A DNA stretch of 64,000 nt from Clostridiales bacterium (GTDB taxonomy: Bacteria > Bacillota > Dethiobacteria > Dethiobacterales > Dethiobacteraceae): positions 1-64,000 of the forward strand of contig JAGXRM010000055.1 of assembly GCA_018335855.1 (NCBI GenBank). Direction: 5' to 3'. The notes under the pieces are model-generated. The model had not been told where the DNA came from and searched no databases. It saw only the letters and a list, made by a program, of their open reading frames with translations. The translations under genes were made by a program, and so were the position numbers. This document shows positions 1-64,000 of the stretch, one piece after another; the first letter of the stretch is position 1, and every line of letters starts with the position of its first letter.

Positions 1-1
1 A

Positions 2-157
2 ACAATAAAAAAAGCGGAAGTTGTGGCTTACCCTGAATTAGGACCGGAAGCCATCTACCGCCTGGAAGTGGAAGATTTTCCCGCAACGGTTGTTAACGAC
101 GCTTATGGCAACGATATCTATGAAGAAGGCCGCAAAGAATACGAAATTACCGGTTAA
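2..157 (+). CDS. Fumarate hydratase beta subunit, C-terminal end (partial)
   Basis: Open reading frame entering from the left edge and ending at TAA 155-157. The visible 51 codons include [19 protein letters not shown] and [13 protein letters not shown], which match from memory the C-terminal end of the class I (Fe-S) fumarase beta subunit. Malate dehydrogenase follows, which fits conversion of fumarate to malate to oxaloacetate. The call depends on a short tail, so it is moderate. A near-identical broken copy follows directly downstream. Confidence 0.55.
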
Positions 158-181
158 TAAAGATAAACAAGGAGGGGATTG

Positions 182-325
182 AACAATAAAAAAAGCGGAA
201 GTTGTGGCTTACCCTGAATTAGGACCGGAAGCCATCTACCGCCTGGAAGTGAAGATTTCCAGGCCACGGTGATTAACGACGCTTACGGCAATGGCCTGTA
301 TGAAGACGCAAACAGTATGCAATGA
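182..325 (+). pseudogene. Frameshifted tandem copy of the fumarase beta C-terminus
   Basis: Bases 182-251 are identical to 1-70. One G is then missing relative to the first copy (GTGGAAGAT becomes GTGAAGAT), which breaks the frame and brings an early TGA near 272. If the G is restored, the frame runs on as VEDFQATVINDAYGNGLYED to TGA 323-325. The part after the missing base has diverged from copy 1, so this is either a duplication with gene conversion of the 5' part or an assembly join between two paralogues. Confidence 0.6.
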
Positions 326-371
326 CTAACTAATGTGGCCGACAGGTCGAATAAAGAGAGGAGAGTTTTTT

Positions 372-1319
372 ATGACGATGAAGCGTGCAAAAATCAGTGT
401 AATCGGAGCCGGTTTCACCGCCCAGGGGACTGTGCTTGCCTGTGCCGAGCGGGAGCTTGGTGACATAGTGATGCTTGACATTCCGGAGAAGGAGAACTTC
501 GCCAAGGGAGTTGCCCTTGACCTTTTGCAGGCAACTCCGGTCAACCTGAAGGACGTGAATATTCATGGTACCGCCGACTACGCCGACATTAAATATTCCG
601 ACGTGGTGGTTGTCACCGCCGGTTTTCCCCGCAAACCTGGCATGAGCCGTGAAGACCTGATTTCAGCCAACGCCGGGATTATTTCCCAGGTTGCCGAAAA
701 TATTGTTAGATACGCGCCGGAAGCCTTTGTGATTGTATTGACCAATCCGGTTGATTCCATGACATATACAATGTTTAAGAAAACCGGTTTTCCGAAAAAC
801 AGGGTGCTTGGCCAGTCCGGCGTACTCGATACCGCCCGTTACCGCACCTTTATTTCACAAGCTCTAGGGGTTTCCGTCAGGGATATCAGCTCGCTGGTGC
901 TCGGTGGCCACGGCGACGAGATGGTGCCGCTGGTGCGTTACACAAGCATCGGCGGCGTGCCGGTAGAAAAGCTACTGCCAGCGGAAACCATTGCCGCGAT
1001 TGTTGAGCGTACCAGAAAGGGCGGCGGTGAAATTGTCAACCTAATGGGCACCAGTGCAGGTTATGCTCCCGGCGCGTCTATCGCTCAGATGGCCGAAGCA
1101 ATTATCAGGGATCAGCGGCGTCTCCTGCCGGTTATTGCTTTCTTGAACGGCGAATACGGCTTGACCGACATGTATCTGGGCGTACCAGCCATTATTGGCG
1201 GCAACGGCCTGGAAAAGATCATTGAGATTGACATGACGGCCGAGGAGAGGGAAGCATTTAATAAGAGCGCTGCCGTTACCAAAACCACAATTGAATATGT
1301 TAAAGAAAAAGTACTATAA
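372..1319 (+). CDS. mdh: Malate dehydrogenase
   Basis: 315-residue NAD-dependent dehydrogenase of the LDH/MDH superfamily that interconverts malate and oxaloacetate in the cytoplasm. It has an N-terminal Rossmann motif GAGFTAQG (about residues 12-19), the substrate loop [12 protein letters not shown] with arginines typical of malate rather than lactate enzymes, the conserved TNPVD, and the catalytic-His motif GGHGDEMVP near residue 180. ATG 372 is preferred over the upstream in-frame start because GAGAGGAGAG lies just before it. It sits between a fumarase subunit end and fumarate reductase-like genes, giving a C4-dicarboxylate block. Confidence 0.95.
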
Positions 1320-1342
1320 CAACTTTTGGGGGGAGAAAAATC

Positions 1343-2026
1343 GTGGGACAAGAACATGAAGGTATAAACATTTTTATTATGGGCAAGAAATACAAGGTGC
1401 CCGATTCCTTGACGATCATGAACGCCATGGAATATGCTGGCTACCAGTTAGTACGTGGGTGTGGTTGCCGTGCCGGTTTTTGCGGTGCCTGCGCCACCAT
1501 TTACCGGCTCAAGGGTGATTATGACCTGAAAGTTGGACTGGCCTGTCAGACGAAGGTGGAGCCCGAGATGTATCTTACCCAACTCCCCTTCTTCCCCGCA
1601 CAAAAGTCGGAATACAATATTCAGGAGTTAAAAGCTACCGCTGAACAGATCAGTCAGTTTTATCCTGAAATCTTCCGCTGTATCGGCTGTAATGCGTGTA
1701 CTAAAATCTGTCCTCAGGACTTAAAGGTAATGCAGTATATCGGGTACGCCCAACGGGGCCAGATTGACCGCTGCGCCGATGAGTCCTTTGACTGTGTCAT
1801 GTGCGGTTTATGCGCTTCCCGTTGCCCGGCACAAATCGTCCATTATAATGTGGGCATTCTGGCCCGCCGCCTTTTCTCCCGTCATTTAACGCCGCCAGCA
1901 CAGCATCTCCAGAATCGGGTCGAAGAGATTGAATCCGGTGCTTTTGACAAAGAGATCAACGAATTAATGAGCGCGGATCTGATAGAACTGAAAAGACGTT
2001 ATAACGAACGTGATATGGAGGCCTAA
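1343..2026 (+). CDS. Fumarate reductase/succinate dehydrogenase-like iron-sulfur subunit
   Basis: 227-residue electron-transfer protein starting at GTG 1343 after a GGGGGGAGA ribosome site. A plant-ferredoxin-type 2Fe-2S region comes first (RGCGCRAGFCGAC, about residues 38-50). Two 4Fe-4S motifs follow, CIGCNACTKICP (about 113) and CVMCGLCASRCP (about 152). This order matches SdhB/FrdB/TfrB proteins. It lies 35 bases upstream of a flavoprotein subunit and is probably co-translated with it. No membrane-anchor subunit is visible, so the complex may be soluble or use an anchor encoded elsewhere. The physiological electron partner cannot be told. Confidence 0.8.
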   Translation: MGQEHEGINIFIMGKKYKVPDSLTIMNAMEYAGYQLVRGCGCRAGFCGACATIYRLKGDYDLKVGLACQTKVEPEMYLTQLPFFPAQKSEYNIQELKATAEQISQFYPEIFRCIGCNACTKICPQDLKVMQYIGYAQRGQIDRCADESFDCVMCGLCASRCPAQIVHYNVGILARRLFSRHLTPPAQHLQNRVEEIESGAFDKEINELMSADLIELKRRYNERDMEA

Positions 2027-2061
2027 GGCCGGGACTCAAGAAATTAGGAGGGTAAGCAAAT

Positions 2062-3672
2062 ATGTCATATACTCCCAAGATGAGGGAACAGATTAAAAAA
2101 GTAGAAGCCACCCGCGCTGAGCGGGTTAAGCAAAACTTTCCGCGCATGAACCCCGAACAAAAAGATAATGTGCTAAAGAATTTCCATCCGGACTATATTG
2201 AAGCCAGCATGCGCGCACTGCCCGTCGGTGTGAATAAAGGTGACCGGGTACCCCACGAACTGGCCGACTTAATCGAAGCCCGCAGCCGGGTGGAGAACAT
2301 TAAGTTTGACCTAGAAGATATCGCCTACGATGTTGACGTGCTTGTTGTCGGCGGCGGCGGGGCCGGTGCTTCCGCAGCACTGTTGGCCCAGGAGCAGGAT
2401 GCCGATGTATTAATGGTTACCAAGCTGCGTTTCGGTGATGCAAACACCGTGATGGCGCAGGGCGGAATCCAGGGTGCCGATAAAGAAAATGATTCTCCCG
2501 CCATTCACTATCTTGATGTTATGGGCGGCGGCCACTACACCAACGTACCAGAGTTGGTCCGCGCACTGACCATGGATGCACCCATTGCCCTGAAATGGCT
2601 GGAATACCTGGGAACCATGTTTGATAAATTCGAAGACGGCACCATGAAAAGTATTCACGGCGGCGGTACTTCACGCAAGCGGATGCATTCAGCCCGTGAC
2701 TACTCCGGCGCTGAAATCATGCGTACCCTGCGGGACGAAGTACGCAACCGCGGAGTACGTGTGATTGAATTCTGCTCTGTTGTAGAACTGCTGCTGGATG
2801 AAGACGGTAAATGCGGCGGTGCCATTCTTTACAATATGGAAACCGGTGAATATGAAATTGCCCGGGCCAAGACGGTTATTATGGCTGTCGGCGGTTCAGG
2901 CCGCCTGCATTACCAGGGTTTTCCCACAACAAATCACTACGGAGCCACAGGAGACGGCCTGATCATGGGCTATCGTGCCGGCGCGAAGCTGGCATTTATG
3001 AACACCATTCAGTATCATCCCACAGGTGCCGCTTATCCGCCGCAGATTCTCGGACTGCTGATTACTGAAAAAGTCCGCGGTCTCGGAGCAGAACCGGTCA
3101 ATATTGACGGTGCCCAATTCGTTTTCCATCTGGAAACCCGTGACGTGGAAGCATCCGCCATCATCCGTGAGGTAAAACAAAACGGTAAAGGCGTTACCAC
3201 TCCCACCGGGATGGTCGGCGTGTGGCTGGATTCTCCCATGATTGATATTATTCATGGGCCGGGAACGATTGAAAAAGAACTTCCCGCCATGGTCCGGCAG
3301 TTCGCCCGGTTCGGCGTGGATATCGTCCGTGACCCCATGCTGATTTACCCTGCTTTGCATTACCAGAACGGTGGACTGCTCATTGATGAAAATGGTATGA
3401 CCAATGTGGAGAACCTGTATGTGGCCGGTGAAGGCGCAGGCGGTATCCACGGCAAAAACCGTCTGATGGGTAACTCACTTCTGGATATCGTTGTCTTTGG
3501 CCGTCGTGCCGGCAAACATGCCGGTGCCCGAGTTAAAGACATTACAGTGAAGAAGCTTAATATGGACCATGTGGCCAGCTACCACAAAGAGCTGGAGGAC
3601 AACGGCGTAGATACTGCCGGCCGTGTTTCGCCACTTCTCCTGCCACGCTATACTCACCGTATTGACGAATAA
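2062..3672 (+). CDS. Fumarate reductase/succinate dehydrogenase-like flavoprotein subunit
   Basis: 536-residue FAD enzyme of the SdhA/FrdA/NadB superfamily. An ADP-binding motif VVGGGGAGASAALLAQ lies near residue 95. Catalytic-domain segments follow: HGGGTSRKRMHSARDYSG, HPTGAAYPPQILGLLITE, HYQNGGLLIDENG and the C-terminal FAD motif VAGEGAGGIHGKNRLMGNSL. The N-terminal about 80 residues precede the Rossmann fold, which is longer than classical FrdA. Paired with the Fe-S gene just upstream, it probably interconverts fumarate and succinate. A strong terminator follows. Confidence 0.85.
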   Translation: MSYTPKMREQIKKVEATRAERVKQNFPRMNPEQKDNVLKNFHPDYIEASMRALPVGVNKGDRVPHELADLIEARSRVENIKFDLEDIAYDVDVLVVGGGGAGASAALLAQEQDADVLMVTKLRFGDANTVMAQGGIQGADKENDSPAIHYLDVMGGGHYTNVPELVRALTMDAPIALKWLEYLGTMFDKFEDGTMKSIHGGGTSRKRMHSARDYSGAEIMRTLRDEVRNRGVRVIEFCSVVELLLDEDGKCGGAILYNMETGEYEIARAKTVIMAVGGSGRLHYQGFPTTNHYGATGDGLIMGYRAGAKLAFMNTIQYHPTGAAYPPQILGLLITEKVRGLGAEPVNIDGAQFVFHLETRDVEASAIIREVKQNGKGVTTPTGMVGVWLDSPMIDIIHGPGTIEKELPAMVRQFARFGVDIVRDPMLIYPALHYQNGGLLIDENGMTNVENLYVAGEGAGGIHGKNRLMGNSLLDIVVFGRRAGKHAGARVKDITVKKLNMDHVASYHKELEDNGVDTAGRVSPLLLPRYTHRIDE

Positions 3673-3680
3673 AATCCAAT

Positions 3681-3716
3681 AAAAAATGGTTGGGACATTG
3701 TACCTAACCATTTTTT
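3681..3716 (+). terminator. Intrinsic terminator after the fumarate reductase-like operon
   Basis: Inverted repeat AAAAAATGGTT ... AACCATTTTTT with a T tract, starting 8 bases after the flavoprotein stop codon. Confidence 0.85.
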
Positions 3717-3887
3717 ATTGTATCCGACGGGTTTTGCAACCCGGACGGTTCTCAAGTTGCAAAGTATTCAGGTGTAGCCTGATTTCCGGTTTGTTTAGGT
3801 ACTACCATAAAAATTTAGTTAGCAGATAATTAAAGCAGGAACTGTAAAAATAAATAGGGAATTCTTTGGGGAGAGGGGGAGTTGACA

Positions 3888-5027
3888 TTGAAACTGCTGG
3901 AAGACGTGCGCGTGCTTGACTTAACCAGACTTTACCCAGGACCGTTCTGTACAATGATGATGGCTGACATGGGTGCGGAAGTAATCAAGGTGGAAAGTCC
4001 GGGGGAAGGCGATTATATGCGGACAATGGGGCCGATGGAGGGAGAAGACAGTCTGTACTTTCGCCTGTTAAACAGAAATAAAAAAAGCATCACGCTTAAT
4101 TTAAAGAGTAAAAAAGGCGTTGAAGTACTTCACCGGCTTGCTGCGACTGCCGATGTGATTGTTGAAAGTTTTCGACCCGGAGTAGTCGATTCATTGGGCG
4201 TTGGTTATGCTGACCTTAAAAAAATAAAGGATGATATCATCTATTGCTCTATCACAGGCTACGGACAGGACGGTCCCTATAAAGACCGGGCAGGCCATGA
4301 CTTAAACTATATTGCACTGGCAGGCATATTGGACATGACCGGCAGCGCTGGCGGTTCTCCGGCCATTCCCGGCGTGCAGCTGGGTGATGTGGGAGGCGGC
4401 GCTTTAATGGCATTATCACCGATCATGGCCGCTTTATATGCCCGTTCCCGGGGTAAGGGCGGATGCTATATTGATGTGGCTATGCTAGACGGCCTGATTT
4501 CCTGGCTGCCGTTGTCTGCAGCAGAGGCTTTTGCCGGCAATCAGGCGGGTAGGGGAAGCTCGGCGTTAAACGGTGCGCTGGCCTGCTACAATGTTTATAA
4601 GACATCTGATGGATGTTATATGGCCCTGGGAGCACTGGAAGCTAAATTCTGGACGGAATTTTGTCAAGCCGTTGGCAAGGAAGATTGGAGAGCGAAGCAT
4701 TACCAGGCAGACCAGGCGGCGTTAAAGAAGGAACTGGCTGATTTGTTTGCTGGCCGTATGCAACAGGAGTGGAAAGAGCTATTCCTGGCCTATGACTGCT
4801 GTTGTGAACCGGTTCTCACAATAAACGAAGCGTTTACCCACCCACAGGTTATAGCCCGTAAAGCAGTGGGAGATAACTCATTATCTTTCCCGATTAAGAT
4901 ATCCGGAGAAACAGCAGAGTTGCGTCACCCGGCGCCCAAGATCGGGGAACATACTGAAGAAGTTCTGTGCCACGCCGGTTTTTCCCGGGAAGAAGTGGCG
5001 ACCCTGCGGGAAAATGAAGTATTGTAA
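3888..5027 (+). CDS. CaiB/BaiF-type CoA-transferase family III protein
   Basis: 379-residue protein of the formyl-CoA transferase / alpha-methylacyl-CoA racemase family, which moves CoA between carboxylic acids through an aspartyl-CoA thioester. Visible signatures are RVLDLTRLYPGPFCTMMMADMGAEVIKVE at the N-terminus (residues about 7-35), LNRNKKSITLNLK, the GHDLNYIALAG segment holding the likely catalytic Asp, and the C-terminal APKIGEHTEEVL. TTG 3888 is preferred to TTG 3882 because GAGAGGGGGA is 7 bases upstream. The substrate is not evident. It stands alone between the C4 block and the acetate transporter. Confidence 0.85.
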   Translation: MKLLEDVRVLDLTRLYPGPFCTMMMADMGAEVIKVESPGEGDYMRTMGPMEGEDSLYFRLLNRNKKSITLNLKSKKGVEVLHRLAATADVIVESFRPGVVDSLGVGYADLKKIKDDIIYCSITGYGQDGPYKDRAGHDLNYIALAGILDMTGSAGGSPAIPGVQLGDVGGGALMALSPIMAALYARSRGKGGCYIDVAMLDGLISWLPLSAAEAFAGNQAGRGSSALNGALACYNVYKTSDGCYMALGALEAKFWTEFCQAVGKEDWRAKHYQADQAALKKELADLFAGRMQQEWKELFLAYDCCCEPVLTINEAFTHPQVIARKAVGDNSLSFPIKISGETAELRHPAPKIGEHTEEVLCHAGFSREEVATLRENEVL

Positions 5028-5059
5028 GGCGAAATACCATATAAGTCAAAAAATGAATT

Positions 5060-5116
5060 TATATTCAGAATATTCAAAATTAATGCTTGCTTTTCAAATT
5101 CACTAAATGTTATAAT
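5060..5116 (+). promoter_or_regulatory. Sigma-A-type promoter with upstream box, Na+/solute symporter operon
   Basis: TTGCTT at 5087-5092, an 18-base spacer and TATAAT at 5111-5116. Immediately upstream is TATATTCAGAATATTCAAAA. A near copy of both promoter and upstream box at almost the same spacing precedes acetyl-CoA synthetase, which suggests a common regulator. Confidence 0.65.
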
Positions 5117-5160
5117 CTCTTTAAAAGGATGCAAATCTGAATTGTATCAAAGGAATTACA

Positions 5161-5178
5161 TTATGCAAAACTGCATAA
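5161..5178. repeat. Inverted repeat in the symporter leader
   Basis: Perfect palindrome TTATGCA-AAAC-TGCATAA about 45 bases after the predicted promoter. It could be an operator or a small RNA hairpin. No T tract follows. Confidence 0.4.
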
Positions 5179-5349
5179 TAATGAGTAGAACAAGATTAAT
5201 AATAGTAAGAAAATTCTAAATATTAATTGTGGGAGGTGGTCTATGGATATGAAATCTTAGGACAACATCCAGGGTTAGCAGCTTAGATGAAGTAATATAA
5301 ATGAACGGCTGCCAGTTCTTGTGAAAAAAAAGCTGGAGGAGGAAAGAGA

Positions 5350-5628
5350 ATGACGGAAGAAAATAACTACAGAGCGGTAACGCAAGTTGATGCTGACGCT
5401 CACTGGAAAGAAAATGTCGGATTGGTCTCATGGCTGTTGCTTGTATGGTTTGTGGTTACGTGGGTAGTAGCACTACTGGCGAACCAGCTCAATTCCTTTT
5501 CGATACTGGGCTTCCCAATGGGCTACACCTTTGGATCGCTGTTTGCGCTACTAATTTACACGGTAATGATTTTTTATTACGCACACCGTATGGAACAAAT
5601 CGATGCGAAATACGGGATGAAAGAATAA
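5350..5628 (+). CDS. Sodium/solute symporter small subunit (DUF4212 family)
   Basis: 92-residue membrane protein with two transmembrane segments (about residues 25-47 and 54-78) and a cytoplasmic tail MEQIDAKYG, the layout of the small subunit that accompanies VC_2705-type symporters. The ribosome site GGAGGAGG precedes ATG. The large subunit begins 35 bases downstream, so the two are expected to be co-transcribed and to act together. Confidence 0.85.
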   Translation: MTEENNYRAVTQVDADAHWKENVGLVSWLLLVWFVVTWVVALLANQLNSFSILGFPMGYTFGSLFALLIYTVMIFYYAHRMEQIDAKYGMKE

Positions 5629-5662
5629 CACAGAAATCATAAGCGTTGAGGAGGGAAAATAA

Positions 5663-7396
5663 TTGAAAAACAAACAATGGGCAATGTTTGTGATAGGCGT
5701 AGTAACCATCTTGCTTGCTCTGGTAGGAATATTTACCATTATGGAAGGGCAAGGTCTTATCCAGCCCAGAACGATTGGCCTGATCTTTTTCTTTGGAACG
5801 GTTGCTTTATATGCTGTTGTCGGCCTGATGGTTTCAGCGCGCAAGGTTTCTGATTATTATGTGGCCGGGCGCGATATCCCCGCGCTTTATAACGGAATGG
5901 CTGGTGCCGCGAACTGGATGAGCGCGGCGTCCGTTATCGGGCTGGCAGGTACGATTTACTTGCTGGGTTATGACGGCTTGGCCTATATCATGGGCTGGAC
6001 CGGCGGCTATGTGCTTCTGGCTCTTCTTGTCGCTCCTTATATCCGGAAAATGCGGGCCTACACCGTGCCGGACTTTATGGCTGCCCGCTACGGCGGCAAT
6101 GTGGCCCGCGGCGTTTCTGTTTTTGCCGCGCTGGCGATGAATATTGTGTATCTGATTCCCCAGTTTATGGGTGTGGGTTCAATCGCCGCCCGTTTCCTGG
6201 GACTACCGTACCAAGTTGGTGTCTTTGTGGCACTTGCCGTAATTCTGCTCACCACCTTCTCTGGTGGGATGCGCGGTGTTACCTGGGTGTCTGTGGCCCA
6301 GTATCTAATATTAATAGTGGCCTTTCTGGTTCCGTTGGTGATTATGTCCGTCCGTCTGACGGGCAACCCCATCCCCTGGATCGCTTACGGCCGCGCATTG
6401 GAATCAATAACTAACTTTGAAAATGCGAATGGTATGGTTAACTATATCCAGCCGTTCCAGAAGATGGGTATGGTAAACACGCTGGGATTGATTTTCTGCC
6501 TGATGGTCGGAACCGTGGGTCTGCCCCACGTTATGACACGTTTTTATACTGTCCCCTCCGTCAAAGAATCCCGGATTAGCGTGGGTTGGTGCCTGCTCTT
6601 TATCATCCTGCTCTATATATCCGCTCCGGCAAAAGCGGCTCTTGTGCGGAACGACATTTACCATAACCTCGTTGGCACAAGTTACGATGAGCTTCCCGCC
6701 TGGATGGAGACCTGGGGTGCCCAGGGCCTCGTTAAGACCGAGGATAAAAACGGTGACGGTTTCCTGCAGTTTAATGAACTGACTCTTCATGCTGACATGA
6801 TCGTTATCGGGACTCCGGAAATCACCCGGATGCCGTACACAGTTTCCAGTCTGATTGGCGCCGGTGGTATGGCTGCAGCCGTATCCACATCCCTCGGACT
6901 GCTGATGGTGCTTGCCGCCGGTGTGGCCCACGATATTTACAAGAAGATGATTAACCCTGACGCGTCAGAGAGTACGGTTCTCTTCTGGTCACGGGCGGTA
7001 CTGGTTGTGGTGGCGTCGCTCTGCGCGTTAGCTGCCCTGACTCGGCCGGCGCTTATCGTAGCTATGGTAGCCTGGGCGTTTTCCATTGCCGCTTCATCAT
7101 TCTTCCCCGCGGTGTTCCTGGGGATTTGGTGGCGGCGAGCCAACGCTCCCGGTGCTGTCTCCGGCATGATAGTCGGACTGATCGTTACCATTAGCTACAT
7201 TATCGCTTCCCACTTCTATGGTGTTAGAATCTTCGGGATTTTACCGGTTAATGCGGGACTCTTCGGTGTTCCGGCCAACTTCATCGTGACATACTTTGTG
7301 TCAATGGCTACAGCGGCTCCGTCCGAAGATATTATGGACCTTGTTACGGAACTGCGCTATCCCGTTGCAACCCGGGCAATCGGTGAAGGCAACTAG
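5663..7396 (+). CDS. Sodium:solute symporter large subunit, acetate-type
   Basis: 577-residue polytopic transporter of the SSS family, starting at TTG 5663 after GAGGAGGG. It has the family segment SDYYVAGRDIPALYNGMA near residue 60 and many hydrophobic helices. An extramembrane loop around residue 361 contains DKNGDGFLQFNEL, an EF-hand-like sequence also known in the two-subunit members of this family. The last residues form a cytosolic tail. The downstream acetyl-CoA synthetase and the shared promoter type make acetate (or propionate) with Na+ or H+ the likely substrate; this is inference from context. Confidence 0.85.
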   Translation: MKNKQWAMFVIGVVTILLALVGIFTIMEGQGLIQPRTIGLIFFFGTVALYAVVGLMVSARKVSDYYVAGRDIPALYNGMAGAANWMSAASVIGLAGTIYLLGYDGLAYIMGWTGGYVLLALLVAPYIRKMRAYTVPDFMAARYGGNVARGVSVFAALAMNIVYLIPQFMGVGSIAARFLGLPYQVGVFVALAVILLTTFSGGMRGVTWVSVAQYLILIVAFLVPLVIMSVRLTGNPIPWIAYGRALESITNFENANGMVNYIQPFQKMGMVNTLGLIFCLMVGTVGLPHVMTRFYTVPSVKESRISVGWCLLFIILLYISAPAKAALVRNDIYHNLVGTSYDELPAWMETWGAQGLVKTEDKNGDGFLQFNELTLHADMIVIGTPEITRMPYTVSSLIGAGGMAAAVSTSLGLLMVLAAGVAHDIYKKMINPDASESTVLFWSRAVLVVVASLCALAALTRPALIVAMVAWAFSIAASSFFPAVFLGIWWRRANAPGAVSGMIVGLIVTISYIIASHFYGVRIFGILPVNAGLFGVPANFIVTYFVSMATAAPSEDIMDLVTELRYPVATRAIGEGN

Positions 7397-7440
7397 TTTT
7401 ATTTCGAGGAAAGAATATTTTCAAAAGTCAAAGATAACTG

Positions 7441-7496
7441 TATATTCTGAAAGTTCAAAAATTAGACTTGTCTTTCTACCATGCGAATGTTATAAT
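7441..7496 (+). promoter_or_regulatory. Sigma-A-type promoter with upstream box, acsA
   Basis: TTGTCT at 7468-7473, a 17-base spacer and TATAAT at 7491-7496. TATATTCTGAAAGTTCAAAA precedes it, matching the box in front of the symporter promoter (TATATTCnGAAnnTTCAAAA) at 50 versus 51 bases from the -10 element. Confidence 0.7.
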
Positions 7497-7540
7497 TTGT
7501 ATGTAGTGATGACGGTCAGCATCAAGACCGTAAAAAGACA

Positions 7541-7572
7541 GGGGGCCGGTTCCCCGGCCCCTAATTTTTTTT
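7541..7572 (+). terminator. Terminator hairpin in the acsA leader (possible attenuator)
   Basis: GGGGCCGG-TTCC-CCGGCCCC followed by AATTTTTTTT. It lies between the acsA promoter and the acsA ribosome site, so it should stop most transcripts started at 7500 unless relieved. A weaker hairpin ACGGTC/GACCGT at 7512-7532 precedes it. It may alternatively end read-through from the symporter operon. Confidence 0.7.
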
Positions 7573-7585
7573 GAGGAGGGGCATT

Positions 7586-9532
7586 ATGGCAGAAGAAGTA
7601 AAAGAATTTGCACCACCGCAAGAGTTTAGCAAGAACGCACATGTTAAGTCGATGGCGGAGTATGAGGAAATGTATAATCGTTCCATTAGTGATCCCGACG
7701 GCTTTTGGGCAGAAATGGCCGGGCAGCTTGATTGGTTTAAGCCGTGGGACAAAGTTGTTGATTTTGATTTTGTGAACGCTAAGATTGCCTGGTTTACCGG
7801 CGGTAAGCTCAATGTTTCCTATAACTGTTTAGACCGCCATTTGGACAGCTGGCGTAAGAACAAAGCGGCCCTGATTTGGGAAGGCGATTCTCCCGGTGAA
7901 AGCAAGACTTACACATATCAGCAGTTACACCGTGAAGTATGCCATTTTGCCAATGTACTTAAAAAGAAGGGCATAAAAAAAGGCGATCGCGTCGCCATTT
8001 ATATGCCGATGATTCCTCAACTGGCCATTAGCATGCTGGCCTGTACCCGTATCGGTGCTGTTCACAGCATTATCTTCGGTGGCTTTAGTGCCGATTCACT
8101 GCGTGACCGCATCCAGGACAGCAGCTGCAAAATGTTAATTACTGCGGATGCAGGTATGCGGGGTGGTAAAACTGTCAAGCTGAAGGCGACGTGCGACGAA
8201 GCTTTGGCAGAATGCCCATCCATTGAGAATATGATTGTCTATAAGCGTACAGGCTTAGACGTAACCATGCAGGATGGCCGCGATACATGGTGGAGTGATG
8301 AGGTAAACGCAGAGGATATCGAAAGTGTCTGCCCTGCCGAAGAAATGGACGCGGAAGATCCGCTATTTATCCTCTACACCAGTGGCAGCACCGGCAAGCC
8401 CAAGGGCGTACTGCATACGACCGGCGGCTATTTGACCCATGTTAACACCACAGCTAAGTACATTTTTGACTTAAAGGACGAAGACACGTATTGGTGCACA
8501 GCAGATATCGGCTGGGTCACAGGCCACAGCTATATCGTCTATGGACCCCTTTCGCTTGGAACAACAAGTTTGATGTTTGAGGGAATTCCCAACTATCCGA
8601 ATCCGGATCGTTTCTGGGATGTGGTGGAAAAGTACCGTGTTAACGTTTTCTATACTGCACCCACAGCAATTCGTGCCATGATGCGTGACGGTCATCAATG
8701 GCCAGACCGCCATGATCTAAGTAGCCTTCGCTTACTAGGTTCTGTCGGTGAGCCGATTAACCCGGAAGCCTGGATGTGGTACCACAAAGTGATTGGGCAT
8801 GAAAATTGCCCCATCGTGGACACATGGTGGCAAACAGAAACCGGCGGCATTCTTATTTCGCCACTTCCCGGTGCCATGGCCACGAAGCCCGGTTCAGCCA
8901 CCCGGCCGTTCTTTGGCGTAGATCCGCTCGTAATCCGTCAGGACGGCAGTGAGTGTGACGTAGACGAGGGCGGTTATTTGGTTATCCGTAAAGCTTGGCC
9001 CGGCATCATGCGTACTGTGTACGGCGATCATGAGCGCTTTAAAACCACATACTTCTCCCAGTATCCCGGCTATTACTTCACCGGGGACGGCGCGCGTAAA
9101 GATGAGGACGGTTATATCTGGCTCACAGGACGGGTAGATGATGTTATTAATATCTCCGGTCACAGGTTGGGTACTGCCGAAGTGGAGAGCGCTCTTGTTT
9201 CCCATCCGTCTGTTGCTGAAGCTGCAGTCGTAGGCTTCCCCCACGATATTAAAGGGGAAGGGATTTACTCCTACGTTATCTTGCGCGATGGTTTTAGCGC
9301 CAGTGATGAATTGCGTAAAGAGTTAATTCAGCACGTACGTAAGGTTATTGGTCCCATTGCAACTCCGGATCGTCTCCAGTTTGCACCAGGCCTGCCAAAG
9401 ACACGAAGCGGGAAGATTATGCGTCGTATTCTGCGCAAAATCGCCCATAACGAAATTGAAAATATCGGTGATACATCCACACTGGCCGACCCCGCTATTG
9501 TGACCACTCTTGTGTCAGAACGGGTTAGCTAA
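7586..9532 (+). CDS. acsA: Acetyl-CoA synthetase (AMP-forming)
   Basis: 648-residue adenylate-forming enzyme that activates acetate to acetyl-CoA through acetyl-AMP. Motifs in order are the AMP-binding P-loop [19 protein letters not shown] (about residue 262), [10 protein letters not shown], the hinge and A8 region [20 protein letters not shown] (about 515), and the C-terminal [11 protein letters not shown] whose Lys (about 609) is the usual regulatory acetylation and catalytic site. ATG 7586 follows GAGGAGGGG. Full length for the family. With the symporter it forms an acetate-uptake and activation pair. An HDAC-like deacetylase encoded further right could act on such acetyl-lysines, but that link is speculative. 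Confidence 0.95.
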
Positions 9533-9546
9533 CTGGCAAAATTTCG

Positions 9547-9580
9547 AAAAAGACAGTTCCGGTATCGGAACTGTCTTTTT
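9547..9580 (+). terminator. Intrinsic terminator after acsA
   Basis: AAAAAGACAGTTCCG-GTAT-CGGAACTGTCTTTTT, a perfect stem with a T tract, 15 bases after the acsA stop codon. Confidence 0.9.
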
Positions 9581-9737
9581 GTATACCTTTATAATCTGTT
9601 TATGGAACAGTTCATGGATGTGTGGTATGATATTGCCTAGTGAGAGGCCGCCCAATTTTGGGGAAAGCAAGGGAAGGATTTTGCCGCAACACCGGGAAAT
9701 AAAGAAAAAGAAGCAGGTGACTAAAGGGGGAAGCGAA

Positions 9738-12173
9738 TTGAAACACAGAACGCTAAAACCAGAAGAATTACGCTATTTTTGCGATCCTTCACAGTTTGAA
9801 TTTGAAACAACAGAGTCGGTTCCGCCATTGGAAGGAATCATAGGCCAGGACCGGGCGGTGCGGGCCATGGAGTTTGGTCTGGCGATTAAACGCCGGGGAT
9901 ACAATATTTTCATGACAGGCTTGACAGGGACAGGGAAAGTTTCCTACGCCCAGACATTGATTAACGAGGTGGCAGGGACAGAACCGCCGCCCGACGATTG
10001 GTGCTACGTTTATAGTTTTGAGAATCCGGGTCATCCGGTGTCATTACGTTTACCGTGCGGTCAGGGATCCCGTTTTGCCAAAGATATGGAAGAACTGGTC
10101 GAATCATTAAAACTGGAGATTCCCAAAGCATTTGATGCCGATGACTATGAGCGGGAAAAAGCGGAGATTTTTAAAATATTCCAGGAAACCAGGTCGCAGT
10201 TGCTGGAAGAGCTAACGAGTACTGCAGCGGAACAGGGATTTGTTTTAAAAAAAGCAAGTACCGGGTTTGTCAGTATTCCTCTGGTGGACGGCCAGGAAAT
10301 TTCCACCGAAGAGTTTGAAGCGCTGCCTGCTGAAAAGAAAGAAGAATTTGAACGTAGATCCAGTGAAATTCAGCTTAAGGCATTGCAGTTAATGAGGAAG
10401 ATTCAAAGTGCAGAGCGGGAAATGAAAATTAAAATAAAAGAGTTGGAAAATAAAATTGGTCTTTTTGCCGTTGGCTATCTGATTGATGAGCTCAAAGAAC
10501 GTTATAGTAAAGAAGAGATGGTTACAGGGTACTTAACCGAAGTTCAAAAGGATATTCTGGATAACCTGGATGAATTCCGCGGTGTTGACGAAGATGAGGC
10601 CAACCCCTTTCCCTGGATGAAGCGTAAAGGAGATCCGGGCCACAAATACCGTGTAAATTTAGTCGTAGATAATAAAGATACCATAGGTGCGCCGGTGATT
10701 CTGGAAACCAACCCGACGTACTACAATTTGGTCGGCCGTGTCGAGTATGAAAACAAAATGGGCATGGTGACCACCGACTATACTATGATTAAAGCCGGCT
10801 CATTATTAAAAGCCAACGGTGGGTATCTTCTTCTGCAAATCAGGGATGTTCTGACCAGTCCCGGTGCATGGGAAGGGCTCAAACGGGTACTGAAGACCAG
10901 GGAAGCTTGTATGGAGAACCTGGGTGAACAGTTTGGCCTATTGGCTATGTCGTCACTGCGTCCCCAGCCCATTCCCGTAGATGTCAAAGTAATACTGATT
11001 GGCAATCCCAGTATCTATCAAGCTCTTTACCATTTAGACGAAGATTTCCGTAAGCTATTTAAAGTAAAAGCTGATTTTGATACAGATATGGTTAGCAGCC
11101 GTGAAAACATGACGCAGATGGCCAGCTTTATTGCTACTCACTCAGAGCGTGAAGGCGTACGCCATTTTGACCGTACAGCCGTAGCCCGTCTGGTTGAGTA
11201 CAGTGCCCGTCTGGCTGACCACCAGGGTAAACTAAGCACCCGGTTCAATGAGATTGTGGAGATTATTTTTGAAGCAGATGCATGGACGCAAATGGCCGAT
11301 GCTGAAATAGTGAGTGGTAATCATGTTAAGAGAGCAATTGAGGAGAAAGTTTTCCGTTCCGATAAATATGAACAGAAATTGCAAGAGTTTCTGGATGAAG
11401 GAACGATCCTCTTAGATGTGGACGGTGAAAAAGTCGGCCAGCTTAATGGACTTTCTGTACTAAATAGCGGTGATTATATATTTGGCCGGCCGTCCAGAAT
11501 TACAGCCGTGACTTATTTGGGGAAACAGGGCATTATAAATATTGAGCGGGAAACAAAAATGAGCGGTCAGATTCACGATAAAGGGTTACTGACACTGAGT
11601 GGGTATATTGCGTCTAAGTTTGCTCAGGAGCGTCCACTGACATTGTCTGCCAGCCTGACATTTGAACAACTGTACTCTGGTGTAGACGGCGATAGCGCTT
11701 CCAGCACAGAGCTATATGCTATTCTATCGAGCCTTTCCGGGTTACCCCTCAGACAGGATATTGCCGTAACCGGGTCAGTGAATCAGCGTGGGGAAGTGCA
11801 ACCCATTGGCGGTGCCACGTATAAAGTGGAAGGCTTCTTTAAAGCCTGTAAACTTTTAGGGCTTACCGGCAAACAAGGGGTAATGCTGCCGGTGCAAAAT
11901 ATTAAAAATCTGAATCTCTCTGATGAAGTGGTTGATGCGGTGCGCGAAGGTAAATTTCATATTTACCCGGTTGCCAGTATTGACGAAGGCATAGAAGTCT
12001 TAACCGGGGTATCAGCCGGAACACAGGAGCCGGATGGCGGCTACCCTGCAGATACTGTCTATGGACTTGTGGCTGCAAAACTGGAAAGATACCATAATCT
12101 TTCACAGCAGTCGGACAACGAAGATGATGGTGAAAAAGACCGGGGATCTGCCTGCCCTGACGGCTGCCATTAA
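9738..12173 (+). CDS. Lon-like ATP-dependent protease (AAA_32/LonC type)
   Basis: 811-residue cytosolic AAA+ protease. A Walker A-like GLTGTGK lies near residue 61. A long helical insertion (about 110-280) separates it from the rest of the ATPase domain. The C-terminal Lon protease domain has the Ser of GDSASSTELYA (about 653) and the Lys of GGATYKVEGFF (about 696), forming the Ser-Lys dyad. It lacks the N-terminal substrate domain of classical Lon. TTG 9738 is chosen because AAAGGGGGAAG lies just upstream and the family homology begins there; the frame is open further 5' but crosses the acsA terminator. Confidence 0.85.
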   Translation: MKHRTLKPEELRYFCDPSQFEFETTESVPPLEGIIGQDRAVRAMEFGLAIKRRGYNIFMTGLTGTGKVSYAQTLINEVAGTEPPPDDWCYVYSFENPGHPVSLRLPCGQGSRFAKDMEELVESLKLEIPKAFDADDYEREKAEIFKIFQETRSQLLEELTSTAAEQGFVLKKASTGFVSIPLVDGQEISTEEFEALPAEKKEEFERRSSEIQLKALQLMRKIQSAEREMKIKIKELENKIGLFAVGYLIDELKERYSKEEMVTGYLTEVQKDILDNLDEFRGVDEDEANPFPWMKRKGDPGHKYRVNLVVDNKDTIGAPVILETNPTYYNLVGRVEYENKMGMVTTDYTMIKAGSLLKANGGYLLLQIRDVLTSPGAWEGLKRVLKTREACMENLGEQFGLLAMSSLRPQPIPVDVKVILIGNPSIYQALYHLDEDFRKLFKVKADFDTDMVSSRENMTQMASFIATHSEREGVRHFDRTAVARLVEYSARLADHQGKLSTRFNEIVEIIFEADAWTQMADAEIVSGNHVKRAIEEKVFRSDKYEQKLQEFLDEGTILLDVDGEKVGQLNGLSVLNSGDYIFGRPSRITAVTYLGKQGIINIERETKMSGQIHDKGLLTLSGYIASKFAQERPLTLSASLTFEQLYSGVDGDSASSTELYAILSSLSGLPLRQDIAVTGSVNQRGEVQPIGGATYKVEGFFKACKLLGLTGKQGVMLPVQNIKNLNLSDEVVDAVREGKFHIYPVASIDEGIEVLTGVSAGTQEPDGGYPADTVYGLVAAKLERYHNLSQQSDNEDDGEKDRGSACPDGCH

Positions 12174-12204
12174 ACGGTATCGCAAATCAGGAAGGACTGG
12201 AACA

Positions 12205-13275
12205 TTGAGAGCACTGCTGAGTGTAGAACAGTTCCTTGAGAACATGAATCAGTATTTTATTGTTGACGTTCGCTCCCCCCTTGAATACGCGGAGGCTTCT
12301 ATTCCGGGAGCTGTCAATATTCCTTTGTTTGATGATCAAGAGCGGGCAGTCGTCGGCACCACGTATAAGCAGGAGGGGACCGACCAAGCTAAAATGGTCG
12401 GTCTTTCTCTCGTTTCTCCACGGTTGCCCAAAATGGTGGAAAAGATAATTTCTGCAGCAGCTGGCCGGGAAATCGTGCTCTATTGTTGGCGGGGCGGTAT
12501 GCGCAGCCGCAGCATTTTTACGTTGTTGGAAGCGTTGGGATATCCGGTGTTACAGTTGGTTGGAGGTTATAAGGCATTTCGTCGTCGGGTTAACAAATTT
12601 TTAAACGATGCCACAGTAAATGTACCTGTCATTGTTTTAAACGGTCTGACCGGTGTGGGAAAAACGCTGGTCATTAAAGAACTGCAGCAGATGAATGCAC
12701 CTGCTTTGGATCTGGAAGCGATGGCTAACCACCGCGGCTCAGCGTTTGGCAGCGTAGGCCTGGGAAAGCCCCGTAGCCAGAAAGATTTTGAAGCTTTACT
12801 TTTTCTGGAGATCCATAAATGTAAAGATGCACCATTTCTCATCGTCGAGGGAGAAGGCAAGTGCATTGGCTCCGTGGTAATCCCTGAATTTTTTTATCAA
12901 GCGATGTTGGACGGACAGCACATCCTCCTGGAGACAGGGTTAGAAACAAGAGTAGAAAGAATTGTCGATGAATACCGGAATGTCTCGGTGGAAAATACAG
13001 AGGATCTGGCCACTGCAGTCTTGGCTCTGCAAAAACGGTTAGGCAAGAATAAATGTGAAGAATTGGCAGAGCAAGTCAGGCAGGGTGAATTTCATTATGC
13101 AGCAACTTGTCTTTGTACCGAATATTATGATTCCTACTACAAAGATTCACGTCGCAGACACGGGGATTATCTGGCGGTCATTAATGTAGATGATGTGAGT
13201 CACGGAGCCAAGGAAGTTGTGGCGGTGATTAACAGTTACTTCCAGGGCAGGAAGGAGCATCATGGCACAGTATAG
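12205..13275 (+). CDS. mnmH: tRNA 2-selenouridine synthase
   Basis: 356-residue protein that replaces the sulfur of 2-thiouridine-34 in tRNA with selenium from selenophosphate. It has an N-terminal rhodanese domain with YCWRGGMRSRS (active-site Cys about residue 93) and a C-terminal P-loop domain beginning GLTGVGKT (about 147). Both halves are typical of SelU/MnmH. TTG 12205 with AGGAAGGA 8 bases upstream fits the family N-terminus. An upstream extension would run into the protease gene. Its presence implies selenophosphate supply (SelD) and agrees with the selenoproteins in this window. Confidence 0.92.
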   Translation: MRALLSVEQFLENMNQYFIVDVRSPLEYAEASIPGAVNIPLFDDQERAVVGTTYKQEGTDQAKMVGLSLVSPRLPKMVEKIISAAAGREIVLYCWRGGMRSRSIFTLLEALGYPVLQLVGGYKAFRRRVNKFLNDATVNVPVIVLNGLTGVGKTLVIKELQQMNAPALDLEAMANHRGSAFGSVGLGKPRSQKDFEALLFLEIHKCKDAPFLIVEGEGKCIGSVVIPEFFYQAMLDGQHILLETGLETRVERIVDEYRNVSVENTEDLATAVLALQKRLGKNKCEELAEQVRQGEFHYAATCLCTEYYDSYYKDSRRRHGDYLAVINVDDVSHGAKEVVAVINSYFQGRKEHHGTV

Positions 13276-14008
13276 CGGGTTATCAGGCATTTATGATCAA
13301 CTGATGGCAGGGATCGACTACCGGGACTGGGCTGATTACATTGAGATATTGGTTCATAAACATGGCGGGGTTCCAGAGCAGTCAGCGCTGGATTTGGCTT
13401 GCGGTACCGGCAATACAACAGTTGCTTTGGCGGAAAAAGGATATATTGTTACCGGGCTGGATTTGGCTGAAAAAATGCTGGAGATTGCTCACCAAAAAGT
13501 AAAAAAACTGCCGATAACACTCCGGCAGGATGATATGCGTATATTTACTTTGCCGCAGCAGGTTGGACTGGTTACTGCGTTTCAGGATGGTTTAAATTAC
13601 CTGCTTTCTGAGGACGATCTTCGACAGACGTTCCTTACGGTATCCAGGACATTATTACCGGAGGGCCTGTTTATTTTTGATATCAACTGCGTTAATAAAC
13701 TGCCTGCGTCTGGCTCGGATGTGGCGTATGTGGAAACTGATAAGTTTACTTTGATTTGGGAAACATCGTTTGTGACAGAGTCGGTATGGGAAATTTCCGT
13801 GACAGGGTTTATCTCACAGGGGGAAGGCCTCTACCGCCGTTTTCAGGAAGTACACAGGGAACGGGTGATTACAGAACAAGAAGTAGAGGCTGCACTGCAT
13901 GCTGCGGGTATGGGATTGTTGGGCAGATACGACGCATTTTCCCTCAATGAGCCAAAAGAAGCAACAAGGCGTGTTTTCTACGTGGCGAGAGGGGGCGAGC
14001 AGCGGTGA
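13262..14008 (+). CDS. Class I SAM-dependent methyltransferase
   Basis: 248-residue protein with the SAM-binding motif SALDLACGTGNTTVALAEKG (about residues 41-60), the acidic loop motif GLDLAEKMLEIA and a post-II segment LLPEGLFIFDIN. The substrate cannot be predicted. Its start overlaps the end of mnmH by 14 bases and its stop overlaps the next methyltransferase start (GTGA), so the three are translationally coupled. A role in tRNA or small-molecule methylation is possible from context only. Confidence 0.8.
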   Translation: MAQYSGLSGIYDQLMAGIDYRDWADYIEILVHKHGGVPEQSALDLACGTGNTTVALAEKGYIVTGLDLAEKMLEIAHQKVKKLPITLRQDDMRIFTLPQQVGLVTAFQDGLNYLLSEDDLRQTFLTVSRTLLPEGLFIFDINCVNKLPASGSDVAYVETDKFTLIWETSFVTESVWEISVTGFISQGEGLYRRFQEVHRERVITEQEVEAALHAAGMGLLGRYDAFSLNEPKEATRRVFYVARGGEQR

Positions 14009-14463
14009 ATGTTGTGCTGGTGGAGCCAGAAATACCGCCGAATACCGGCAATATCTCCCGAACATGCGCCGTCACAGGAACGGTCCTTCATCTGATTGAA
14101 CCGCTGGGCTTCTCCATCGACGAACGTCATTTGCGGCGGGCTGGTCTGGATTACTGGGAGCATCTGAAGCTGGTAACGCATAGTAATCTGGAGAACTTTT
14201 TCCGTAATATTCCAGAGGAGAACTTCTGGCTTTTGACAACCAAAGGAACGCGCTCATACACAGATATTACGTATAGTCGGGACGACTATATTATCTTTGG
14301 AAAAGAAACGGCCGGATTACCGTCCGAATTGCTTGCTGCCCATCCGGAGCGCTGTATCCGTATTCCTATGGGGGAGAAGGTACGTTCTCTCAATCTGTCA
14401 AACGCCGTCGCCGTCGTTCTTTATGAAGCTCTCCGTCAGCAAGGATTCCCGGGAATGGACTAA
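14005..14463 (+). CDS. trmL: tRNA (cytidine(34)-2'-O)-methyltransferase, SPOUT family
   Basis: 152-residue SPOUT methyltransferase that modifies the ribose of the wobble nucleotide in tRNA-Leu isoacceptors. It starts MNVVLVEPEIPPNTGNISRT, with the knot-forming FGKETAGLP and IPMGEKVRSLNLSNAVAV in the C-terminal half, both diagnostic for the TrmL/YibK group. GTG start overlapping the upstream stop by 4 bases. Encoded in a short tRNA-modification cluster with mnmH. Confidence 0.92.
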   Translation: MNVVLVEPEIPPNTGNISRTCAVTGTVLHLIEPLGFSIDERHLRRAGLDYWEHLKLVTHSNLENFFRNIPEENFWLLTTKGTRSYTDITYSRDDYIIFGKETAGLPSELLAAHPERCIRIPMGEKVRSLNLSNAVAVVLYEALRQQGFPGMD

Positions 14464-14494
14464 CACATAATTGGAAAAACTATTCGAAAAATAC

Positions 14495-14523
14495 TTGACA
14501 AATTTGGCAAACACATTTATGAT
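14495..14523 (+). promoter_or_regulatory. Promoter of csoR-copZ
   Basis: TTGACA at 14495-14500, a 17-base spacer and TATGAT at 14518-14523, a near-consensus sigma-A promoter 41 bases before the csoR start. Confidence 0.85.
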
Positions 14524-14526
14524 AAA

Positions 14527-14550
14527 CCTATCCCCGGTATGGGGGGTAGG
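14527..14550. promoter_or_regulatory. Probable CsoR operator
   Basis: Near-palindrome CCTATCCCC-GGTAT-GGGGGGTAGG directly after the -10 element, with the G/C-tract architecture of CsoR copper-repressor sites. Its place implies autoregulation of csoR and copZ by copper. Confidence 0.7.
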
Positions 14551-14563
14551 GGAAGGTGAAACG

Positions 14564-14827
14564 ATGCAGGGATCAGGTAAAGAAGATACGATGCGTCGGC
14601 TAAAAACTGCCGGTGGTCACCTAAAAGCGGTCGAGCGTATGGTGGACGAAGATAAATACTGTGCAGATATATTATTACAGCTTCAGGCTGTGATTGCGTC
14701 TCTGGAAAAGGTAAATGGAATCATTCTGGAAAACCATTTGGAAACATGTCTGCGAGCAGCTATCCGCCGTGGAGAAGATGAAGAGATTGTGAAAGAGTTA
14801 AAAACACTCCTTAAATTTAATAAATAA
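14564..14827 (+). CDS. csoR: CsoR-family copper-sensing repressor
   Basis: 87-residue all-helical DUF156 regulator. The conserved metal ligands of copper sensors are present at Cys33 (KYCADIL), His58 and Cys62 (NHLETC). ATG 14564 follows GGGGAAGGTGAAACG; a longer upstream frame would run through the promoter. Cu(I) binding is expected to release it from the palindrome upstream. A copper-chaperone-like gene follows in the same direction. Confidence 0.9.
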   Translation: MQGSGKEDTMRRLKTAGGHLKAVERMVDEDKYCADILLQLQAVIASLEKVNGIILENHLETCLRAAIRRGEDEEIVKELKTLLKFNK

Positions 14828-14899
14828 CCTTACCGTATTTGTTGGAGCCTTGTGAAATGTAGGTAATGAAAGTCCTAAATTAAAACTGGAGGGATTCGC

Positions 14900-15109
14900 A
14901 TGGCAGAAAAGATTGTTTTGAATATTAGCGGCATGACATGTAACCATTGTAAAATGAAAGTGGAGAAAGCTCTGAAAACGCTGGATGGTGTGGAAGACGT
15001 GCAAATTAATCTGGATGGCGGCACTGCAGATGTGAGCTTTGATTCCGGTAAAGTAAGTGCAGATGATTTAAAAGCTGTTATCGGCGATGCGGGATATGAA
15101 GTAAAATAA
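14900..15109 (+). CDS. copZ: Copper chaperone, HMA domain protein
   Basis: 69-residue heavy-metal-associated domain. The Cu(I)-binding loop GMTCNHC is at residues 11-17, and the ferredoxin-like fold ends at GYEVK. It lies 72 bases after csoR, probably in the same copper-responsive transcript. No CopA ATPase is next to it in this window. Confidence 0.9.
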   Translation: MAEKIVLNISGMTCNHCKMKVEKALKTLDGVEDVQINLDGGTADVSFDSGKVSADDLKAVIGDAGYEVK

Positions 15110-15112
15110 GAG

Positions 15113-15141
15113 AAGTCCGGGAAAAATCCCGGATTTCCTTT
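15113..15141 (+). terminator. Intrinsic terminator after copZ
   Basis: AAGTCCGGG-AAAAA-TCCCGGATTT stem followed by CCTTTATTT. Confidence 0.8.
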
Positions 15142-15147
15142 ATTTGC

Positions 15148-15176
15148 TTGACAAAACAACTCCTAATGAATATAGT
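15148..15176 (+). promoter_or_regulatory. Promoter of the Fur-family regulator
   Basis: TTGACA at 15148-15153, a 17-base spacer and TATAGT at 15171-15176, followed 39 bases later by the start codon. Confidence 0.8.
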
Positions 15177-15215
15177 TTAAATAGTTACAGTTACTGCTGG
15201 AAACGAGGAGATTAT

Positions 15216-15611
15216 ATGACTATTACACCCCGAATCCACAGAATGACGAAACAACGTCAAATCATTCTGGATGTGCTAAAAAAAACAGAGTCTCATCCTA
15301 CCGCTGACTGGATTTATGAAAAAGTCAGGCAGGAAGTTCCGAGAATCAGCCTAGGCACTGTCTATCGGAATTTGCGTGTGCTTAAAGAGATGGGCGATAT
15401 CCAGGAACTAAATTACGGCAGTACCTATAGCCGCTTTGATGGTAATACCAAACCTCACTATCATTTTGTTTGTCTTGACTGCGGTGATATTATGGACATT
15501 CATGTTCCCGTTTACACTGAACTTGATAAAGATGCGGCAGAGGAAACAGGCGGGAAAGTTGAATTCCATAGACTGGAGTTTTACGGAATTTGCTCAGGGT
15601 GTATTCAATAA
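15216..15611 (+). CDS. Fur-family regulator, PerR-like
   Basis: 131-residue metal-dependent repressor. It has a winged helix with the recognition-helix motif ISLGTVYRNLRVLKEMG (about 45-61). The metal-site region FDGNTKPHYHFVCLDCGDIMD carries the His/Asp ligands and first CxxC, and the second CxxC is GICSGC near the C-terminus. ATG 15216 follows ACGAGGAG. The spacing resembles PerR, a peroxide sensor, more than Fur, but the assignment within the family is not certain. Confidence 0.82.
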   Translation: MTITPRIHRMTKQRQIILDVLKKTESHPTADWIYEKVRQEVPRISLGTVYRNLRVLKEMGDIQELNYGSTYSRFDGNTKPHYHFVCLDCGDIMDIHVPVYTELDKDAAEETGGKVEFHRLEFYGICSGCIQ

Positions 15612-15635
15612 AGGCAAGCTGTTCAAAATTAAAAT

Positions 15636-15660
15636 AAAAAAAGCCCGAAAGGGCTTTTTA
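15636..15660. terminator. Bidirectional terminator
   Basis: AAAAAAAGCCC-GAAA-GGGCTTTTTA between two convergent genes, with T tracts on both strands. Confidence 0.9.
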
Positions 15661-15664
15661 ATTT

Positions 15665-16717
15665 TTACAGATTAAATTTACTGTGTTCTTTTAGATAATA
15701 ATGATAAATAATCACTTTAAGTGTGGCTGCTACCGGAATAGCCAGGATAATACCGATAAAGCCTAAAAGCTTACCGCCTACCAACAGGCTGACAATCACT
15801 GTGAAGGGGCGCAAATCAACAGCCTTGCCCAGGAGTAGGGGCACAAGGAGAAAGCCGTCCAGCGCCTGGATGAGGACATACAGCACGATAATAATCAAAG
15901 GGTTAGGTGTGTCGGGCGCCAAGGCAAGTATTACAGCGGGTATCCCGGCCAAATAAGGGCCGACATACACAATGATGTTTAATAACCCTGCCAGGATTCC
16001 CAGCATTAGTGCAAAGGGCATGCCGACAATGGACAGAATCAGGCCCGTTAGAACGCCTACGATGCCGCAACGCAGGATATTCCCCCGGAGATAGGCACCT
16101 ACCTTTACATCGATAATGCGCAGCACGTGGGAACTCTCTTTACGCCAGCGGTCAGGAAACATGCGTATAACGCCTTTTTTTATCAACGAGAGATCCCTTA
16201 GCAGGTAATAGATCAGGAAAAGAACGATAACAGCTTCTGTCAGGACGGAAAAAACATTGCCGGTCAGGCCGGTAAGAGTGAGGACAGCCTGCTGTAGCAT
16301 AATGGGCAGTTCCTGAGAAAACTCCTGGAGAGCAGTGGCAATATTTTCATTAATAAGAATATCTTGAATCTGTACGACCAGTTGCGGAAGCAGATAGCTG
16401 TAATCGGTAGCCAGATAACGTGCTAAACCCCGCATTTCACTGAGCAGTGTGGGGATCAGCAGATAAAAGAACATAGCTGTTGAAAAGAGAAGAAAAAAGT
16501 AAACAGTTAAAACAGAAAGATAATGGGGGAGACCTTTTCTTGTCAGGTACGATGATAACGGAGAGATACTGTATACAATCAGAGTGGCAACGGTAAGCAA
16601 GCCGATTACCCAAGTAATTTGCCTGAGAAACCAAATTACAGCGATAACCGATATGATGACAAAAATAATCCTCAGTGACAATCGCCAGGTTCGTTCTTCC
16701 CAGCTCTGTTCCTCCAT
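15665..16717 (-). CDS. AI-2E family (UPF0118) membrane transporter
   Basis: 350-residue polytopic protein of the AI-2 exporter/PerM/YtvI family. Paired N-terminal transmembrane helices are followed by an amphipathic region (about 90-150) and a C-terminal helix bundle with GILAGLLNIIVYVGPYLAGIP and LVGGKLLGFIGIILAIP, the family hallmark segments. Third-codon ATG 16717 is preferred because GGAGG is 7 bases before it. The exported substrate is unknown. Confidence 0.85.
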   Translation of the reverse strand: MEEQSWEERTWRLSLRIIFVIISVIAVIWFLRQITWVIGLLTVATLIVYSISPLSSYLTRKGLPHYLSVLTVYFFLLFSTAMFFYLLIPTLLSEMRGLARYLATDYSYLLPQLVVQIQDILINENIATALQEFSQELPIMLQQAVLTLTGLTGNVFSVLTEAVIVLFLIYYLLRDLSLIKKGVIRMFPDRWRKESSHVLRIIDVKVGAYLRGNILRCGIVGVLTGLILSIVGMPFALMLGILAGLLNIIVYVGPYLAGIPAVILALAPDTPNPLIIIVLYVLIQALDGFLLVPLLLGKAVDLRPFTVIVSLLVGGKLLGFIGIILAIPVAATLKVIIYHYYLKEHSKFNL

Positions 16718-16822
16718 GTGCACACCTCCGCTACTACCATTATAAATGGGATGGGCCCCGGTGACAACATGCAGTGATAAAAACCGGTGTATGCGCGTAT
16801 ATTTGGGACAGGAGGTGTTTAC

Positions 16823-17095
16823 ATGTTTGTCATAATAATGCTTATCCTGGTCAATCTAATCCTGGCGTTGGGCATGATATGGCTGCCACCGGTAGCCGGA
16901 GGAGAAATCGGCAATCTTTTTGTTCGGATATGGCTTTTATTTGGAATTCTCGTTTTCCTGGGCCACTATCTACATTACAAAACGGACTTTGAAAACAAAG
17001 TATCCACCTCTTGTAGGGACCGGACTAAGGTTCATCGTCGTTCTGTCCCATCTGCGGAACGTGATCAAGTACGTAGGTCAGTTTCTCCGCAATAA
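16823..17095 (+). CDS. Small membrane protein, unrecognised
   Basis: 90-residue protein with two hydrophobic helices in the first 55 residues and a basic, Arg-rich tail. AGGAGGTG precedes ATG 16823, a strong start. Its last 71 bases overlap the end of the convergent ytrI-like gene, so the charged tail may be an accident of read-through or the coding end may be shorter in life. The family is not recognised. Confidence 0.5.
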   Translation: MFVIIMLILVNLILALGMIWLPPVAGGEIGNLFVRIWLLFGILVFLGHYLHYKTDFENKVSTSCRDRTKVHRRSVPSAERDQVRRSVSPQ

Positions 17096-17486
17096 TCACA
17101 GTTTTTACGGTGAGTCGAAAATGTTTGCCATCAGCTTCCACAATCCGCTGGTCAAGTAAGTGGACTACTAACGGATAAGGTATCGTTTCCACCTCTTCAC
17201 CTACTAAATTTTGCGTGAGCTTAAGAATTTGCTGACGAAGTGCCAGTTCAAGAAACTGGTCATCCAAGGGTCGGTGAAACTGGATACTTACTTCCTTAAT
17301 CAGTGCGGTCCGGTGGCTTTGCCACTGGGCTTCCATCTTTTTTAAACGTTCTTCTGTTTCATATAGGTTGACTTTAAGCTTTTCACGGGAAATATATAGT
17401 TCGTCCATGCGGCGGCTTAGATAAATATTCATCAAAACAGCGCCGAATATAGTACCGAGCAGTATCAGTGCCAGGTAACGTTTCAT
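17025..17486 (-). CDS. YtrI-like sporulation membrane protein
   Basis: 153-residue protein with an N-terminal transmembrane anchor (residues 5-24), a coiled-coil stretch (about 30-65) and a C-terminal globular part. Its start overlaps the ytrH stop by 4 bases, and the pair is divergent from dnaE, the same arrangement as ytrH-ytrI in Bacillus. Sequence identity alone would not suffice; the call leans on gene order. Confidence 0.65.
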   Translation of the reverse strand: MKRYLALILLGTIFGAVLMNIYLSRRMDELYISREKLKVNLYETEERLKKMEAQWQSHRTALIKEVSIQFHRPLDDQFLELALRQQILKLTQNLVGEEVETIPYPLVVHLLDQRIVEADGKHFRLTVKTVIIAEKLTYVLDHVPQMGQNDDEP

Positions 17487-17812
17487 CGCATCCGCCCGCC
17501 CGTTAGATGGAGAACCAGCAGATAGCCGGCATGGGCCCCCAAAAAAGCAGATAAAATTAACAGGAGTTGTTTGGCAAGGGTACCGACCTGCCAGCCCAGA
17601 AACCCTTCTTCAATGGCCCGGATCGTATCAAACGTACCGCCCATAGCGGTAACCAGAGCCCAAATCTTTAACTTGCCAGCCAGCTCCAACATGCTGTGGC
17701 CCGGTGCCTGCCCCATAAACACAGCGCCAAGGGACCCAATCAGCGTTCCTCCCAGGATCACGCCAAAAGCAATAAATGCATTAATTGTCAGTGTATCCAG
17801 CAACCTGCCCAT
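17483..17812 (-). CDS. ytrH: YtrH-like sporulation membrane protein
   Basis: 109-residue hydrophobic protein beginning MGRLLDTLTINAFIAFGVI, with about three transmembrane helices and an internal MGGTFDTIRAIEEGF. ATG 17812 follows GGGAGGG, and an extended upstream frame would run into the dnaE promoter region. YtrH family proteins are needed for cortex formation in the forespore. With the neighbouring ytrI-like gene it suggests an endospore former. Confidence 0.8.
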   Translation of the reverse strand: MGRLLDTLTINAFIAFGVILGGTLIGSLGAVFMGQAPGHSMLELAGKLKIWALVTAMGGTFDTIRAIEEGFLGWQVGTLAKQLLLILSAFLGAHAGYLLVLHLTGGRMR

Positions 17813-17933
17813 AAACGTCCCTCCCATGATAAAATAATATGGCGAAAAAGAAAGTTTTAGACATGTGTAGAGAAAAAGGAAAAGTATAGGGAAAAACCGA
17901 ATATTGTACAAAGATTGACATCGAGGTGAAAAC

Positions 17934-20900
17934 ATGACAAAACAACAATTTGTACATTTGCACGTCCATACAGAATATTCTCTGCTGGACGGAGCAGGCC
18001 GTGTTAAAAAATCGGTGGCCCGGGCTGCTGAATTTGGGATGCCCGCACTGGCTATCACCGACCACGGTGTAATGTACGGAGTTATTGACTTTTACAAAGC
18101 AGCAAAAAAAGCAGGAATTAAGCCTATAATCGGCTGCGAGGTTTACGTGGCACCACGCTCCCGTACAGACCGTGACTCGCGTCGTGATAGCAAGCAGCAC
18201 CATTTAGTTCTTCTCGCACGCAATATGGCCGGGTACAAAAACTTAATGGAACTGGTCAGTCGGGGATTCAGCGAGGGCTTTTATTATAAGCCCCGGGTAG
18301 ACCACGAACTGCTAAAACAGTACTCAGGGGGTTTAATTGCATTGTCCGCCTGTCTGGCCGGTGAGATTCCTGCAGCGATTATGGAACACCGCGAAGAAGA
18401 TGCTCTGCAAATTGTCCGTTTTTACCGTGAAACGTTCGGAGAAGAAAATTTCTTCCTGGAAATGCAGGACCACGGTATTCCGGAACAAAAAGTTGTGAAC
18501 CAGGGACTCATTCAATTGTCCAAAGCTACCGGGGCGCCTCTGGTTGCTTCTAACGATCTTCACTATATTGACCGCAGTGATGCGGAAGCTCATGACGTTT
18601 TGCTGTGTATCCAGACAGGCAAAACGATTGACGATACCAACCGGATGCGTTTTTCTACAGAAGAGTTTTATTTAAAGTCCGCCGAGGAGATGGCAACTCT
18701 TTTCCCGGAACAACTGCAGGCACTGGATAATACCCTGGCTGTTGCAGATGCCTGTGACCTTGAATTTGAATTCGGGAATACCCATTTGCCGGTTTATGAA
18801 ATACCTGTTGATTATGACGATAACAGCTATTTGCGTAAAGTGTGTATGGACGGCGCACAGGGTCGTTACAGAACAGGACTTTCCGCTGAAATTACGGAAC
18901 GACTGGACTTCGAATTAAATGTAATCAAACAAATGGGCTATGCTTCCTACTTTTTAATTGTATGGGACTTTATTCGTTACGCCCATGAAAACGGAATTTT
19001 AGTCGGGCCGGGACGGGGCTCGGCTGCAGGTAGCTTAGTGGCGTATTGTCTCGGTATTACCAACATTGATCCGCTCAAATACAATCTACTTTTTGAACGG
19101 TTTCTTAATCCCGAGCGGGTGACCATGCCTGATATCGATATCGACTTCTGCTATGAAAAACGGGAAAAAGTCATTGAATATGTGGTTGCAAAATACGGTG
19201 ATGAAAGCGTAGCGCAAATTATTACCTTTGGTACCATGGCCGCCCGGGCTGCCGTTCGTGATGTGGGTCGGGTACTGAATCTGCCGTACACAGAGGTAGA
19301 CAAGATTGCCAAGCTCATTCCGGCGGAGCTGAATATTTCCATCGCCGATGCGATGGAAAAAACGCCGGAACTGCAGGAGTTGGCAAAAAATGATCCAAGA
19401 GTGGCCAAGCTCATTGAACTGAGCCTGGCTGTTGAAGGGTTGCCACGTCATGCTTCCACTCACGCTGCCGGTGTAGTTATCTCCCGTGACCCTCTGGTAC
19501 AGTATGTGCCTCTGCAGAAATCAGGAAATGACGGCATGGTAACCCAGTTTCCCATGGGGACACTGGAAGAACTGGGCCTGTTGAAAATGGACTTTCTCGG
19601 ACTGCGCACCCTTACCATCATGGAAGAAGCAGTCCGCCTTATTAAGCTTTCTACCGGTAAAGATGTTGATATTTCAACGCTGCCCCTGGAAGACGAAGCA
19701 ACATTTCGTTTACTCTCCCAGGGAGATGCGGCCGGCGTATTCCAGTTGGAATCCAGCGGGATGCGGAGCGTTCTGAGAGAATTAAAGCCGAACGTTTTTG
19801 AAGATATTATTGCTGTGGTGGCTTTGTACCGACCCGGCCCCATGGAGCAGATTCCCACGTTTATTCAAAGTAAGCACGGTCATGTGCCGATTCGCTACGC
19901 ACATCCGTCACTGGAACCAATTCTGAAAGAAACCTACGGGGTCATGGTTTACCAGGAACAAATTATGCAGGTGGCAGCTGCCATGGCCGGATTTTCCCTG
20001 GGCGAGGCAGACTTGCTTCGCCGGGCCATCGGTAAAAAGAAATTAGAAGTACTGAACGAACAGCGTGAAAAGTTCGTTAAAGGTTGTACAGTAAAAGGCC
20101 ACCCGGCAAAAGTGGCCAATGAAATTTATGATCTGATTGTTAAATTTGCTTCCTACGGCTTTAATAAATCCCACGCTGCTGCGTATGCTCTGATTGCTTA
20201 CCAGACCGCCTACCTGAAAGCGAACTACACCACTCAGTTTATGGCAGCCCTGCTGACAGGTGTCATGGGTACAACCGATAAAGTTGCTGCTTATATTGTT
20301 GACAGTAAACGGATGGGGATTGATGTGCTGGCCCCCGATATAAATATCAGTGAGGCAAACTTTACTGTCAGCGGTGATAAAGAAATTCGCTCAGGGCTGT
20401 CAGCAGTTAAGAATGTCGGAATGGGCGCGATTGAATCTATATTAAAGGCACGCGGTGAGCACGGGGATTTTACTTCTCTGCGGGATTTCTGTTCCAGAGT
20501 GGATTTACGCACCTGTAATAAAAAAGTACTGGAGAACCTAATAAAAAGTGGTGCTTTCGACTGCCTCGGCGCAAACCGGGCACAACTACTGGCAATATTG
20601 GAAGATACTGTGGTTGCCGGGCAGACAATGCAAAGGGAGCGGCAAAACGGTCAGATGTCTATGTTTGAAATCGCCGAAGAAGATTGCGAGTGGGTAAAAC
20701 TAAGGGACGAACTGCCTGAACTACCACCGCTTTCCCCGCGGGAACGGTTAGCGATGGAAAAAGAAGCGATTGGCTTGTATATAAGCGGCCACCCGTTGCA
20801 GGAATATGAAAATGTTCTCAATCACTACCCGTATTTGACGAACTGTACCGCACTCAAGCAGGCTCAGGACAACAAGCAAGTGGTCGTTGCCGGCATGATT

Positions 20901-21359
20901 GGCGGTGTTAAGCAAATTGTCACGAAGGCCGGTAAACCCATGGCGTTTTTCATGCTGGAAGACTTACAGGATCAAGTGGAAGTGGTGGTCTTTTCTGCCA
21001 TTTATGATATAGCCAGACCCTACCTGGAGAACGACCGGGTTGTTGTTGTCCAGGGAAGGACAAGCCACAAAGAGGAAGAAGACGTTAAGATTATCGCAGA
21101 CAGTATAGCGCCGCTGCCGGTGGAAGCGAGGGAAGTGGTTATCCACTGCAACGAAACCGGCAGCATCAGCCATCTGCTCACACTAAAAGATTTGCTACAG
21201 GGAATTCGTGGTACTCTGCCTGTTTATCTCTATTTTCCTGAAGAAAAAAAGAAAGTGCTTTTAGCACAAAATTATTGGGTTAACGAGGATGACCCCCGGC
21301 TTTTGGAGGTAGAAAAGCTGTTCGGCAGGGATGCTGTCTGCGTCAATAAAGCAGGATAA
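17934..21359 (+). CDS. dnaE: DNA polymerase III alpha subunit
   Basis: 1141-residue replicative polymerase. The N-terminal PHP domain starts HLHVHTEYSLLDGA. The polymerase palm has the catalytic acidic motif MPDIDIDF (about residue 400), then the fingers motif GPGRGSAAGS upstream and VYQEQIM downstream. The helix-hairpin-helix region (NKKVLENLIKSGAFD) is followed by a C-terminal OB-fold beginning VVVAGMIGGVKQIVTKAGKPM. Length and order are those of DnaE1-type enzymes. Confidence 0.97.
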   Translation: MTKQQFVHLHVHTEYSLLDGAGRVKKSVARAAEFGMPALAITDHGVMYGVIDFYKAAKKAGIKPIIGCEVYVAPRSRTDRDSRRDSKQHHLVLLARNMAGYKNLMELVSRGFSEGFYYKPRVDHELLKQYSGGLIALSACLAGEIPAAIMEHREEDALQIVRFYRETFGEENFFLEMQDHGIPEQKVVNQGLIQLSKATGAPLVASNDLHYIDRSDAEAHDVLLCIQTGKTIDDTNRMRFSTEEFYLKSAEEMATLFPEQLQALDNTLAVADACDLEFEFGNTHLPVYEIPVDYDDNSYLRKVCMDGAQGRYRTGLSAEITERLDFELNVIKQMGYASYFLIVWDFIRYAHENGILVGPGRGSAAGSLVAYCLGITNIDPLKYNLLFERFLNPERVTMPDIDIDFCYEKREKVIEYVVAKYGDESVAQIITFGTMAARAAVRDVGRVLNLPYTEVDKIAKLIPAELNISIADAMEKTPELQELAKNDPRVAKLIELSLAVEGLPRHASTHAAGVVISRDPLVQYVPLQKSGNDGMVTQFPMGTLEELGLLKMDFLGLRTLTIMEEAVRLIKLSTGKDVDISTLPLEDEATFRLLSQGDAAGVFQLESSGMRSVLRELKPNVFEDIIAVVALYRPGPMEQIPTFIQSKHGHVPIRYAHPSLEPILKETYGVMVYQEQIMQVAAAMAGFSLGEADLLRRAIGKKKLEVLNEQREKFVKGCTVKGHPAKVANEIYDLIVKFASYGFNKSHAAAYALIAYQTAYLKANYTTQFMAALLTGVMGTTDKVAAYIVDSKRMGIDVLAPDINISEANFTVSGDKEIRSGLSAVKNVGMGAIESILKARGEHGDFTSLRDFCSRVDLRTCNKKVLENLIKSGAFDCLGANRAQLLAILEDTVVAGQTMQRERQNGQMSMFEIAEEDCEWVKLRDELPELPPLSPRERLAMEKEAIGLYISGHPLQEYENVLNHYPYLTNCTALKQAQDNKQVVVAGMIGGVKQIVTKAGKPMAFFMLEDLQDQVEVVVFSAIYDIARPYLENDRVVVVQGRTSHKEEEDVKIIADSIAPLPVEAREVVIHCNETGSISHLLTLKDLLQGIRGTLPVYLYFPEEKKKVLLAQNYWVNEDDPRLLEVEKLFGRDAVCVNKAG

Positions 21360-21418
21360 GCTGACTTTTTGCGGGGCAAATTATGGGCAGGCCATTTTAA
21401 GTGAGGAGTCTACTTTAT

Positions 21419-22378
21419 ATGCGAAAAATAGGTGTTTTAACATCCGGAGGCGATGCTCCTGGAATGAATGCAGCACTCCGGGCAGTCGTCCGTAAGGCCA
21501 TCTACCATGGTTTGGAAGTCGTCGGCTTCCGCCGTGGCTTTCATGGCTTAATTTATGGCGAATACGCGCCGATGGAGTTAGGTTCTGTCGCCGATATTAT
21601 TCACCGCGGCGGTACAACGTTACGCACGGCCAGGGCGCCGGAATTTCTCGAACCTGTCGGCCGGGAGAAAGCGCTGGAAACAATCAGCGCCAGCGGAATT
21701 GACGCCCTGATTGTTATTGGCGGGGACGGCTCTTTCAAAGGAGCCGCAGCACTGGAGGGTGCCGGCATACAAACCATCGGCATACCGGGGACCATTGACA
21801 ACGATATCGCCTGTACTGAATACAGTATTGGCTTTGATACTGCCGTCAATAACGTCACCGATGCAATCAATAAAGTCAGGGATACAGCCACATCCCACGA
21901 ACGCGTCTACCTTATTGAAGTGATGGGCCGTACAACCGGCCATATTGCGCTGGCAGCGGGAGTCGCCGGCGGTGCAGAGTCCATACTTGTGCCCGAGGTT
22001 CCTTTTGAACTGGACCATGTATGCGAGCGGCTTCACCGGGGCGTACGCCGTGGTAAGCTTCACAGTATTATTCTGGTTGCCGAAGGAGTGAGGAGTGCCA
22101 TTGATATCGGTAAACAACTGGAAGATCTGACAAAAATGGAGACACGGGTCACCATACTTGGCCATCTGCAGCGGGGTGGCACACCCACTGCATTCGACCG
22201 GATGCTTGCGAGCCGAATGGGCGCCGCCGCAGTAGACCTTTTACGTTCCGGTTGTCACGGTCAAATGGTCGGCATCGAGGCAGGCCAGATCTGTGCCACA
22301 CCATTTGCCGAGGCACTGGCACAGGACAAGCCGTTCCCCATGGATTTGTATGAATTAGCGACAATATTAGCCATATAA
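21419..22378 (+). CDS. pfkA: ATP-dependent 6-phosphofructokinase
   Basis: 319-residue glycolytic enzyme phosphorylating fructose 6-phosphate. It has MRKIGVLTSGGDAPGMN at the N-terminus, GGDGSFKGA (about 102) with the Gly associated with ATP rather than PPi use, and the catalytic PGTIDNDIACTEYSIGFDTA. ATG 21419 follows GTGAGGAGT. Pyruvate kinase follows 25 bases downstream, the usual Firmicute pfkA-pyk operon. Confidence 0.96.
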   Translation: MRKIGVLTSGGDAPGMNAALRAVVRKAIYHGLEVVGFRRGFHGLIYGEYAPMELGSVADIIHRGGTTLRTARAPEFLEPVGREKALETISASGIDALIVIGGDGSFKGAAALEGAGIQTIGIPGTIDNDIACTEYSIGFDTAVNNVTDAINKVRDTATSHERVYLIEVMGRTTGHIALAAGVAGGAESILVPEVPFELDHVCERLHRGVRRGKLHSIILVAEGVRSAIDIGKQLEDLTKMETRVTILGHLQRGGTPTAFDRMLASRMGAAAVDLLRSGCHGQMVGIEAGQICATPFAEALAQDKPFPMDLYELATILAI

Positions 22379-22403
22379 GTATAAGCCGACGGAGGAGGTA
22401 ACT

Positions 22404-24152
22404 ATGAGGAGGACAAAAATTGTCTGTACACTGGGACCCGCCAGCAGCACTGTTCCCGTACTCAAGCAACTAATGGCTGCAGGGATGGATGTGGCCAGGT
22501 TAAATTTTTCCCACGGCACCCACGAAGAACATGTTGTAACTATTGCCGCCGCAAGACAGGCCATTGCAGAACAACACAGCAATGTGGCATTGCTCCTGGA
22601 CACCAAGGGACCTGAAATCCGTATTGGCATATTTGCTGAGGGAAGTGTTATTTTAAAGGAAGGTGAACACTTTAAGCTTATCACGGACGAAGTAATCGGG
22701 AGTGAAACCGGCGTCCACGTTAACTATCGCGGGCTTGTCCATGATGTTGAACCGGGCATGAAAATACTGCTGGATGACGGTCTGATTATCCTGGAAGTGA
22801 TGGAGACTACTGCCAATGAAATACGCTGTCTTGTGTTAAATGGCGGGGAACTGACTAATCGAAAAGGAGTGAATGTTCCCGGTGCTCTCCTTAGCCTGCC
22901 GGCTATGTCCGATAAAGACAGAGAAGACATCGTTTTCGCCGTAAAGAACGACCTGGATTTTATTGCCGCATCCTTCGTCCGGAAACCATCTGATGTCTTA
23001 GCCATTCGAGCCATCCTGGAAGAACACCGTTCGCATATTCAAATTATCGCCAAAATTGAGAACCAGGAAGGTGTCGATAACCTGGACAAAATCCTGGCGG
23101 TAGCTGATGGCATCATGGTCGCCCGCGGTGATTTGGGCGTGGAAATTCCCACCGAAGATGTGCCTCTGGTTCAGAAAATGATCATAACCAAATGCAATTC
23201 TGTGGGAAAACCGGTTATAACGGCTACACAGATGCTGGATTCAATGATACGGAATCCCCGTCCTACCCGGGCTGAAGCCAGTGACGTCGCCAACGCCATC
23301 TTTGATGGTACAGACGCAGTGATGCTCTCCGGAGAAACAGCTGTTGGCCGCTATCCCCTGGAAACGGTACAGACGATGGCACGGATTGCTGAACGGGCTG
23401 AAACCGCCCTCCACTATGCGCAAATGCTGGAAAATTTTGATCCGCCTGCGGAACGGAGCGTCACAGACGCCATCTCCTACGCTACATGCTATGCTGCGCA
23501 AGAGCTGGGGGCCAAGGCTATCATCACAGCAACCCAATCGGGTTTTACTGCGAAAGCAGTCTCTAAATATAAGCCTAAAGCAAGAATCATCGCAGTCACA
23601 CCACGTGAACCGGTGGCGCGTAAATTAGCATTGACATGGGGCACCTTTCCCGTTCTCTGCCGGCCTACAAACTCGACTGATGAGATGTTTGCCACAGCGA
23701 TAGAAGCGGCGCTGGGAAGCGGTTACATATCAAACGGTGATCTGGTCATAATCACGGCCGGCGTACCAGTCGGTGTCAGCGGTACTACCAACCTGCTTCG
23801 GGTCCACACTGTTGGTGAGATTCTCATGCGAGGTACAGGTCTGGGCAAAAAGCCGGGCACCGGTAAAGTACGAATTGCCCTAAACGGCGAGGAAGCCGAA
23901 AAGTTACAAGAAGGTGAAATTCTCGTTGCGCCCTGCACCGACAGCGAATACATCCCATATCTTCGCAGAGCCGCCGGATTAATCGTGGAAGAAGGCGGAT
24001 TAACATCCCATGCCGCCGTTGTGGCAATACACATGGGGCTGCCTGTAATTGTAGGTGTCGAACATGCAATCTCGAACCTCACCAATGGGGAAACGGTGAC
24101 GCTCGATACGGTCAGGGGCTTAATTTACCGGGGCAAGGCAACAATACTATAG
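22404..24152 (+). CDS. pyk: Pyruvate kinase with C-terminal PEP-utiliser domain
   Basis: 582-residue enzyme converting PEP and ADP to pyruvate and ATP. MRRTKIVCTLGPASS opens the barrel. K+/Mg2+ and substrate motifs include RLNFSHG, DTKGPEIRIG, IIAKIENQEGV and MVARGDLGVEIP. The final about 110 residues add the PEP-utiliser mobile domain with GGLTSHAAVVA, whose His is the phospho-acceptor equivalent. This extension is typical of Bacilli and Clostridia. Confidence 0.96.
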   Translation: MRRTKIVCTLGPASSTVPVLKQLMAAGMDVARLNFSHGTHEEHVVTIAAARQAIAEQHSNVALLLDTKGPEIRIGIFAEGSVILKEGEHFKLITDEVIGSETGVHVNYRGLVHDVEPGMKILLDDGLIILEVMETTANEIRCLVLNGGELTNRKGVNVPGALLSLPAMSDKDREDIVFAVKNDLDFIAASFVRKPSDVLAIRAILEEHRSHIQIIAKIENQEGVDNLDKILAVADGIMVARGDLGVEIPTEDVPLVQKMIITKCNSVGKPVITATQMLDSMIRNPRPTRAEASDVANAIFDGTDAVMLSGETAVGRYPLETVQTMARIAERAETALHYAQMLENFDPPAERSVTDAISYATCYAAQELGAKAIITATQSGFTAKAVSKYKPKARIIAVTPREPVARKLALTWGTFPVLCRPTNSTDEMFATAIEAALGSGYISNGDLVIITAGVPVGVSGTTNLLRVHTVGEILMRGTGLGKKPGTGKVRIALNGEEAEKLQEGEILVAPCTDSEYIPYLRRAAGLIVEEGGLTSHAAVVAIHMGLPVIVGVEHAISNLTNGETVTLDTVRGLIYRGKATIL

Positions 24153-24163
24153 GAGTTGATAGG

Positions 24164-24592
24164 ATGAAGAGCGGGGAAGCAATCGTCCGAGTCCGTTATG
24201 CGGAAACAGACCAGATGGGTGTTGTCTATTACGCCAACTATTTTACCTGGCTGGAAGTGGGCAGAACCGAATATTTCAGACAGATGGGGATGCCTTACAG
24301 TGAAGTTGAGAAAAATGATATTCTTTTGCCGGTCACCAAAGCATTCTGCCAATATAAATCACCGGCACGCTATGATGATACCCTGCGAATTGTTACAAAC
24401 ATTGCCAGTCTGCAGGAAGTACGTATTGCATTTAAATATGAAGTCTTCAGGCACGAAACCGGAGAATTGCTGGCCAACGGTGAAACAGAACATGCTTTTG
24501 TTAACCGTCAGGGCCGGCCGGTCGTTCTTAAAAAACATAACCCGTTTCTGTGGAAACGCCTGCAGGAAACTGCAGGGGAACATGTGGAGTAG
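24164..24592 (+). CDS. YbgC/4HBT-family acyl-CoA thioesterase
   Basis: 142-residue hotdog-fold thioesterase. The active-site segment RYAETDQMGVVYYANYFTW (about 11-29) contains the conserved Asp and the Y-x-N signature of 4-hydroxybenzoyl-CoA-type thioesterases. It starts 11 bases after pyk, so is probably in the glycolytic transcript. The acyl-CoA substrate is unknown. Confidence 0.88.
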   Translation: MKSGEAIVRVRYAETDQMGVVYYANYFTWLEVGRTEYFRQMGMPYSEVEKNDILLPVTKAFCQYKSPARYDDTLRIVTNIASLQEVRIAFKYEVFRHETGELLANGETEHAFVNRQGRPVVLKKHNPFLWKRLQETAGEHVE

Positions 24593-24595
24593 ACA

Positions 24596-24988
24596 ATGTT
24601 TGCAAAACTTCTGATTCTTTTCACCCTGGGACCTTTATTAGAACTTTATCTGTTAATTGAAGTAGGACGGGCAATAGGTACAGGGCCGACAGTCCTGCTT
24701 GTGGTATCCACCGGTTTCTTTGGTGTCATGTTAGCCAGAGCCGAGGGATTTCTCGTCCTGCGCAGAATCGGTGATAACCTGCGCAGCGGCGAAGTACCGG
24801 GAGACGAACTTTTAAACGGTGTTCTGATTCTTATCGGCGCCGCCTTTCTGTTAACACCGGGCCTAATCTCAGACACGGCAGGGTTTTTACTATTAATTCC
24901 CGGCAGCCGTAACCGGGTTAAACATATTATCCGCCGCAAACTTAAAAAAGCTCTGGACGACGGAACCATGCGCATTTTCTGGCGATAA
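24596..24988 (+). CDS. fxsA: FxsA family membrane protein
   Basis: 130-residue protein with two to three transmembrane helices, starting MFAKLLILFTLGPLLELYLLI, with the family segment ILIGAAFLLTPGLISDTAGF and a basic C-terminal tail. Three bases after the thioesterase stop, hence co-translated. FxsA proteins affect phage exclusion in E. coli; the role here is unknown. Confidence 0.88.
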   Translation: MFAKLLILFTLGPLLELYLLIEVGRAIGTGPTVLLVVSTGFFGVMLARAEGFLVLRRIGDNLRSGEVPGDELLNGVLILIGAAFLLTPGLISDTAGFLLLIPGSRNRVKHIIRRKLKKALDDGTMRIFWR

Positions 24989-25010
24989 GGCTTAAAGGAG
25001 GTTAGTAACC

Positions 25011-26063
25011 ATGTCAGATAAACCACAAATCGGTATTGTTTATCATCCCAACTACTTTATACATACGAATGACAATCATCCGGAAAAAAAAGAAAGGCTT
25101 CAGGCCATTCTTACCCAACTTAAAGAAGAAGAGCTATTCGTAAAACTTCAGCAGCTGGCTCCATATCCGGCAACCGCAGACGAAATCGGCACAGTCCACA
25201 CCAAGCAGCACATAGAGCATCTCCGCGGCCTCTGCGAACGCCGTGCTACCTACCTGGACCCAGATACATACCTTACTCCGCAGTCCTACGACGTCGCTCT
25301 CCTGTCAGCCGGCGGTGCCCTTACAGCCATGCGTGCAGTCATGGACAACAAACTAAAAACATGCTATGCCCTGAGTCGGCCTCCAGGCCATCACGCCGAG
25401 CCAAACAGAGGGATGGGCTTCTGTCTCTTTAACAACGGCGCCATCGCTACCCGCCATGCACTGGAAGAATACAATCTCTCGCGAATTCTATATTTGGACT
25501 GGGATGTTCACCACGGTAATGGCGTACAAAAGACATTCTACCATGATCCCCGGGTTCTGTTCGTTTCTATTCACCAAAGCCCCGCCTACCCCGGAACTGG
25601 TCATGTCAACGAAACAGGCGAAGGCGAAGGGAAGGGCTACACTGTGAATATTCCCCTCCCACCCGGATGCGGCGATCGTCACTACGCCAAAGTCTTCGAT
25701 CAAATTGTCATGCCCCTGGCTGATAAATTTAAACCTGAACTGCTTATGGTTTCCGCCGGTCAGGATGCGTATCACGAAGATCCGTTAGCCGGCATGTGCA
25801 TCAGCTTCGAAGGCTTTGCCAATATGGCCCGCCATGCCAAAAAAATTGCCGACAAATACACCGACGGCAAAGCAGTCCTTTTCTTAGAAGGAGGCTACCA
25901 CCTCCGTGGTCTCTCTGAGGCCGTCATCACAATACTTTCAGAATTTGGCGGCTGGGAACGACCTATAAACCCAGAACCCGCCCCCAATATGACTCCCATG
26001 TACGACGACCCCGATGCAATTATCGAAGCCGTCAAGAAAGCCAGTATGCTCTTAAACAGCTAA
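25011..26063 (+). CDS. Histone deacetylase-family (AcuC-like) deacetylase
   Basis: 350-residue zinc-dependent amidohydrolase of the HDAC/AcuC/APAH family. It shows RPPGHHAEPNRGMGFCLFNN (active-site His pair about residues 126-127), metal-ligand motif YLDWDVHHGNG (about 165), SAGQDAYHEDPL with the second Asp ligand, and LEGGYHLRG with the transition-state Tyr. Substrates may be acetyl-lysines (for example on acetyl-CoA synthetase) or acetylpolyamines; sequence does not decide. Confidence 0.88.
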   Translation: MSDKPQIGIVYHPNYFIHTNDNHPEKKERLQAILTQLKEEELFVKLQQLAPYPATADEIGTVHTKQHIEHLRGLCERRATYLDPDTYLTPQSYDVALLSAGGALTAMRAVMDNKLKTCYALSRPPGHHAEPNRGMGFCLFNNGAIATRHALEEYNLSRILYLDWDVHHGNGVQKTFYHDPRVLFVSIHQSPAYPGTGHVNETGEGEGKGYTVNIPLPPGCGDRHYAKVFDQIVMPLADKFKPELLMVSAGQDAYHEDPLAGMCISFEGFANMARHAKKIADKYTDGKAVLFLEGGYHLRGLSEAVITILSEFGGWERPINPEPAPNMTPMYDDPDAIIEAVKKASMLLNS

Positions 26064-26067
26064 ATAG

Positions 26068-26107
26068 AAAGAAGACAGAGGAATGTATTATTCCCTGTCT
26101 TCTTTTT
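26068..26107. terminator. Terminator between convergent genes
   Basis: AAAGAAGACAGAGGAAT-GTATT-ATTCCCTGTCTTCTTTTT, a long near-perfect stem with a T tract. Confidence 0.9.
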
Positions 26108-26115
26108 ATTTGTAA

Positions 26116-27438
26116 TTACTTTGAAAAGTCATTAATGATCAGGCCGGTAATTAATTTCGGGTAGAAGTAGGTGGACTTTTGGGGCATTTTATCGCCAGCG
26201 GCAGCTACTTCTGTTACTTCTTTGACCAGGGTTGGGTTGAGGAAGATGGCAGCCTGGTATTCACCGGCGTCGACACTTTCTAACGCCTTGGCTTCTTCCC
26301 TGGTATAGGTTAGGTTTGTGCCGCTGTGACGGGCTTCTTTATCAATGCCTAGAGCCTCTTCCAGGACCAGACATTGGAGTATGGCCACGTCAAGTTCCCG
26401 CCATTGCGCGCTGTACGCGCCACAGCGGCTTGCCATGAGCCTGTTTTCAACGCCGCGGGGGATGGAGAGGCGGTAGAGTATGTTGTCGCCTAAGTAGACA
26501 GAGAAAGCGTTTGCTGAAGCCATGGCTTCTTTCATGGAAGCCAGTTCGACGGATAGGGCAGTTGCTCTGTCATTTGAGGGAAAAGTGGCGGATAAAACAG
26601 TGAAATTTTGTGCCACTTTATCCAGGAATTGTTGAGGTGAAAAGTTATGTATATTTTTTACGAGTCTGTGGGTAGGAAGAATGATCAGGCCGGGGTCGTG
26701 GAGGTTCACCAGGGTCATGAGGGTGAAGCCGAATTCGTTGCGGCCCTGGGCCTGCATTTCTTTGTGGTAGTTGAGGGCTGTTTCATAGCGATGGTGGCCG
26801 TCGGCGATGTAGATTTTTTTAGAGTCGAAGAGTGCGGTGATACAGGAGAGGTCTCCTTCGTCTGAGAGAAGCCAGAGCCGGTGTGCTTCGCCGTTTTCGG
26901 CAGTAAAGGCAACGTCCGGTTCACGGTTTTTGTAACCGGTCGCGATGGTTTCCACGGAGAGGGACGGGTCATCGTATAACCCGAAGATGGGACTGAAATT
27001 GGCGCCGCAGTGACGTAATAATTCCAGGCGGTCGGCTTTGGCTTTAGAAAGTGTTTCCTCGTGGGGGAGGATTGTACCTGAACTGTAATCTTCGACGCCG
27101 ACGCCGCAGATGATACCGCTGCGGGTGAGACGTTGATCTTCAACGGTGAACTCTTGCTCGTAGAGATAGATGGACGGCTTTTGATCGTGAATGAGGATAT
27201 TTTGCTGGAGCCAGTTGGAAAAGAATGCGGCGGAACGGGTATAGCGGTTGTCGTTTGCGTCATCGTTGTCACGAATCCGGCCGTACTCCAGACGAATGAT
27301 ATTATAGGGGCTTTTTTCGTAAAAGCCAATTTGCGCTTCTTCATTGATCACGTCATAGGGCGGTGTGATCAGGTCGGGCATGTTGCCGGCTTTGTCCGGG
27401 TTATAGCGGACACCGCGGATGGGAACAATTTTTGCCAT
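26116..27438 (-). CDS. DUF1015 family protein
   Basis: 440-residue cytosolic protein opening MAKIVPIRGVRYNPDKAG and PPYDVI, with the family signature IADGHHRYETAL near residue 215 (ParB/sulfiredoxin-like fold by family knowledge). GGAGGAGG lies 10 bases before ATG 27438. DUF1015 proteins often neighbour serine or amino-acid metabolism genes, but here none is adjacent; no function is assigned. Confidence 0.85.
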   Translation of the reverse strand: MAKIVPIRGVRYNPDKAGNMPDLITPPYDVINEEAQIGFYEKSPYNIIRLEYGRIRDNDDANDNRYTRSAAFFSNWLQQNILIHDQKPSIYLYEQEFTVEDQRLTRSGIICGVGVEDYSSGTILPHEETLSKAKADRLELLRHCGANFSPIFGLYDDPSLSVETIATGYKNREPDVAFTAENGEAHRLWLLSDEGDLSCITALFDSKKIYIADGHHRYETALNYHKEMQAQGRNEFGFTLMTLVNLHDPGLIILPTHRLVKNIHNFSPQQFLDKVAQNFTVLSATFPSNDRATALSVELASMKEAMASANAFSVYLGDNILYRLSIPRGVENRLMASRCGAYSAQWRELDVAILQCLVLEEALGIDKEARHSGTNLTYTREEAKALESVDAGEYQAAIFLNPTLVKEVTEVAAAGDKMPQKSTYFYPKLITGLIINDFSK

Positions 27439-27483
27439 TAGGGGAACCTCCTCCGTTAAACTGAGTAAATTTTACCTTATATC

Positions 27484-27520
27484 CAGTAAAAAAGCAACGA
27501 CCCCGGATAACGGGTCGTTG
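27484..27520 (-). terminator. Terminator of the exonuclease/DUF294 operon
   Basis: On the minus strand CAACGACCC-GTTATCCG-GGGTCGTTG followed by CTTTTTTAC, directly after the exonuclease gene. Confidence 0.85.
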
Positions 27521-27547
27521 TTTTGTCAATTCAAAAGATTGCGAATA

Positions 27548-28360
27548 TTAACAATATGCCATAGTGTTTTTGACGTGGAGATAGTAGTAAACTTGCTTTA
27601 ATGTGTCAATTTGTTTTTCTTCCAGTTTGGTGAGGTGATCCAGGAATACTTCCGCCGTCATTAACGAATCACCTAAAGCTGTGTGTCTGTCGACACAGGG
27701 AACGTTATGATACTTCAAGAGAGTATCGAGGTCGTGGGAGAGAAGTTCGGGGCAAAGAGCCCGGGACAGTTTTAAGGTGTCCAAAACCGGATTGTAAATC
27801 TCGGTCTGGGTATACCAATTTAGCTTGATGTTAAGAAAGGCTAAGTCAAAATCAGCATTATGCGCAACAAGTACAGAATCGCCGATGAAGTCCATGAATT
27901 CGTTAAGTACGGAGCAGATGCCAGGTTTGTCGGCAACCATTTCGTTAGAGATTCCCGTTAGTTCAACGACTGCCGGAGGAATGGACCGATAGGGGTTAAC
28001 CAGTTGGTGGAAATACTGGTCTTTACATATTTCACCGTTTTCCACAACGACAGCACCAATTGAAATAATTTCATCCCCCTGATAGGGGTAAAACCCTGTA
28101 GTTTCAGTATCAAAAAGAATATAGCGGCAGGTTTTCAACTGCAGGTTCCAGTCTTTTCGATCTTTTAAGTGTTGGGTTTTTTCTACTATTTCCGAGGTAA
28201 CTGTAGGCTCCGGACTGTATCCGTTTTGGGGACCGCTTTTTATGGCCCGTGTTTTATAAAGCCGGTAAAGCATCCGGTTAAAGAATACTTGCCAGCGTGA
28301 GGGGCGTGTCTCCATAATGGTGGGCAGACTGTCTCTGTTTATCATTAGAAACGGCAGCAT
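27548..28360 (-). CDS. DnaQ-like 3'-5' exonuclease
   Basis: 270-residue DEDDh exonuclease. Exo I motif FDTETTGFYPYQGDEIISIG (about 87-106), Exo II VLVAHNADFDLAFL, and Exo III VDRHTALGDSLMTAEVF contain the four acidic residues and His. An N-terminal extension of about 75 residues precedes the nuclease. AAGGAGTG precedes ATG. It lies 19 bases after the CBS/DUF294 gene; this pairing is common in bacteria, though its joint function is unclear. Confidence 0.88.
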   Translation of the reverse strand: MLPFLMINRDSLPTIMETRPSRWQVFFNRMLYRLYKTRAIKSGPQNGYSPEPTVTSEIVEKTQHLKDRKDWNLQLKTCRYILFDTETTGFYPYQGDEIISIGAVVVENGEICKDQYFHQLVNPYRSIPPAVVELTGISNEMVADKPGICSVLNEFMDFIGDSVLVAHNADFDLAFLNIKLNWYTQTEIYNPVLDTLKLSRALCPELLSHDLDTLLKYHNVPCVDRHTALGDSLMTAEVFLDHLTKLEEKQIDTLKQVYYYLHVKNTMAYC

Positions 28361-28379
28361 TCTTCCTCACTCCTTGTTG

Positions 28380-30323
28380 TTAACCGATAAATGCGTAAAA
28401 TGCATGACCGGTCAGGTTCTGCATGCGATCTACAGCGATGAACGCCTCGCGTAGAGCTGCTTTTTCTTTTTTGGTCAGGTCATTTGGGTTAATATAGTTA
28501 TCCGGGTGTTCTCCACGGCTTAACTGCAGCAGACTCTGCCGAATTCTGAACGTCATGAGTGTTTCATAGGCTGTAGTAAAAAACTCCGTATCATCAGGGG
28601 AGAAGACACCCCTTTTAGCTAGCTCCTCCAAGCGGCGGAAAGTGTTGGTTTCCACAATCCCTTCCCGCAGAGAAAAATTTCGTAAACAATCAACCATGTG
28701 TACGCAGGCAGCGCTTTTCAGATTCACAAGATTACGGTGTTCCTTTGATTTTTCAGTGATTATTTGTTTAAAAAAGTTTATGGGAACTCTGTGCATCAAA
28801 TCATCTTTTGTAAGAAAAAGTAAGACGGTGGGGGCCTTCTGAAATTTTCGTGTGACAAAATTTCGCAGTAGGTCGCAAAGACTTTTTTTGCCGTAAACAT
28901 GCCTAAAGTCAAGAAAAATTGTCATTAGTCTTACATTTTCATTATCTAAGTTATTTATCCACTCCGTTATGGAATCCCGCCAGCTTCTAAAGGAACGGCA
29001 CCAGATAGGGTTGGAAGCCATGACATTCCCTTTGCATTTGGCGAACCCAACTTGGAACAGGCCTTCCACAACTTTCTCAGCCAGAATGTGAAAATACTGG
29101 GCGGTTTCTTCTTCCTTTTCCGGGGGTACGTTATCATAGATGATTCCGTTATCCTGGTCTGTTTTAACAAATTGCTCCAACCGTCCGCTACTTCCCATGG
29201 TTATCCAACTATAAGCAACAGGAGGGGGCCCATGCCCTTCCGTTTGCATTTCCCGCTCACAGAGCTGAATGATTTTTATTGTCAGACGGTCGAAAAATTC
29301 AGTAATTAACTGTAAGATTTCTTTGCTACTGGCATTTTCTGCGACCAATGCATGTAGAACTCTGTCAATTTCTTTACTTGCTTTGACCAAGCCTTCAATG
29401 GTGGTTTGTTTCTCAATACTGTTAACAATCGTTAATGCTCCGGTGCTGCGAGAGATAATAAGGTCACGAATGGTAATAATTCCTTGGAGACCCTCATTGT
29501 CAACGACAACAAGATGCTTTACCTTGTTTTTTACCATGATTAACAGCGCTTCATAGTAAAATGCTTCAGGGGCCACGGTAAGCAGGTTGGAACTCATGAT
29601 GTCGGATGCTGTCAAACGTTTAAGAAAGTCACCCCGGGCCAAGACTTTGCTAACCAAATCTTTTTCTGTCACAATCCCCACAGGTTGATTTGCATTGTCG
29701 ACAACAATCAGGGAAGAGACATTTTTTGTAGTCATTTTTTCTGCAAGGGCGGTTATTTCGTCTCCTTGCAGGCATGTAGCCGGCGGGGTTGACATTAAGT
29801 CCGATACCCGCTTACGCATTGACTGTTCTTTTGGCGCATTCTCTGAAAACATATCCGACTTCAATGCCTGGTAAACCTTTCGCATCCTGGATGCCAGGAT
29901 GCGGCTAAATTGACTGGAAAAATCGGCGGACTGACTGAGGATAGTTTCAAAGAGTTCATAAGGCAAAATGACACATATCATGTCTTCCACGGCTTTCACA
30001 GATCCGGGATAAGCCTCATCACTCATAAACACGGTTTCACCGAAAAAATCCAGTTCCCCACGCAGCCCTGTGATGACTTCTTTGTCCTGTTCGTCCAATA
30101 CGGTTACCTCGGCGGTTCCCGTGACGATAATGAACAGAGACTGCTGTGAAGGATCACCTTGGCGAAAGACATAGGAGCCTTTTGGGTAATCACGAATCTC
30201 GACGCGTTTAACAACAGCATCAATCGTTTTTGGGTCAAGAAGGTTAAAAGGAACGACCTTTTTCAGAAATGCAGCTGCATCAGTTGGCTGTCCATTATAT
30301 AGAATAAGCTTCATCGGCAGCAC
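28380..30323 (-). CDS. cNMP-binding/CBS/DUF294 nucleotidyltransferase-like protein
   Basis: 647-residue multidomain signalling protein. It has a cyclic-nucleotide-binding-like domain (about 20-140), a pair of CBS domains (about 175-300), and a nucleotidyltransferase-like DUF294 domain with GSSGRLEQFVKTDQDNG (about 378). A helical DUF294 C-terminal domain follows (about 480-640). GTG 30323 has AGGAG only 4 bases upstream and ATG 30314 is 13 away, so the exact start is uncertain. The G-S-x-G-R-x-E-x8-D-x-D core suggests nucleotidyl transfer to an unknown partner. Confidence 0.85.
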   Translation of the reverse strand: MLPMKLILYNGQPTDAAAFLKKVVPFNLLDPKTIDAVVKRVEIRDYPKGSYVFRQGDPSQQSLFIIVTGTAEVTVLDEQDKEVITGLRGELDFFGETVFMSDEAYPGSVKAVEDMICVILPYELFETILSQSADFSSQFSRILASRMRKVYQALKSDMFSENAPKEQSMRKRVSDLMSTPPATCLQGDEITALAEKMTTKNVSSLIVVDNANQPVGIVTEKDLVSKVLARGDFLKRLTASDIMSSNLLTVAPEAFYYEALLIMVKNKVKHLVVVDNEGLQGIITIRDLIISRSTGALTIVNSIEKQTTIEGLVKASKEIDRVLHALVAENASSKEILQLITEFFDRLTIKIIQLCEREMQTEGHGPPPVAYSWITMGSSGRLEQFVKTDQDNGIIYDNVPPEKEEETAQYFHILAEKVVEGLFQVGFAKCKGNVMASNPIWCRSFRSWRDSITEWINNLDNENVRLMTIFLDFRHVYGKKSLCDLLRNFVTRKFQKAPTVLLFLTKDDLMHRVPINFFKQIITEKSKEHRNLVNLKSAACVHMVDCLRNFSLREGIVETNTFRRLEELAKRGVFSPDDTEFFTTAYETLMTFRIRQSLLQLSRGEHPDNYINPNDLTKKEKAALREAFIAVDRMQNLTGHAFYAFIG

Positions 30324-30528
30324 CCAACTCCTAGCTAAAATTTATCAGAAAATTTCTACTACTCATATATTATATAATAAGAGTACTACCAGTGCAACGT
30401 TCTTTTCCTGAAAATTACTATTAAATCTCAGTCCTATTGAGATGGGGCAGGATATTGCACAAATGAGTGGAATATATTTCTCAATAAGGTATTTAGAACC
30501 AGTGACCGAGTTGAAACGTCTTTTAACG

Positions 30529-30864
30529 TTAATCCCGGTCTTGTTTTTCCTGGCGAATTTCCCAATGGACAATCAGGTTAAGAGTAGCCCGCAGGAAGAT
30601 TATCGAGGCCAGGATGATTACTTCATTCATTGTACGGACGATGACGGTACGGAGAATTTCTCCGGCGAGCTTAAATTCTAATCCAAAGACTAGGTAACGA
30701 GCAAACGTTAAACGGGCTTCCCGGCCGTCTTTGCTGGTACGTAAAAAACGCAGGAAGATTCCTGTGCCAGCGTATAGAATAATAACGGCACCGAAAACTT
30801 CCAGCATATGAACTGCTATCAGTATTACCTGTCCTAGTAGCTCCTCAATGGCATGGATATTCAA
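30529..30864 (-). CDS. DUF1622 family membrane protein
   Basis: 111-residue protein with two to three transmembrane segments. The family-like cytosolic stretch SKDGREARLTFARYLVFGLEF (about 44-64) is followed by LRTVIVRTMNEVIILASIIFLRA. Start at TTG 30864 is inferred from frame and a GGATG upstream. Function unknown. It is divergent from the diguanylate cyclase. Confidence 0.75.
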   Translation of the reverse strand: MNIHAIEELLGQVILIAVHMLEVFGAVIILYAGTGIFLRFLRTSKDGREARLTFARYLVFGLEFKLAGEILRTVIVRTMNEVIILASIIFLRATLNLIVHWEIRQEKQDRD

Positions 30865-30942
30865 GTCTCAACATCCTTTTCCCTTTTTATTAAGTTTTTC
30901 CATAAGGAAGCATAATAACTCTTTATTAAGGTGATTTGTGCT

Positions 30943-31842
30943 ATGAAAACAAAAATCGTATTTAATAAATGTCTCCCTTCGACTAGGGAACCGTTTGTTC
31001 GTTACGTGCCTGTTTGGGGATGGCTGCTTCTGCTTGCTCTTTATTTGCTTCCTTTGACTTTTATCGTTGTTTATCTTAACTCCGGGTATTATCTCATTCA
31101 GCGGATTTGGCTATACACGGCGCTACTTCTTCCTGGACTGATGCTCTGTTATTATCTTGGTTTCCGCGGCGCTATAGTAGCTAACATCTTCAAATTTCCT
31201 CTCTTTTATTTGCACGGATCCAGGGCATTCGTTGAACGGTCGGAAGCTTCCATGGTTCTTACCTCACACCTGGCCCTCTTAATGATTACGGTGTTTTTCA
31301 TCGGGCTCATGGCGGAAACAATGAAGCGTCAGGAAGAAAAATTAAAAATGCTTTCCATCACTGACGAGTTAAGCGGGCTGTTTAATCACCGTTTTTTTTA
31401 CCAGTGCCTTGAGAAGGAAGTTGATAGAGCAAGGCGCTATAAATTACCTTTGTCATTAGTTATCATAGATTTAGATGATTTTAAAAAATATAATGATTCC
31501 TGGGGGCATCCCCAAGGTGACAGGGCAATTTCGTTGGCCGCCTCTGTTTTAAAAGAAACAGTACGGACAACCGATATTGTGGCCCGCTACGGCGGAGAAG
31601 AGTTTGCCATTATTTTGCCACAGACAAATTTAATGGACGCCAAGCAAATTTGTGAAAGAGTCAGGGAAGCCTTAGCCAAAACTCCCGTTCCCACGGTATC
31701 CGGTGTTACGGAACCGTTAACGGCTTCTTTTGGGGTTGTGGTTCGTGAGCCTTCCATGACGGCATCCGAGCTTGTTACCGAGGCAGACAAAATTCTTTAC
31801 TATGCCAAAAGCAGCGGTAAAAATTTGGTTACATGCAAATAA
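30943..31842 (+). CDS. Membrane-anchored diguanylate cyclase (GGDEF domain)
   Basis: 299-residue protein with about four transmembrane helices in the first 125 residues, then a GGDEF domain. LSITDELSGLFNHRFFYQCL opens the domain. The active-site motif ARYGGEEFAIILP (about residue 205) is intact, as is the IDLDDFKKYND metal-binding segment, so synthesis of c-di-GMP is expected. ATG 30943 follows AAGGTGAT. No clear RxxD inhibitory site is seen 5 residues upstream of GGEEF. Confidence 0.88.
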   Translation: MKTKIVFNKCLPSTREPFVRYVPVWGWLLLLALYLLPLTFIVVYLNSGYYLIQRIWLYTALLLPGLMLCYYLGFRGAIVANIFKFPLFYLHGSRAFVERSEASMVLTSHLALLMITVFFIGLMAETMKRQEEKLKMLSITDELSGLFNHRFFYQCLEKEVDRARRYKLPLSLVIIDLDDFKKYNDSWGHPQGDRAISLAASVLKETVRTTDIVARYGGEEFAIILPQTNLMDAKQICERVREALAKTPVPTVSGVTEPLTASFGVVVREPSMTASELVTEADKILYYAKSSGKNLVTCK

Positions 31843-31910
31843 GCCAAAACAAGAGGAATTTGAAAAAAAATGACGAATTTTAACAAAAACCTTAAATGCT
31901 GGGTGGGCTT

Positions 31911-33622
31911 ATGAAAAATAAGATAACACCAGGTAAGGATAAATGGGAATCAATCTTTCAGAATATATTCGAATCACTGCCTGCGGCTGTTCTGGTGCTG
32001 GACCAAGATTTACATGTAGAAATGGCCAACCAGGCAGCACAGTCGCTTTTTTCTTGTTGCGCAAACCCGGAGTGTAAGCCGGGTGTTCTTTTTCGTTGTG
32101 CTGATCCGGAGTTTGGTTGTGGTTTTGGACCGGATTGTTCAAATTGTGTTTTACTGCAACAACTGAAGGCAGAAATATTGCAGGAAAGGGCTAACGGCAC
32201 ACAGTCGGTTATCAAAGACAGGTATAGCTTTGTTATTTCTTCTGTACGCTCTGCGGACGAACCGGTAAAGTTTGTTTTGACCGTGACGACGCAGGACACG
32301 GACAAATCTGGACAACCAGAGGATTCAATGTACCGGGATATTTTTGAAAACATCAGTGACCTCATTTTTATTCATGACTTTAATGGGAAGATTATTCATC
32401 TAAATCCTGCAGTGAAAGATGTGTTTGGATATTTACCTGAAGAACTAACAGGCAGGCATTTACACGACTTGGTCGCTGTACTGTACCGTGACGAAGTCGA
32501 TGATTATTTGAAGACGTTATGCGAACAAGGCGAAATGACCGGAGTTATGCGCGCAACGGCACGGAATGGACAGGAAAAATTCCTCTCCTATAATGCATCT
32601 TTGATAAATAACGGGAAAATGTGCAGAGGGATTGCCAGAGATGTCACCACTGATTTTATGGCAGCCAAAGTTTTGGAAGAAAATCCTATCCTCTGAGCCT
32701 GATTATCGTCGATGTGGACGGTTTAAAAATTATCAACGATACGCTTGGGCACCAGCGGGGAGATGCTGTCCTGAGCAAAACTGCGGCCATTCTGCAAGCT
32801 CCGTTTCGGTCCGGTGACATTGTCGCCAGGATCGGGGGTGATGAATTTGCCATTGTTCTGCCCCGGGCAGAAGAGGCCATAGTAGAAAATGCCCGTTTGC
32901 GTATACTCCAGGCTCTTCGCAGGGAAAACCGGGAATTAGAAGATTTGCGACTCAGTGTTTCTTTTGGTTATGTAACGGCCAGAAAACCCGGTGCCACAAT
33001 CAGTGAGTTGGTTAAAGCTGCAGACGATGCTATGTATATACAAAAGAGTGCAGAATCCGGAGAAACCAGACAGGGCATTGTGAAATCGCTCCTTGCTACT
33101 CTGGAGGTTCGGGATCATATGACTGTGGAGCACGCAGAACGATTACAGCGACTGGCCGATACGTTTGGGCGGTTGGTGAACCTAAGTGACAGGGAAAAAG
33201 ATGACTTGCTTATGCTCACCCTGCTTCACGATATCGGTAAGATTGGTGTGCCGGATAACGTCTTGTTTAAGCCCGGTCCCTTATCGGCAGAAGAGCGTTG
33301 TCTGATGCAAAAACATTCCGAAATCGGCTACCGGATTGCTGCTTCTACCCCGGAATTAACGACCATTGCCCGGTATGTTCTACTCCACCATGAACGGTGG
33401 GACGGTGACGGGTACCCGCAAAAGCTGACCGGCAAAAAAATACCTCTTGTGTGTAGGATGTTAACGATTCTTGACGCTTATGATGCCATGATTTCAAACC
33501 GTCCTTACCGTCCAGGGATGAGTAAGGATGAAGCTGTACTTGAACTTCAGCGCTGTGCAGGAAGTCAGTTTGACCCTGATTTGGTAGAGTTGTTTATAGA
33601 ACATGTACTGAAAGAAGTATAG
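31911..33622 (+). pseudogene. PAS-PAS-GGDEF-HD-GYP protein broken by an internal deletion and frameshift
   Basis: The 5' part (to TGA 32694) encodes a Cys-rich PAS domain (CCANPECKPG ... CGFGPDCSNCVL) and a second PAS (SMYRDIFENISDLIFIHDFNG). The 3' part, in the +2 frame, resumes inside a GGDEF domain at SYPLSLIIVDVDGLKIIND, continues with RIGGDEFAIVLP, and ends in an HD-GYP phosphodiesterase (LLHDIGKIGVPD, HHERWDGDGYPQKLTG). The first about 40 residues of the GGDEF domain (the LTGLYNR region) are absent at the junction near 32665-32690. The HD-GYP part could still be made from GTG 32714, but no good ribosome site is visible there. Confidence 0.8.
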
Positions 33623-33665
33623 ATATAGTAAAACCGGGCTTATTTAGCCCGGTTTTACTATATCT
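33621..33665. terminator. Long bidirectional terminator
   Basis: AGATATAGTAAAACCGGGC-TTATTTA-GCCCGGTTTTACTATATCT, a 19-base perfect stem between convergent genes. The stop codon of the minus-strand selenoprotein lies in the loop. Confidence 0.9.
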
Positions 33666-33991
33666 TTCAGCGTTTCCATTGTTATATTTCTGTGTGCAGT
33701 ATTCCATACGCATTGGCCGTCACGGATAAGTAAGACCTGCGGCGACTCGTGGCGTACACCTGTTTTACTGGCAACAGCCTGAGAGACGTCTCTTGCTTCC
33801 TGAACAACAACACGGCAAACATCGACGGCTTGCGCTTCTTTGCATTCTAAAAACCTGTCCACCTCCCGGTGGGCGCGTCCGCTTACCGGTCACGTGGCAC
33901 TGTGTTTAAAAATAAGCACGGGTTTTTTATCAGAACCGGCCAAGGAGTGCTCCAGGTCACTTACATTACTAATCTGAATAATATTAGACAT
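33644..33991 (-). CDS. YtxJ-like thioredoxin-fold selenoprotein (TGA at 33890-33892 read as Sec)
   Basis: Reading through one in-frame TGA gives 115 residues. The segment LIFKHSATUPVSGRAHREVD aligns with the KHSxxCP active site of YtxJ/DUF2847 bacillithiol-related redox proteins, with Sec34 exactly at the redox Cys. The frame stays coding to TAA 33644. GAGGTGG precedes ATG 33991. A hairpin with a G-rich loop sits 18-31 bases 3' of the TGA, the geometry of a bacterial SECIS. A conventional annotation would show only a 72-codon fragment. Proposed role: cytosolic thiol/selenol redox; partner unknown. Confidence 0.85.
33859..33872 (-). promoter_or_regulatory. Candidate SECIS hairpin in the YtxJ-like gene
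   Basis: On the minus strand CCACC-GGGA-GGTGG; the apical loop begins 23 bases after the TGA and starts with G. Confidence 0.65.
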
Positions 33992-34084
33992 GTCTAACCA
34001 CCTCGCTGTATTATAATAGTTACTATTCCACATTTATCCGAAAAAATCCTTCTTAAAGCGAAGGCAACAGATGCCATTCATGGA

Positions 34085-35357
34085 CTAATCCGGCAGCTTT
34101 TTTCCGGGGTTTAAAATTCCATGGGGGTCGAAGGCGTTTTTAAGACGTTTCATTAAACTAATTTCTGATTCACTCAATACATTCGGGAGAAACTGCTTAC
34201 GTTTTAAGCCGATACCATGTTCTCCGCTAATGGAACCGTCAAGGGAAGCAGCCATCTGGTATGCATCTTTTAGCATCTCAGGCAAATTATTTTCCCACTG
34301 GAGCACATCGTGTGCTGCACGTTTCAGGAAACGGGCATGAATATTTCCGTCTCCCGCATGACCGTAGCTTACCACATCACAGTAATATTTTTCGGCCAGA
34401 GCATGCAAAAACATGACGAATTCGGATACGGCACTGACAGGAACTACGATATCTTCGCCGTTTTGTATGGGGTATAGGGTTTTTACTGCCTCGGCGACTG
34501 CTTCACGTATGCGCCAGAGTTTGTGGCGTGCCTGAGCATCATTGGCACTGTAAATCTCAAGAACCCCGTATGTCTCTGCAAGCCCGCCGAGCGTTTCACA
34601 GGCCACAAACAGTTCATCTTCGCTGCTGCCATCCAGTTGTACCAATAGAAGGGCACCGGCTTGGTGCGGGAGGGTCTCACCCAAAAAACGGCATGATATT
34701 TCCACTGCAAACCGTAGTAATAACGGCTAATGTTCCTTCTGAACCTACCAGCAGAGAAACAAGGTTATACCCGGTTACATCTTTAACACGCTTACCGCCG
34801 ATTTGCATAATTTCACCGGTGGGCAGGACTACTTCCAGGCCCAAAACATAACGGCCTGTCACACCGTATTTGACGGCATGACCGCCTCCGGCATTGGTTG
34901 CCACATTTCCGCCCACGGAGCAGGATTCTTTACTCATGGGGTAACCAGGATAAAAAAGATTATCACGGGCTAACCGCTCATTAATGGTTTTGGTGATGAC
35001 CCCCGGCTCCACGGTAATTGTCAGATTAGCCAAATCATAGTCCAGGATCCTGTCCATGCGCTCCAGTGACAGGACGATTCCGCCGTAAACAGGCACAGCC
35101 CCTCCAGCCAGGCCTGTGCCCGCACCCCGGGGAGTAACAGGAAGGTGGTGTACATGAGCAATTTTCATGACAGCTGCCACTTCTTCCGCAGACGCCGGCT
35201 TGACTACCACATCAGGGAATGCCCGATACTTTTTGCCGGGGACTTCATCGTGGGAATAGGGAAAAAGTTGCTCTTTATCTGTGATGATGTTAATAGTGCC
35301 GACAATATCCTCAAGATCTGAGAGGATAGACAGGGTGACAGTATTAAATGTGTTCAT
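34085..35357 (-). pseudogene. Glycolate oxidase-type FAD-linked oxidase (glcD-like), internally deleted
   Basis: The 5' part (35357 down to about 34677) has the FAD-binding PCMH domain with TPRGAGTGLAGGAVP and GGNVATNAGGGHAVKYG, ending at GSEGTLAVITTV. The 3' part, in another frame from about 34705, resumes at ETLPHQAGALLLVQLDG and ends SGEHGIGLKRKQFLP ... FDPHGILNPGKKLPD. About 50-60 residues between the two are missing compared with GlcD (about 460 aa) and the frame changes at the junction near 34690-34710, so the enzyme should be inactive. ATG 35357 follows GGAGG. The intact ancestor would oxidise a 2-hydroxyacid such as glycolate or lactate. Confidence 0.8.
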
Positions 35358-35499
35358 GTTTGCCTCCATATAAATCATAAAGTAACCTTCGTTTCTTTTT
35401 AGGAATACCCTGCAGAAAGGAAAAATTTTTAAATGACTAGGCAGGAAAACAATTGGTCTCTGTCATAACTGTTTAAAAGCAATCAATAGGAGGCAGCTT

Positions 35500-35706
35500 A
35501 TGTTTTTTAATTTTAATAGAAAAACGGTGGGCGAATTAAGGAGGAAACGGGGATTAACTGTGAGGGAACTGGCAGACCGGGTTCGCTGCAAAGAGTCTTT
35601 AATTCTTTCCATTGAAAGCAGAAAGTTAATACATGTACCCAGACCGTTACGGGACCGACTGGAACCAATATTGCGCGGGGATGACATGGATAAGATTCCG
35701 TGGTAA
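35500..35706 (+). CDS. Small XRE-type helix-turn-helix protein
   Basis: 68-residue protein with a Cro/C1-type HTH: TVGELRRKRGLTVRELADRV (about 9-28) and a recognition helix CKESLILSIESRK. AGGAGGC precedes ATG 35500. Target unknown. It may regulate a neighbouring gene, but the adjacent genes are decayed. Confidence 0.75.
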   Translation: MFFNFNRKTVGELRRKRGLTVRELADRVRCKESLILSIESRKLIHVPRPLRDRLEPILRGDDMDKIPW

Positions 35707-35718
35707 TCTGTTAAGATT

Positions 35719-36059
35719 CCAGCTATATACCGAAAGGTATAAAACTGGTAAAACTATGGGAGCTTAACTACCTCTTGGCAAAGCTTCCGGTTAAGGATGT
35801 CATGGCAAAGGAAGTACGGTTTGTTTCTCCGGATGAACCCATTGATGACGCAGCACAATTGATGCGTGAGTATCGCATAGGTGGACTGCCTGTCGTAAAA
35901 GACAATAAAGTGGTGGGGATCATTACGGAAACAGATATCTTTGCCGCATTCCTGGAGATGTTTGGTGTCAGCCGCGGCGGGTTACGACTTACATTGGAAT
36001 TGCCGGACAAGCCCGGCGCACTGGTAGAGGCGGCTGAAGTTTTCCGGATAATTGAATAA
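35719..36059 (+). pseudogene. Truncated CBS-ACT (AcuB-like) protein
   Basis: Frame open from about 35719, with WELNYLLAKLPVKDVMAKEV leading into one CBS domain (RIGGLPVVKDNKVVGIITET) and the start of an ACT domain (LTLELPDKPGALVEAAEV). Family members carry two CBS domains before this linker, so the first is missing, and the ACT domain stops after about 25 residues at IIE-stop. The ORF could start at TTG 35775, but no ribosome site is evident. Both ends appear lost. Confidence 0.65.
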
Positions 36060-36069
36060 ATACCAGCAA

Positions 36070-36099
36070 AAAGCGGCATGCCTCCAGGCATGCCGCTTT
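36070..36099. terminator. Terminator between the CBS remnant and typA
   Basis: Perfect stem AAAGCGGCATGCC-TCCA-GGCATGCCGCTTT between convergent coding regions. Confidence 0.85.
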
Positions 36100-36102
36100 G
36101 AT

Positions 36103-37929
36103 TTAACTTTGGTTGGATGCAGTTTTCTGGTCTTTATTCGCCCTGGAGCGTTCATGCTTTTTGAGAAGCTTTTTGCGTAAACGAATGCTTTTTGGCGTAA
36201 TTTCCACCAGTTCGTCATCGGCAATAAATTCAATTGCTTCTTCCAGGCTGAGAACCAGCGGTTCTCTCAGTCGAACGGTATCGTCCGAGCTGGATGAGCG
36301 GATGTTGGTCAGGTGCTTTTTCTTACAGACGTTCACTTCCAGATCGTCTTCCCTGTTATTTTGACCGACAATCATTCCCTCGTAGACTTTATACGTGGGA
36401 GTGATAAATAGTGTGCCCCGTTCTTCAGCGGCATGCAGGCCGTAAGCGGTAGCCTCGCCGTCTTCAAAAGCAATGAGCGCACCCTGATAACGGGAAGGAA
36501 TATCCCCTTTATAAGGCTGGTAACCGTAGAAGATATGGTTCATTACGCCGTTGCCCCGGGTTTCTGTTAAAAACTCGGAACGGAAGCCAATCAGGCCACG
36601 GGCGGGAATATGGAACTCCAGGCGAATCTGGCCCGTTCCCGAAGAGGTCATATCGACCATATCGGCTTTTCGCTTGCTTAGTGCTTCCATAACTCCACCC
36701 ATGGCTTCCTCAGGCAGGTCAAGAATTAAATGCTCCACAGGCTCGTGGACTTTACCGTCAATCCGCTTGAGAATAACTTCCGGCTTGCTCACTTGCATTT
36801 CATAGCCTTCGCGGCGCATGTTTTCAATCAGAATTGAGAGGTGCAGTTCACCCCGGCCGGCAACCAGGTAGCAGTCCGCGCTGTCGGTTTCTTCCACACG
36901 CAGGGAAACGTTGACATCCAACTCCCTGAAAAGCCGCTCCCGTATTTTACGGGATGTGACAAACTGGCCTTCACGTCCGGCGAAAGGGCTGTTATTGACG
37001 AGAAAGTTCATGGTCAGCGTCGGTTCATCTACGGCAATGACTGCAATTTGCTCCGGGTTATCGGGGTGACAGATAGTTTCACCAATATTAACCTGCTCTA
37101 AGCCGGAAAGCGCGACGATTTCACCGGCTTCTGCTTTTTCCGTCTCTACTTTTTTCAGACCATCATAAACAAAAACTTTATTAATACGTCCCCGTTCTAC
37201 TGTGCCGTCTGTACGCATAACGATAACACTTTCACCCGGCGCCAGTGATCCCCGCAGTACGCGGCCGATCGCATACTTTCCCACATAATTGTCGTGGGAC
37301 AAATTGGCAACCAACATTTGAAACGGAGCGGCAACCTCCCCCAGAGGCGCCGGGGTATACTCTACCATCATCTCAAAAAGCGGCTGCAGTGAATCTTCCA
37401 GTTTATCCGGTTCTAACCCGGCAACGCCTTCTTTAGCAGATGCATAAATTACGGGAAAGTCCAATTGTTCATCAGAAGCACCCAGTTCCACAAACAGGTC
37501 AAAAACCATGTCAACAACTTCCAGCGGGCGGGAATCGGTACGGTCTACCTTATTGACGACAACAATGGGTCGAAGCCCGGACTCCAGAGCTTTTCGCAGT
37601 ACAAACCGCGTTTGCGGCATCGGTCCCTCAAAGGCATCAACGATAAGTAGAGCACCGTCTACCATGGAGAGTGCCCGTTCCACCTCGCCGCCAAAATCAG
37701 CGTGTCCCGGTGTATCCACAATATTAATCTTAACACCGCGGTAGTTTACGGCAGTGTTTTTTGCCAGAATTGTGATTCCCCGCTCTCTTTCCAGATCGTT
37801 GGAATCCATCACACGTTCAGCTACCACTTCATTACTGCGAAAAATACCGCTCTGCCTGAGCAGTCCGTCAACAAGAGTAGTTTTACCGTGATCTACGTGG
37901 GCGATAATCGCCAAGTTCCTAATTTCCAT
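36103..37929 (-). CDS. typA: Ribosome-associated GTPase TypA/BipA
   Basis: 608-residue translational GTPase acting on the 50S subunit in assembly and stress adaptation. G1 [10 protein letters not shown] (about 10-19), switch [16 protein letters not shown] (about 73) and G4 VVNKVDR (about 128) are intact. The EF-G-like C-terminal domains contain [14 protein letters not shown] and the BipA-specific end. Normal length, good start at ATG 37929. Confidence 0.96.
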
Positions 37930-38113
37930 TTGTTAGCCCCCTATAAGCACCTTACTAGTATAACAGCTTAACGGCCCGGATACAAGGAAAACGGTGCAAG
38001 CGAACCATTAGCCGGCTCCATGCTTTAAAAGACATGATAGCAGGAATAATAGTCATTGCGCTGAATTACATTATAGATTATATTTGTTTCTTTAACGGAG
38101 GCCTTTGCTATAT

Positions 38114-40036
38114 ATGACCGTACTTGCAGTGAATCAACTATCAAAATCATACGGTTTCGATATCATTCTTGACGCCGTCTCCCTGCAAATCCAGCCGGGT
38201 GAGCGGGTAGGGCTTATCGGCCCAAATGGAGCAGGTAAAACTACATTGCTGAAAATCCTTACCGGACAGGAACGGGCCGACGATGGGACAATCACAATGG
38301 CACGTAATACTGCTCTCGGTTATTTGGCGCAGGGAACGCTGGCGCCGATCCCCGGAACCATGGAGGGGGAACTGCGGCGCGCGTTTGAAAAGCTGGATGA
38401 GATGTCCGTCCGCCTGCGTGAAATGGAAGCAAGGATGGGTACACCTGAAGTGACAGCAGACCCGGAGGCACTTGAGGCGCTGATGTTGTCTTATGGGGAA
38501 TTGGAGCAGAATTTTGAGCATGCAGGCGGGTATCGCGCCGAAGCTAAGTTTCGTGCAGTCACCTTTGGCTTGGGTTTTTCTGATTCAGACCTGCAACGGC
38601 CTGTGTCCACATTTTCTGGCGGAGAGCGAACACGGCTACAATTGGCTCGTTTACTCCTGGAAGAACCTGACTTATTGCTTCTTGATGAACCAACAAACCA
38701 TCTGGACATTGCTGCAGTGGAATGGCTGGAAGGGTATCTCCGTGACTGGCGGGGAAGTGTGCTTATTGTTTCCCATGACCGCTACTTTCTGGATCGGGTG
38801 GTAGGGCGGATTCTCTCCCTGGATGCCTGTCGCATCAAGAGTTATCCCGGGAACTATACGGCGTACCTGGCACAGCGTGAACTGGAAGAAGTCTCACTGC
38901 GCAAAGAATATAACAAACAGCAAATCTTGCTGGATAAGGAAAGAACATTGATCCGTACAACCGGTACCGGGGAACGGGAAAAAAGGCAGGCAAAAAGCAG
39001 GCAGAAACGGCTGGATACACTGGAATTGGTGGAAAAACCCCGGAGTGAGAAGAACATCCGGATAGGTTTCGGTTATTCCGGCCGGAGCGGTGAAATTGTG
39101 ACACGGGTGGAAAATGCCGCAAAAGAATTTGACGGAAAGACTGTGTTTGCCAGTGCCAACTTTGAGCTTCGCTGGGGTGACAGAATCGCGTTGGTGGGCC
39201 CCAACGGTGCCGGAAAAAGCACGTTGCTGAAAATGATTGCTAAAGAACTGGAGCCTGATGAGGGCAACGTCTGGCTTGGATCCAGTGTGCGCATGGTTTA
39301 TTTTGACCAGCATCAAGGCGCCTTATCTGCTGAAAAAACACCGCTGGAGGAAATTCTCGATGCATCAGATATGACAGACACGGAGGCACGCACCTACCTG
39401 GGGAGGTTTTTGTTTCCTGGGGATGATGTTTTTAAACGCAATGCTGATCTGAGCGGCGGGGAGAGAAGTCGCTTAGCCTTGGCCAAACTGGGGCTTGAGG
39501 ACGGAAACTTCCTGGTGCTTGACGAACCCACCAATCATTTGGATATCAGCGGCGTGGAAGAGCTGGAAAAAGCAATCGGACAGTTTCCGGGCACATTACT
39601 GGTGGTTTCTCACGACCGGTACTTTATTTCTCGGACAACCCAAAAGGTGCTGGAAGTAACAGACGGCTGTGTTCGTCTTTATAAAATGCCTTATGCCGCC
39701 TATGTGGAAGAACGGAATAACCGGCGTGAGGCTGTGACAGATCAGGGAAAAACAGAGAAACGGCTACGGGTGGAAAAAGAAAAAGAAGAGCGCGGCCGTG
39801 AACTGGCTGTCCGCCGTGAACGGCGTAAACTGGAACAGGGGTACGCTCAACTGGAAGAAAGTATTACCGCCAAAGAACGCCTGGTATGTGATTTGGAGCA
39901 ACAGTTGGCACTGCCGGAAGTGTTTGGGGATTTTACGCTGGCCAGGGAAAAGGCGGAGGCCATGCAATCCCTAAAAGTGGAGCTTGAAGAAATGTATCAG
40001 GATTGGGAATGTATGGCCAGAAAACTGGAGAGTTGA
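38114..40036 (+). CDS. ABC-F family ATPase
   Basis: 640-residue soluble protein with two ABC ATPase domains and no membrane segment. Walker A motifs are GPNGAGKTT (about 38) and GPNGAGKST (about 363). Signature motifs are FSGGERTRLQLARLLLEEP and LSGGERSRLALAKLG, each followed by LLLDEPTNHLD/LVLDEPTNHLD. An inter-domain linker and a charged C-terminal coiled coil (about 540-640) resemble the Uup/YdiF/YfmR group. ATG 38114 is preferred to TTG 38105 on spacing from ACGGAGG. Likely acts on the ribosome; subgroup not settled. Confidence 0.92.
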   Translation: MTVLAVNQLSKSYGFDIILDAVSLQIQPGERVGLIGPNGAGKTTLLKILTGQERADDGTITMARNTALGYLAQGTLAPIPGTMEGELRRAFEKLDEMSVRLREMEARMGTPEVTADPEALEALMLSYGELEQNFEHAGGYRAEAKFRAVTFGLGFSDSDLQRPVSTFSGGERTRLQLARLLLEEPDLLLLDEPTNHLDIAAVEWLEGYLRDWRGSVLIVSHDRYFLDRVVGRILSLDACRIKSYPGNYTAYLAQRELEEVSLRKEYNKQQILLDKERTLIRTTGTGEREKRQAKSRQKRLDTLELVEKPRSEKNIRIGFGYSGRSGEIVTRVENAAKEFDGKTVFASANFELRWGDRIALVGPNGAGKSTLLKMIAKELEPDEGNVWLGSSVRMVYFDQHQGALSAEKTPLEEILDASDMTDTEARTYLGRFLFPGDDVFKRNADLSGGERSRLALAKLGLEDGNFLVLDEPTNHLDISGVEELEKAIGQFPGTLLVVSHDRYFISRTTQKVLEVTDGCVRLYKMPYAAYVEERNNRREAVTDQGKTEKRLRVEKEKEERGRELAVRRERRKLEQGYAQLEESITAKERLVCDLEQQLALPEVFGDFTLAREKAEAMQSLKVELEEMYQDWECMARKLES

Positions 40037-40109
40037 ACATCGCTTATAACCGGACGTTTTTTGCTCTGTATAATACAATATAGCAAAGTGAAACGGGAGG
40101 TAATTACAT

Positions 40110-40676
40110 ATGGAAAAAGTATTGTTAGTCTCCGGTAGCCCCAAAAAAGAAGGCAATACCATGCGGGTGATGGAGAAATGTGCTACGGTACTGACGGCAC
40201 AGGGTCTGGAAGCAGAAATTATCTCTTTAGCCGGCCGAAAGATTGAAGCATGTATAGCCTGCGCAAAATGTGTGGGGACCGGCGTTTGTGTTTTGGATGA
40301 CGGGTTGAATGAAATTGCCGACAAAGTCAGGGCTGCTAAAGGCTTTATTATCGGTTCCCCCGTCTACTTCGGCACAGCCCGGGGAGATTTAATGAATCTT
40401 CTGCAACGGGTTGGGATGCTCTCTTACAACAATGATAAATTCCTATCCTGGAAAGTGGGGGGACCCATTGCTGTTAACCGCCGGGGCGGCGCCACGGCAA
40501 CTATACAGGAAATGCTGATGTTTTTCTTTATCAATGAGATGATTGTGCCCGGATCAACGTACTGGAATATTCTCTTCGGCAAAAAGCCTGGAGAAGCTAT
40601 GGAAGATGAAGAGGGCGTAAGAACGGCGGAACGATTTGCAGAGAATGTTGGCAAACTCATTGAAAAGCTAGCGTAA
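40110..40676 (+). CDS. Flavodoxin-fold NAD(P)H-dependent oxidoreductase with Cys motif
   Basis: 188-residue FMN protein. SGSPKKEGNTMRVMEKC (about 8-24) is the phosphate-binding loop, and IGSPVYFGTARGDLMNLLQR contacts flavin. Between them, CIACAKCVGTGVCV (about 48-61) is a compact Cys cluster like that of iron-sulfur flavoproteins, so a 4Fe-4S cluster is possible. GGGAGG precedes ATG. Electron partner unknown. Confidence 0.87.
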   Translation: MEKVLLVSGSPKKEGNTMRVMEKCATVLTAQGLEAEIISLAGRKIEACIACAKCVGTGVCVLDDGLNEIADKVRAAKGFIIGSPVYFGTARGDLMNLLQRVGMLSYNNDKFLSWKVGGPIAVNRRGGATATIQEMLMFFFINEMIVPGSTYWNILFGKKPGEAMEDEEGVRTAERFAENVGKLIEKLA

Positions 40677-40686
40677 CATTCGTTCT

Positions 40687-40713
40687 ATAAGCCCGGCATA
40701 TGTGCCGGGCTTA
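40687..40713 (+). terminator. Intrinsic terminator after the flavodoxin-fold gene
   Basis: ATAAGCCCGGCA-TAT-GTGCCGGGCTTAT followed by TTTA. Confidence 0.85.
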
Positions 40714-40834
40714 TTTTAGAAGAAAACAATGGGTAGACATCATTTTTTTGTCGATTTGCGTAAAGTATTACTTGTTTTTTTTAGTCTTTTATAGATAAAA
40801 TAGGAGAGAAGTGGTTAGATTCAGGAGGGATGAA

Positions 40835-42826
40835 ATGAAACATATTGAGGAACAAGCGATAAACACCATTCGCTTATTATCAGTGGACGCGATTGAAGCC
40901 GCAAATTCCGGACACCCAGGACTGCCTATGGGCGGAGCTCCCATGGCTTATGTGCTCTGGTCAAAGTTTATGAAGCACAGTCCAACTGACCCGGCGTGGA
41001 CAAACCGGGATCGGTTTGTTTTGTCAGCAGGACACGGTTCCATGCTTCTATATTCTTTGCTTCACCTTTTTGGTTATGACTTGCCGCTGGAAGAGATTAA
41101 AAAATTTCGTCAGTGGGGAAGTAAGACGCCGGGACACCCGGAATATGGCCATACACCCGGCGTAGAAACGACGACCGGACCACTGGGACAGGGTTTTGCT
41201 AATGCAGTGGGCATGGCCATGGCGGAAAGACGTTTGGCTGCAGAGTTTAACCGTCCCGGCTATAACTTAGTTGATCACTTTACCTATGTTTACACCGGAG
41301 ACGGTTGCATGATGGAAGGAATTACGTCGGAGGCCGCTTCGTTAGCCGGTCACTTAAAGCTGGGTAGATTAATCTGCCTGTATGACGACAATCATATCAC
41401 CATCGACGGATCCACGGAAATGGCTTTCACCGAAGATGTGGGGAAACGGTTTGAGGCGTACAACTGGCATGTGTTAAAAGTGGCAGACGGTAATGATACA
41501 GAGGCCATTGCCAAAGCATTGACAGCGGCAAAGAATGAAGAAGAACGGCCAACACTAATTATGGTACGGACAGAAATTGGTTTTGGCAGCCCTAACAAGC
41601 AGGGGAGTGCCGATGCTCACGGCGCACCGCTGGGAGCTGATGAAGTTAAATTAACGAAAGAACGCCTGGGCTGGCCTGGATCGCCTGCGTTTCATGTCCC
41701 AGCAGAAGTGCGGGAGCTATACGAACGGCTACGCAGTGAGCTGGAAGAACAAAAAGATGAATGGGACAAGCTATTCGCCCGGTTCCGCGAGGAATTCCCG
41801 GAAGCGGCTGCACGCTGGGATGCCTGGCATGCCCACGGCGTACCGGATGAACTGGAGAACGACCCTTCCCTGTGGGATTTTGATAAACCTGTGGCCACCC
41901 GGGCCGCATCGGGCCATATTATGCAAGTATTAGCTCGCTATCTGCCCAACATGATAGGTGGATCGGCGGATTTAAACGCATCCACAAAGACTTACCTGAA
42001 AGGCTTCGGTGATTTTGGCCCCGGTAAATACGGCTGGAATAATATCTATTTTGGTGTACGGGAACATGCCATGGGTGCCATCATGTCCGGGCTTGCTCTC
42101 CACGGCGGGTTACGGTCTTACGGCTCAACTTTTATGGTTTTCTTTGATTATATGAAGCCATCAGTCAGATTAGCGGCACTGATGGGTTTGCCGGTCGTCT
42201 TTGTATTCACCCATGACAGTATTGGCGTCGGTGAAGACGGGCCTACTCATCAACCCATTGAACATCTGGCAAATATGCGCTCCATTCCTAATTTACATGT
42301 CTTGAGACCTGCAGATGGCCGTGAAACGGCAGCTGCCTGGCTACAGGCGGTAAAACGCTCTGACGGTCCAACTGTGCTTGTTTTGACAAGACAAAACCTG
42401 CCCCAGTTGCCAGGCACAGGAATGAACGCTTTAAAAGGCGGATATATCCTCAGCCGGGAAGACGGCGGAGCTGCACCAGATATTACAATGCTGGCCAGCG
42501 GTTCGGAAGTGCCGTTGGTGATGGAAGCCAAAACCATGCTGGAACAAAAAAATATCCGTGTACGGGTTGTGAGTATGATGAGTTGGGAACTGTTCCTTTC
42601 TCAGGATGAAAGTTACAGAAGCGATGTTCTGCCTAGTGGTGGGAAGCGCCTGGCTGTTGAAGCTGGCCACTCCATGGGTTGGGAACGCTTTACTGGCGAC
42701 AGTGGCCGTGTTATCGGCATTGATCATTTCGGTGCGTCAGCGCCGGGGGACATTTTAATGGAGAAATTCGGGTTTACCGTAGAAAATATTGTAGCACAGG
42801 CAGAAGAACTGCTTGCAGTTAAGTAG
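40835..42826 (+). CDS. tkt: Transketolase
   Basis: 663-residue thiamine-diphosphate enzyme of the pentose phosphate pathway. It shows [21 protein letters not shown] (about 22-42), [19 protein letters not shown], and the ThDP/Mg motif [18 protein letters not shown] (about 155). The transketolase-specific [19 protein letters not shown] lies in the Pyr domain. AGGAGGGATGAA directly precedes ATG 40835. Full length, single gene rather than the split form seen in some Clostridia. Confidence 0.96.
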
Positions 42827-42907
42827 AATGATTGACACTATGGGAGAAACAGGCTAAAATAGCTACATGCCCATTGGGTATAGTGGATATGTAAAGGAGG
42901 TTGAACG

Positions 42908-43111
42908 ATGCCTACTTACGAGTATGTCTGTAAAAACTGCCGCAACAGATTTGAGGTTATGGTCCCCAGTGCGGATAAAATGAACGTAAAATGTCCTTCC
43001 TGCGAAAGCTGTGAGTTACAGGAAGTGTACAGTGTAAATGTGCAAAAGTCGGCCGGTAATTCTTGCGAGCAAATTGATTCCTGCCCGTCAAGACGGTTCG
43101 GCTTCGGCTGA
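42908..43111 (+). CDS. FmdB-family zinc-ribbon protein
   Basis: 67-residue protein starting MPTYEYVCKNCRNRFEV, with a second pair CPSCESC, the FmdB putative regulatory zinc ribbon. AGGAGG precedes ATG. Additional cysteines near the C-terminus (NSCEQIDSCPSR) are unusual but not family-breaking. Role unknown. Confidence 0.85.
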   Translation: MPTYEYVCKNCRNRFEVMVPSADKMNVKCPSCESCELQEVYSVNVQKSAGNSCEQIDSCPSRRFGFG

Positions 43112-43147
43112 GGTTAATAAGTAGTAGCCTTGTACAGGTTAATAAAT

Positions 43148-43187
43148 AAAAACGGACGGCAGTTTCACACTGCCGTCCGTTTTTTTA
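43148..43187. terminator. Bidirectional terminator
   Basis: AAAACGGACGGCAGT-TTCAC-ACTGCCGTCCGTTTT with T tracts both ways, between convergent genes. It overlaps the fprA stop codon. Confidence 0.9.
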
Positions 43188-44378
43188 TTCTATGTTTGCT
43201 CCTGCAGCAAGCTTTTTGCCAAACTCACTGCATTGCTGTAATTCTTCTTCACCAGGTACCCAATAAACTTCCATTGTTTCATCATGGAGAGTGAAGCCTG
43301 CTTTTTTGACCCTCTCATCCATCTGCTTGGTCGCACCGCGGCTCCAGCCGGAGGAGCCAAAGAGAGCAGCCCGTTTATTTTTGGGTTTTAAGCCCATTAA
43401 ATCATCCAGAAAGGCGGAAAGGGCCGGAATAAACTCACGGTTAATCGTTGGAGAACCGACGACAAGCAATTCCGAATCCATGACTTCGGCGATAACATCA
43501 TTACGGTCGCTTACCGACATGCGGAAAATCTTTACTTCCATACCGCCTTCTACCAGGCCGCTTGCAATGGCGTGTGCCATTTTGTCGGTGCTATCCCACA
43601 TAGTGTCATAGACCACAGTTGCTTTGTTTTTATTCGTACCTTTTGCCCATTCCACATAAGCGTTAATAATCTTACCCGGGTCATTACGCCAGATAATGCC
43701 GTGGCTCGGAGCAATCATATCTATTTCGATCCCCATCTCGACCACTTCTTCGATTTTCTTTAGTACAAGGGAGCTAAACGGTAACAAAATATTAGCGTAA
43801 TATTTCTTTGCCTCCTGCATGACTTCTGTCATATCTACCTCATCATCGAAGCGGGCAGAGGAAGCAATGTGTTGGCCGAACGCGTCATTGGGCAGCAGTA
43901 GTTTTTCCTCGGGAATGTAGGTGAACATGCTGTCCGGCCAATGCAACATGGGTGCTTCCACAAATGCAAGAGTTCGTTTTCCGATAGATACAGTGTCGCC
44001 GCTTTTCATGATTTGTTTTTTCCACGAACTGCTGAAATGCTTGTCAATGGAAGGGGCCGCTTTTTCCGAGCAAAGAATCGTCGCCTGCGGGGCCGCTTCC
44101 ATCACTGCAGGCAGTGCGCCGGAGTGATCCATTTCCACGTGATTAACAACGATATACTTTAATTGTTTTGGATCAATAACAGCGCGGATATTGTTAAGCA
44201 AATCTTCGGAGAAGGGTGTAAAAACCGTATCAACAAGTGTTGGTTGCTCATCCAGAAGCAGGTACGAATTATATGTCGTACCCCTGTGAGTAGTGTACAT
44301 GGGGCCGTGGAAATAACGAATATTCCAGTCTACAACACCAACCCAGAAAATATTTTTTTTAATCTCTGCCTGAATCAT
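43185..44378 (-). CDS. fprA: FprA-type flavodiiron protein
   Basis: 397-residue A-type flavoprotein that reduces O2 to water and/or NO to N2O in anaerobes. The N-terminal beta-lactamase-like domain has the diiron motif NHVEMDHSGALP (about residue 80) and LHWPDSMFTY. The C-terminal flavodoxin domain begins ATVVYDTMWDSTDKMAHAI (about 254) and includes VVGSPTINREF for FMN. AAGGGGGA precedes ATG 44378. A perfect palindrome lies about 30 bases upstream, probably an operator. Confidence 0.95.
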   Translation of the reverse strand: MIQAEIKKNIFWVGVVDWNIRYFHGPMYTTHRGTTYNSYLLLDEQPTLVDTVFTPFSEDLLNNIRAVIDPKQLKYIVVNHVEMDHSGALPAVMEAAPQATILCSEKAAPSIDKHFSSSWKKQIMKSGDTVSIGKRTLAFVEAPMLHWPDSMFTYIPEEKLLLPNDAFGQHIASSARFDDEVDMTEVMQEAKKYYANILLPFSSLVLKKIEEVVEMGIEIDMIAPSHGIIWRNDPGKIINAYVEWAKGTNKNKATVVYDTMWDSTDKMAHAIASGLVEGGMEVKIFRMSVSDRNDVIAEVMDSELLVVGSPTINREFIPALSAFLDDLMGLKPKNKRAALFGSSGWSRGATKQMDERVKKAGFTLHDETMEVYWVPGEEELQQCSEFGKKLAAGANIE

Positions 44379-44405
44379 GTAAATCCCCCTTTAAAAAAGA
44401 TATTT

Positions 44406-44423
44406 AACATAGATTTCTATGTT
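44406..44423. promoter_or_regulatory. Candidate operator upstream of fprA
   Basis: AACATAGA-TT-TCTATGTT, a perfect 8+8 palindrome. On the minus strand a TATAAA -10-like element is immediately upstream of it, so a bound regulator would block fprA transcription. The regulator is not identified. Confidence 0.5.
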
Positions 44424-44802
44424 TTATAGGCATTCCCTCTTTTATCTTTTAACATTAATAATACATTAACATTTAGTTCTGACAGTTGTGAAAAATTCAT
44501 TATCATGTCATGAAAATTAGAAGTTTATGATGATGGCGTGAAATTTATGTGAAGTTTTTTATGATTAGCTATAGCGTAAATCATAAAAATGTGCTACACT
44601 AATACTGGCAATAACCCTTATGTATAAGGAGATTCTTTGTGCATAGAATATCTATAGGAATACTATATGAAGTTAGTATATGAGGATTTTTTAAGAAAGA
44701 CTAAGTTCAAAAGTTCACTAATACTAAGCGCGGGAGGAGTGGGCAGAAAGTACAAGCGCTAAAGTGTCTAGTTAAACCGGGGGTCAATGACAACACAGAG
44801 AG
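44424..44802. other. AT-rich intergenic region between fprA and the Sec cytochrome
   Basis: About 380 bases without a supported gene. It holds an inverted repeat TTTTTATGATT (44556-44566)/AATCATAAAAA (44579-44589), several AT-rich promoter-like stretches and a purine-rich GCGGGAGGAGTGGG near 44729 that is not followed by an ORF. Divergent promoters for fprA and the cytochrome are expected here. Confidence 0.5.
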
Positions 44803-44811
44803 GTGATTTAT

Positions 44812-46113
44812 TTGCAGAAAAATGGAGGAAAAAGTTTAGTATTTTTAAGACTGCTTGTTTTATCAGCTTTTGTTGTGCTGATTTTTTCCGGGTGCGGGGC
44901 CAAAAAATCTCCTGTATCTCCCGTAGCTGCTGTGGTCAGTGACGCGTGTATCCTCTGTCACATCAGTCCAGAGGCTATTGACATGATGCATGTCCCGCCG
45001 GAAGTTGCCGCCGGCGGCGGTGGGTGAGGCGTGGCGGGCCCGCAGTTAGCGGGCAGCGAAATGTTTTGTATCAGTGAGGATTTTCTCAGCTCGGAACACG
45101 GCAAGCTCGGCTGCATCGCCTGTCACGGCGGTGAAAATGTCGGAGATTTTGGGAAGGCTCATGCCGGGGTAAACCGTTATCCGTCAGCAGATGCCGGCGG
45201 TATCTGTAATCAATGCCACGGTGAAATAGGCGCAACCTTTGCTAATTCCATCCACTATACGGTTCAGGGGATGGCAAACGCTCTGGAAAACTTCACCCAT
45301 CCGGGAGTGTTGGACGTGGACGGCCCGTTGAAGACGGCGTTTGATAACAATTGTTACAAATGCCATGCAACATGTGGTTCCTGCCATGTCAGCAGGCCAA
45401 AAGCGTTTACCGGCGGTCTTCACTCCCAGCATGTTTTCACTAAGCGCCCGCCAATGGAAGACACTTGCTACGGTTGCCATGGTGCCAGAAATGCTGGCGA
45501 ATACATGGGTAAAGTTGGCTATACCAAGGATGTTCACTTTGAGTCCGGCAAACATTGTGCAGATTGTCACAATGTAAGTAATTTCCACGGTACCGGTGTT
45601 GCAGAGCAGAATATGTATGAAGTTGACCTGCCTCAATGTACGGACTGTCATGAAAATATTTATAGTGGTTCGTCCATTCCAGCCCATAACATACATTCTG
45701 CGGACACCATGTCCTGCCAGGTATGTCACGCATCAGCCAATAATAACTGCTTTGACTGTCATGCAACGCAAAAAACGGATGACAGTGTTGCTGGGGTGGC
45801 CGATCAGATGAGAATTATGTTTAAAATCGGCCTAAACCCGGAGAGGACCGAGGAAAGGCCATACAAGTACATTACTTTGCGTCATATTCCCACGACGCCG
45901 GATACCTTTGCCCCGCTGGGCGGTGAACTACCCAACTATGACCTGATTCCCAACTGGAAATACTCACCAACGCATAATATCCAGCGCAAAACAGTTCAGA
46001 ACGAGAGCTGCGATTCTTGTCACGGGAATCAGTACATTTGGCTGCAGGAGAAGGATTTACGGGAGAACGACAGCAAGTCCAACCTGAAACTGGTTGTTCC
46101 GGATCTGCCTTAA
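44812..46113 (+). CDS. Eleven-haem c-type cytochrome lipoprotein with selenocysteine (TGA 45025-45027)
   Basis: Reading through one in-frame TGA gives 433 residues. The lipoprotein signal LRLLVLSAFVVLIFSGCG places it outside the membrane. Eleven CxxCH haem sites are visible: CILCH before the TGA, then CIACH, CNQCH, CYKCH, CGSCH, CYGCH, CADCH, CTDCH, CQVCH, CFDCH and CDSCH. The TGA is codon 72 in the context GGGGUGVAGPQ. Without read-through the signal peptide and first haem would be cut from the other ten. A SECIS-like hairpin follows the TGA. TTG 44812 has GAGAGGTGA at good spacing. A rhodanese lipoprotein follows. Likely an extracytoplasmic electron-transfer or reductase protein; substrate unknown. 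Confidence 0.85.
45038..45054 (+). promoter_or_regulatory. Candidate SECIS hairpin in the cytochrome gene
   Basis: GCCCGC-AGTTA-GCGGGC, a perfect 6-base stem. The loop begins 17 bases after the TGA with G as its second base, inside the known bacterial SECIS range. Confidence 0.75.
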
Positions 46114-46206
46114 TTGCACTCCGGTTTTGAAGGGAGGGATGAATGAAACGTTTTATGGATTTAGTAATAGGTTAGCTATACCAAAAAATAAGGGGGTTAG
46201 TAAGAG

Positions 46207-47166
46207 ATGAAAAAGAATCTTAGATTACTGTTGCTTGTGCTTTTAATCGGTTTAATGATTTTTAGTGTGGTAGGTTGCGGCAAATCAACAACACCAACTC
46301 CGCCGCCCGTTGCGGAAGAACCCGTTGCTGAAGAACCCGAAGCGCTTGATCCTCAGCAGGTGCTACTTGATGCCGCTAAGGCATATTTCCCCAAAGTTGC
46401 GGATAGCAACAATATTATTCCCTCGGAAGATGTAAAGGACATGCTGGAATCCAATCCAGATTCCGTATTAATCATCGATATCCGCAGCGCAGAAGATTTT
46501 GAAGCCGGCCACATCCCTGGAGCGGTCCACAGCCCGTGGGCAAATGTTGGAGAAATCATGGATCGTATTCCCCGCAATAAGCCTGTTGTGGTTGCTTGTT
46601 ACAGCGGCCAGACAGCTGGCCAGACTATCGGCGCACTGAGAGCAGCAGGATTTGACAATGTGAAGTCCCTGTTTTACGGAATTAAGCTTGGCTGGACCGG
46701 GAAAAGCGGGTTTGAGCTGGAAGGTACCGGCATGGTAGCCGCTGCCGATCTGCCGGTAGTATCCGCCCCCACTAGCGAAGAAGAAGAAATTCTTTGGCAG
46801 GCCGCCAAAGATTACTTCCCCAAGGTGGCAACCTCAGCCGAAGGAAACAAAATTATTCCCGGGGCGGACCTGTACGCTGCGCTTCAGGATAACCCAAGTT
46901 CTTTCCATGTTATTGATATCCGCAGCGCCGAGCACTTCGCGGAAGGCCATATCGAGCACTCCGTTCACAGCCCGTGGTCCAAGTTCGGTGATTTGCTAGA
47001 AGGGCTACCCACAAACCGTCCGATTGTTGTAGCATGCTATTCCGGCCAGACGGCGGGACAGACCGTGGGCATACTGCGTATGATGGGTTACGACGCTTAC
47101 TCACTCTTTTACGGTGTACGTGACGGTTATGTCGCCAAAGACAATCTGCCGCTCGTTACAAACTAA
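46207..47166 (+). CDS. Lipoprotein with two rhodanese domains
   Basis: 319-residue protein with a lipobox ending VVGC (Cys24) and a Pro/Glu-rich linker. Two rhodanese domains have nearly identical active sites, VVACYSGQTAGQTIGALRAAG (first, about 126) and VVACYSGQTAGQTVGILRMMG (second, about 278). Each is preceded by VxIIDIRSAEDFEAGHIPG-type segments. Both catalytic Cys are kept, so sulfur or selenium transfer is possible on the outer face. The domains share a KxYFPKVA repeat start, showing internal duplication. It lies 93 bases after the Sec cytochrome and likely works with it. Confidence 0.85.
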   Translation: MKKNLRLLLLVLLIGLMIFSVVGCGKSTTPTPPPVAEEPVAEEPEALDPQQVLLDAAKAYFPKVADSNNIIPSEDVKDMLESNPDSVLIIDIRSAEDFEAGHIPGAVHSPWANVGEIMDRIPRNKPVVVACYSGQTAGQTIGALRAAGFDNVKSLFYGIKLGWTGKSGFELEGTGMVAAADLPVVSAPTSEEEEILWQAAKDYFPKVATSAEGNKIIPGADLYAALQDNPSSFHVIDIRSAEHFAEGHIEHSVHSPWSKFGDLLEGLPTNRPIVVACYSGQTAGQTVGILRMMGYDAYSLFYGVRDGYVAKDNLPLVTN

Positions 47167-47181
47167 CACTAATGCAACAAA

Positions 47182-47209
47182 AAAAACCGGGACACGCGTC
47201 CCGGTTTTT
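47182..47209. terminator. Terminator after the rhodanese lipoprotein
   Basis: AAAACCGGGAC-ACGC-GTCCCGGTTTTT, T tracts on both strands, between convergent genes. Confidence 0.9.
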
Positions 47210-47213
47210 CCTT

Positions 47214-47972
47214 TTATATAGCAGGTTCTTTTAGCATATTAATAAAATTAAGCACTAGCTTAATCTGGTCTTTATCCAGTGTGCAGATATGTCCGATAAG
47301 CATTTGCACTTTAGTGTCAAAGAGAAGCTCTCTAAGTTCTGGCGTGATGCCAACCATTATCCCTTCAGCATCCTCCTGTTCAAGAATCAAAAAGCAGGTG
47401 GATACACCAAGCGCACTGGCAATCCTTTCAATAGTCTTTAATGAAGGCTGAACTTTTCCCGCCTCTAACTGGGCAATCAACCCTGGTGAAACTTCGGCCC
47501 CGCCAGCAAGCTGTTTTTGTGTCATTCCTTTAGCTTCCCGGGTCGTTTTGATTTTTTTACCTGTTGTTATAAGCTTAGACTGGGTATGTAAAAAAACGCT
47601 AACAGGAACGCTAAAGTATCTGCTAATTTTTTGCAGCGTCTGTATGGAAGGCGTTCTTTCTTCCAGTTCAATTTCACTCAGATAGGTCGTTGAGAGATCA
47701 AGATGTTTGCCCAGCTCTTCCAGTGTCAGTTTTTTTTCTTCGCGCATAGCTCTTACTTTATCTCCCAGGCCACGGGTGCTGATATGTATCTTTCCCAGTT
47801 CTTCGTCAAAATCTAGATTTTCAAGCAGAAAATCTAACGCTTTATTCGTTAATTCTCTTTTACCATCTTCAACTTCCTGCAGATAGGCTAAGGGAAGATT
47901 GCAACTGCGGGAAAGCTCTTCTAATGAAATTTTTTGTTTTGTCCTTATCTTTTTCAAGTGTTTTTCCAGCAT
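47214..47972 (-). CDS. Regulator with three XRE helix-turn-helix domains
   Basis: 252-residue protein with three Cro/C1-type HTH units in tandem: residues about 4-56 (ISLEELSRSCNLPLAYLQEV), 69-125 (LTLEELGKHLDLSTTYLSEIE) and 137-193 (MTQKQLAGGAEVSPGLIAQLE), then a C-terminal helical tail of about 55 residues. GGGAGGG precedes ATG. Three domains would allow binding of an extended or multi-site operator. It is convergent with the rhodanese gene; targets unknown. Confidence 0.8.
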   Translation of the reverse strand: MLEKHLKKIRTKQKISLEELSRSCNLPLAYLQEVEDGKRELTNKALDFLLENLDFDEELGKIHISTRGLGDKVRAMREEKKLTLEELGKHLDLSTTYLSEIELEERTPSIQTLQKISRYFSVPVSVFLHTQSKLITTGKKIKTTREAKGMTQKQLAGGAEVSPGLIAQLEAGKVQPSLKTIERIASALGVSTCFLILEQEDAEGIMVGITPELRELLFDTKVQMLIGHICTLDKDQIKLVLNFINMLKEPAI

Positions 47973-48344
47973 GAAAAACCCTCCCGTGTGTTTTTAGCAT
48001 CATTATATCACGGCTATTAGTTTTTGCCCAATAAAAAGCCCCTGTCCTGACCCAGAAGTCTTTTCCCGTATACAGAAGTAAATATGTCATCAGTACGCCA
48101 AAAAAGCCTGCAACTGATAAATGGGCGAGAATGGCGCTGATAAAACCTCCGGGAGTTAAATTTATTATATCGATTACTACCAATGTGGCTTTGGTGACAT
48201 TATTTCCACAACCAAATCACAAGGACCGTCAATGCGCTCCTTTCGCATAATTTCTTTATGACACTATATATTTTTGTATTCCGTGTCAAAATTTTGTCAG
48301 AAAACAAACACACAAGGCCCGAAAATAAAGCCTTGTGTGTTCTT
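47973..48344. other. Gene-poor stretch between the XRE regulator and the toxin gene
   Basis: No supported gene. It contains a perfect 11-base stem at 48308-48340. A minus-strand open frame upstream of the regulator (from about 48183) has one hydrophobic segment but overlaps the regulator by 100 bases and lacks a ribosome site. Confidence 0.5.
48308..48340 (-). terminator. Terminator of the dinJ-yafQ pair
   Basis: ACACACAAGGC-N11-GCCTTGTGTGT; on the minus strand it is followed by TTTGTTTTC, just after the toxin gene. Confidence 0.8.
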
Positions 48345-48623
48345 TTATGTTCTAAACAAATCGGAGTGTGTCCCGGTGCGGGAGGCCACAAGGATGAGTG
48401 TTTCGCTGTCAACCTGATAGATTAGCAGCCAATCGGGGAGAATATGGCATTCCCGAAAGCCGGTATAGTTCCCGACAAGTGCATGGTCACAATGCTTTTC
48501 AGCAAGCGGCTTTTCTTCCAAAAGTGTTTGCAAGACTTCTTGAAGCAAACCTATATTATAGCCACGCTTTTTCATCAGCTTATAGTCTTTGCGAAATTGT
48601 GTAGTCGTTTTTAATGTCAACAT
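48345..48623 (-). CDS. yafQ: YafQ-family (RelE superfamily) mRNA interferase toxin
   Basis: 92-residue toxin with the family pattern TTQFRKDYKLMKKRGYNIGLL at the N-terminus, the central ECHILPDWLLIYQVD and the C-terminal RTGTHSDLF containing the catalytic-type His and terminal Phe. It overlaps the antitoxin gene by 7 bases. Cleaves mRNA on the ribosome in characterised relatives. Signature of an accessory region. Confidence 0.9.
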   Translation of the reverse strand: MLTLKTTTQFRKDYKLMKKRGYNIGLLQEVLQTLLEEKPLAEKHCDHALVGNYTGFRECHILPDWLLIYQVDSETLILVASRTGTHSDLFRT

Positions 48624-48901
48624 TCGTGGTCAAGCTCCTGAAATAGCTCTTTAGCAGAAGCGTAAGATTTCGCCGGGATTTTTCCACTAGTAATGGCTCT
48701 TGCTTCCTGCATAGCTGCTTCGGTTTCAGCATTATAGTTGGGTTGCTTCATCTCAAATGGTAGGCCACCTACCATCAGAGACTGACGCAGGAAAATGTTT
48801 ACCGCATCGGTTAAGGTAATGCCGAACTTGGCAAAAAGCTGCTCTGCTCCCGCTTTAGTTTCCGGGTCAATTCGAATGTTGATGTTTGCCGTCTTTGCCA
48901 T
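48617..48901 (-). CDS. dinJ: DinJ/RelB-family antitoxin
   Basis: 94-residue antitoxin. The ribbon-helix-helix DNA-binding N-terminus AKTANINIRIDPETKAGAEQL is followed by FGITLTDAVNIFLRQSL and a C-terminal toxin-neutralising segment (AKSYASAKELFQELDHE). ATG 48901 follows GGGGGTGAA. The protein is expected to repress its own operon together with YafQ. Confidence 0.9.
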   Translation of the reverse strand: MAKTANINIRIDPETKAGAEQLFAKFGITLTDAVNIFLRQSLMVGGLPFEMKQPNYNAETEAAMQEARAITSGKIPAKSYASAKELFQELDHEC

Positions 48902-49271
48902 AAGTTCACCCCCTTGCAATCCTATTATAGCCAAATGTGCTCACAATGTCAACACAATGAGATAAGTTTTAGCGTCCATGCGCTACTAGATATGCAGTCC
49001 AAAAAAACAAGTTATAACAACTTCAAGTTTATTCTCATGAGCATTATTCGATTGAAAGGTTTTTTGCAAATGAATAAGAAATTTTTGCCAGTTGAGAACC
49101 AAAAAACCGTTATTTCTGATATTGAAATGGTATAAAGCCAGAGGATTCAGATGGCGATGAATTGGATTGCGTGGTGCTAGCCGGAGATCCTATTTTTTCT
49201 GGACGTATGGTATTTCCGAATACGATTCCTTATCAGGCCGAGCAGGAAAGATTCTAAAAGCCAGTCTACAA
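48902..49271. other. Region with a possible decayed gene end
   Basis: No intact gene. On the plus strand 49126-49257 is open in one frame and reads protein-like (VVLAGDPIFSGRMVFPNTIP, then YQAEQERF and stop) with no start or ribosome site, so it may be the remains of an unidentified gene. The rest is AT-rich without visible signals. Confidence 0.35.
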
Positions 49272-50429
49272 TCAATGGGTGATTTGACCAGACATTATTT
49301 TACGAATCAGCGGCTTTGCCGTAAGTGGCAAATCATCAAGAATGAGCCCGTTGGTCCAGTCGGCCTGAACATGGCCCTGCATGACATACTGGAGAAGGGT
49401 CGCTTCCTGTGTTATGGCCTGTTTAATCTTTTTTAGTGTGCTTATTTTATCCGGTTGGCCAAACCCTATTTTCATAAATTCGTTAATAGAAGTAATCTCT
49501 GTCTTCTCCAAATACTCAAAAATCTTTTGCTCCAGGTTTTGACGGGATCCAAGTATTTTTTGAACCGACTGCATGTACTGTTCAGAACTGGCTGCACCTA
49601 TGGCTCTGGCCGCTAGAATTCCGGAAATACAGGCTATGTCAATGCCTCCACCGTGTAAGGGAGAAGCCAGTCCTGCGGCATCCCCCACCAACAGTGTATT
49701 GCCAAGAACCAGTTCTTTTCGGCGTAAAAGAGGTATGGGGCCACCGGTTTGCCTGAGAATCTGATAATGGTCAAGTTGCTCTTTTTCAATAATCCGTTTT
49801 AATTCTTGATGAATCTGAAGTCCGCTACTGCGCTTGCCAAACCAGCCCACACCTACATTTGCACAGTCCCGGGCTTTGGGAAAAACCCAATAATAGCCAC
49901 AATAATGCGGTTCAACTGCCACTTTTATTTTACCAAACAAAGAGGAAAAATCCCCGGCGAGGGTATACTGTGCTGTCATTCCCAGACGGACTGGCGGCAG
50001 CTTAAACTTTGCTTTTGAAACCGGTGATACACCACTGCTATCTACAATCCAGTCATAATCACTTTGCAAGCATGAAAAATTAATAGCGGTAACAGGTGTA
50101 TTCTCGTAGAGTTGACAGCCGCGCCGACAGGCATCCTCTGCCAACGCTTTTTGCCACTCCGACCGGTCGATTACCCACAGATGAAGGCCGGTACAATCTA
50201 CAGTAAAGGTATCTATAGCAGAAAGTATAGCTTCCTTGACTTTACAGCGGATACCAGCGATGGGAGGGTCTAAAAGTTTGAGCAAATCAAAAAAACCTTC
50301 TGCACAGGAAATACGTTCCCCAACGGACGCTTTTTCAAAGATTGTAACCGATAAACCAAGGGAAGCTGCCTCACGGGCCGCACTAAGTCCCCCGGGACCG
50401 GCTCCAATGATGGCCACCTTATCCCCCAT
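49272..50429 (-). CDS. Geranylgeranyl reductase-family FAD-dependent oxidoreductase
   Basis: 385-residue flavoprotein. N-terminal Rossmann motif VAIIGAGPGGLSAAREAASLG (about 5-25), the central PHYCGYYWVFPKARDCANVGVG (about 185) and C-terminal FAD motif LLVGDAAGLASPLHGGGI (about 267) are those of geranylgeranyl reductases and related archaeal/bacterial proteins. It lacks obvious membrane segments. In Firmicutes such enzymes may reduce isoprenoids or act in corrinoid or electron-transfer contexts; substrate not assigned. Confidence 0.82.
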   Translation of the reverse strand: MGDKVAIIGAGPGGLSAAREAASLGLSVTIFEKASVGERISCAEGFFDLLKLLDPPIAGIRCKVKEAILSAIDTFTVDCTGLHLWVIDRSEWQKALAEDACRRGCQLYENTPVTAINFSCLQSDYDWIVDSSGVSPVSKAKFKLPPVRLGMTAQYTLAGDFSSLFGKIKVAVEPHYCGYYWVFPKARDCANVGVGWFGKRSSGLQIHQELKRIIEKEQLDHYQILRQTGGPIPLLRRKELVLGNTLLVGDAAGLASPLHGGGIDIACISGILAARAIGAASSEQYMQSVQKILGSRQNLEQKIFEYLEKTEITSINEFMKIGFGQPDKISTLKKIKQAITQEATLLQYVMQGHVQADWTNGLILDDLPLTAKPLIRKIMSGQITH

Positions 50430-50465
50430 TTTCTCTACCTCCGCGCTTTTAACTGTTACTACATA

Positions 50466-50852
50466 CTATTTGACAGGGTAACAGCAGATGCATTTATTAA
50501 TACTTTCTGTATCTGTCTGACCCAGATGAATTGTCAGTTCTCCCGCTCCCGCAGTGATATTCAGTTTTTTAACATCAAGCATTGATAAATCCAAATCAGC
50601 ACGGGTCACACCGGTTCTGAATACTATTTCCGCCGGCACCCTCTCTGCCATAGAGAATTCCCAACGTGAAGGGGAGTCGCCTATGCTCCAGGAACGAGAT
50701 TCATCACCAATTATAATTTGTGCCAAGCTTCCACTTCTATGCACATTGATTTCCGGTCCACAGTGAACCCACGGTGTATTGGGAAGAACACAGCAAAAAA
50801 GCCGCCGAAAGATAATCCAATTAATAACTGTATAAAACCGTGTAAATGGCAA
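50466..50852 (-). pseudogene. Fragment of a LiaF/DUF2154-type envelope protein
   Basis: The reading frame ends with RADLDLSMLDVKKLNITAGAG and GELTIHLGQ, the repeat pattern of the C-terminal toast-rack domain of LiaF-like proteins. The N-terminal portion that would carry transmembrane helices lies in a different frame (hydrophobic stretch near 50790-50850), and the end degenerates after the motif. I interpret it as a frameshifted or truncated remnant; a short live protein cannot be excluded. Confidence 0.4.
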
Positions 50853-50894
50853 AAAACTATAATGTATTTAAATAATTTTTTGAGGAGCAAACTC

Positions 50895-51112
50895 ATGACT
50901 GTTCAGTCAGATTTAAAAACAGCTATTGCCGCATGTGAAAGCGCTAAAGGCAACTACGATACTTTTGCGCAGTCTACCGAAGACGAAGCTGCCAAAACAA
51001 TGTTTCAGCAAATGAGCCAAGATATGACAACCATCTCCAGCAACTAAACAGCCGTATGAAATATATTACTGAAAGCAATCCAATGAATCAGGGCCAACAA
51101 CAGCAACAATAA
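50895..51112 (+). pseudogene. DUF1657 protein, frameshifted near its end
   Basis: ATG 50895 follows TGAGGAG. The first 50 codons (MTVQSDLKTAIAACESAKGN ...) match DUF1657 proteins. The frame stops at TAA 51045, but a +1 frame continues directly with LNSRMKYITESNPMNQGQ and a Gln run to TAA 51110-51112, restoring the usual about 70-residue length. One base appears to be missing near 51043. DUF1657 proteins are small sporulation-associated proteins in Bacilli and Clostridia. Confidence 0.65.
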
Positions 51113-51133
51113 GTAAGAGGCTGCCGTACAACA

Positions 51134-51378
51134 TGATATGCTCCCCTTGTAGTAGACAGTTGAAATAATAAAACTGTTAATTACAAGGATGAGCTATTTT
51201 TGTGCCTCACTGGGTGAAAGTATCAGGGCCAGATAAGGTTGCAGCTATTGAAAAATATCTTCGAGACGAAGATTCACTTAGTCATATAGCCACTCAGCTA
51301 GGTGTCCGTGTGCCATCCATCAGAAAATGGCTTAACAAGTATCAATCATTAGGTCCTGACAGCCTGCTTAATCAATGA
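51134..51378 (+). mobile_element. 5' fragment of an IS3/IS150-type insertion sequence
   Basis: A terminal repeat-like TGATATGCTCCCCTTGTAGT is followed by a short ORF at GTG 51202. It encodes an HTH transposase N-terminus (SLSHIATQLGVRVPSIRKWL, ending SLLNQ-stop). The rest of the transposase (OrfB with DDE residues) is absent. The element ends abruptly against an nrfA fragment at about 51377, showing deletion after insertion. Confidence 0.7.
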
Positions 51379-51640
51379 AATTGGCCGCCAGGAAATGCGA
51401 ACCTTGGTCTGCGCCCAGTGCCATGTTACCTACTACCTCGACCCTAAAACAGCAGAGGTCAAAATCCCCTGGTCGCAAGAACCAAATATAAATGCGGTTG
51501 AAAACTACTTTTCTGCCTCTCTTTTCCGCGAATGGACACATACCATGACCGAGGCTGATTTAGTTAAGCTACGCCATCAGGACTACGAATTTTTCCTGGG
51601 CAGTAATCATTTTGAGGCCGGCGTAACCTGTGTCGATTAG
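51377..51640 (+). pseudogene. Internal fragment of cytochrome c nitrite reductase (nrfA)
   Basis: The frame GRQEMRTLVCAQCHVTYYLD (CxxCH haem), then VKIPWSQ and VKLRHQDYEFFLG through GVTCVD-stop matches the middle of NrfA, the pentahaem ammonia-forming nitrite reductase. The next haem motif (usually ADCHMP) is lost to the stop. It is missing both ends and abuts the IS fragment, so it is a relic. Confidence 0.75.
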
Positions 51641-51669
51641 GACACCTTACTAAGTAAAGGGAGGTATAA

Positions 51670-52185
51670 ATGATGTTGCGAGACGCTTATGAGCTCATGA
51701 AATTACTCCCAATTGGGACTGAGGCTGTGAAATTCGAACTCAAGGATATTTTTGGAAATATAGTTACACTAGACGATTTTTTGGGTAAGTATTGGGTAGT
51801 GCTGGAGTTTGGCTCCTTCACGTGACCTCCCTTCCGGAGCCAGATGGCTCCCATGGAGAGCGTAGCCGCTGAATTAAAATCAAAGCCCGTACGATTTTTA
51901 ATCATTTACACTCGTGAAGCCCACCCCGGCCAATATAATTTTAAGCATATTCCTCAACACTGCAACATAGAAGACAAGAGCAAGATGGCAGCAATGCTTC
52001 AACAAGAAACTGGCTTGGAAAACAGAACCATATTGATTGATGATATTAATGATTCTGTAACGAGAACGTATCGGGGATTTCCCAACAAGGCGTATATCAT
52101 TGGCCTTAACGGCAAAATAGTTTACGCCGATCGCTGGGCTTCTGCCGATAGAATCAGTAAAGAGGTACACAGTCTCTTGAAATAA
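51670..52185 (+). CDS. Iodothyronine deiodinase-like selenoprotein (TGA 51823-51825 read as Sec)
   Basis: Read-through gives 171 residues. VVLEFGSFTUPPFRSQM places Sec52 exactly where vertebrate deiodinases have NFGSCTUPPF. Downstream, FLIIYTREAHPGQYNFK matches the deiodinase VIYIEEAH region, and the C-terminal half is a thioredoxin-like fold with RTILIDDINDSVTRTYRGFP and KAYIIGLNGKIVYADRW. AAAGGGAGG precedes the paired ATG codons at 51670 and 51673. A hairpin of SECIS form follows the TGA. Thyroid hormone is not the substrate; a peroxidase or reductive dehalogenation role is open. It lies downstream of decayed genes and carries its own ribosome site. Confidence 0.88.
51836..51851 (+). promoter_or_regulatory. 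Candidate SECIS hairpin in the deiodinase-like gene
   Basis: GGAGCC-AGAT-GGCTCC, a perfect 6-base stem. The loop starts 17 bases after the TGA and has G as its second base. Confidence 0.75.
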
Positions 52186-52274
52186 CTATAAACAAGTAAC
52201 TGACTATGCTCAGGAACATTACAGTGAATAATTACCAAAAGCATCTCTGAATTTACAAATTTCATAATGAAAAG

Positions 52275-52305
52275 CAAAGTGGGCTTTAATTCGTAGCCCA
52301 CTTTG
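52275..52305 (+). terminator. Terminator after the deiodinase-like gene
   Basis: CAAAGTGGGCT-TTAATTCGT-AGCCCACTTTG, 11-base stem, then GTGTATTTATT. Confidence 0.75.
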
Positions 52306-52405
52306 TGTATTTATTAAATGTATAAGAGGTTTTCATTTATAATTTCCACAGAATAAGTTAAGCGAAAACATCAATAATAAATATAATAAGGGAAGGTGAT
52401 TTTCT

Positions 52406-53515
52406 TTGAAGATGTTTACTGCCAAAAGAGCTGCTTTACTTATACTGGTTGCAGGGATTATTTTTTTTGTATCCTCCCTGCTCTTAAATGATACCCGGGG
52501 GCAAAAGGAACCGGATGATCCAAATATTCCTGAAGAAGAACAGCAAGCTCTGGATAAATTTTTTCTAAACCTTAAATCAGGAGGGCCCTCTAAAGATGGA
52601 ATTCCCCCTATTGAAAACCCCAATTATCTATCCATAACTGACGCCGATGAAAATATTGATGATAATGAGGTCGTATTTGTTGTTGAATCTAGTGATGGTG
52701 TTTTTATTTATCGTCAGCGAATTCTTGCCTGGCATGAAATCGTAAATGAAACGTTTTCAGGGGAGAAGATGAGCATTACCTACTGCCCCTTGACTGGTTC
52801 TGCTGTAGGCTTTAAGGGGGCTGTTTCCAGAGGGGAAACCACCTTTGGAACATCGGGTAAGCTTTTAAACAGTAACTTGGTGATGTATGACCGGTTAACA
52901 GGCAGCTATATTCCTCAGTTGCTGGGAAAGGCTATCAATGGGAACTTAAAGGGAGAAAGACTGGATGAATTTCCAATTATCTGGACTAGGTGGTTTAAAG
53001 CAAAATCATTTTATGAAGAAGCCCAGGTTTTATCAGAAAAGACAGGTTTTATCAGAAATTATCGAGGGGATCCTTATGGCTCATATCTGGAAAAAAACAA
53101 TTACTATGATAGCGGTGGAGCTTTATTTCCCGTCATGCATCAAGATAACAGATTTGAGCCAAAAGAAGTTGTCATGGCTGGAAGAGTAAATGAAACACCT
53201 TTTGCTATTTTAAAGCAAAAGATTAGGAGCGAAAAAGTGATGAACCTGGAACTTGAAAACATCCCATTGGTCGCTCTTTATGATGGGGAGCTGGATACGG
53301 TGAGAATTTTTAGAAGAATGGATCAGGATCAAACGTTAACCTTTAGATTTGAAAACGGTGATTTTCTTGATGAAAATACCATGTCAATATGGAATGAAAG
53401 AGGAGCAGCGGTGGAAGGACAACAGCAAGGCGCCCAGCTGGAAGCTATAAATTCTTTTGACGTAATGTGGTTTGCCTGGGTTGCATTTCACCCTGAAACA
53501 GAAGTTTATGAATAG
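52406..53515 (+). CDS. DUF3179 domain protein, membrane-anchored
   Basis: 369-residue protein with an N-terminal anchor (about 8-26, ALLILVAGIIFFVSSLLL) and a DUF3179 domain. RILAWHEIVNETFSGEKMSI and TYCPLTGSAVGFKG are the family signature with its single conserved Cys, followed by TTFGTSGKLLNSNLVMYDR. TTG 52406 follows GGGAAGGTGAT. It probably faces the outside. Function unknown; the Cys in a YCPLTG loop suggests a redox or metal role. It overlaps the next membrane-protein gene by 8 bases. Confidence 0.82.
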   Translation: MKMFTAKRAALLILVAGIIFFVSSLLLNDTRGQKEPDDPNIPEEEQQALDKFFLNLKSGGPSKDGIPPIENPNYLSITDADENIDDNEVVFVVESSDGVFIYRQRILAWHEIVNETFSGEKMSITYCPLTGSAVGFKGAVSRGETTFGTSGKLLNSNLVMYDRLTGSYIPQLLGKAINGNLKGERLDEFPIIWTRWFKAKSFYEEAQVLSEKTGFIRNYRGDPYGSYLEKNNYYDSGGALFPVMHQDNRFEPKEVVMAGRVNETPFAILKQKIRSEKVMNLELENIPLVALYDGELDTVRIFRRMDQDQTLTFRFENGDFLDENTMSIWNERGAAVEGQQQGAQLEAINSFDVMWFAWVAFHPETEVYE

Positions 53516-54074
53516 GAACAATAGTTTGCACAAAATACGCAATATCTTAAAAAATAAAAGTGCATTAATTCCTGGAATAGTTATAGGTACTGTTTATTTT
53601 ATTCTATACCTGATAAGCATAAATCACTTGTTCTTAGCAGTTGGTGAATTTGAGATAGCTGTGATTGATAATCCTGGATCGAAATTTTTTACAATGAGAG
53701 CGCCTTTTTTATGGGAACCGATTGCCTCGATTTCATTCTTTGGGTTAAAGCTCTTTATTGCCCCTTTAAATATACTAATAGGGGTACTCCTTTCTCTGAT
53801 GGTGATGCTAAATATAGCGGTGGCCGTTTTTAGCTATCGATGCAAAAGATCTTGCCGCACCAACTTAGGCTACTCCTTTGCCGGCTTTTTGCCGGCTATG
53901 CTCACTGGTTTCGCCTGTTGTGCACCAACTTTTGTCATTGCTCTGGCACCAGTGCTGTCTTCCTTTACGGTATTCTTTGTTTCACTTCAGCCGTTTTTAA
54001 TCCCATTCAGTGTAGCAGTTATGACTCTGGGTTTGCTCTGGAGCCTATCGAGAATAACTGAACTTAATATCTAA
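53508..54074 (+). CDS. Polytopic membrane protein with a Cys-Cys motif, unrecognised
   Basis: 188-residue protein with four to five hydrophobic helices and MLTGFACCAPTFVIALAPVL in the third membrane segment. The paired Cys in a helix next to Pro resembles thiol-relay membrane proteins, but the family is not recognised. ATG 53508 overlaps the DUF3179 stop (ATGAATAG), so they are translationally coupled and may form a two-protein unit. Confidence 0.7.
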   Translation: MNRNNSLHKIRNILKNKSALIPGIVIGTVYFILYLISINHLFLAVGEFEIAVIDNPGSKFFTMRAPFLWEPIASISFFGLKLFIAPLNILIGVLLSLMVMLNIAVAVFSYRCKRSCRTNLGYSFAGFLPAMLTGFACCAPTFVIALAPVLSSFTVFFVSLQPFLIPFSVAVMTLGLLWSLSRITELNI

Positions 54075-54171
54075 CATAATCTATATTTTAACAGGGCCTC
54101 TTTTCTGTTTGTTATCTCTTGTTTTACTTTTTCCAATCCAAAGCATTTCGAGGAACATTTTCAGTTGACTA

Positions 54172-54915
54172 TCATAATTGAACAGGTAGTTTTTTAATGC
54201 TACCCGGTGATTCGATATCCTGCAATGCCTGTAAAGCCATGGTAACTACACGAGTTTGTGTTTCCACGTCAAAAGCCTTACCGGTAACTCTTCCCAGAGG
54301 AAAATTAACATGTACTGCTCTGGGAACCCGGATTTTTGCGGTTAATCCCTGCATTAATGTTATACTCACAGTAATGAGACCGGCTGTTTCCAGTTCCCGC
54401 TGAATCAATCCCACCGATTGATGGCACAGCGGTCAGCCTGGAGTAAGTAAAACTATATCAGTTTCTTGTTTTAATAGTTCCCGGGCTACTTTGCCTGCAT
54501 TGGCAATCAGTGTTTCATGCAGGGCATTAAGGATAAAGCCCATAAACCCATAATTTGTTGCAGAGATTCCTTTAATAAAGCCGGACTGCACCAGTTCCTC
54601 AAGTCTTGTTATGGGGAAGACACAATTAATATCTTTATCTGCGTCAGTATGGTCATAATGAGTGTGAGTGATTAGATAGTCCTCTAGTGGCGCTTTAGCC
54701 GAAACTTCCCGAAAGGAAGCATCCCCCTTTTTTGCCTTGACATCAAAGGGTGCCTGATTCTTTAAATGCACGCCAGCGGTAGTAACAAGGGCGACGCGAC
54801 ATTCGTTTAGAGTTTTTTGCAGGGGCTGCCACGGTACTTCTTTGCCCGTGTTATCAACTATAAATGGTTTAACAAGCTTCTGTGTCAAATTTTGTTTTAA
54901 CATATATTCTCTCAT
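54172..54915 (-). CDS. Selenoprotein B family reductase-like protein (PrdB-like; TGA 54433-54435 read as Sec)
   Basis: Read-through yields 247 residues (243 if the second ATG, 54903, is used). RVALVTTAGVHLKNQAPFD, ITHTHYDHTDADKDINCVFP and GFMGFILNALHETL precede VLLTPGUPLCHQSVGLIQRE, matching the glycine/betaine/D-proline reductase selenoprotein B family (PrdB/GrdB), with Sec161 at its known place. A 7-base-stem SECIS-like hairpin follows the TGA. No proline reductase PrdA or other Prd/Grd subunits are nearby, so the substrate is probably different. Confidence 0.85.
54404..54422 (-). promoter_or_regulatory. Candidate SECIS hairpin in the PrdB-like gene
   Basis: On the minus strand ATCAATC-GGTGG-GATTGAT; perfect stem, loop starting 18 bases after the TGA with G first. 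Confidence 0.75.
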
Positions 54916-55054
54916 CCCTTCAAGTTACTATCCTGCCTGGGAAAGCGGGATATACTGCACAGAGGACTTTCTTTGCGGATGCTGCGGAGCATTATATTGT
55001 ACAGTTGTAGTATTATAGTTTGGTCATAGTCTTATACAAGTTCTTACATACATT

Positions 55055-55786
55055 CTATGATGGAAGCATCTGCTTTTCCCGCCAATAGATTAGCACCAAA
55101 ATTACGGCAAAAAGAACGATACTTGAAAACTGGGCAGTATTGAAGACAACAAAAGTAGGTTCACTGCGGAAGTAATCGATAAAAGAACGGGCGGCAAAAT
55201 ACCCGGCGAGATAGGTCAGGAACAGCTGCCCTTCTCTTACCCTGTCTCTCAGATACCAGAGGACAAAGAAGATAAGCAGTGTAGCTATCATCGTATACAG
55301 CGGGATATTGTGATAGGGCACGCCGCCAACCAGCCTCGGCCAGGGCGCCGATGGCGCATGCAGGCCGTAGACATCGCAACCGAGTCGGGCGATTGCTTCC
55401 CCCAGGGCGAGGGATGGGGCGAAAACATCAGCCATGGCCCAAAATTTAACTTTCCGGCGGCGGACAAACCAGATTGCGACCAACACTCCTCCGGTAAGAC
55501 CGCCCAGAAAAGCCAGGCCGCCTTCGTGAATACGGAAAAGATAGAGGGGGTCAGCGAGAAAAAGATTGAAATTCAACAACACGGAGAGAATGCGGGAACC
55601 GACGACGGCTCCGACAACCGCGTAAATGGCAAACTCGAAGATCAGATCCGGTTCAATTTTTTTGGCAATGGCACGACGGTGGGCAAGGGCCAGCCCAACT
55701 AAAATAGCAGCAACCAACCCCAATCCGTAAAGATGGAAAGTCAATGGCCCAAGGTAAAATGAGGGCTCCACATAATTCAGAAGCAT
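55055..55786 (-). CDS. Lgt-like prolipoprotein diacylglyceryl transferase family protein
   Basis: 243-residue membrane protein with about seven helices. The Lgt landmark RIHEGGLAFLGGLTGG (about 84-99) is present, but the usual GRIGNFxN signature is replaced by ARLGCDVYGLHA (about 134-145). The conserved Arg is kept while the Asn residues are not. It could attach diacylglycerol to lipoprotein Cys or be a diverged relative. AAGGAG lies within the end of the upstream ccdA-like gene, and the two overlap by 10 bases. It is the third gene of the Sec-thioredoxin operon. Confidence 0.75.
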   Translation of the reverse strand: MLLNYVEPSFYLGPLTFHLYGLGLVAAILVGLALAHRRAIAKKIEPDLIFEFAIYAVVGAVVGSRILSVLLNFNLFLADPLYLFRIHEGGLAFLGGLTGGVLVAIWFVRRRKVKFWAMADVFAPSLALGEAIARLGCDVYGLHAPSAPWPRLVGGVPYHNIPLYTMIATLLIFFVLWYLRDRVREGQLFLTYLAGYFAARSFIDYFRSEPTFVVFNTAQFSSIVLFAVILVLIYWREKQMLPS

Positions 55787-56211
55787 CTGTTCATCTCCTT
55801 TGCACTAGAACTATTGTACCCTTTTACATTTAACGGAACCTTCTTAATTCCCGGCATTGAAAAAGTTAAAACTCCCAAAAGGTGTAACCCCATTACTATT
55901 GCCACCACAGCCAGAAGGTAATACCACCCGGCCCCAATCCGGCCAAAAAAGAGGCCAAAATAAGAGGCAATAAAACCGAGAATGGCAAAAGTCACAGCCA
56001 AGCCTGTCACAAACGACAGCGACATCAAAAAACCTTTTATTCTTGACCCTTCGCTGTAGCCGCCGATGTAGCCGACCATAACAGGTGTCATTGACAAAAT
56101 GCAGGGGCTAAAACTTGTAACTAAGCCGCCTGCAAAAACGATCACGTAAGTGAGAATAGACGTGTTTGCAAGGGAATTTGGTATAATTTCAGAGAAAAAC
56201 AGATCCAGCAA
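55777..56211 (-). CDS. CcdA-like membrane protein, half length
   Basis: 144-residue protein with three to four helices, carrying AGGLVTSFSPCILSMTPVMVGYIGGYS with the first active Cys and Pro of CcdA/DsbD transmembrane domains. CcdA is usually about 220-240 residues with a second Cys helix (SPCATP), absent here. After KKVPLNVKGYN the sequence becomes SSSAKEMNRCF, coding from the lgt ribosome site, so a deletion probably removed the second half. A single-Cys half might still dimerise. TTG start with GAGGTGAGG upstream; 21 bases after the Sec thioredoxin. Confidence 0.7.
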   Translation of the reverse strand: MLDLFFSEIIPNSLANTSILTYVIVFAGGLVTSFSPCILSMTPVMVGYIGGYSEGSRIKGFLMSLSFVTGLAVTFAILGFIASYFGLFFGRIGAGWYYLLAVVAIVMGLHLLGVLTFSMPGIKKVPLNVKGYNSSSAKEMNRCF

Positions 56212-56232
56212 AACTACCTCACCTCAATAGGC

Positions 56233-56670
56233 TTAATTATCCAGAATTTGTGCTATTCTGCTCTCTATATTGCCTTTTGTCAAAACCCCTGTATCGTTTG
56301 CAACAATTTCACCATTGCTGTCAATATAGAAAAATGCCGGGATGTATCTAACCATGAATTCATTCGCCATGCGGTTGCCTTCCTGATCGCCAACATCGAC
56401 AATAACAAAAACAACTTGATCTTCATACTTCTCTTTAAGAGCCATAACCACGGGCTCCATTAGTTTGCATGTAATTCACCAATCAGCATAAAATTCTACA
56501 AATACAGGTTTTCCTTCGGCCAGTGCCTGTTCATAAAGGGCAATTGGATCAGGTGTAGCGGAAAACTGACTCTCAGTCCGATTCAAAAAAGGAATATATG
56601 GTTTTGCCATTACACCAACAACCAGTAAGCCTACAAATACCAGGATTAACCGTTTTACACTAGTCTTCAA
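56233..56670 (-). CDS. Membrane-anchored thioredoxin-like selenoprotein (WUxxC; TGA 56476-56478 read as Sec)
   Basis: Read-through gives 145 residues. The N-terminal anchor (KRLILVFVGLLVVGVMA) is followed by VFVEFYADWUITCKLMEPVV, the thioredoxin active site with Sec65 in place of the first Cys, and the fold continues through RYIPAFFYIDSNGEIV, containing the cis-Pro. TTG 56670 follows AGAGGAGAA. The extracytoplasmic domain would be reduced by the neighbouring CcdA-like protein. A BlaI-type palindrome lies just upstream, so expression is probably regulated with blaI-blaR1. Confidence 0.88.
56439..56457 (-). promoter_or_regulatory. Candidate SECIS hairpin in the thioredoxin-like gene
   Basis: On the minus strand GAGCC-CGTGGTTAT-GGCTC; loop of 9 bases beginning 24 bases after the TGA, with G second. 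Confidence 0.6.
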
Positions 56671-56700
56671 GCTCGATTCTCCTCTCGTTTTTATTGCCAG

Positions 56701-56719
56701 GCACTACTCTTTGTAGTGC
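56701..56719. promoter_or_regulatory. BlaI-type operator, Sec-thioredoxin operon
   Basis: GCACTAC-TCTTT-GTAGTGC, a perfect palindrome 31 bases before the thioredoxin start. The same half-sites and 5-base spacer occur upstream of the blaI-like gene. Confidence 0.75.
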
Positions 56720-56742
56720 AAATCCCGAAAAAAAGAGCAGCG

Positions 56743-57597
56743 TCAGACACAACCCTGCCCAAAACTAATAAGTATACCTGCTAAAAAAAGGAAGGTAGCC
56801 GCAATATGGGCGGGCGGGGCAATTCGAATTTGTCGGTTACCTGATAACAGCTGGGCGATTCGCAAATCGGGTGTTGTATTAGGCTCGATCAACCATACCG
56901 GAACTGAGATATTTTCCACATCTGAGAACACTTTCAAAAATGCGGATGCCAAATATCTTTTGTCCGGAATCTTGTTCAATGAAGCCTGATCAGCGGCTAA
57001 TTCTTTAAATTGGTCATAGCTGCGAAATAGATACTTTGCTAAAGGCAGAAAGAAAAGGCTCCCTTTTATTGCCCTGCTGATAACCACCTTTAGCGGATCT
57101 GAATGGTAGAGGTGGTACTGTTCATGTAAAAGCACCGCTTCCATTTCAGACATGCTAAACGCGGCTGCGAGCTTGCTCGAAACAACGATTTGCGGACGAG
57201 AAAATCCGTACGTAAAAACCAGGGGAGTGTCACTGTTTATGCATACTGTATGTTTTAGAAGGCCCAACCTGTCTAAGAGCCGGATTAACTCACAGGGTGG
57301 AGTCGTTCTCAATGCTGACAGCTTCCTGTTCAGCCTGAGGAAAGAGAGATACTGTTTCACAGTAAAATAAATAAAAAATGAGATGATGAAAAACAAAGCA
57401 CCTGTCAGTAAAAGTAACATTATTTGATTAATCAGGTTATTTTGAATGGCAAAGCCAAGTCTGACAAACTTAAATTTGTAAAATACAGTAAGAAACAAGA
57501 CTCCCGCAACAGCGGCAAAAAGGGCTGTCAACCCGTAAAATGACACCTGTGCTTTAATGTGGGGATGCGAGTAGTCACTCTTTAAATGTATCATCAT
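56743..57597 (-). CDS. M56-family (BlaR1/MecR1-like) membrane metallopeptidase
   Basis: 284-residue protein with N-terminal helices (two segments in residues 20-70), a zinc protease motif VLLHEQYHLYHSDPLK (HExxH variant with Q, about 153-157) and the downstream FKELAADQASL providing the third ligand region. One C-terminal helix follows. No penicillin-binding sensor domain is present, so the signal is likely not a beta-lactam. It starts inside the last 23 bases of the blaI-like gene and is expected to cleave that repressor. Confidence 0.85.
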   Translation of the reverse strand: MMIHLKSDYSHPHIKAQVSFYGLTALFAAVAGVLFLTVFYKFKFVRLGFAIQNNLINQIMLLLLTGALFFIISFFIYFTVKQYLSFLRLNRKLSALRTTPPCELIRLLDRLGLLKHTVCINSDTPLVFTYGFSRPQIVVSSKLAAAFSMSEMEAVLLHEQYHLYHSDPLKVVISRAIKGSLFFLPLAKYLFRSYDQFKELAADQASLNKIPDKRYLASAFLKVFSDVENISVPVWLIEPNTTPDLRIAQLLSGNRQIRIAPPAHIAATFLFLAGILISFGQGCV

Positions 57598-58030
57598 TTT
57601 TCATATCCTTTGAATTTTTAATAAGATCCTCCAAAGCCTTTAAATATTCCGGGCTTGCTTTTTCAAGAGTCTGCACAAAAGAAGCAATTGCATCCTCTCC
57701 ATATTCATGTAAAAGCTCTTCAGTTACTTGCCTGGAAATATCGTTAAGGAAGCACTCCTTTGTTTGCACAGGCAAATAACAGTAAGCTTTTTCACCGGGT
57801 TTCTTCTGAAGAAATCCTTTATCTGACAAACGGTTCATTACAGTCATCACAGTATTAAAGGCAATTGGCCTTTTTAAACTTATGCTTTCCGTAACTTCTT
57901 TAATCATCACACCTTCTCCCCGGGACCAGGCAACTTCCATGATTTCTGTCTCGAGATCCCCTAAAACCCTGTTAATACCACGCTTTTCAAGATTAAAAGA
58001 TTGAATTAGCTTTTTTTTCAAGCGCATCAC
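57575..58030 (-). CDS. BlaI/MecI/CopY-family transcriptional repressor
   Basis: 151-residue winged-helix repressor. DLETEIMEVAWSRGEGVMIKEV (about 25-46) and the recognition region IAFNTVMTVMNRLSDKGFLQKK (about 56-77) are typical of BlaI, and the C-terminal helices serve dimerisation and BlaR1-dependent cleavage. GTG 58030 or a downstream TTG may be the start. A palindromic operator lies between its promoter and start, indicating autoregulation; the same site upstream of the thioredoxin operon indicates a shared regulon. Confidence 0.88.
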   Translation of the reverse strand: MMRLKKKLIQSFNLEKRGINRVLGDLETEIMEVAWSRGEGVMIKEVTESISLKRPIAFNTVMTVMNRLSDKGFLQKKPGEKAYCYLPVQTKECFLNDISRQVTEELLHEYGEDAIASFVQTLEKASPEYLKALEDLIKNSKDMKNDDTFKE

Positions 58031-58048
58031 CTTTTTATTTAAAGAATA

Positions 58049-58067
58049 ACACTACTATCTGTAGTGT
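58049..58067. promoter_or_regulatory. BlaI-type operator, blaI-blaR1 operon
   Basis: ACACTAC-TATCT-GTAGTGT, a perfect palindrome directly downstream of the -10 element of the blaI promoter. Confidence 0.8.
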
Positions 58068-58073
58068 CACCTT

Positions 58074-58103
58074 AGTATACCTTCATTAACCTAAACAAGT
58101 CAA
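58074..58103 (-). promoter_or_regulatory. Promoter of the blaI-blaR1 pair
   Basis: On the minus strand TTGACT, an 18-base spacer and TATACT, ending 6 bases before the operator. Confidence 0.75.
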
Positions 58104-58160
58104 TTGGATAATTTGAAGAGGCTGGGACAACTTTTTTCAGGAGTGTTTTGTAACAAAGCA

Positions 58161-58199
58161 AAGCAGAGAATAACGCATCCGGCTGATGATTCTCTGCTT
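58161..58199 (-). terminator. Terminator after the CC-repeat microprotein
   Basis: AAGCAGAGAAT-N17-ATTCTCTGCTT, 11-base stem, followed on the minus strand by TGCTTTGTT. Confidence 0.7.
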
Positions 58200-58216
58200 A
58201 ATACAGTCTCCCTGGA

Positions 58217-58363
58217 CTATGACAAATTTTGCTCTATTTTTTTGCAGCAATCCTTAATCTTTTGCACCTCTTGCTGTACGCTCTGTTGCGAAGTCGCCGC
58301 TTCGATCTTGTTGCAGCAATCTTTTATTTGCTCCGCTTCCTGGTTTACCTGGTTATTAATCAC
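58217..58363 (-). CDS. 48-residue microprotein with two IKDCC repeats
   Basis: GTG 58363 follows the excellent ribosome site GGAGGTGATAAT. The protein has two similar helical halves: EAEQIKDCCNKIE and EVQKIKDCCKKIE, each with vicinal cysteines, in an otherwise charged coiled-coil-like sequence without membrane segments. The repeats, the terminator and the start support a real gene. Family not recognised; vicinal Cys pairs suggest metal, selenium or thiol binding. Confidence 0.7.
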   Translation of the reverse strand: MINNQVNQEAEQIKDCCNKIEAATSQQSVQQEVQKIKDCCKKIEQNLS

Positions 58364-58436
58364 ATTATCACCTCCTTCTCCGTGCTAAGCTTATTTTCTT
58401 CTGCAGTTCTTCCCTGGTTGCTTTCAGTAAGTTAAA

Positions 58437-59030
58437 TCATCGCAACACGGAACCGGCTGCATGATTATTATCTACATTGTTCCTTATTTGATTTTTTCTG
58501 GTGCTAAACTGAGATGGTGGTCGCGCAGCATCCCTTTTTGGTGATATTAGCGGACTTGCGTTTAAAGGCGTGGCGCCCGTGAATAATTTGTCATCGCCGA
58601 GTTTAACGGCGATAGCCGCTGCAACTGTGCCGTAGGCGGTGTGGCTGACAAATTGCGTTAACACTGTTTTGGGGGAGAATGGCCGGACTTTTGTTGCACC
58701 CATTGTAGCCATTACGCCGTAAAGTGACTGCCACATGACCTGACCGCTAAAAGCTCCTTTTAAGGCAGCCTTATCCTTTCCTGTTATTGAGAGCATGTAG
58801 ACGGTTCCCACACCAAGTAAGCCGGCAATCACTGAATCTGCAAGAATACCTACTGCCTTTCCCTCAGGAGAGATTAATTTGTAAGGTGGCGTCAACATGC
58901 CGGCGGCAATACCAGGCCCGTCTATTTCTGAAATGTTCAGCCTCTGAGCAAGAGTGCCAATAGCCAGCTTTGCAATGTTTCCACCTAACCCCGCGACAAA
59001 ACCAAGTATTACTCTATCTGAAATTTTCAC
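58437..59030 (-). CDS. Membrane-associated protein with glycine-rich helices, unrecognised
   Basis: 197 residues from GTG 59030 (AGGTGGG upstream), opening KISDRVILGFVAGLGGNIAKL, with several Gly/Ala-rich helices (VIAGLLGVGTVYMLS, TVAAAIAVKLG) and a basic C-terminal tail. The frame is open upstream to 59141 and would add YCRRCGIRLQR, a zinc-ribbon-like start, but without a good ribosome site. Resembles small hypothetical Firmicute membrane proteins; no function assigned. Confidence 0.6.
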   Translation of the reverse strand: MKISDRVILGFVAGLGGNIAKLAIGTLAQRLNISEIDGPGIAAGMLTPPYKLISPEGKAVGILADSVIAGLLGVGTVYMLSITGKDKAALKGAFSGQVMWQSLYGVMATMGATKVRPFSPKTVLTQFVSHTAYGTVAAAIAVKLGDDKLFTGATPLNASPLISPKRDAARPPSQFSTRKNQIRNNVDNNHAAGSVLR

Positions 59031-59303
59031 AATATCTGTTCCCACCTTTACGCGTTGCAATCTAATCCCACAACGACGGCAATAAAACTGCACTACCTCT
59101 TCCAGATTTAACCGTCCTTGGCCAGTTCCGCCGCTTATCATACAGAAAAAATTACTTATCTGCTTTTAATATTCGTAAAAAGACAGATAATATACTGACA
59201 CTGCCTGCAACCTGAAGCAGTAATATATGTAAAGTATTTTACATCATACTGTATTGAACATCTGTTATAATTAAATTGATAAAAAAGAAACGGAGGTTTT
59301 AGT

Positions 59304-60545
59304 ATGGTCAGCCTCGAAAAGCTCCATCCTGAGGAGCGAAACTTCCTCGAAAACGTACCCTGTCCGACATTTGCAGCACAGCCTTGGGTCAGGGGCAAAA
59401 AACTGAAGGAAAGGCGAGTCGCAATAATTTCCACGGCCGGTCTGCATCAGCCCGAAGACCGCCCCTTTACCTCTGTGGAAGGTGATTACTACCGTATAAT
59501 TCCCGGGGACATTCAATCAAATAACCTGGTAATGAGCCATGTCTCGGTCAATTTTGACAGGACAGGCTTTTACCGGGACTTAAATGTGGTCTTTCCCATT
59601 GACCGCCTGAGGGAACTTGCAGAAAGCGGCGATATCGGCAGCATAGCAAGCTTTCATTATTCTTTCATGGGCGCTGATGATCCTATGAGATGGGAGCAGA
59701 CGGCACGCCATCTTGCAGGCCTGTTAAAAAAAGACAATATTGACGCCGTGTTGCTGGTGCCGGTCTGACCGCTTTGTACGCGCGCCGTTGGCGTGCTGGC
59801 ACACTTTCTTGAGGAGGAAGGGCTTGCTACCACGCAAATCAGCCTGATTCGCCTGCATACGGATGTTATCAAGCCGCCAAGAGCCCTTTGGGTGCCTTTT
59901 GAACTTGGTCGCCCGTTAGGAGAGCCAAATAACCCAGCTTTTCAGAAGCGTGTTCTGATGTCCGCCCTCGGTCTGCTTGAAGCGCCACGGGGCCCGCTGC
60001 TGATCGATTTCCCGGATGATACCCCGTTATTAGGGGGGGCGCCGGTTATGCTTGCCTGCCCATATGTTCCGCCGGCAGAGGATGCCGAGACCACGCAGGC
60101 CGACCGGCTTTGCAAGACCTTTAAAACAGAAATGACATCGATGAGACCCTGGTATGATCAGGCCTTAAAAAAGCGAGGGCGTACCATAGTCGGAATTAGC
60201 AAACTCACACCCGAGGCTATCGCAGATTTTTTGTGTTCTTTCCTTGAAGGCAGCACTCCTACTCAGAACCCGCGCCAGGATGTATCTCTTGCATACCAAC
60301 TCGGGTATTCAGTAGAAGACCTGAAGGCCTACTACTATGAGGCTATCACGGCGCAACCTGGTGCTGATGTTCTGTCTAGCGAAGATCTCGATAAATGGTT
60401 TTGGGAAAATACAGTTGCCGGAAAATTCTTGCGGGAATTAAGAGGAATTTGTCTTAAAAACGAAGATAAATTGTTGCAACAGACCGCCGCAAGGCGGATA
60501 ATACCTCAAAAAACCCTGTTAACAAATACTGGTGGTAAAGGATAG
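59304..60545 (+). CDS. Selenoprotein B family reductase-like protein (TGA 59766-59768 read as Sec)
   Basis: Read-through yields 413 residues. RRVAIISTAGLHQPEDRPF, VMSHVSVNFDRTGFYRDLNV and the Phe-rich HYSFMGADDP precede VLLVPVUPLCTRAVGVLAHF, the selenoprotein B family active site with Sec155. After about residue 230 comes a distinct C-terminal extension of about 180 residues (IVGISKLTPEAIADFLCSFL, YYYEAITAQPGADVLSSEDL) not present in the shorter paralogue in this window. GGAGG precedes ATG 59304. SECIS-like hairpin after the TGA. Substrate unknown. Confidence 0.85.
59780..59796 (+). promoter_or_regulatory. Candidate SECIS hairpin in the long selenoprotein B-like gene
   Basis: GCGCGCC-GTT-GGCGTGC with one G-U pair; loop begins 19 bases after the TGA with G first. 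Confidence 0.7.
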
Positions 60546-60630
60546 TATTTTAGAGGTTTGTCTATTTTGGCTTCATAAGCGATTCGTATACACCATTTTG
60601 CAAGATATTACAATTGAATAATCACCCTTA

Positions 60631-60668
60631 ACGCAAATAGACCGTATTTATATACGGTCTATTTGCGT
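60631..60668 (+). terminator. Terminator after the long selenoprotein B-like gene
   Basis: ACGCAAATAGACCGTAT-TTAT-ATACGGTCTATTTGCGT, a 17-base perfect stem followed by TTA. Confidence 0.8.
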
Positions 60669-60683
60669 TTAGTCACAAGAAAA

Positions 60684-60785
60684 AAAACCACCCACATAAA
60701 AATGGATGGTCGTAATCACAAATGGTCACGGAAGCATTATAACTTACTGTTTTTAACGAACTAACCAAACGTTCTCCTGCGGGAA
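60684..60785 (-). repeat. Gene tail plus terminator, copy A
   Basis: The 3' end of the hydrolase-like gene and its minus-strand terminator (ACCATCC ... GTGGGTGGTTTTTTT). The 19-base block TCACAAATGGTCACGGAAG and flanking similarity recur at 63147-63252. Confidence 0.65.
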
Positions 60786-61322
60786 TAGAAAACTCTCTGA
60801 TAATTTTAATATTTTCATTGTGTCGTTCCGATTACTTTTGAGATCCTGGACTAACGCTTCAACCATTTTAACCGATACTGACAGCATGGCAGTGAAATTA
60901 GAGAGTTTACCAATCTTGTCCAGATAAAATTTCATGCTCTGTTTGTGGAATGGAGCCCTGAGAGATATAAGATTAGCGTCGAACATGTCTTTTTTAGACA
61001 GAAAAATAAGTTTAAAGGAGTTTTTACTGGTAGCTCCGTAATTAAAGGGACGTTCATTATTACCGTGATGGTAAATGATGGTGGGGTACTCCGGACCAAG
61101 CCACTTTGCCACGTGAAAAGCTGGGTCGAGATTACCTGCCAGTGATTCTGCCTCAACCTCGTAAAAGCCTTCTCCTTTAAACTTCGGCAATGTCAGTTTA
61201 ATATTGTTGAGATGCTCTTCAAAACCGGGACTATCTACACTTTCCCTAAACCACTTAGCGTTTTTAAGTACTATGGCAGCCATCGCTACAGAGTACTTAT
61301 CAAGAAATACATGCATTACCAT
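60753..61322 (-). pseudogene. N-terminal part of an alpha/beta-hydrolase-like protein
   Basis: 189 residues beginning VMHVFLDKYSVAMAAIVLKN, with PEYPTIIYHHGNNERPFNYG (about 80-99), an HHGN oxyanion-type loop of alpha/beta hydrolases. The expected nucleophile elbow (G-x-S-x-G) after the central helix never appears; the sequence ends KLSESFLFPQENVWLVR. It is thus probably truncated or frameshifted and catalytically dead, although its start (AAGGTG before ATG) is good. Confidence 0.5.
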
Positions 61323-61394
61323 TCAACACCTTTCTGAATTTATCTTATATTTTTTGCCTCTGATATTCTCCTCAGCTAATAAATCCCAGGTTTT

Positions 61395-61880
61395 TTACCG
61401 GTTGTTTACCCCCAAAGGCGAAAGTCCGTTTTCTACGAGCTTCATAAGATCTTTTATTATCCCATGCAAATCGAGTTTTTTAATAATTTCAATGTTGCCT
61501 GGCTCATAGATCTGGCCAAAATAGTTCGGACCTGCTTTAGTAGCCACATACTTAGCGAACTCGGTGGTGAGGGCATTTATAAAAAAAACCATTAGATCTG
61601 TGCCCACGTCATCTCGGACCTGCCTACTGTTTTTGGCGTTCTCCAGCAGGTGAACCATATAATGTTGGCTCATCTCCTTCATCTTGGCCAAGCTTTCATC
61701 AACCAGTGGTCCGTTAAAAGCACTGACGAGCAACTTACTGTGCATCGGATTGTTTAAGTCAAATTCTGAGCCCTGTAACATCAGTGCGGCAAAGCCCTCA
61801 AAGAAGTCGTCAAACACCACAACCTGTTCACTTTCCTGCAAAAACTTTAATTTAGCCTGGCTGGAAGACCGCCTGGTCAT
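61395..61880 (-). pseudogene. TetR-family regulator lacking its DNA-binding domain
   Basis: 161 residues matching the ligand-binding C-terminal domain of TetR proteins (QAKLKFLQESEQVVVFDDFF, FDLNNPMHSKLLVSAFNGPL, MVFFINALTTEFAKYVATKA). The N-terminal HTH of about 45 residues that should precede it is missing, and nothing TetR-like is found in the upstream 200 bases. It should be unable to bind DNA. It is adjacent and parallel to the truncated hydrolase gene, which it may once have controlled. Confidence 0.65.
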
Positions 61881-62146
61881 GTCAAGTGTTTTAATTTAAA
61901 GAAATCCCCCCGGTTTTAAATATTAAAAGTGCTTGGGTTTAATTAAGTTTTAGTGAAAACCGGTGGCAGAGGCCTCTGAATTTCTTGTATTTCCACATTG
62001 CTCATTTAACTAATTGCCGATTTAAACAGTCTATTGTGTTTTAACGCAGAATTATCTATGCACTATAGAACTCAGGACTTAAGTGGAGTTTACGGGGTAA
62101 GGCAATAGTCGAGCAAAAGAAGGTTATTGCTTTTAACATATATAAG
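61881..62146. other. Intergenic region upstream of the HTH-Uma2 gene
   Basis: No gene supported. It has CCGGTTTT near 61913 and its inverse AAAACCGG near 61960, about 40 bases apart, and otherwise AT-rich sequence leading into the promoter at 62147. Confidence 0.4.
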
Positions 62147-62176
62147 TTGATTTTAGTTGTTTCCAGATTGTATAAT
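62147..62176 (+). promoter_or_regulatory. Promoter of the HTH-Uma2 gene
   Basis: TTGATT at 62147-62152, an 18-base spacer and TATAAT at 62171-62176, only 18 bases before the start codon, so the leader is very short. Confidence 0.65.
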
Positions 62177-62194
62177 AGAAACGGAGGTGGGAAC

Positions 62195-62956
62195 ATGGAT
62201 AATGGGAAAGACCTTATCACGGCTCAAGTATTGGCTGATGCCCTTGACCTCTCTGTTGAAACAATTTGGAGATATACCAGGAGCAATAAAATTCCTTATG
62301 TGCACCTTGGTGAAAGACAATACCGATATAATCTTAATGAAGTTATTCAGGCTCTTTCCGGAGTTGTCAAAGAAAAACGTCAGGACTACAAAACTGAATG
62401 TAAAACTTATACCTACCAGGATTATCTGGCATTACCGGAGGAACCGGGATTCCGCTATGAGGTCCTGGAAGGTGAACTGGTCAAAGAACCCTCACCTAAT
62501 TTGTTGCATCAAAGAATATCCAGAGAATTGGAATTTCTTTTGATCACTTATTTTAAACAGGCGGATCCTATAGGAGAAGTTTTTGACGCTCCGCTGGACG
62601 TTACATTTGAGGACATAACCGTAGTTCAGCCGGATATTCTTTACATAGCCGGAAACCGGCTTGATATCATGAAAAAAAACAGGATTGACGGTGCTCCGAC
62701 TTTGACCGTAGAGATTATATCTGATTCCAGCTGGCGAAAAGATCGAATGAGAAAACTGCAGATTTACCAAAAGGCCGGGGTTCAACATTATTGGCTGGTA
62801 AATCCTCTGGATAATACATTTGAATGCTTTGCTCTCAGGGACGGAATATACTCACTAGTGGCTTTAGGAATGGATGATGATGTGCTAGAGCATCCTGGCT
62901 TCCCAGGCCTGGCCATTCCGTTGGCTGAATTATGGTATGATCCAACCCGGCCTTAA
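62195..62956 (+). CDS. Excisionase-type HTH fused to a Uma2 (DUF820) nuclease-like domain
   Basis: 253 residues. The N-terminus is a MerR/excisionase-type HTH (LITAQVLADALDLSVETIWR, YTRSNKIPYVHLGERQYRY; about 6-52). The remainder is a Uma2 domain of the PD-(D/E)xK superfamily, with YEVLEGELVKEPSPNLLHQ, VVQPDILYI (the conserved Asp) and PTLTVEIISDSSWRKDRM (the E-x-x-S region). GGAGGTGGG precedes ATG. The fusion could target nuclease activity or regulate its own promoter. Role unknown; typical of accessory regions. Confidence 0.82.
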   Translation: MDNGKDLITAQVLADALDLSVETIWRYTRSNKIPYVHLGERQYRYNLNEVIQALSGVVKEKRQDYKTECKTYTYQDYLALPEEPGFRYEVLEGELVKEPSPNLLHQRISRELEFLLITYFKQADPIGEVFDAPLDVTFEDITVVQPDILYIAGNRLDIMKKNRIDGAPTLTVEIISDSSWRKDRMRKLQIYQKAGVQHYWLVNPLDNTFECFALRDGIYSLVALGMDDDVLEHPGFPGLAIPLAELWYDPTRP

Positions 62957-63355
62957 CATTAAGCGGCTGTGATATTCTAGCTATGATAGAATGTTTTCCC
63001 TTCTGGCATCACATACACTGAAACTACCGTACAGGATGATAAACATATAAGAAAGGTGCGCTTATTCGGTTCCCTTGCGCGCGCTTTTGTTGGTTTCATT
63101 AAGCAGCTTCACAAGCTGTGAAGCGTTATAATTTTCTGGCAGTATAAAAAAACCACCACACTTTTATAAAGTGGGCGGCGTGGTCACAAATGGTCACGGA
63201 AGTGTTATAACTTACTATTTTTCAGCTAACTTACAACGTTCTCCTACGGGGAAAAGCCTTAAATTAATTAACTTCTTGGCACTTTAGCATACATTACGGA
63301 CATCCTAATAAAGTCTGCAACATGGGGTTAATTATATTTTGCACGGAATCCACAG
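62957..63355. other. Gene-free stretch with a decayed gene tail
   Basis: No intact gene. Bases 63147-63252 resemble the 3' end and terminator of the hydrolase-like gene 2.5 kb to the left; the remainder shows nothing recognisable. Confidence 0.5.
63147..63252 (-). repeat. Gene tail plus terminator, copy B (orphan)
   Basis: Shares TCACAAATGGTCACGGAAG, ATAACTTACT and CGTTCTCCT with copy A in the same order, and carries a comparable minus-strand terminator ending GGTGGTTTTTTT. No coding region precedes it, so it is the leftover of a deleted paralogue. Confidence 0.6.
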
Positions 63356-63634
63356 TCACTTTAGTTTAAAAGGTATAACCTTACCTTTATCTGGTTGAGG
63401 TGATTTGTCCTTGCAAGACTTACAACCTCCACCACAGCCGGCTTCATAACCTATAAACACTTTACGCCAGTAAACATGCCATTTTTCATTTACTTTCTCT
63501 ATTTTAGTCTCAACATAATACTGGGGGCCACGTGGTTGGCTGGCCAATCTGGCTTCTGTAGTTGAAACAATTTTTGCAGCTTTTGACGCTTTTACCTCCG
63601 AGTCAAAGGAAGTTTGTAGCTTTACCCATTCCAT
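63356..63634 (-). CDS. Small protein with a Gly-Cys-rich motif, unrecognised
   Basis: 92 residues starting MEWVKLQTSFDSEVKASKAA after AAGGGAG. The body has a beta-rich pattern (QYYVETKIEKVNEKWHVYWR), then EAGCGGGCKSCKDKSPQPDK with three Cys, and a basic end. The CGGGCKSC cluster may bind metal or take part in thiol chemistry. Family not recognised. Confidence 0.65.
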   Translation of the reverse strand: MEWVKLQTSFDSEVKASKAAKIVSTTEARLASQPRGPQYYVETKIEKVNEKWHVYWRKVFIGYEAGCGGGCKSCKDKSPQPDKGKVIPFKLK

Positions 63635-63719
63635 ATGAATTACTCCCTTGCAGTTAATTATAAATACTACAATTTGCTAATAAATGCTGGTATCATCAGA
63701 CGTTTTTAAAAATGGCAAT

Positions 63720-64000
63720 TTAGCTTTTGGGGCGTAAAAACCTTGCAGAATAGGAACCAAGCGTATAAAGAGCTGCCATGGGATTGTGTCCTGAGACCCG
63801 GTCTTTAACAGCAAAAACTGTTGTTGGAGCTTTAGTGTTCATAAAGAAAAGTGAATCATGCCCTACGCACAGTCCCATCAGTATGTTAAAATCCGTCTTG
63901 GATTCATTTAGGACCTCTGCTTGTGTCAGGGGATTGCACATAGGTTCAAACGAACCGATCTGAACTTTCTCAGAGTCCGACAGGCCTATTTCTTCTTTTG
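63720..64000 (-). CDS. DUF1847 family metal-binding protein (partial)
   Basis: The frame is open from the right edge to the stop at 63720, at least 93 residues. EEIGLSDSEKVQIGSFEPMC, ILMGLCVGHDSLFF and VFAVKDRVSGHNPMAALYTL match the C-terminal half of DUF1847 proteins, which carry several conserved Cys. The N-terminal CxxC region is outside the window. Function unknown. Confidence 0.8.
   Translation of the reverse strand, partial: KEEIGLSDSEKVQIGSFEPMCNPLTQAEVLNESKTDFNILMGLCVGHDSLFFMNTKAPTTVFAVKDRVSGHNPMAALYTLGSYSARFLRPKS

Follow-up and report, generated by a model that had tools for sequence, protein, structure and literature searches.

Does the TGA codon that interrupts a thioredoxin-like gene in this Clostridiales genome mark a dead gene, or does it encode selenocysteine (Sec) in an active one, and how would the product of such a gene be kept reduced? 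We examined these questions in the 64,000-nucleotide stretch of contig JAGXRM010000055.1 (hereafter the window). A membrane-anchored thioredoxin with a WUxxC active site had been proposed at positions 56233–56670, with no strand given; the coordinates hold, and the gene is read from the minus strand. The features of the locus are:

55055–55786, minus strand: lgt-like gene (prolipoprotein diacylglyceryl transferase), the ATG of which overlaps the stop of the truncated ccdA
55777–56211, minus strand: half-length CcdA (PF02683), 144 residues, TM1–TM3, with a single redox Cys in FSPC
56233–56670, minus strand: predicted Sec-containing membrane-anchored thioredoxin, 145 residues, from the frame and the PF00085 match
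56438–56458, minus strand: putative bacterial SECIS hairpin, 6-bp stem and 9-nt loop
56476–56478, minus strand: in-frame TGA, predicted Sec codon 65; the same codon is TGA in 55 of 55 Sec-type homologues
56743–57597, minus strand: M56 (BlaR1-type) membrane peptidase, upstream of the thioredoxin gene with a gap of 72 bp
57575–58030, minus strand: BlaI/CopY-type repressor, overlapping the M56 gene

Architecture of the thioredoxin

The gene starts at a TTG (56670), approximately 8 nt downstream of a ribosome-binding-site-like AGAGGAG, and stops at a TAA (56233–56235); ordinary open reading frame calling breaks it at the TGA. With the TGA read as Sec, the protein is composed of a basic N terminus, a single hydrophobic helix (approximately residues 6–27) and a thioredoxin domain (residues 46–140). 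The match to PF00085 spans both sides of the TGA (E = 3.3 × 10−18; 66 bits, gathering score 23.5). The active site reads FYADW-U-ITC-K (W64-U65-I-T-C68) and lies opposite a cis-Pro loop (I110-P111), of which P111 is invariant in the homologue alignment. The helix, the domain match and this motif together bear out the proposed architecture, in which Sec replaces the first Cys of WCxxC in an anchored thioredoxin. The order of helices and strands in a single-sequence AlphaFold prediction fits a thioredoxin, in a model too poor for use (mean pLDDT 52). Scores against the ResA (41.6, cut-off 170) and DsbE (30.1, cut-off 123) models place the protein outside the ResA/TlpA/DsbE group, and neither this protein nor the fused relative that was scored reaches the cut-off of any NCBIfam model, TsoB included.

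TGA is retained at the catalytic position

The source genome encodes a full-length SelB (E = 3.6 × 10−115), SelA (E = 6.1 × 10−174) and a tRNA-Sec (72.9 bits, above the gathering score). Homologues of the thioredoxin were searched for in 97 genomes of the class and in 398 genomes sampled across the phylum. Every homologue with E < 10−15 in the class has TGA at this codon; most are fusions of approximately 400 residues in which an N-terminal helix and a thioredoxin domain (WUSAC) precede a complete CcdA domain of six helices. The phylum sample adds about 25 or more TGA members together with close Cys members. In all, 54 homologues besides the window gene, drawn from several Bacillota families, have TGA at the same codon, where it aligns with nothing but the catalytic Cys. 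Past this codon, the window frame contains no frameshift and retains every invariant residue. The claim that the frame is under selection throughout the thioredoxin fold is supported by homologues in many genomes, which keep both the frame and the TGA codon, a degree of retention well beyond chance.

Looking for Cys orthologues, a check proposed with the original prediction, yielded seven Cys homologues in other genomes, all lacking the SECIS hairpin sequence and most with an adjacent CcdA, and none in the source genome. In a tree built from few columns and with many unresolved branchings, most members have Sec and those with Cys are scattered (three label changes). Because Sec is the usual state across the family, its presence in the window gene is no special adaptation. 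An intact Cys paralogue beside the TGA copy had been named as the mark of a nonsense pseudogene; the best other thioredoxin of the source genome is a cytosolic TrxA located beside TrxB and only 28% identical, so this argument against the gene falls away. Separately, in each of five genomes (G011, G016, G038, G042 and G009) a Trx(Sec)–CcdA fusion occurs together with a standalone Sec-thioredoxin of about 200 residues, mostly with YxxTUxxC and no CcdA nearby.

The window protein is closest to a Sec protein encoded outside the class (50% identity) and has no counterpart in the second genome of its genus; the gene was therefore probably acquired horizontally. No close relative was found among viral contigs and plasmids.

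A SECIS hairpin constrained at synonymous sites

The window hairpin lies 23 nt after the UGA, with stem GGAGCC/GGCUCU, loop CGUGGUUAU (G at loop position 2) and a minimum free energy of −8.1 kcal/mol. It fits the published bacterial SECIS (bSECIS) model, which has a loop of 3–9 nt, a stem of 4–16 bp, a G in the first two loop positions, a distance of 16–37 nt from the UGA and a minimum free energy of at most −7.5 (PMC13188914). A conforming hairpin occurs 19–26 nt downstream of the TGA in all 55 Sec members (at 23 nt in 41 and at 26 nt in 11). Their mean stem score is 15.9, as opposed to 9.2 in synonymous recodings of the same peptide; for the seven Cys members the values are 5.1 and 4.9, three of them having no conforming hairpin and four having weak ones at scattered positions. 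Codon usage was compared across the 55 Sec members. Entropy at other conserved columns is about 0.6–1.05 of expectation, and within the hairpin it falls to 0 at a Glu (GAG in 50 of 50) and a Val (GTG in 53 of 53), to 0.21 at an Ala (GCT in 46 of 50) and to 0.45 at a Pro (CCC in 45 of 54). In distant members the stem is rebuilt with other bases (AUCCCGC/GCGGGAU and GCACC/GGUGC).

Free energy is less informative. The window hairpin taken singly has z of about −1.1 to −1.3, which is not significant on its own, and mean z against synonymous recoding is alike in Sec and Cys members (−1.08 and −1.03); such tests are weak because the region can also adopt competing folds. No covariation was detected in a 16-sequence RNA alignment, in which the stem is nearly invariant and so leaves none to be seen. 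We regard the position-specific hairpin test and the codon entropy as the decisive evidence for the predicted SECIS element, a case built on comparison among homologues.

Two other readings of the TGA have to be weighed against this evidence. If the codon were a newly arisen stop in a thioredoxin gene free of selection, the state of the neighbouring ccdA would fit, since its truncation means that at least one damaging event has hit the locus. Such a nonsense pseudogene is nevertheless very improbable, given a TGA common to homologues across several Bacillota families, a hairpin held at synonymous sites, Sec machinery in the genome, and a downstream frame with no frameshift and no invariant residue lost. 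A code in which TGA specifies an ordinary amino acid, or read-through without Sec, would also leave the frame open, as would any code in which TGA is sense. That reading is scarcely credible: local genes use TGA as a stop (for example, the ccdA fragment at the lgt start), dedicated Sec factors are present, the TGA matches only the catalytic Cys, and the SECIS constraint is confined to members with TGA. We rejected both readings on the Sec machinery (SelA, SelB and tRNA-Sec), the codon entropy and the position-specific hairpin test. The TGA is, then, almost certainly a Sec codon, as judged from comparative evidence.

A half-length CcdA beside the Sec-thioredoxin

The window ccdA lies directly downstream of the thioredoxin gene on the same strand. 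Its PF02683 match (57.8 bits, gathering score 27.1) covers the N-terminal half only (profile positions 4–114 of 219). TM4–6 are missing together with the second Cys (of ASPCATP), so that the protein has one, rather than both, of the redox cysteines of TM1 and TM4; reading through the TGA stop reveals no convincing CcdA homology beyond it. Within its half, the protein is 67% identical to an intact relative, keeps every residue conserved at the 90% level and, relative to its thioredoxin, shows no excess divergence (mean residual +0.016, s.d. 0.069).

Across the family, 35 of about 50 loci, the window included, have a CcdA either fused to the thioredoxin or encoded next to it; about 14 have none, and some of these are additional copies in genomes where a fusion occurs as well. 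As some members have no CcdA nearby, the pairing is common and not obligatory. No neighbour other than CcdA recurs across families. The proposed link to a CcdA-like reductant channel thus stands for the family and is qualified at the window itself. Because the copy here is a half protein without the second redox Cys, it cannot be assumed to be the usual channel, and the normal route for electrons is incomplete here.

Among the 97 genomes, no other half-length CcdA was found except the copy in G087 (contig of Dethiobacter sp. CROMO_A_105), and since this copy lies in about 8.2 kb of sequence identical to that of the window, the truncation in the two genomes is a single event. In relative L122, an intact Trx–CcdA fusion is followed by lgt, and a deletion joining ccdA to lgt would therefore be the simplest history. 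The source genome also encodes an intact, all-Cys CcdA beside a TlpA-like protein on another contig (G000:C7), a pair that could plausibly substitute as reductant for the Sec-thioredoxin. We consider it somewhat probable that the half-CcdA is a dead remnant of the deletion and that the C7 CcdA reduces a genuine Sec-thioredoxin, which is a version of the best explanation and not an alternative to Sec. The intact ccdA before lgt in L122, the uniqueness of the half protein, the C7 pair and the family members without a CcdA neighbour all favour such a history. Against it, the fragment keeps its conserved residues and has not diverged in excess, although a recent deletion would look alike. It is distinctly unlikely that the half-CcdA functions, with two copies forming a symmetric carrier in which paired TM1 cysteines replace those of TM1 and TM4, as a minimal transmembrane relay feeding the Sec-thioredoxin. 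The fragment does offer a direct test of whether a homodimer can meet the internal two-fold symmetry of CcdA.

The identity to the G087 copy (L067) extends over window positions 49549–57778 (approximately 8.2 kb; G087:C15:1–8230), in a genome placed in another genus of the family. The match itself continues to near 49083, and its final 450 bases contain all of the differences. As its source, recent transfer and a contig shared between bins are indistinguishable.

Proposed function of the Sec-thioredoxin

Our preferred reading, to which we assign a probability of about 0.8 as a whole, is that the protein is an extracytoplasmic Sec-containing disulfide reductase fed through CcdA. UGA at codon 65 would be decoded as Sec by SelB and tRNA-Sec, guided by the SECIS element 23 nt downstream. 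The N-terminal helix and basic N terminus suggest that the catalytic domain lies outside the cytoplasmic membrane. There, the Sec65 selenolate would act as the attacking nucleophile and Cys68 as the resolving residue, and the protein would therefore be expected to reduce oxidised thiols, disulfides among them, on that side of the membrane. In DsbD, electrons pass from cytosolic thioredoxin through the CcdA-type membrane domain to the extracytoplasmic thioredoxin domain (gamma). By analogy with DsbD gamma, the oxidised protein may be re-reduced by cytosolic thioredoxin through a CcdA-type membrane protein; the redox partner here may be the half-CcdA or the intact CcdA on the other contig.

The original prediction also named selenols and peroxides as possible substrates. 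A protein acting mainly on peroxides or on selenols and organic oxidants, rather than on protein disulfides, would be compatible with Sec chemistry and with the general view of selenoproteins as antioxidant enzymes (PMC13188914). We consider this role unlikely, since the window protein has no peroxiredoxin-like features, resembles thioredoxin and the DsbD gamma domain most closely in sequence, and has no peroxidase encoded among its neighbours. A defence role found no PADLOC match.

Relation to known selenoproteins

Sec-containing thioredoxins with UxxC (PF00085) are a validated selenoprotein family (PMC13188914 Table 1), exemplified by Geobacter GSU3446 (PMC1914089). The window protein has the same fold, the same replacement of the first CxxC cysteine by Sec and the same retained resolving Cys; it differs in its N-terminal membrane anchor, its probable extracytoplasmic position and its linkage to CcdA, and it scores below the thioredoxin equivalog cut-off (62.8 vs 96.8 bits). 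The 'Thiol:disulfide interchange protein' family with UxxC (PF13098), a predicted selenoprotein family (PMC1794560, PMC13188914), also has Sec first in a UxxC thioredoxin-like domain and may be the same broad group; compared by description, it differs in that the window protein fits PF00085 better (66 vs 40.5 bits for PF13098).

Like DsbD, the family sets a thioredoxin domain beside or within the polypeptide of a CcdA, the fused relatives combining thioredoxin with a six-helix domain carrying SPC and ASPCATP. Unlike DsbD, the thioredoxin is N-terminal to the membrane domain, there is no alpha domain and Sec replaces Cys; at the window locus, moreover, only half of the membrane domain is present. 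TsoB (NF045694, rhodanese/DsbD fusion-like), a selenoprotein with a DsbD-like membrane domain, is the best-scoring selenoprotein model for the fused relative (128.5 bits; window protein, 38.9; cut-off 805). The window protein has no rhodanese domain, whereas TsoB, with a UxxxxU Sec pair, is classed as a rhodanese-like form (PMC13188914). SaoT (NF040730) and the HUIPC thioredoxin-like protein (NF047660) are also thioredoxin-like selenoproteins with UxxC, and neither model gave a match at E = 0.001.

Carboxydothermus hydrogenoformans has been credited with a Sec thioredoxin (PMC1794560); in genome G143, the single TGA thioredoxin is a Trx–CcdA fusion of the present family. The family has thus probably been touched on before, and we did not find the CcdA link described in the accessible literature. 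UxxC thioredoxin selenoproteins being known already, the window protein is a further member, with the half-CcdA as its one unexplained feature. What emerges is a large, clean family in which membrane-anchored Sec-thioredoxins of many Bacillota are paired or fused with CcdA and the Cys versions have no SECIS. It is useful for selenoprotein annotation, as the two members scored reach no NCBIfam cut-off and gene calling splits the gene at the TGA, and its members lend themselves naturally to asking what advantage Sec confers on an extracytoplasmic disulfide reductase.

Neighbouring genes in the window

The BlaI–M56 pair may regulate the operon; it was not found near relatives of the Sec-thioredoxin. 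The source genome (G000) contains four full-length lgt genes (C7:25581–26282, C7:83854–84555, C11:39714–40388 and C55:55082–55759), of which the window copy scores lowest, and a fifth, broken match on C45.

Several nearby genes are further selenoprotein candidates. Directly downstream of lgt, 54172–54915 (minus strand) encodes a PrdB/GrdB-like candidate with an in-frame TGA in TPG-U-PLC (TIGR04483, 178 bits, below the cut-off of 300). A second PrdB/GrdB-like candidate (59304–60545, plus strand; 413 residues, VPV-U-PLC) exceeds PrdB in length and has an additional C-terminal part. A Deiodinase-like candidate lies at 51670–52185 (plus strand; PF00837, E = 6.9 × 10−16), with an in-frame TGA in GSFT-U-PPF. 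At 52406–54074 (plus strand), a DUF3179 protein overlaps a membrane protein of 200 residues that contains GFACCAPTF and has no Pfam match. Finally, 45031–47166 (plus strand) encodes a multihaem cytochrome c (360 residues) and, after it, a protein that combines two rhodanese domains with a lipoprotein-like N terminus.
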